Shown here one piece after another: positions 1 to 21,302 of a stretch of 21,302 nucleotides of DNA. The notes below the pieces were generated by a model. That model did no database searches. It saw only the letters and a program-made list of their open reading frames with translations, and was not told where the DNA came from. The DNA is taken from positions 1-21,302 of the IMG/VR virus record IMGVR_UViG_3300025120_013547. One strand, written 5' to 3'. The position numbers were made by a program, and so were the translations under genes. Within the stretch, counting starts at the first letter, position 1, and each line of letters opens with the position of its first letter. This DNA comes from a virus.

Positions 1-11
1 TCAATGCCGCA

Positions 12-878
12 ATGGAGATGTCACCAATATCAAATGGCTTGATAGACGACCTACATAGGATTTTACCAGGCAACGCAGAACTGGAACAGAAACTTGACAG
101 CATCAGAGGCCAGCTTGAGAAGGCAGGCTTGAAAGAAGCCGGTGAAGAAGCACTAGAAGGCAATGCATTTGCACAGGCAGTACAACAAGCCAAAGCGGCA
201 GGCATGAAAAAGGGCGACAAGTTCAAAGTCGGTGACGAAGAACACACATTAAGAGATAGCGATTTTGAAGGAGAGAGCACAAGAGATATGACTACAGAAG
301 ATAAAAAACAAGTAAACGAGGCAATACAGATTTCAACAGATTCACCACAAGAAGCATCAATGATGATGCAGATTTTAAAACTTGCAGGTGTACAACAAGT
401 AGACTCAGCAATGATCAATCAAGAACCTGAGCATGGTTCAGACATGGATCCAGGTGCGTTGAACAAGCAAATGGATGTTCCAGGTGATGATGCAATGGGC
501 AGTATGCAGATGGCTAAAATGAGAGACATGATGACTGCACCGGAAGAAGAGAAAGCAGAAGAAACATTTGCAAATTCAATGGGTGACGAGAAAGAAGAAC
601 CAAAATATCAAGACACAGACACATTGGTAAATTTCCATTCAGGTGGACTTAACTCACAAAAACAACAAGTTAGAAAAGAATACCCAGGCGACAATCCACT
701 AGCAGTAAAAGAAGATACGATATCTGAAGAGGATGTAGCTAACAGTTTAAGAGCACAGTACGAAGGTTTCAAAGCACAGTACCAAGAAGCGGCAAAACCT
801 GACTTCTTAGACATGGACAAGGATGGCGACAAGAAAGAGCCAATGAAGAAGGCCATCAAAGACAAAGAAGCAAAGTAA
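12..878 (+). CDS. Acidic phage protein, probably virion-associated, function unknown (5' end may lie outside the window)
   Basis: I do not recognise a named family. The protein (288 residues from the first visible ATG) is rich in Asp, Glu, Lys, Gln and Met, has no membrane segment, and looks mostly helical or disordered. The reading frame stays open to the window edge (Asn-Ala-Ala precede the first Met) and no ribosome site is visible, so the true start may be upstream. Residues 121-127 read ILKLAGV, a short motif that recurs in the gene two places downstream. Residues 201-230 (SGGLN, then PGDNPLA) resemble, from memory, the ends of hypothetical proteins of marine T4-like phages. Near the C terminus D267, D269, D271, G272 and D273 form an EF-hand or dockerin-like acidic loop, but position 12 is Met instead of Glu. 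It lies directly upstream of the terminase gene, which suggests a head or packaging role. That role is inference only. Confidence 0.75.
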   Translation: MEMSPISNGLIDDLHRILPGNAELEQKLDSIRGQLEKAGLKEAGEEALEGNAFAQAVQQAKAAGMKKGDKFKVGDEEHTLRDSDFEGESTRDMTTEDKKQVNEAIQISTDSPQEASMMMQILKLAGVQQVDSAMINQEPEHGSDMDPGALNKQMDVPGDDAMGSMQMAKMRDMMTAPEEEKAEETFANSMGDEKEEPKYQDTDTLVNFHSGGLNSQKQQVRKEYPGDNPLAVKEDTISEEDVANSLRAQYEGFKAQYQEAAKPDFLDMDKDGDKKEPMKKAIKDKEAK

Positions 879-902
879 TACTTTTCCTTACTACCAAACA
901 GC

Positions 903-910
903 ATTAAATA
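903..910 (+). promoter_or_regulatory. Candidate T4-type late promoter element before gp17
   Basis: ATTAAATA matches the core TAAATA of the T4 late promoter (TATAAATA) and of the related motif reported for cyanophages. It ends 7 bases before the gp17 start codon, so a start site at the usual distance would fall on or next to the ATG. There is no Shine-Dalgarno sequence in between. The assignment rests on a short match, but an identical spacing is seen at the next gene (2519-2525). Confidence 0.4.
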
Positions 911-917
911 CTACACT

Positions 918-2510
918 ATGGCGTATGTATCACTAGATAGCGACCAAATTAAAAAGGCGCACAAGAAACACAAATACACGAAGACCCAGGTCGAACAGCT
1001 TGAGAAGTGCATGGATCAAAAACACGGTCCGTTATTCTTTATGAAAACGTTCATGAAGATACAGCATCCTGTGAAAGGTTCTATACCTTTCGAACCGTTC
1101 CCATATCAGGAGCGTTTGATCGAAAGTTACAACGACCATAGATTTTCGATTGCCATGCTACCTAGACAGACAGGTAAGACTACATGTGCATCAGGTTTCC
1201 TTATTTGGTATGCCATGTTCAAACCGGATTCACAGATACTGATCGCGGCCCACAAATACGCAGGTGCATCAGACATCATGTCAAGGGTGCGTTATGCCTA
1301 TGAGATGTTGCCCAGCTGGATCAAAGCAGGTGTGACACAGTACAACAGGAACAGCATAGAGTTTGACAACGGCTCAAAGATATCAGCAACCACGACAACA
1401 GAGAACACAGGACGGGGTATGTCACTTACACTAGTTTATTGTGATGAGTTTGCATTCGTGCAACCACCTGAGAAGGCCAAGGAGTTTTGGACATCACTAT
1501 CACCTACACTATCAACTGGTGGTAAGTGCATGATAACAAGCACACCCAACTCAGACGAAGATCAGTTCGCCATGATATGGAAAGAAGCCAACAAAAGATT
1601 TGATGAATATGGCAACGACAAACAAGTAGGAACTAATGGTTTCTACGCCATGAAGGCACACTGGTCAGAACACCCAGACAGGGATCAAGTATGGGCAGAT
1701 GCAGAGAAGGCGAGGATCGGTGAGGAAAGATTCAGAAGGGAACACGAATGTGAATTCCTGATCTACGATGAAACATTGATAAGCAGTATACATCTGGCAG
1801 ACATGGAAGGTTCAACACCAGTAGAAACAACAGGACAGGTGCGTTGGTTCAAACGTCCAACACCGGGTAACACGTACCTTACAAGCCTTGATCCTGCTAT
1901 GGGTACAGGCGGTGACTACGCCGCAATACAAGTGTTTGAACTGCCTAGCTTTGAACAAGTGGCAGAATGGCATCACAACACAACACCCATGAACCACCAA
2001 GTAAGAATATTACAGAGCATCAACAAGCACATACACGACACGATAATGGAAAAAGATACCAGTGCAACACCACAAATATTTTACAGCATGGAAAACAACT
2101 CAATAGGTGAAGCGGCACTTCTAAGAGTCATGGACATAGGTGAAGAAAACATACCTGGCATGTTCTTGTCTGAACCTATCAGGAAAGGACACAGAAGGAA
2201 GTTCAGGAGAGGATTCAACACAACAGCAAAACACAAAATAGATGCCTGTACAAAATTTAAAGAACTGGTTGAGAACGACAAGATGAAAATTAATTCTCAA
2301 TTACTGATATCAGAACTAAAAGACTTTGTTTCTTCGGGCATGAGTTTCAAAGCAAAACCCGGACAACACGATGATCTAGTCAGTGCTTGTTTATTAATGA
2401 CACGTATGATAAAAACATTGGCTGATTTTGACCCTAAAATATTCGAAAAATGGACTGATAGAACATCAGAGCTCAAACCAATGCCTGTGTTTGGATCTTT
2501 CTATGGTTAA
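918..2510 (+). CDS. 17: Terminase large subunit, DNA-packaging motor (gp17-like)
   Basis: This is the ATPase-nuclease that pumps phage DNA into the prohead and cuts concatemers. The N-terminal ATPase domain shows Walker A PRQTGKTT (residues 82-89), Walker B LVYCDE with catalytic Glu177, and a coupling motif TSTPN (208-212). The C-terminal RNase H-like nuclease domain shows the expected acidic residues: D325 in SLDPAMG, E392 in YSMENN, and D485/D486 in QHDDL. At 530 residues it is shorter than T4 gp17 (610) but typical for marine relatives. The start ATG is the first in frame after a candidate late promoter, and there is no ribosome binding site. No small terminase subunit (gp16) is evident in the visible part of the neighbouring gene. 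All catalytic residues are present, so it should be functional. Confidence 0.97.
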   Translation: MAYVSLDSDQIKKAHKKHKYTKTQVEQLEKCMDQKHGPLFFMKTFMKIQHPVKGSIPFEPFPYQERLIESYNDHRFSIAMLPRQTGKTTCASGFLIWYAMFKPDSQILIAAHKYAGASDIMSRVRYAYEMLPSWIKAGVTQYNRNSIEFDNGSKISATTTTENTGRGMSLTLVYCDEFAFVQPPEKAKEFWTSLSPTLSTGGKCMITSTPNSDEDQFAMIWKEANKRFDEYGNDKQVGTNGFYAMKAHWSEHPDRDQVWADAEKARIGEERFRREHECEFLIYDETLISSIHLADMEGSTPVETTGQVRWFKRPTPGNTYLTSLDPAMGTGGDYAAIQVFELPSFEQVAEWHHNTTPMNHQVRILQSINKHIHDTIMEKDTSATPQIFYSMENNSIGEAALLRVMDIGEENIPGMFLSEPIRKGHRRKFRRGFNTTAKHKIDACTKFKELVENDKMKINSQLLISELKDFVSSGMSFKAKPGQHDDLVSACLLMTRMIKTLADFDPKIFEKWTDRTSELKPMPVFGSFYG

Positions 2511-2518
2511 GAAACAAA

Positions 2519-2525
2519 CTAAATA
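2519..2525 (+). promoter_or_regulatory. Candidate T4-type late promoter element before the 674-residue protein gene
   Basis: CTAAATA lies in the 22-base gap after gp17 and ends exactly 7 bases before the next ATG, the same geometry as at gp17. No Shine-Dalgarno sequence is present. It probably directs late transcription of the downstream gene, or of both genes as staggered messages. The match is short. Confidence 0.35.
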
Positions 2526-2532
2526 ATGCTAC

Positions 2533-4557
2533 ATGAACCCAAAAAATTCACAGGACCTATTTAACAAGATCAGATCACAGTTCACGAACATCAGACTAGG
2601 TGATGAGAACGGTGCCGCGACAGCAGATCCAAACGATGCTGTGTTCTTTGAGTTTGAATTCCAGGAGGATTCCGACACATTTGGTTCAGTGAGCGTATCA
2701 ATAGCAGACGGTGACACAATGAAAGTTTTTTACAACCGTAATCTAGTGGACAAGATTGACGAGGACAGCAAGGGCGAATGGTATGCATTCCTCAAGGAAC
2801 TAAAAGACTTTGCAGTAGAGCATCAATTGAGATTCGATGTGCGTGATATCACTAAAAACAACCTAACGAAGCAGGACTATGAAAATCTTGCAGATACGAA
2901 CAAAACGGTAAATACTGATGGAATGTCAGAAGAACTTAACAGAATCACTAAACTAGCAGGTGTTGAAAAGGCACCGGTTGCAGAGGGCTTAACAGGCACT
3001 TCAAAAAGCTCATTCGAGAACCTAAACAAAACAAAATTAATAATCAGACACAAAGGAAAAGTTGACGAGACCGTGCCAGGTGCAAGATCAAGACAGATAC
3101 AATCACTTTACATCGAAAACGAAGAGGGTGAGAGATTCAAGTATCCAATGACACACCTAGCAGGAGCGAGGGCCATGCAAAGACACGTTTCAAATGGTGG
3201 GAGACCGCATGATGAATTTGGACAGCACATTGTATCGACATCAGAGGACATAGCCAAATTAAATTCCTTCTCAAGATACGTTACCAACAAAGATCAATTG
3301 AATGATAACGCAGGCGACATCATTGAACAGACCAAACTGAAACTGGAGAATCTAAGAGGTTACATGAAAAACATTGCCAAACAAAGTCATTATGAAGCGG
3401 CATCTAAAGATTTCAAAACAGCAGACGAACAAATACTAGACGACGAGACAGTTGCAAAATTAAGAGAGAAGTTCACTTTAACAAACCTAGATAACAGAGT
3501 AGAGGACGCACTACCACTTATCAACAGAATCATGAGTGAGTACGATGATGAGGATCAAATGAAGATCAAGGACACTACTCCTACCGTACTACCTAAAGAC
3601 ACTGATCCAATAGATGCCCCAGTAGAGCCACAAGTTGATCACGGTGCAATAGTACAAAGTTTCTTGACTGATCCCGACGCTAAATTAGTTTTAAGAAAAG
3701 ATCCATCAGCAGACAAGATGTTGTCAGCAACGAAATTCAAAGACAAGAGCACAATGCTTGGTTCAATACTTTCGGACATAGCATCGAGGATGTTATCAAA
3801 GACTCCAGAAGAAGATAGGATTGCCAACTTCGCCAGCAGAGTTGCAGATGGCATAGAATCAGAAGGATCTAATTCATTCAAGCCAGGGCCAGACTACAAC
3901 AGCAACAAGAAGATAGCAGTACAGTTGGCAAAGAGATACATCGACGACTACAAGAAAATGCAACAAGATCCAGGATATGCAGACGAAGTAAGAATGGATC
4001 CAGCCACTTATGCACCTAAGAAAAAAAGAAGCGGTGGAGTGCATGGTGAGGCAGAGGAATTTGTAGAATGGGCAGAAGGTGTTGCTAATGAATACGCAAC
4101 TCCTAAAGATGAGGAAGATAGAAAAGCAAAAATGAAAGCTATACAAGATTTACAGATGGATCCAAACACCAGCAAAGATCCAGAACTACAAGCAGAAATC
4201 CAAAAGAAAAAAAAAGAACTTGGAATGCAGAAAGAGGAAAACCAATTGGAAGGCCTGACCTTCGAGGACATCAAACCTTACGTTTCAATGTACACGGACA
4301 AAGATGGCAAGAAAGTGAATGCCGTGCTAGACAAAGACGGTAAAGAAGTTTTCAAAACACATGACGCGAAAGCGGCAATGGCATACCTTTCACAGAACTA
4401 CGACAAACTTAAAAAAGAAGACAATGCTCCAGACATGGTGATCAGAGATCCGGATGATGAAGCAGATGACAAAGAACAAGAAATAGCAAAAGACCAGGAA
4501 GAAGCAGAAGAAATCAACAAAGAACTAGATAGAATCAAACAACTAGCTAACATCTAA
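2533..4557 (+). CDS. Large conserved-type phage protein of unknown function, probably virion-associated
   Basis: The product is 674 residues, hydrophilic, strongly charged and without membrane segments. I cannot name its function. An N-terminal globular part (about 1-125) is followed by the motif RITKLAGV (137-144), which also occurs in the first gene of the window. A second globular stretch (about 165-255) has sequence around GERFKYPMTHLAGARAM and GGRPHDEFGQHI. From memory, this resembles hypothetical proteins of marine T4-like phages that carry 'GERF...P...ARVYARH...GG.P.DERG.HI'. The last 250 residues are low-complexity, rich in Lys, Glu and Asp, and end in ELDRIKQLANI, a third weaker copy of the motif. 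It sits 22 bases after the terminase with its own late-promoter-like element, which favours a late structural role. That is inference. Confidence 0.85.
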   Translation: MNPKNSQDLFNKIRSQFTNIRLGDENGAATADPNDAVFFEFEFQEDSDTFGSVSVSIADGDTMKVFYNRNLVDKIDEDSKGEWYAFLKELKDFAVEHQLRFDVRDITKNNLTKQDYENLADTNKTVNTDGMSEELNRITKLAGVEKAPVAEGLTGTSKSSFENLNKTKLIIRHKGKVDETVPGARSRQIQSLYIENEEGERFKYPMTHLAGARAMQRHVSNGGRPHDEFGQHIVSTSEDIAKLNSFSRYVTNKDQLNDNAGDIIEQTKLKLENLRGYMKNIAKQSHYEAASKDFKTADEQILDDETVAKLREKFTLTNLDNRVEDALPLINRIMSEYDDEDQMKIKDTTPTVLPKDTDPIDAPVEPQVDHGAIVQSFLTDPDAKLVLRKDPSADKMLSATKFKDKSTMLGSILSDIASRMLSKTPEEDRIANFASRVADGIESEGSNSFKPGPDYNSNKKIAVQLAKRYIDDYKKMQQDPGYADEVRMDPATYAPKKKRSGGVHGEAEEFVEWAEGVANEYATPKDEEDRKAKMKAIQDLQMDPNTSKDPELQAEIQKKKKELGMQKEENQLEGLTFEDIKPYVSMYTDKDGKKVNAVLDKDGKEVFKTHDAKAAMAYLSQNYDKLKKEDNAPDMVIRDPDDEADDKEQEIAKDQEEAEEINKELDRIKQLANI

Positions 4558-4588
4558 AAAACACCCACTTTACCAATAATAGTAGTAG

Positions 4589-4609
4589 ACAACTGATAAA
4601 TATAGTTGT
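4589..4609 (+). promoter_or_regulatory. Late-promoter-like GATAAATA in the loop of a 6-base-pair inverted repeat, gp32 leader
   Basis: ACAACT (4589-4594) pairs perfectly with AGTTGT (4604-4609). The 9-base loop holds GATAAATA (4595-4602), a seven-of-eight match to the T4 late promoter core. It lies about 95 bases upstream of the gp32 start. It may be a distal late promoter for gp32, a protein-binding palindrome, or the weak 3' end hairpin of the upstream gene; no T-run follows it. Confidence 0.35.
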
Positions 4610-4637
4610 ATATTATGTACTATATGTCTAATATACA
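4607..4637 (+). repeat. Perfect 9-bp inverted repeat in the gp32 5' leader
   Basis: TGTATATTA (4607-4615) is the exact reverse complement of TAATATACA (4629-4637), with a 13-base loop. It overlaps the end of the preceding hairpin by three bases, so the two RNA structures would be mutually exclusive. In T4, gp32 represses its own translation by binding a folded element plus adjacent unstructured A-rich RNA in its leader; this hairpin followed by an A-rich single-stranded stretch is placed similarly. The sequence shows the repeat; the regulatory role is inferred. Confidence 0.55.
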
Positions 4638-4640
4638 TTT

Positions 4641-4660
4641 AGGCAAATTAAGGCAACTTA
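4641..4660 (+). repeat. Tandem 10-bp repeat in the gp32 leader (AGGCAAnTTA twice)
   Basis: AGGCAAATTA (4641-4650) is followed directly by AGGCAACTTA (4651-4660), differing at one base, and a partial AGGCA recurs at about 4675. The stretch through 4673 is A-rich and looks unstructured, which suits cooperative binding of gp32 during autoregulation or a DNA-binding activator. Function is inferred. Confidence 0.4.
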
Positions 4661-4682
4661 AAACTAACAAACATAGGCACAC

Positions 4683-4689
4683 AAGGAGG
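4683..4689 (+). promoter_or_regulatory. Strong ribosome binding site for gp32
   Basis: AAGGAGG lies 8 bases before the gp32 ATG and is the best Shine-Dalgarno match in the window. It fixes the start at 4698 and fits a protein needed in large, stoichiometric amounts. Confidence 0.85.
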
Positions 4690-4697
4690 CTTACATT

Positions 4698-5678
4698 ATG
4701 GCATCATTAGCTGAAATAAGGGCGAAGTTAAAATCTCAAGAAGTGAATCGCTCCACTTCCAACACAGGCGGAGACAACGCCATTTATCCACATTGGAACA
4801 TAGCAGAAGGATCAGAAGCAGTACTTAGATTCTTACCCGATAAGGATACAACAAATACATTTTTCTGGACTGAAAGAAACATGATCAAATTACCTTTCGC
4901 AGGTATCAAAGGTCAGACTGATTCCAGACCAGTACAGGTACAAGTACCGTGTATGGAGATGTATGGCAAGACATGCCCAGTACTTACGGAAGTTCGACCA
5001 TGGTTCAAAGACAAGAGCATGGAAGACATGGGTAGAAAATATTGGAAAAAGAAAAGTTATATTTTCCAAGGTTTTGTTACAACAAATCCGTTGGCAGAAG
5101 ACTCAACACCTGAGAATCCGATCAGAAGATTTATAATCGGACCTCAGATCTTTAACATCATTAGAAGTGCATTACTGGATCCAGAGATGGAAGAGATGCC
5201 TACTGATTATGTAAAAGGTGTTGACTTCAGAATCAACAAGACAACCAAAGGTGGTTACGCTGACTACTCAACATCAAAATGGTCAAGAAGAGAAAGAGCT
5301 CTAGACGAAGCAGAAAGAGCCGCAGTAGACACACACGGGTTACACAACCTAGGTGACTTCAGACCAAAAGAGCCAACTGACGCAGAAGTAAAAATAATCA
5401 AAGAATTATTTGAGAAATCTGTAGAAGGTGAAGCTTTCGATCTAGAGCAATATGGACAGTATTACAGACCCGCGGGAATGGCTTACCAAGCTAAACCGCA
5501 AGTGACTGTACCAACAGCGAGTCCAGTAACTGAAACTGCCCCAGCGGCGGCACCAGTGACTGAATCTGCACCAGCACCACAACCAACAGCGGCTCCGGTA
5601 ACGGCGGCTCCTGCAGGTGACAGTGCCAAGAGAGCAGAGGACATCCTGAAGTTGATCAGATCAAGACAAGCAAAATAA
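4698..5678 (+). CDS. 32: Single-stranded DNA-binding protein gp32-like
   Basis: This protein coats single-stranded DNA during replication and recombination and works with UvsX, encoded next door. It is 326 residues, close to T4 gp32 (301). A basic N-terminal arm (about 1-20) precedes the OB-fold core, which has the gp32-type signatures AEGSEAVLRFLPD (36-48), FFWTERN (55-61), CMEMYGKTCPV (85-95) and the basic, aromatic segment GRKYWKKKSYIFQGFV (112-127). T4 gp32 binds zinc with one His and three Cys; here only C85 and C93 are visible in that region, so the classical zinc site is incomplete. Residues about 275-312 are a Pro-Ala-Thr-Val-rich linker with PVTE-type repeats. It is followed by DILKLIRSRQAK, a basic end that differs from the acidic tail of T4. 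The leader carries structure that may mediate autoregulation. Confidence 0.93.
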   Translation: MASLAEIRAKLKSQEVNRSTSNTGGDNAIYPHWNIAEGSEAVLRFLPDKDTTNTFFWTERNMIKLPFAGIKGQTDSRPVQVQVPCMEMYGKTCPVLTEVRPWFKDKSMEDMGRKYWKKKSYIFQGFVTTNPLAEDSTPENPIRRFIIGPQIFNIIRSALLDPEMEEMPTDYVKGVDFRINKTTKGGYADYSTSKWSRRERALDEAERAAVDTHGLHNLGDFRPKEPTDAEVKIIKELFEKSVEGEAFDLEQYGQYYRPAGMAYQAKPQVTVPTASPVTETAPAAAPVTESAPAPQPTAAPVTAAPAGDSAKRAEDILKLIRSRQAK

Positions 5679-5693
5679 TCTGACATTTTACCA

Positions 5694-5719
5694 AGGCCCT
5701 GATATTGACGTTAGGGCCT
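5694..5719 (+). repeat. Hairpin between gp32 and uvsX that encloses the promoter -35 box
   Basis: AGGCCCT (5694-5700) pairs perfectly with AGGGCCT (5713-5719) around a 12-base loop. The GC-rich stem is unusual for this AT-rich DNA. It lies 15 bases after the gp32 stop, so it could shape or protect the gp32 mRNA end or weakly terminate; no T-run follows. Because its loop and right arm overlap the uvsX promoter, it could also be an operator. Confidence 0.5.
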
Positions 5720-5733
5720 AGGTATGCTAATAT
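5705..5733 (+). promoter_or_regulatory. Sigma70-type promoter for uvsX, extended -10
   Basis: TTGACG (5705-5710), a 17-base spacer, then TAATAT (5728-5733), with TGC immediately before the -10 box (extended -10). Five of six bases match the -35 consensus. Transcription would begin near 5740, giving a leader of about 16 bases that contains AAAGG (5743-5747), 8 bases before the uvsX ATG. It looks like a promoter read by unmodified host polymerase, hence early expression. Confidence 0.65.
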
Positions 5734-5755
5734 ATTATACACAAAGGATAAAATT

Positions 5756-6853
5756 ATGACAAAAGTATTTGACGCAACTAAATTTAGAAAGAGCATTACA
5801 AAATCAATCCAAGGTCTGGGCATAGGATTTAGCGATCCCACAGACTGGATATCAACGGGAAATTACGCATTAAACTATTTGATGACTGGCGATTTCAACA
5901 AAGGAATTCCACTAGGTAAGGTAACTGTTCTTGCAGGAGAATCTGGAGCAGGTAAATCTTACATAGCATCAGGGAACATAATCAAGAATGCACAGGATCA
6001 AGGTATCTTTGTCATATTGATCGACACTGAGAACGCACTGGATGAGAAATGGTTACAAGCATTGAAAGTGGACACATCAGAAGATAAACTTTTAAAATTA
6101 AGTATATCAATGATCGATGATGTAGCTAAAACTATCTCAGAGTTCATGAAAGGTTACAAGGAAGCACACTCAGACGACAAAGAAGGTGCACCTAAAGTGC
6201 TATTTGTTATAGACAGTTTAGGCATGATGCTTACCCCAACTGACGTCAATCAGTTTGAAGCAGGAGACATGAAAGGTGACCTGGGTAGAAAACCAAAGGC
6301 ACTGACAGCACTTGTGAGAAACTGTGTTAACATGTTTGGTTCGTGGAACGTTGGACTTATAGCAACCAACCACACATATGCATCACAGGATATGTTTGAT
6401 CCAGATGACAAGATATCAGGTGGACAAGGCTTTATCTATGCCAGTTCGATCGTTATTGCTATGAAGAAACTTAAACTAAAAGAAGATCTAGACGGTAACA
6501 AAGTAACAGATGTGAGAGGTATAAGAGCCGCTTGTAAAGTCATGAAAACAAGATACTCCAAACCCTTTGAATCAGTACAGGTTAAGATTCCGTATGAAAC
6601 AGGTATGAACCCATACAGTGGACTAGTTGACTTATTTGAGAAGAAAGGTGTGCTAGTACAACAAGGAAACAGACTGAAATACATCGATAAAGCAGGTAAA
6701 GAACACATCGACTTTAGAAAACAATGGATAGGTGATAAATTAGATATGCTAATGGCAGACTTTGAAGAAGACACAGACTTTGCTGACAAAGTTGAGGAGC
6801 CGGAAGCAAAAATAAAAACTAAAAAAGCTGACCCAATTAAAGAATCAAAATAG
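5756..6853 (+). CDS. uvsX: UvsX, RecA-like recombinase
   Basis: UvsX forms filaments on single-stranded DNA and catalyses strand exchange for recombination-dependent replication and repair. From the ATG at 5756 it has 365 residues (T4 UvsX has about 390). Walker A is GESGAGKS (61-68), a catalytic-type Glu lies in DTENA (about residue 92), and Walker B is LFVIDS (149-154). The region ATNHTYASQDMFDPDD followed by SGGQGF (203-225) matches the UvsX type of DNA-binding loop and contact region. The C terminus is acidic, then Lys-rich. A longer frame begins at 5705, but that ATG lies inside the promoter's -35 box; the AAAGG site and the typical MTKVFDATKF-like beginning favour 5756. The next gene starts directly after its stop codon. 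Confidence 0.95.
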   Translation: MTKVFDATKFRKSITKSIQGLGIGFSDPTDWISTGNYALNYLMTGDFNKGIPLGKVTVLAGESGAGKSYIASGNIIKNAQDQGIFVILIDTENALDEKWLQALKVDTSEDKLLKLSISMIDDVAKTISEFMKGYKEAHSDDKEGAPKVLFVIDSLGMMLTPTDVNQFEAGDMKGDLGRKPKALTALVRNCVNMFGSWNVGLIATNHTYASQDMFDPDDKISGGQGFIYASSIVIAMKKLKLKEDLDGNKVTDVRGIRAACKVMKTRYSKPFESVQVKIPYETGMNPYSGLVDLFEKKGVLVQQGNRLKYIDKAGKEHIDFRKQWIGDKLDMLMADFEEDTDFADKVEEPEAKIKTKKADPIKESK

Positions 6854-7090
6854 ATGATAGACTTTACACACGAAGACATTGAACGTTTGTGGAACTCAAT
6901 TGTACATTACGTCCCTGAGAGACAGAAATTGGACATGGCTATTGATTTCATTAAGAGTTTAGAGGACATCGGTGTAGAGCATGATGAAATAAAAGCATCT
7001 GCAGAATACGATCCAAAACTTGAAGAAGCCGTCAACACTGTGTTCGAGGAAGACGAAGTGGACGAGGATGGATATAGTGAGGATGAATGA
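6854..7090 (+). CDS. Small acidic protein of unknown function, co-transcribed with uvsX
   Basis: The 78-residue product starts on the base after the uvsX stop codon and overlaps the next gene by the 4-base ATGA, so it is a tightly coupled operon member. The N-terminal two thirds appear helical (around RQKLDMAIDFIKSLEDIG). The last 15 residues are almost all Asp and Glu. I recognise no family. A small acidic partner of a recombination protein is plausible because of context alone. Confidence 0.75.
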   Translation: MIDFTHEDIERLWNSIVHYVPERQKLDMAIDFIKSLEDIGVEHDEIKASAEYDPKLEEAVNTVFEEDEVDEDGYSEDE

Positions 7091-7545
7091 TAAACTGGTA
7101 CAACGAAGTAAGTAGAAACCTAGCTAAGATACCCGATTGTGTAGCGTACTTTGACCAAGAATTAATAGAAGCAAAGAAGCAGTGCAAAATATACGGCAAT
7201 CTAGAAAAAGCGGCCGCTTCATTGCCTGGCATAGTTGAGGAAAGATTTGGACAACTACAACAGCTAGAAGCAATACTAGAATACCTAAACATAGAATTAA
7301 GAAGATTAAGATCCAAGACTTTCAGAAAATTCCTTGAAAACTACAACAGAGCATTGAGTAGTAATGACGCAACAAAATATGTTGACGGGGAAGATGATGT
7401 TGTTGACATGACAAAAATAATCAATGACTTTGCACTGATAAGAAACCAGTGGCTATCCATCACCAAAGGCTTGGACCAAAAACAATGGCAGATAACAAAT
7501 ATTGTTAAATTGAGAGTGGCGGGCATGGAAGATGCCGATATCTAA
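7087..7545 (+). CDS. Helical phage protein, possibly a UvsY-like recombination mediator
   Basis: The 152-residue product is predicted to be mainly alpha-helical, with a coiled-coil-like stretch at about 52-90 (QLQQLEAILEYLNIELRRLR). Its end, around KQWQITNIVKLRVAGMED, recalls the C-terminal pattern of UvsY (a helix with an IxN/IxxIxxxR motif and a Gly). UvsY is the mediator that loads UvsX onto gp32-coated DNA, and it is 137 residues in T4. The location, two genes after uvsX and coupled by ATGA, supports this. The sequence likeness is weak and I would not name it on that alone; a generic conserved phage protein is the alternative. Confidence 0.8.
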   Translation: MINWYNEVSRNLAKIPDCVAYFDQELIEAKKQCKIYGNLEKAAASLPGIVEERFGQLQQLEAILEYLNIELRRLRSKTFRKFLENYNRALSSNDATKYVDGEDDVVDMTKIINDFALIRNQWLSITKGLDQKQWQITNIVKLRVAGMEDADI

Positions 7546-8152
7546 TAGAATCATACTCACAGACGTAGACGGCGTGTTGTTGGAATGGGAACACCATTTT
7601 ACCAAATGGTTACAGCTACGGTCGTATTTTGACAAGCAGGGAATTAGGAATTATCCTTACAAGTTAGTGGACACCGGACAGGACGACTACGAGATGGCTA
7701 ACAGATTTGGTGTTAGTAAAGATACAATCCGACAAGAAATCAGAGAATTTAATAGAAGTGCATGGATGGGAACACAAAGACCTATGTTAGAATCGCAAAC
7801 TTGGGTAAAACTTTTAGCGGCAGAAGGTTGGACGTTTGTACCAATTACATCACAGACATCGGACATACCAGCACAGTGTCTACGTAAGAAAAGACTAGGT
7901 GAATTATTTGGTGACCATATCTTTATGAATTACCACATACTAGGCACAGGAGCAAACAAAGATTCGGCATTATCGGAGTTTCACGATACTGGACTGTATT
8001 GGGTCGAGGACAAGCCTAAGAACGCTCTAGCCGGGCTCAATTACGGTTTAAAGCCTATATTAATCGACCATCCATACAACAGAGATTTTAATCACCCCGA
8101 GATCATACGTGTAAATAATTGGAAACAAATACACGAGATATTATCCAAATGA
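7532..8152 (+). CDS. HAD-superfamily hydrolase, probable phosphatase
   Basis: HAD enzymes usually remove phosphate through an aspartyl-phosphate intermediate. Motif I is DVDGVLLEW, with nucleophile D11 and acid/base D13. Motif II is VPITSQT (T106 or S107). The motif III lysine is likely K143, and motif IV is WVEDKPKN (E159-D160). The 206 residues include a helical cap region at about 20-90, as in nucleotidase-type HADs. The substrate could be a deoxynucleotide, matching the replication genes upstream, or a sugar phosphate, matching the glycan genes downstream. The sequence does not decide. It overlaps the preceding gene by 14 bases and the next by ATGA, so it bridges the two blocks. Confidence 0.85.
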   Translation: MPISNRIILTDVDGVLLEWEHHFTKWLQLRSYFDKQGIRNYPYKLVDTGQDDYEMANRFGVSKDTIRQEIREFNRSAWMGTQRPMLESQTWVKLLAAEGWTFVPITSQTSDIPAQCLRKKRLGELFGDHIFMNYHILGTGANKDSALSEFHDTGLYWVEDKPKNALAGLNYGLKPILIDHPYNRDFNHPEIIRVNNWKQIHEILSK

Positions 8153-8826
8153 AAATTTATGTAGGTTGGGATTCAAGAGAAGACATTTCATACCAAGTGT
8201 GTGAACACTCTATCAAACGTAGAGATCCCGAAGCAGAGGTACAACCACTCAAACAGAACGAGATGAGACAGCAAGGCATCTACACTCGTGAAGTTGACAA
8301 ACTGGCAACAACAGAATTCACGTTCACAAGATTCTTTGTTCCGCATCTTAACGACTACAAAGGGTGGGCGGTGTTCTGTGATTGCGATTTCCTTTGGAAG
8401 ATACCAACAAAAGAACTAGAACAGTACTGTGATGATTCAAAGGCAGTGGTGTGTGTGCAACACGATTACACACCGGAAGAGGGATCAATCAAGATGGACG
8501 GACAGGTGCAGACAGCATATCCAAGGAAAAATTGGTCAAGCATGGTGCTCTGGAATTGTAAGCATGAGAAGAATAAAATACTGACTCCGGAGTTCCTGAA
8601 TAAACAGACTCCAAAATTCCTACACAGATTCAGCTGGTTAGAAGATTCAGATATCGGATCACTACCACATGAATACAACTGGTTGGTGGGTTGGTACAAA
8701 GAACCAAAAGATGGCGCACCAAAAATACTACACTACACAGAGGGCGGACCATGGTTTGATGGTTACAGGGATTGCGAGTACTCCGACGATTGGAAGAAAG
8801 AAGTCATCAACCTGTTCAGTGCATAA
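8149..8826 (+). CDS. GT-A fold glycosyltransferase, GT8-like
   Basis: It should transfer a sugar from a nucleotide sugar. The 225-residue product opens with the strand MKIYVGWDSRE. It has the metal-binding DxD motif in FCDCDF (D78, D80) after a hydrophobic strand, and ends with HYTEGGPWF (195-203), which is like the H-x-G-x-x-K/x-PW signature near the end of GT8 enzymes. A longer frame begins at 8119. The ATG at 8149 is preferred because it forms a 4-base ATGA junction with the HAD gene and begins the first strand of the fold. Acceptor and sugar are unknown. It opens the run of glycan-directed genes. Confidence 0.8.
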   Translation: MKIYVGWDSREDISYQVCEHSIKRRDPEAEVQPLKQNEMRQQGIYTREVDKLATTEFTFTRFFVPHLNDYKGWAVFCDCDFLWKIPTKELEQYCDDSKAVVCVQHDYTPEEGSIKMDGQVQTAYPRKNWSSMVLWNCKHEKNKILTPEFLNKQTPKFLHRFSWLEDSDIGSLPHEYNWLVGWYKEPKDGAPKILHYTEGGPWFDGYRDCEYSDDWKKEVINLFSA

Positions 8827-9269
8827 TGGAATTTTTCAAAAGACTACACAAAAAATATTACCATACAGATCCAGTAGAACACATCATCGGACAACAGATA
8901 CTTAAATTGGCAGAGTACGATGACCTGTATGAGAATCAAACACGTTTCGAGGGTACAGTCTGGACAAAATTTAAAGAGACACACAACTTAACTTGTCAGT
9001 TTCATAACGACCTTAAGGACATAGATCTTTCAAAGGACATCACATGCTTATGGTTCTTCCGAGAACGAGCTGATAGATCTGCTGGAAATGATATATTATT
9101 AAAAGATAAAACAATAACCTATAATCCAAATGCACTTTTTGTTACATCATCAAAAGAAATTAAAATTGTTGAACGGAAGAAATTCTTTCCTAGGAGACCA
9201 TGTGTACAAATAGACATAAACAACGAGATGTATTTAAATATAAAAAAAGGATTGGACATAAATGAGTGA
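8826..9269 (+). CDS. Degenerate 2OG-Fe(II) oxygenase-like (double-stranded beta-helix) protein
   Basis: The 147-residue product begins at a TAATG junction with the preceding gene. Read against phage 2OG-Fe(II) oxygenases, H60-N-D62 can serve as the HxD metal motif. LWFFRERADRSAGNDI (75-90) takes the place of the usual 'YLN..D..GGDL' strand pair, YNPNALFV (99-106) that of the 'P..N.LV.F' strand, and FPRRPCVQIDI that of the closing Arg strand. The distal His expected before the Arg is absent; Lys lies there (EIKIVER, 111-117). It is also shorter than its canonical relative at 15622. It may therefore be a non-enzymatic binding domain or a diverged enzyme. The fold assignment is by pattern and is uncertain; an unrelated hypothetical protein is the alternative. 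Confidence 0.7.
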   Translation: MEFFKRLHKKYYHTDPVEHIIGQQILKLAEYDDLYENQTRFEGTVWTKFKETHNLTCQFHNDLKDIDLSKDITCLWFFRERADRSAGNDILLKDKTITYNPNALFVTSSKEIKIVERKKFFPRRPCVQIDINNEMYLNIKKGLDINE

Positions 9270-9882
9270 AGGTGAACGATTTCTAGATAAGTGTCTCACA
9301 ACAACAGTAAACTTACAACCGTGGCCGCACCAAATCATCAACGACACATTAAGTCAAGAGGCCTTTGCAAAGCTGAAGGACAGTTGCTTCAAAACAACAT
9401 TGACCAAGACAACAGAACTACATCATATCTTTCCAGATCAATACAGAGACTGGGGCATAGACTTCTACGATGAAACTGTGGACATATGCACCAACCTGTT
9501 GAGAAAAATAAAAGAACTTGTTGGAGTTTATCCAGCAAGTAGATCATATGAGAATCTAGGAGTGAATGCACACATATCTATAACCCCGCCACTGCCATAC
9601 AAGTTCCATGTACATCAAGAAGGTCTGGAAAAAATATGGAGTTCAGTGACTTACATCACACCTGAGAAGAATATTGGGACAAAGATGTATACCAAACAAA
9701 CAGAGAAATCGTTTGTCAGTGAAGCTCCATGGATTCCTAACAGCACATTTATATTTTGTGGACAAGAAGGTCAAACATGGCATTCATATGAAAGCGATCA
9801 AAAATGCAACAGGATCACATTGAATCTTTTTATACAAAAGACACGTAAAAAAAAATGTTTTATGGAGTTTTCTGATCTTTAA
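9262..9882 (+). CDS. 2OG-Fe(II) oxygenase-like protein with an HxE metal motif
   Basis: Family members hydroxylate small molecules, amino-acid residues or sugars using Fe(II), oxygen and 2-oxoglutarate. This 206-residue protein aligns by pattern with the canonical oxygenase gene at 15622. H118-Q-E120 lies before the 'EKIWSSVTYI' strand where that protein has H143-I-D145 before 'MEMWAGLLYM'. The distal His is H174 in TWHSYES, and R184 (NRITLNLF) would bind 2-oxoglutarate. Glu replacing Asp in HxD is known in the superfamily but less common. AAAGG lies 11 bases before the ATG and the start overlaps the previous gene by 8 bases. Its 3' end overlaps the convergent gene by 23 bases. Confidence 0.75.
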   Translation: MSEGERFLDKCLTTTVNLQPWPHQIINDTLSQEAFAKLKDSCFKTTLTKTTELHHIFPDQYRDWGIDFYDETVDICTNLLRKIKELVGVYPASRSYENLGVNAHISITPPLPYKFHVHQEGLEKIWSSVTYITPEKNIGTKMYTKQTEKSFVSEAPWIPNSTFIFCGQEGQTWHSYESDQKCNRITLNLFIQKTRKKKCFMEFSDL

Positions 9883-10576
9883 TAAAATCTTGTAGAGCGT
9901 TGATGTCTGCATTAAGATGTCTTTGCTTTACCTTATCCCAAACAAAGTTATCCCTGTTGTTGATGTTTAGGTGTGTACGCACCTGCTTACCTGTATCGTC
10001 AAACATCTTCTTTGCCTTGAACACAACAGTTGGCAAATAGAGGCATCTTCCTAACTTACGTGCAACTTTCTGTGTGTACGAATCAACATGCCAGTGCCAA
10101 AAGAAAGGTGGAGCCAAGTAGCCTAGTGTGTTAATCCAATTTTTGTGTACAGCAAAGTGTGCCGCGGGTAATGGATTGTCTGGCCATAGTTTTATTTTAT
10201 CTTTTAGGTTCAGTGTGCCTTTTGTTCTACCGTCACTAGGTACAACCATTAGAATCTTGTCCTTGTATTCGTCTATTTGCTTTTTTATTTTTTCATCCCA
10301 TCCTGTTGTTTGCACTTGCACATCGTCGCCCATTAACATCATGATATCGTGTTTAGCTTTCCCGGCCATAAGATTCCAACTGTAACAAGTGGATTGATTT
10401 GGACCAACAGTATAATGCTTTTCGTCCAACAGATCCTTGTACTTTTCTAATGCAGGGTCGTCATCGTTGAGATAGAAAAGAAATTCAGTTTCACCTTGCT
10501 GTGTAGATGTCGCTGTGTCGACCAGGCGCTTTGCTAGTTCGGGCCTGCCCCTCGACGGACAACAAAAAGAAATCAT
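9860..10576 (-). CDS. GT-A fold glycosyltransferase (GT2-like)
   Basis: The N terminus, ISFCCPSRGRPELAKRL, is the usual first strand and loop of GT-A enzymes that bind a nucleotide sugar. NDDD (37-40) follows the second strand, and IMMLMGDDVQ (78-87) carries the metal-binding acidic pair D84-D85. The aromatic, His-rich segment FFWHWHVD (158-165) probably lies by the acceptor site. A frame six codons longer starts at 10594, but the ATG at 10576 forms a 4-base ATGA overlap with the epimerase gene and begins directly at the first strand, giving 238 residues. It is the last gene of the minus-strand operon. Sugar and acceptor are unknown. Confidence 0.82.
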   Translation of the reverse strand: MISFCCPSRGRPELAKRLVDTATSTQQGETEFLFYLNDDDPALEKYKDLLDEKHYTVGPNQSTCYSWNLMAGKAKHDIMMLMGDDVQVQTTGWDEKIKKQIDEYKDKILMVVPSDGRTKGTLNLKDKIKLWPDNPLPAAHFAVHKNWINTLGYLAPPFFWHWHVDSYTQKVARKLGRCLYLPTVVFKAKKMFDDTGKQVRTHLNINNRDNFVWDKVKQRHLNADINALQDFIKDQKTP

Positions 10577-11577
10577 ATTAGCTTGTTCTTCCAAGTCTCT
10601 GGGGTCTTGTCGTTTATAATTTCTAAAGGTAAATGATACTGAAACTTCTTTGTACCTCTGGTTCTAATGTACTCGGCTGTCTTTTTAACCGACTGTCGCA
10701 TATTGATTGCCGTGCTGTAACCTAATAGTTCTCTTGCTTTGTCCGATGAACACACTGCTAGTTTAACTTCTTTGGGTCTATCTTTATGGTGTATTGGATC
10801 TAAATTAATTCCTGTTTCGTTAGCACAGGCCTCTGCTAACTCGTTGATCGTTATAGGTTCTTCGTCTGGTCCGATATTAATGACTTCTCCAATCACATTA
10901 TCTTGGAATGCAAGTGCATTCAAACAATACAAGCAATCATCAATGTAACTGAAACATCGTTGCTGTTCTCCATCTCCGTATATGATGGGTTGTTTGCCTT
11001 GTAACATCCTGTTCAACATTATGGACATCACATTCCGGAACGGGTCATCATACTTCTGTCTCGGTCCAACAATGTTGTGTGGCACGGCGATAACATATTC
11101 TACCCCGTGTGTTTCGCACAAATTTCTTAGCACATCCTCACCGGCCTTCTTTGCGATACCATATGGATCCTGTGGACGACACTCATAATCTTCCTTGTAC
11201 GGCATCTTGTCATGGTGCCCATACCTTGCCATGCTCGAACAATACACAATACGTTTTACTCGATTTCTTATTGCCGCTGTGATTGTTGTGACTGACGCTT
11301 CGAATATATTTCTTGTGACAAGCACTGGGGAGAACACAGACAGTCCTTCGTAGGCAGTAGCGGCGGTGTGATACACTATGTCACAACCTTCCATGGCTTT
11401 GGTCATGTTCTCTAGATCACAACAGTCTACCTGGTGGAACTCCACGTCCTGTGGAACGTTATCTGCGTAACCACCGATCATGTTGTCATTGCCGGCAACA
11501 GTGTGACCTTCTGATAGCATTAGGTCTGCTAGGTGTGACCCTAGGAATCCTGCGACACCTGTTATGAAAATCTTCAT
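10573..11577 (-). CDS. NAD-dependent sugar-nucleotide epimerase/dehydratase (extended SDR)
   Basis: It is likely to convert one nucleotide sugar into another (for example a 4-epimerisation of UDP-Glc, UDP-GlcNAc or a uronate form). The Rossmann motif GVAGFLG occupies residues 7-13. The catalytic set is S114/S115 with YGIAK (Y139, K143). Substrate-binding patterns typical of extended SDRs follow: PHNIVGPRQ (166-174) and GDGEQQRCFSYIDD (201-214). The 334-residue length is normal for the family. No sugar nucleotidyltransferase is present in the window, so the substrate is presumably taken from the host pool. The gene begins 4 bases after the FkbM stop, without a clear ribosome site, and is probably translated by coupling. 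Exact substrate cannot be read from the sequence. Confidence 0.92.
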   Translation of the reverse strand: MKIFITGVAGFLGSHLADLMLSEGHTVAGNDNMIGGYADNVPQDVEFHQVDCCDLENMTKAMEGCDIVYHTAATAYEGLSVFSPVLVTRNIFEASVTTITAAIRNRVKRIVYCSSMARYGHHDKMPYKEDYECRPQDPYGIAKKAGEDVLRNLCETHGVEYVIAVPHNIVGPRQKYDDPFRNVMSIMLNRMLQGKQPIIYGDGEQQRCFSYIDDCLYCLNALAFQDNVIGEVINIGPDEEPITINELAEACANETGINLDPIHHKDRPKEVKLAVCSSDKARELLGYSTAINMRQSVKKTAEYIRTRGTKKFQYHLPLEIINDKTPETWKNKLI

Positions 11578-11581
11578 ATGT

Positions 11582-12220
11582 CTATTTACTTTTACCTTTT
11601 TTACGCCACACTACATCCGGCCAAACCTTGATCATGATTTCAAATCCAGTTTTTCTTAGATGTTTTTCAATTTCTAGATTACTGCTACCATATTTTTTTG
11701 AATTATTATTCAGTTCTATCATTAGATAGTCAACATTTTTCAACGTATTCCCAGCACCTTTGAGAACTTCCATTTCAAAGCCTTCAACATCGATCTTGAT
11801 TAAATCAACATCATCGAGATTCAAGCTGTCTATGGTTACCATGGGTATGGTGCCGTCTCCCATTACACGTTTTGCCTGTGTGAAATTATCTTCAGACAAT
11901 GATATCATTTTTTCTTCATTGCCCACTGCGAGTTGATGTGTTTCAACATCTTCGGGACAATTCTTCACAAGGCATTCGTAATGAACGGGGTCTGGTTCAA
12001 AAGCTATCACTCTCCCACAAAACCCATTCATGGCCATGGTCCATGTGCCCACCCATGCTCCGATGTCTAGCACATGGTTGAACTTTATATCTTTACTGTT
12101 GCAGTGTATGATAAGTTTTTCGAGACACTTGTTCTGTGTAAAATTTTTATCTTTTTTCCAATCCTCGATGTGTACATCGTTTGACGGTACCCAGAATCCA
12201 TTAATTTTTTCAATAGACAT
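11582..12220 (-). CDS. FkbM-family SAM-dependent methyltransferase
   Basis: FkbM-family enzymes O-methylate sugars and other secondary-metabolite hydroxyls. The 212-residue protein has the SAM-binding glycine-rich motif DIGAWVGTW (52-60), the acidic motif II FEPDP (74-78), and the family's characteristic IKIDVEGFEMEVLKG (141-155), followed by YLMIELN (165-171). AAAGGA lies 8 bases before the ATG and supports the start. It overlaps the upstream SGNH-like gene by 11 bases. In this cluster it probably methylates a glycan produced by the neighbouring transferases. Confidence 0.9.
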   Translation of the reverse strand: MSIEKINGFWVPSNDVHIEDWKKDKNFTQNKCLEKLIIHCNSKDIKFNHVLDIGAWVGTWTMAMNGFCGRVIAFEPDPVHYECLVKNCPEDVETHQLAVGNEEKMISLSEDNFTQAKRVMGDGTIPMVTIDSLNLDDVDLIKIDVEGFEMEVLKGAGNTLKNVDYLMIELNNNSKKYGSSNLEIEKHLRKTGFEIMIKVWPDVVWRKKGKSK

Positions 12221-12983
12221 TCCATATATCCTTTACAAGAGGTTGCAATATGTCTGCCCATTCCCGCTGTCCAACTACATTTGGATGTTCATCTAAATCC
12301 GAAACAACAAATTTATTTTTGAGACACCAGCCATGTTGGGTCTCATCAAAACTACCTTGTAGTTTATAAAAGCGTTTTTGGTCTACTTGTTCCAACAGCC
12401 TTCTACACTCATTGGTTCGTGGTCTATCAAATCCATTGTACAGTGCGTTGAACATCAAGTATGGAGTCTTGTTCAGTTTTAGAAACGACTGCATGTAGAG
12501 TATTTGCAGAGCGGTTCTGATCTGTCCATCGGCCTCCAGTGCCGGTGAGTAGTGTGTGTCTCCGTCATGTATCCATGGAGTGAATGGTAGATCCTTGTAC
12601 TTGGGAGGTGATAGCGGATCAACCATCTTCCATGTGTGCCAGTGTGTGTTACTACGAGAGGTTGTCAGTGCCTCACGCCTGTTGTAACTGGTGAGTCCTA
12701 TCAACACAAAGGTCTTCTTTAATTTAACCTGTGGCAATCTACGTACTATCATCTCGTTGCTGACTCCGTTGTCTGCAATTTTAAAAAAATCAGCACCTAG
12801 TTTCTTAGCCAGCACTGATCCACACGTGTGCGGAGCTTCGGCCCTTACACCGTATTTTTTTTTGAAAGTACTTTTGTTCGCAATATTAGTCGCACGTGCA
12901 CCAGATTCAATTCCCTTGATATAATCCGGGACACCATTGCCCATTGCGAAAGAACATCCGAAGTGTATTAATTTTTTTTTCAT
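12210..12983 (-). CDS. SGNH/GDSL-like hydrolase-fold protein
   Basis: SGNH enzymes are esterases or acyl-transfer enzymes, often acting on O-acetylated glycans. The blocks can be read in order: block I HFGCSF (Ser11), block II ADNGVSNE (Gly73, Asn76), block III LIGLTSYNR (94-102), and block V DLDEHPN with Asp231 and His233 completing a Ser-Asp-His triad. At 257 residues it is slightly longer than a minimal SGNH domain, with an insert rich in His, Trp and Pro at about 110-150. There is no signal peptide, so it acts in the cytoplasm. AAGGGA lies 8 bases before the ATG, which overlaps the preceding stop codon as TAATG. A second, diverged copy is two genes upstream. Confidence 0.75.
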   Translation of the reverse strand: MKKKLIHFGCSFAMGNGVPDYIKGIESGARATNIANKSTFKKKYGVRAEAPHTCGSVLAKKLGADFFKIADNGVSNEMIVRRLPQVKLKKTFVLIGLTSYNRREALTTSRSNTHWHTWKMVDPLSPPKYKDLPFTPWIHDGDTHYSPALEADGQIRTALQILYMQSFLKLNKTPYLMFNALYNGFDRPRTNECRRLLEQVDQKRFYKLQGSFDETQHGWCLKNKFVVSDLDEHPNVVGQREWADILQPLVKDIWNVY

Positions 12984-13795
12984 TACAATATTCCCTTGTC
13001 CATTAGTATCTCAACTGCCTTACCATTCTCAAACTCCTCCGGCGTGAACTGTTGGTATGCCAAACTATACAACCATTCTTCAGCACCAACAAAGAAAGGA
13101 TCCTCTATGTCTGCCAGTTCTTGTCCTGCAATCTCCTTGGCAAAACTCTTGTTATCAGCAATAGTCGGTATACCCATGCACTGTGCTTCTATGGCCGCTA
13201 TCGAACAACTTGTCACCAGACACCAAGCATCCTTCAGGTCTTCTGCCAATGGTACCTTTGCCTCACTTGGTCCTGACGTTCCCCTGCCACGTGGTTTCTC
13301 TCTTATTCTAATCGGTCTGTCTGTGTACCTTTTGATTTGTTCCACAGTTTCCTCTAACCAGTTGGGTCTGTCTAAGTAATTGTGTATGCTGTCCGAGCTC
13401 GGACACACCAATACGTAAGATCCCTTGAAGTTTGGTGCTTTTATTTTCATGCCAAACTTATCAAACCTATCAGACTTACAGTCTCTGATGTAGCTGGCAT
13501 GTATCTTATTCCTACATATACGCCAGTAGTGATTGTCAGGCTTTAGATCGTTGTTGTCAAACCTTCCAAAGTACGGTGTATCTGTGAACCAGTACTGATG
13601 TTTGCGTTCTTCTAATTTCTTGACCATCTGCATGTTGTTGTTCACAAATCCCCAATACATGGAATTTGCCAAGGGTTCTGTTGCGACATTGTTGTCTAGG
13701 ATATTAACCTGCTCGGGCCATGACTGCTTGACACCATCAAACACTTCCCATGCCTTGCTCTTCTTGTTGTTAAATGGTGCGTAGATTGTTAACAT
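12983..13795 (-). CDS. GT-B/KpsC-like glycosyltransferase, copy 1 of 3
   Basis: The protein (270 residues) looks like the C-terminal half of a GT-B enzyme of the capsule-type (KpsC/KpsS, CDP-glycerol transferase) kind. Markers are SYVLVCPSS (126-134), a strand with IREKPRG (164-170), VTSCSIAAIEA (194-204), GIPT (208-211) and DIEDP (229-233). The ending has the pattern LAYQQFTPEEF (245-255). The genes at 16389 and 18002 share the same blocks, with VTFNSS or VTHNST in place of VTSCS. The alternative is a non-catalytic relative that binds glycans. Ribosome site AAGGA lies 8 bases before the ATG, and the gene overlaps its upstream neighbour by 26 bases. There is no signal peptide or membrane segment. 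Confidence 0.72.
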   Translation of the reverse strand: MLTIYAPFNNKKSKAWEVFDGVKQSWPEQVNILDNNVATEPLANSMYWGFVNNNMQMVKKLEERKHQYWFTDTPYFGRFDNNDLKPDNHYWRICRNKIHASYIRDCKSDRFDKFGMKIKAPNFKGSYVLVCPSSDSIHNYLDRPNWLEETVEQIKRYTDRPIRIREKPRGRGTSGPSEAKVPLAEDLKDAWCLVTSCSIAAIEAQCMGIPTIADNKSFAKEIAGQELADIEDPFFVGAEEWLYSLAYQQFTPEEFENGKAVEILMDKGIL

Positions 13796-14471
13796 CTATG
13801 AATTCCTTAAGCTGGTTAGCCCAATCCCTATGTCCTATTGCAGACGGATGCCAATCGCCGGGTGAGCAGTGTTGATTATGTTTTTCAGTATAGTCCTTGT
13901 GCGATGTGTCTGGTTTGTAATATCTTGTCATGTCAATTGACCTAAAAAGTGCTTTTACATCATCTGATTTGGCTTTTATTTCTGTGTCGGATATTGTTTT
14001 GTACATAACGTATGGATATTTTTTGACTTTGAAATAGTTCTGTAAATTGACTGCGGCTTCTATTGATTCATACTGCATCATTTCGTCCATATCCAAATTG
14101 CCTGTATTGAAAAGGTATTTGAAGAATTTTTGTGTATTCGTGTTTATGTGCGGCTTGTAAGTTCTCCATGCTGTTGAAAGTTCAGGAAATTTATTTTTCT
14201 TATATCCATCAGTTGTTGGGAAGTCAAATCTCTGTCCCGACGTGATACCTATCACAAAAAAACATTTCTTGGCCAACTCTACGTTTCTCTCGCACCAAAC
14301 TTTTGTGCTCACGCTGAGTCTCTTGTTGCCACGACCGCCACCGCCCATGTGACGTGCTGTTTCTAGGTCCATTATCTCGGCTAGTTCCATTCCAACGTGT
14401 GTGTTCACACCTTCCTTGGGTCTCTGGGTTAGGAATGAACATCCGTTGGTAAAAATATGAGTGGGTTGCAT
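13770..14471 (-). CDS. SGNH-like hydrolase-fold protein, second copy
   Basis: The product has 233 residues and the same block order as the gene at 12210. Block I is NGCSF (Ser12), the block II region is GGGGRGNKR (43-51, Gly48-Asn49), block III is VIGITSGQR (73-81), and block V is GDWHPS (Asp206, His208), followed by a shared IGHRDWA (compare VGQREWA in the other copy). The two are clear paralogues but differ in the middle. It is the first gene of the minus-strand operon. The start lies 5 bases past the palindromic promoter without a ribosome site. The likely role is ester formation or removal on a glycan; a purely structural role cannot be excluded. Confidence 0.75.
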   Translation of the reverse strand: MQPTHIFTNGCSFLTQRPKEGVNTHVGMELAEIMDLETARHMGGGGRGNKRLSVSTKVWCERNVELAKKCFFVIGITSGQRFDFPTTDGYKKNKFPELSTAWRTYKPHINTNTQKFFKYLFNTGNLDMDEMMQYESIEAAVNLQNYFKVKKYPYVMYKTISDTEIKAKSDDVKALFRSIDMTRYYKPDTSHKDYTEKHNQHCSPGDWHPSAIGHRDWANQLKEFIDVNNLRTI

Positions 14472-14476
14472 AATAA

Positions 14477-14490
14477 TATAATTAATTATA
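14477..14490. promoter_or_regulatory. Perfect 14-bp palindrome forming divergent promoters
   Basis: TATAATTAATTATA reads identically on both strands, so it provides a TATAAT -10 box and a TATAATTA sequence (seven of eight matches to the T4 late promoter) in each direction. It lies exactly in the gap between the minus-strand operon (ATG at 14471) and the plus-strand operon (ATG at 14505). A poor -35 (TTGCGC on the minus strand, 14513-14508) is 17 bases away. Late-type or simple -10-driven expression of both glycan operons from one site is likely. Confidence 0.6.
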
Positions 14491-14504
14491 CACTAAAGAC
14501 ACCC

Positions 14505-15602
14505 ATGGCGCAACTTGTAAAAAACATTACCAGCATAAAATATTTCTTGGACAAGCATGATATAGTTGATCCATCCTACGATATCAACATGAATTATCAT
14601 TCTAAAGCACCAGACAGTAAATGGAAAAGTTTACCAACTTTTGTTGCAGAATTCAACAACTGCACAGTAAACAGTTTGCCCGTGCTAGTCACAGAAGACA
14701 GACACATGGTCACAGAACATGTTTGGCCCATGCTGGATAGGTACAAGAAAAAAGGAAAGAAACATCACGGACTGTGGGACAAATGGGATGATGAGATCAA
14801 CATCAACATGCCACCGGTGACCAAGCAGTTCAATGACGAAGACAAATATGTGTGGTTGCCCATAGACAAGCACAGCACAGGCAATCCATGGCACATATGG
14901 ATTGATATCATCAGTAAGTTCAGATTGGTAGAGAAGAGGTGGAGAAATAACTTTACGAAATACATTTACATACTTGCCAATCCTAGTCCATACTTTGACA
15001 AGGTGGCAAAAGAGTTTTTCCCTAATTTAAAATACTATGTGATGCCACCGGGAGAGACATGGAAGTTCCAACATCTAATAGTGCCGTCCATGAGTAACTG
15101 CCAAGACGGAGTAGTAACTCCAAACTTACCACCATGGCTACGGCACTTCAAAGGATCATTTGGAATACCCGAGACACAAAAGCCATTCAGGAAAATATTT
15201 GTATCACGCGATAAAGCACATACTAGAAAATTAAACAATGCCGGAGAACTGTTAATGGCGCTGAAAGGTTGGGAAAATGTAATACTCGAGGACTTGCCAA
15301 TAAGAGAACAGGTCAAAGTATTTGCGGAAGCAACTCATGTACTGTCAACACACGGAGCCGGACTGGTCAACATCCTATGGTGTAAAGAAGGAACTAAAAT
15401 TATAGAATTGCAAGATGTAAAAATGTTGCACAAGAAAGTGTATCCGTTATTGTCACACAGCTTAAAATTAAAACACGAACTCTATGTTGCAAAAACAATA
15501 CCAATATCTCGTGGCGGTAAAAAACCAAAAGGAGTGAAAAGACTTAATGATCTAATAAATTTTGATGTAAACATTCCTGATTTGATTAGACATCTAGACT
15601 GA
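14505..15602 (+). CDS. Glycosyltransferase family 61-like protein
   Basis: GT61 enzymes transfer xylose, GlcNAc or arabinose units. The C-terminal half has the family's hallmark order: FRKIFVSRDKAHTRKLNNAGEL around residues 228-249, then ILEDLPIREQVKVFAEA, then STHGAGLVNILWCKEG with the conserved HGAG, then KIIEL. The N-terminal 150 residues are variable, as in other members. A longer frame begins at 14457. That ATG overlaps the divergent gene and lies upstream of the promoter palindrome, so the ATG at 14505 (365 residues) is preferred. There is no strong ribosome site. It is the first gene of the plus-strand glycan operon. Confidence 0.87.
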   Translation: MAQLVKNITSIKYFLDKHDIVDPSYDINMNYHSKAPDSKWKSLPTFVAEFNNCTVNSLPVLVTEDRHMVTEHVWPMLDRYKKKGKKHHGLWDKWDDEININMPPVTKQFNDEDKYVWLPIDKHSTGNPWHIWIDIISKFRLVEKRWRNNFTKYIYILANPSPYFDKVAKEFFPNLKYYVMPPGETWKFQHLIVPSMSNCQDGVVTPNLPPWLRHFKGSFGIPETQKPFRKIFVSRDKAHTRKLNNAGELLMALKGWENVILEDLPIREQVKVFAEATHVLSTHGAGLVNILWCKEGTKIIELQDVKMLHKKVYPLLSHSLKLKHELYVAKTIPISRGGKKPKGVKRLNDLINFDVNIPDLIRHLD

Positions 15603-15609
15603 TATCAAT

Positions 15610-15616
15610 TATAATA
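15610..15616 (+). promoter_or_regulatory. Possible internal -10 or late-type element
   Basis: TATAATA lies in the 19-base gap before the oxygenase gene, 5 bases before its ATG, and no Shine-Dalgarno sequence is present. It matches TATAAT exactly, but short AT matches are common here. Confidence 0.25.
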
Positions 15617-15621
15617 TAACC

Positions 15622-16389
15622 ATGTATTCATTGTTACAGAAAAAACCAACAGTACAGACAGATCCTTACCCACATGTGATCATAGAAGACGCCTTACCAT
15701 GGGATCTCTACGAGGCACTGGAAAACAGTTTTCCGGAAGGCATGGTCATGCAACAACAAAATGCCTACGATGATGGAATCTGTTTTAGGCTGAAAGCAGA
15801 TAAACTACTGGATCCAACAGGTAGTGTGCCCGGAGTATGGAAAGAATTCACACGTTATCACACATCTGCAGAATGGTTCAACCAAGTGAACGAACTATTC
15901 AGACCTTATATGCCAAACGTGCTACACAAAACATTTACAGAGGATGACTTGGGTGCAAGGGGTTGGGCCGACGAAAATAAAAATATATGGACTGATTGTC
16001 AATTGGTCATGCACAAACCCATAGAAGACAGGACCACACGTACACCTCACATAGACAATCCAATGGAGATGTGGGCAGGACTATTGTATATGCCATGTTC
16101 AAACGATCAAAGCACCGGTGGAGAATTTCAAATTTACTCGACACAGTCCAGTGTGCATAAAGTTGACAAGAAAGCGGGAAGGCAAATTTACGACAGTGAT
16201 CTCGGCACGGTGGTCAAAACAATACCTTACAAGAGGAACACGTTTGTGATGTTTGCAAACAACTCACCAAACACTGTACACGGTGTATCTCTGAGGCAAG
16301 ATGCAACACTAAACAGGAGAAGTGTCAACATAATTGGTGAATTCAAAAGAGGTTACGCAACAATGTACAATGTGCAGGAAGTGAAATAA
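15622..16389 (+). CDS. 2OG-Fe(II) oxygenase (prolyl-4-hydroxylase-like), complete active site
   Basis: The 255-residue protein has a full non-haem iron site: H143-I-D145 in TPHIDNP and the distal H220 in NTVHGVS, with R232/R233 positioned to bind 2-oxoglutarate. GGEFQIY (166-172) is the typical strand after the HxD loop, and NTFVMFANN (206-214) precedes the distal His. It should hydroxylate a residue or a sugar. It follows the GT61 gene by 19 bases and overlaps the next start as TAATG. Similar enzymes are common in marine T4-like phages, where substrates are mostly unknown. Here a glycan or a glycosylated protein is the natural guess. Confidence 0.9.
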   Translation: MYSLLQKKPTVQTDPYPHVIIEDALPWDLYEALENSFPEGMVMQQQNAYDDGICFRLKADKLLDPTGSVPGVWKEFTRYHTSAEWFNQVNELFRPYMPNVLHKTFTEDDLGARGWADENKNIWTDCQLVMHKPIEDRTTRTPHIDNPMEMWAGLLYMPCSNDQSTGGEFQIYSTQSSVHKVDKKAGRQIYDSDLGTVVKTIPYKRNTFVMFANNSPNTVHGVSLRQDATLNRRSVNIIGEFKRGYATMYNVQEVK

Positions 16390-17204
16390 TGAACTACGCT
16401 GTGAGGACTGAAAGGCCCAACACTGAAAAATATGTTGAGAGTGCGTCGAGGGGAATGGCAAACTGTAAACTCACTAACTACGAGACAGTGTTAAGCACGA
16501 CCGACTTTGATAAAGTTGTGTTCATGGGAGTGTTACGTGGTACCCATTTGGTCTACAAACATTGCCAAGATAATAAAAAAGATTTCTACTACATAGACAG
16601 ACCTTACTGGGGAGAAAGCAGGGCGACCCCGTACTGGATGAGGTGTGTGAAGAATCAACATGTCAAGACATTCGTTGATCACAGACCAGATGATCGATTC
16701 AAACAGCAGTTCAAAGATCCCATAACACCTTTCCACAAGAATGGATCGTATGTGTTGGTGGTACCACCAAGCCATGCCATGGCGGAGATGTTTGACGGCA
16801 AGGACTGGCTAGACAACACAATGAAAGTATTAAAAGAGAACACAGACAGAGAGATTATTGTGAGAGAGAAACCCTACAATCCCAAAGCAGTGATAGATGG
16901 AGAGGGAAAAATGATTCCTGGTACAAGTGCAAACAACAAACCACCCAAACCGTTTGAATGGGATAAGGTCCATGCTGTTGTGACTTTTAATAGTTCTATA
17001 TCGATCAAGGCACTCACCAATGGTGTGCCTGCGTTTGCCAACTTTGACAATCCTTGTATGCCTGTGTGCGAACAGGACTTCTCAAAGATAGAAACACCGA
17101 GATACGAGGATCCGAGACCTGTGTTGAACAGTCTTGCCTACAACCAATTCACACAGGAAGAATTCAGGAGCGGATACTACATGGAGATATTAGATGGCAG
17201 ATAA
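16389..17204 (+). CDS. GT-B/KpsC-like glycosyltransferase, copy 2 of 3
   Basis: This 271-residue paralogue of the minus-strand gene at 12983 matches it through most of its length. FYYIDRPYWG corresponds to YWFTDTPYFG, YWMRCVKNQ to YWRICRNKI, SYVLVVPPS to SYVLVCPSS, and VREKP to IREKP. VTFNSSISIKA and GVPAF correspond to VTSCSIAAIEA and GIPTI, and the ends share LAYNQFTQEEF and LAYQQFTPEEF. The N-S-S core resembles the T-x-N-S motif of capsule-type GT-B enzymes. A 15-residue Lys-Pro-Asn-rich insertion separates the two halves. Ribosome site AGGA lies 9 bases before the ATG. Function is inferred from family resemblance. Confidence 0.75.
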   Translation: MNYAVRTERPNTEKYVESASRGMANCKLTNYETVLSTTDFDKVVFMGVLRGTHLVYKHCQDNKKDFYYIDRPYWGESRATPYWMRCVKNQHVKTFVDHRPDDRFKQQFKDPITPFHKNGSYVLVVPPSHAMAEMFDGKDWLDNTMKVLKENTDREIIVREKPYNPKAVIDGEGKMIPGTSANNKPPKPFEWDKVHAVVTFNSSISIKALTNGVPAFANFDNPCMPVCEQDFSKIETPRYEDPRPVLNSLAYNQFTQEEFRSGYYMEILDGR

Positions 17205-18012
17205 GATTAAACCTCACACGGTCGAGAGAGTAAAGAAAATAAGAGCGTGGGAACTAAAGAACAATTACAGCGAAGCCCAACACATCAAAGGGTTCAAGAA
17301 ATACAAAAATTATTTTGTGCCGGAGACCATTGTGAAAAGTAGTAAGACTGTTTTAAGTTTTGGTGTTGGCGGCAATGTTGGGTTTGAAAAGGAAATAGCA
17401 TTTGACAACACAGATTTACAAATTGAATTGTTTGACCCCACTCCCAGGAGCGTGACCCTTATAGATGACATTATAAAGGCATCTAGCCACAAGCTGATAG
17501 CAAAAAGATCTGACCACACAGAAAACATACAGGCCTGCAAAAGAATACATTTTAATCCAGTCGCATACAGCAAGGAGAACGGAACGCTACCTTTCTACTT
17601 TGACCCCTCACGTGAGGAACAGAATATCACAAAGGCAGTACAGGCGAAACAAAGCTTCTCGCTAGTAAAAAAATACGAACACTACAAATCAGTAGGCGTA
17701 GAAACTAAAAATTTAAAAACAATAATGAGAGAACTTGACTTGTCTAAGGTTGACATGCTCAAAGCAGACATAGAAGGACTCTGGTGGGAGTTTGGCAACG
17801 AAGTGTTAGACAATAAAATTGATTGTAAGTTTGTGGCACTTGAACTTGAATTAAACTTTGAGGAAGGTGAGAAGATAGAGCCAGCACTAGACAAGGCACA
17901 ACTGCTGTGTGACAGATTTAAAGCAAACAACTATGATGTTGTCATCAACAGGAGACGAGACAAGCTGATGTTGGAAATGCTTTTCATAAGGAAAGATGCA
18001 TATGAAAGTTGA
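17194..18012 (+). CDS. FkbM-like methyltransferase, second copy
   Basis: The product has 272 residues. The SAM-binding strand and loop read VLSFGVGGNVGFE (53-65), motif II FDPTP (80-84), and the FkbM signature DMLKADIEGLWWE (187-199) followed by FVALELEL (213-220). Compared with the minus-strand FkbM gene it is longer and the motif I Asp is replaced (SFGVGG versus DIGAWVG), so the two are old paralogues and probably have different substrates. GGAG lies 7 bases before the ATG, and the gene overlaps the preceding one by 11 bases. It probably methylates a sugar hydroxyl. Confidence 0.82.
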   Translation: MADKIKPHTVERVKKIRAWELKNNYSEAQHIKGFKKYKNYFVPETIVKSSKTVLSFGVGGNVGFEKEIAFDNTDLQIELFDPTPRSVTLIDDIIKASSHKLIAKRSDHTENIQACKRIHFNPVAYSKENGTLPFYFDPSREEQNITKAVQAKQSFSLVKKYEHYKSVGVETKNLKTIMRELDLSKVDMLKADIEGLWWEFGNEVLDNKIDCKFVALELELNFEEGEKIEPALDKAQLLCDRFKANNYDVVINRRRDKLMLEMLFIRKDAYES

Positions 18013-18985
18013 GATATTTAGAAGGACAGTAAAGGACAGACGTAGGGGTGCCAGTTGGGATCTGTTACAACACATGGCCACGGGTATAAGGGCATGTGGC
18101 GATGAACCTGTTATTGTCAATGAAAATAAAGTTGGTCCATGGGATAAAAATGAGATGGAGCCCACGGCACCTATCGGTTGCATGTTTGGATATGGCGGTA
18201 CTAATCAAATGCATCACACCAAAGGGAGAAGAAGAGATCTAGTGGAACGTGCCAAGAAGAAAGGCATACACATAATAACATTTGACGGTGGAATACTTTC
18301 TAGTTTTGGCAACACTATAACTGATCCAAATCATCACTGGCGTGTAGCACTGTACTCTCCCATGAATAACGGAAACTTCCTGAGCGACAACAGTCCTCCT
18401 GACAGATGGCAACGTATGAAAAATCTATGGAACATCAACTATGCCCCATGGAGAAAGTCAAACCAAGATGATCCAATACTGTTTGTGCTACAACCACAGG
18501 ACAACTGGAGCATGAACGAGTTGGATCCCATCAAGTGGTTCAATGATGTGTATGATAAACTGAGACCCGCTACCGACAGGAAATTCATAGTGAGGCCACA
18601 TCCTAACCATGTTGCCGCAATGGAGAAAAGAATAGATGAATTCCCCGCAGATGTACAGGTGGTGATAGGACAGAAATTTTTCAAGGGAGATGAGAAAAAG
18701 CATTACAGATTCAATTACCAAGACGCATTAAATAATTGTCATGCTGTTGTTACTCACAATTCTACTGCCTGCATCGACTCTTGCGTTCGTGGAATACCTA
18801 CCTTTTGTACCTCAGATCTTGCACTCGCTTGGCCTGTAGCAAACAAAGATCTTAATAATATAGAAACACCAGAATATCCTGACAGGGATCAGTGGGTGTA
18901 CGATCTCGGATACAAACAATGGACAGAGGCAGAGATAAAAGATGGTACCGTATTCAATAGATTTAAAAAGAAATTAGGATTATAA
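18002..18985 (+). CDS. GT-B/KpsC-like glycosyltransferase, copy 3 of 3
   Basis: This is the longest of the three paralogues (327 residues), with a more complete N-terminal domain. ILFVLQPQDNW begins the second domain, and FIVRPHPNH (the RPHP element seen in capsule-type enzymes) lies near residue 195. AVVTHNSTACIDS with GIPTFC follows. The end has NIETPEYPDRDQWVYDLGYKQWTEAEI, which parallels the LAYxQ(F/W)TxEE ending of the other two. The T-H-N-S-T motif is the best match of the three to KpsC/LpxB-type binding loops, so this copy is the most likely to be catalytic. AAGGA (17988-17992) is 9 bases before the ATG at 18002 but only 3 before the alternative at 17996, which decides the start. Confidence 0.82.
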   Translation: MKVEIFRRTVKDRRRGASWDLLQHMATGIRACGDEPVIVNENKVGPWDKNEMEPTAPIGCMFGYGGTNQMHHTKGRRRDLVERAKKKGIHIITFDGGILSSFGNTITDPNHHWRVALYSPMNNGNFLSDNSPPDRWQRMKNLWNINYAPWRKSNQDDPILFVLQPQDNWSMNELDPIKWFNDVYDKLRPATDRKFIVRPHPNHVAAMEKRIDEFPADVQVVIGQKFFKGDEKKHYRFNYQDALNNCHAVVTHNSTACIDSCVRGIPTFCTSDLALAWPVANKDLNNIETPEYPDRDQWVYDLGYKQWTEAEIKDGTVFNRFKKKLGL

Positions 18986-18986
18986 T

Positions 18987-20741
18987 ATGTGTGGCATTTA
19001 TGGAATAACAGCAAAGGATCCAGAGTTTATACAAAGCTTCATAGATATTTGTAAGCACAGAGGACCAGATGGAGAAAGTGTTTGGACATCTGACACAGTA
19101 ACTTTAGGACACAATCTTTTAAGTATAATGGCATCACCGGACCAGTCACAACAGCCGTGGAAGACACCCAAGGGCAACATGCTTGTGTATAATGGGGAAA
19201 TATTCAACTATTACGAATTAAAACAGAAACACACAAACTTTGTGGACACGACAGGATGTGACACAGAATTACTTGCATGGGGATTAGATACATTTGGTTT
19301 AAACTTTATTGATGAGATAGATTCAATGCATGGTTTCGCATACTACGAAGTGGCCAAAAAACAAATCACTCTGAGTAGGGATCATGCCGGTATCAAACCT
19401 GTGTACTATGCAGAAATAGACCAAGGACTAGTGTTTGGATCCGAGATAAAAGGCATGCTTGATAAAGTTCCGGGCTCACACACAGTTGATAAACTGGCCA
19501 TGAGTTGCCTTGCATACACGGGGATCAATGCCACACGTAACACTTGTTTTAGTGGGATAAAAAAACTGTTGGCTGGTGAGACTAAAGTTTACAACATAGC
19601 AAATAAAAAATTTATAGAAACAAAAAGAATATTCATAAAGCCAACAAGCGATCATTACTTTGCTCCTATTGAGTTTAAGAAAATGGCAAAGAAGACTGTG
19701 GAGATGTGTAGCATAGGACAAAGGAAGATAGGTGTGTTCTTAAGTGGTGGTCTAGATTCAAGTCTAATTGCACATGAGCTAAACAAATTAAAAAAGCCTG
19801 CTGTAACATTTACGAATATGATGAGACCAAATATCGTAACAGAGGAAGATTTCAATAGCGATGCGAATGCGGCCGGAGAGCTGGCAAAGGTAGAAGGCTA
19901 TCAACACCTGGTGGTTAAAGTCACACCAGATACTGTCGTAAACAGTTGGAATGATTCAATATACTACATGGAGCAACCCATGTACAACCAGAGTGTTGCC
20001 ATGTACTACTACACGAACAAAGTTCTGCACGACAACAGTATAGTGGTCACAATGGCCGGAGACATGGGGGACGAGATACTGGGCGGATATCCCAAGTATT
20101 GGAAATTAAAGCAGGCAGAATATCTTGAAAGAATGATTGGCAAGAAACGAATAGAATCGTGGGACGATGTGTTAACATTATGGATGCTGAGAATCAAACG
20201 TCCACTGGCAGGATTCATGATGGGTGGTACTCTTTCAAAGAAAGATGTATTTGAAGAACTAAAGAAATGCTATCCGGATGACTTGTGGAATCCCAAAGAT
20301 CCTGTAGCTTCTTACATGGCACTGGACTGTGTCACACAGGTACCGGAGGAGTTCTTTATGAGAAATGATAAATTTGGAATGGCATTTGGCATGGAAGGAA
20401 GATTCCCTTTGGCAACAAAGATGTTTATGCAGTACTGCATGAGTATACCTAGTTTCCAAAAAATTGGGATTGAAAAGTTTCAAACAAAATTACCTACTAA
20501 AAGAGCCTATGAAAATGTATTGCCAGAGATAATAATTAAAAAGGAAAAAACGGGTTGGACAGTGCCGCTGGGCTATTGGTTAACAAAAGGCCGAAGCACA
20601 AGGCTAACTGATTTTTACAACAATGCATTAAAAGATAAGGGCGTCCTGGGTATAATAAAGGCCAGTGCCAAAGCAGGGAAGTCGTTGGTGCCATCGTGGA
20701 TAGTAAGTGATTGGATAAAAAAATATAAAATGAAAATATGA
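18987..20741 (+). CDS. Asparagine synthase-type glutamine amidotransferase
   Basis: This type of enzyme hydrolyses glutamine and uses the ammonia and ATP to amidate a carboxylate. The N-terminal Ntn glutaminase domain has catalytic Cys2 directly after Met1, HRGPDG (24-29), NGEIFN (69-74) and SRDHAGIKPVYY (130-141). The synthetase domain has the ATP pyrophosphatase loop SGGLDSS (253-259) and the later GDMGDEILGGY. At 584 residues it is full length and all key residues are present. In glycan clusters, members of this family amidate uronic acids or similar sugars instead of making asparagine, and the neighbours here favour that reading. AGGA lies 7 bases before the ATG, and the gene ends in an ATGA junction. 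Confidence 0.93.
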   Translation: MCGIYGITAKDPEFIQSFIDICKHRGPDGESVWTSDTVTLGHNLLSIMASPDQSQQPWKTPKGNMLVYNGEIFNYYELKQKHTNFVDTTGCDTELLAWGLDTFGLNFIDEIDSMHGFAYYEVAKKQITLSRDHAGIKPVYYAEIDQGLVFGSEIKGMLDKVPGSHTVDKLAMSCLAYTGINATRNTCFSGIKKLLAGETKVYNIANKKFIETKRIFIKPTSDHYFAPIEFKKMAKKTVEMCSIGQRKIGVFLSGGLDSSLIAHELNKLKKPAVTFTNMMRPNIVTEEDFNSDANAAGELAKVEGYQHLVVKVTPDTVVNSWNDSIYYMEQPMYNQSVAMYYYTNKVLHDNSIVVTMAGDMGDEILGGYPKYWKLKQAEYLERMIGKKRIESWDDVLTLWMLRIKRPLAGFMMGGTLSKKDVFEELKKCYPDDLWNPKDPVASYMALDCVTQVPEEFFMRNDKFGMAFGMEGRFPLATKMFMQYCMSIPSFQKIGIEKFQTKLPTKRAYENVLPEIIIKKEKTGWTVPLGYWLTKGRSTRLTDFYNNALKDKGVLGIIKASAKAGKSLVPSWIVSDWIKKYKMKI

Positions 20742-21302
20742 GATACAAAGTAATAACAACATTCAAACCTGGTGATTGGGACAGATACGCAAGACGCATG
20801 GTGCAGTCTGTTATAGACCGATGGCCCGACGTTGACCTCACAGTATACTACGAAGGGCAAGGACCGTATTTCGATCACCAAAGAGTCACATGGGTAGACA
20901 TAGACAAAGCAAACCCAAAACTGCATAAGTTTAGAGAGCATTACAAAAACGATCCTGTGGCCATGGGCAAACTTGATGAGATCCCGGGCGGTGTGAGACG
21001 TTCGGCTAGGCTTGCGACAGAGGGTGGTCTCGATGCAAAGAAAGAATCATACCTGTGGAACGCTGTTAAGTTCAGTTACAAGGTATCCTGTGTTACACAC
21101 GCAGTCAAGACGTATACCGATTACGATTACGTGATATGGATAGATGACGATACATACACATTCCGAGATATACCTATGCAATTCATAGAAAGCATATGTC
21201 CTAACGATACACTGGTAACATACCTAGACAGAGAAAATGATCGTGGTAGTAACAAATATCCAGAGTGTGGACTGGTATGTTACAACATGAAACACAAATT
21301 GA
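20738..21302 (+). CDS. GT-A fold glycosyltransferase, truncated by the window end
   Basis: The ATG overlaps the amidotransferase stop as ATGA. The frame is open for 188 codons to the last base, so the C terminus is outside the window. The start MRYKVITTFKP is a first Rossmann strand. VIWIDDDTYTF (132-142) has the metal-binding DDD after a hydrophobic strand, as in GT-A enzymes. YPECGLVCYNMKH near the visible end resembles the acceptor-side strand of GT8-like phage transferases. Its layout resembles the GT gene at 8149 without close identity. Sugar and acceptor are unknown. Confidence 0.82.
   Translation, partial: MRYKVITTFKPGDWDRYARRMVQSVIDRWPDVDLTVYYEGQGPYFDHQRVTWVDIDKANPKLHKFREHYKNDPVAMGKLDEIPGGVRRSARLATEGGLDAKKESYLWNAVKFSYKVSCVTHAVKTYTDYDYVIWIDDDTYTFRDIPMQFIESICPNDTLVTYLDRENDRGSNKYPECGLVCYNMKHKL

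Follow-up and report, generated by a model that had tools for sequence, protein, structure and literature searches.

The locus described here raises the question of how two blocks of genes that diverge from a very short piece of DNA might be transcribed, and of what a perfect palindrome is doing between them. The window, i.e., the whole 21,302-nt (21-kb) stretch of DNA that was analyzed, comes from a T4-like phage, with terminase, gp32 and UvsX matched by Pfam and PHROG. Its minus block (9860-14471) and its plus block (from 14505) diverge from start codons at 14471 and 14505, respectively, which leave a gap of 33 nt (14472-14504). We consider it fairly probable that the palindrome in this gap represents a pair of opposed -10 boxes of the host (sigma70) type, one per strand, forming a candidate bidirectional promoter whose symmetry would be a by-product of short-leader promoters in a lineage of probable SAR11 phages.

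Opposed -10 boxes between divergent glycan genes

The 14-bp palindrome, TATAATTAATTATA, is perfect, falls inside the gap between the start codons and carries one TATAAT per strand, just as an earlier note on this DNA had described it (Table 1). That note had also called the flanking blocks glycan operons. The first gene on the plus strand is indeed a glycosyltransferase and a nucleotide-sugar epimerase is encoded in the minus block; the label is a fair one, though the first minus protein found no family match in Pfam or PHROG. A longer plus ORF starting from an ATG at 14457 is unlikely, as the closest relatives align from the residue at 14505. A DNA search of a phage collection with positions 13500-16500 returned no match, and neither did protein searches of this collection with both flanking proteins.

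It is the position of the palindrome that is remarkable and not its length alone, because the whole window holds four palindromes of at least 14 bp where shuffles average 1.3 (maximum 4). The other three, perfect as well and 14-16 bp long (13390-13405, 16755-16770 and 20427-20440), each lie within a gene. When the 33-nt gap itself was shuffled, a palindrome of at least 14 bp arose in 126 of 20000 shuffles (0.6%). With up to two mismatches allowed, the window gave two matches to TATAATTAATTATA against a shuffle mean of 0.13, and the exact 14-mer was found in none of eight named phage genomes.

Table 1. Genes, boxes and predicted promoters of the window, in window positions; scores are matches to consensus.
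Feature	Position	Strand	Details
Minus glycan operon, first gene	13770..14471	-	233 aa; N-terminal FTNGCSF
Plus operon, first gene: a family 61 glycosyltransferase (GT61)	14505..15602	+	Pfam PF04577, E 9.4e-19
Palindrome TATAATTAATTATA, 14 bp	14477..14490		Perfect; opposed TATAAT boxes with 2 bases between them; single exact copy in the window
Minus -10 box TATAAT	14485..14490	-	Ends 13 nt before ATG 14471; predicted start ~14478, leader ~7 nt
Weak -35-like TTGCGC	14508..14513	-	3/6; 17-nt spacer to the minus -10 box
Plus -10 box TATAAT	14477..14482	+	22 nt before ATG 14505; predicted start ~14489, leader ~16 nt
Competing plus promoter TTGGTA-17-CATAAT	14446..14474	+	9/12; 2 nt upstream of the palindrome
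Internal promoter TAGACA-17-TATAAT	15587..15615	+	11/12; ends 6 nt before ATG 15622; predicted leaderless
T4-late-type ACTAAATA	2518..2525	+	Ends 7 nt before ATG 2533; predicted leaderless

Judged by sequence, the box facing the minus block appears well supported and the plus box less so. With leaders and starts predicted from the standard -7 position relative to the -10 box, the minus message would have the very short leader that the earlier note had expected, about 7 nt. With its -10 box 13 nt from the ATG, i.e., outside a range of 5-8 nt, and with no Shine-Dalgarno (SD) sequence, the minus gene of the window is predicted to be short-leadered rather than leaderless. Its -10 box is a 6/6 match, and its -35-like hexamer lies in the first codons of the plus gene, where conservation may be coding. 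Better -35 elements than this one face the minus gene in L028 (TTGGCA-17) and in G001, a 196-kb contig holding the relative L062, whose orthologue of the minus gene (43% identity) has TTGCAA-17-TATAAT 9 nt before its ATG. For the plus TATAAT, no -35 was found at 16-18 nt, the best hexamer being ATATGA (2/6). The earlier statement that the palindrome gives the same -10 box to both strands, thus, stands as far as the two opposed boxes are concerned, but the plus one comes without a -35 and has a CATAAT rival that outscores it (9/12 vs. 8/12).

Conservation of the junction among relatives

A comparison with viral contigs that encode a relative of the plus protein (best 80 of 180) gave, together with the window, 81 loci with 63 distinct junctions. 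The minus start was recognized with a wide pattern in 60 of these, and L046, L049 and L066 were left out of the minus counts. A TAATTAT or ATAATTA word was found within 60 nt before the plus gene in all 80 relatives kept (the best 80 of 180). The palindrome was rejected as the conserved unit, since the exact 14-mer occurs in just 9 of the 81 loci, or 8 of the 63 distinct junctions, and the dyad is mostly no better than in shuffles: the longest palindrome was of 6 bp in 1 junction, 8 bp in 25, 10 bp in 19, 12 bp in 9 and 14 bp in 9, the dyad length of the median junction was equaled by 21% of shuffles, and 17 of the 63 junctions reached the 5% level. The inner 12 bp were present in 13 of the 63.

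It is the -10 boxes that are conserved instead. A 6/6 TATAAT on the minus strand was present in 58 of the 63 junctions against 16.3 in shuffles, and on the plus strand in 25 against 19, a small excess. Opposed -10 pairs of at least 5/6 each, with implied starts 7-25 bp apart, were found in all 63 junctions against 46 in shuffles, the AT-rich gap making -10-like words cheap, and pairs of 6/6 on both strands in 22 against 3.9. Absence of the palindrome from homologous junctions, which the earlier note regarded as fatal to its proposal, is true of the 14-mer (missing in 55 of 63) and not of the opposed -10 boxes. No SD-like sequence was found before the plus gene in any of the 63 junctions or before the minus gene in any of the 60. 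The minus -10 and -35 scores added up to 9-11 of 12 in 58 of the 60 junctions. The best minus -10 box lies 5-6 nt before the ATG in 4 of these, 8-9 nt in 40 and 13-20 nt in 16; binned differently, the spacing is 5-8 nt in 30, exactly 9 nt in 14 and 5-9 nt in 44. The window with its 13 nt is outside the 5-8 nt peak, like the 16 of 60 junctions with at least 13 nt.

The imbalance between the strands (58 vs. 25 of 63) bears on the alternative of a one-way promoter, in which only the minus TATAAT of the palindrome works, the plus operon is transcribed from TTGGTA-17-CATAAT or by read-through, and the mirrored half is due to chance. This alternative is possible but doubtful. It draws on that imbalance and on the score of the CATAAT promoter, 9/12 as compared to 8/12 for a plus TATAAT with a -35 of 2/6, but the CATAAT is missing in L016, L019, L020 and L024. 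Furthermore, a 6/6 plus TATAAT is retained in 12 of the 13 junctions that hold the 12-bp core, despite shifts of 3 nt in some; the minus TATAAT is present in all 13. Even with a one-way palindrome, mutual exclusion of the two polymerases would remain.

Binding of the palindrome by a dimeric regulator of both operons is improbable. An AT-rich dyad between divergent operons would suit such an operator, and ATAATTAT, present in 49 of the 63 junctions, is rare across G001 (8 sites including the junction, against 29 for the reversed word) and recurs at a second divergent junction, in many of its copies. However, conservation does not extend to the symmetry of the dyad, as 26 of the 63 junctions have no palindrome longer than 8 bp, and a shared operator joining the two junctions was rejected, as the likeness between them is not significant, 4-34% of shuffles attaining the alignment scores of the six junctions tried. 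The second divergent junction (L010 11483-11536, L012 13822-13885 and others) has a canonical promoter sequence, TTGACT-16-TATAAT, with a strongly conserved spacer, mostly with AATAATTATC downstream.

A pair of T4-type late or middle promoters, read by a phage gp55-like sigma or by MotA/AsiA, is very improbable: G001 does have a gp55-like sigma (E 4.2e-25), TATAAATA-type words are enriched in its gene gaps and TATAATTA is one base away from TATAAATA, but neither a TATAAATA-type box nor the late motif [AC]TAAATA (within 80 nt, either strand) was found in any of the 63 junctions, and searches for MotA and AsiA, which detected both in T4, gave no match in the relative G001, the Pelagibacter phage HTVC008M or Syn9.

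In the bidirectional reading that we favor, a polymerase would bind the junction in one direction or the other and never in both at once, making exclusion possible. Transcription toward the minus gene would begin about 7 nt before the ATG, a distance that shrinks to 0-3 nt in most relatives; the plus start would fall about 16 nt before its own ATG. The bacterial bidirectional promoters of Warman, Grainger and co-workers likewise have opposed -10 elements on short DNA between divergent genes. Opposed overlapping or adjacent -10 boxes are present in the window, 6/6 on both strands. The window differs from these promoters in belonging to a phage, in its near-leaderless minus message (predicted) and in a predicted start separation of 11 bp and not 18. 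According to one study, divergent starts of bidirectional promoters lie 7-25 bp apart, a range that includes the separation predicted here, and an 18-bp arrangement with shared -7/-11 positions is the commonest and not obligatory (PMC10268837); with its predicted 11 bp the window does not have that arrangement. Several -10 pairings are possible at most junctions, many of them with implied starts 7-16 bp apart, and the geometry varies by lineage, with pairings that imply a separation of 18 bp in L052, 21 bp in L032 and 23 bp in L051. TATTATA, found in 30 of the 63 junctions, gives starts 18 bp apart where it is on both strands, e.g., in L052. For five bidirectional promoters of E. coli, a second study reports little competition at basal activity, which is too low for exclusion to matter, and competition only upon strong activation of one direction (PMC12825309); forced competition between the two operons, as the earlier note proposed, is by this measure not a given.

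Predicted promoters close to start codons in several phages

The spacing between promoters and start codons was counted genome-wide, with genes taken as the longest ORF from the first ATG, promoters as consensus matches, and genes with less than 90 nt upstream excluded. The late motif was [ACGT][AC]TAAATA within 52 nt before the ATG; sigma70-type promoters had to score at least 10/12, TTG being required, within 60 nt before the ATG. The counts covered 180 of 196 kb of S-PM2, 220 of 287 kb of PA5oct and 140 of 141 kb each of Mosig and Melnitz. The nine counted contigs of the lineage of the window are not independent of each other; G003, G004, G005, G008 and G009 were counted up to their last 1-7 kb, and G007 entered the searches and not the DNA counts.

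The results showed that, among genes with a late motif within 52 nt, the motif lies 5-8 nt before the ATG in 16 of 35 in G001 (chance ~0.16) and in 14 of 23 in HTVC008M, 11 of them at exactly 5 nt, with 7 of 31 in Mosig and 3 of 31 in Melnitz, a phage of Methylophilales. The five controls together gave 4 of 140 (T4 0/26, Syn9 0/24, S-PM2 0/29, P-SSM4 3/32, PA5oct 1/29; Fisher test of G001 vs. controls, 6.7e-10). Among other contigs of the lineage, there were no such late cases in G004 (0/2), G006 (0/3) or G008 (0/2). Sigma70-type boxes lie at 5-8 nt in 11 of 27 genes in G001 against 2 of 69 in the controls (7.9e-6), with 1 of 9 and no peak in HTVC008M, 3 of 13 in Mosig and 3 of 20 in Melnitz. 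The late-type short spacing is, thus, strongest in G001 and the SAR11 phages, and the early-type one in the lineage of the window. In G001, an SD-like sequence was found at 1 of the 16 late and none of the 11 sigma70-type genes with the box at 5-8 nt, as compared to 11 of 17 and 7 of 12, respectively, where the box is at least 13 nt away. In the stretch of HTVC008M that was compared, the deposited gene starts agree with 9 of 9 short-spaced late cases. The G001 genes with a box within 9 nt that were scanned whole against PHROGs include, for the late type (8 of 17 scanned), tail tube, baseplate wedge and virion structural proteins, and, for the sigma70 type (8 of 12 scanned), helicase, primase, endonuclease and Nudix hydrolase, and also a portal protein.

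Examples of both types lie in the window away from the junction (Table 1). The internal sigma70-type promoter precedes a gene at ATG 15622 that is 2OG-Fe(II) oxygenase-like, with a Pfam match below the family's cut-off. Among 60 distinct sequences of relatives at this site, 13 have TATAAT 6-7 nt and 4 have TAAAAT 5-6 nt before the ATG; 42 of the remaining 43 leave no gap there, their following ATG being at the stop codon. The G001 orthologue of the gene at 2533 (66% identity) has AATAAATA 6 nt before its ATG.

These counts suggest that a lineage of T4-like phages may set promoters of the early and the late type alike 5-8 nt before many ATGs, with no SD there. If promoters are tied to the start codon in this way, divergent genes 26-40 nt apart would, therefore, have overlapping promoters, of which the palindrome of the window may be the sigma70-type version and a gap of HTVC008M (L139; 18917-18942) the late-type version. 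Like the window, the latter has opposed abutting promoters in a tiny divergent gap and no leader room; it differs in its late-type boxes and in its genes. Two T4-late boxes, each 5 nt from an ATG, fill its 26 nt, and the genes are annotated as DNA end protector and head closure. The contig L167 has an apparently late-type analogue at 12735-12764, a gap whose two divergent ATGs are preceded by TATAAATA at 7 nt and by TGTAAATA at 5 nt, respectively. Divergent late promoters of T4 itself (e.g., genes 4/53, T4 77338-77384) are likewise opposed in short gaps. In contrast to the sigma70-type boxes and the 33-nt gap with no SD of the window, they are of the TATAAATA type, in three gaps of 47-50 nt and with boxes 12-28 nt from the ATGs. 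We lean, if only slightly, toward the wider view that T4-superfamily SAR11 phages (the lineage of the window, HTVC008M and, in part, Mosig) have rebuilt their promoters so that starts fall at or near the ATG, amounting to a virus-wide leaderless switch for many genes that would affect late genes in all three and early genes at least in the lineage of the window, with overlapping, palindrome-like promoters between divergent genes as its geometric consequence.

A probable SAR11 host and predicted short leaders

The host of the phage is probably SAR11, because among the best 80 of 113 epimerase loci found in cellular genomes 79 are from Pelagibacterales (59-64% identity). The remaining locus, L167 (96% protein identity), was assigned to a Verrucomicrobia MAG (TMED56) but evidently belongs to a phage, since its contig aligns with the window over a large part of its length, with DNA identity of 65-79% over matched stretches and 76% over the epimerase stretch. 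ATAATTAT is found at the junction of this contig too. In a check of whether the short spacing comes from the host, the SAR11 genome pieces (L168-L246; 79 loci, 1420 genes) showed no clear peak at 5-8 nt, with 5 cases against 2 in a control of one shuffle per gene. At 9-12 nt, these pieces have an excess of sigma70-type boxes (13 vs. 5), and all 13 lie at 11 nt and are possibly orthologous copies. By a crude test, an SD-like sequence precedes only 229 of the 1420 SAR11 genes.

Middle and late messages of the Thermus phage P23-45 are leaderless. What is predicted for this lineage of probable SAR11 phages resembles the leaderless transcription of bacteria, of archaea and of certain phages in that a box is fixed a few bases before the ATG with no SD. 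The lineage differs from known systems in that leaderless starts are predicted here, from the DNA alone, for phages of the T4 superfamily and at both early-type and late-type promoters. The AR9 paper describes phage transcripts as ‘often leaderless’, and the word ‘leaderless’ occurs only in the title of a reference in the accessible parts of the Melnitz, Mosig, marine methylation and Klebsiella phage papers. Among the matches listed by our literature search, no title or beginning of an abstract mentions leaderless promoters in T4-like marine phages; most subscription literature lies outside this search, and novelty is unproven.

The rule to which the palindrome leads is that the position of the promoter and the start codon are apparently locked together in these ocean phages. 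If messages begin at the AUG, the ribosomes of the infected host must be efficient at translating leaderless mRNA, and, if the rule is true, gene starts would be predictable from promoters and strand-switch points would be compact two-way promoters.
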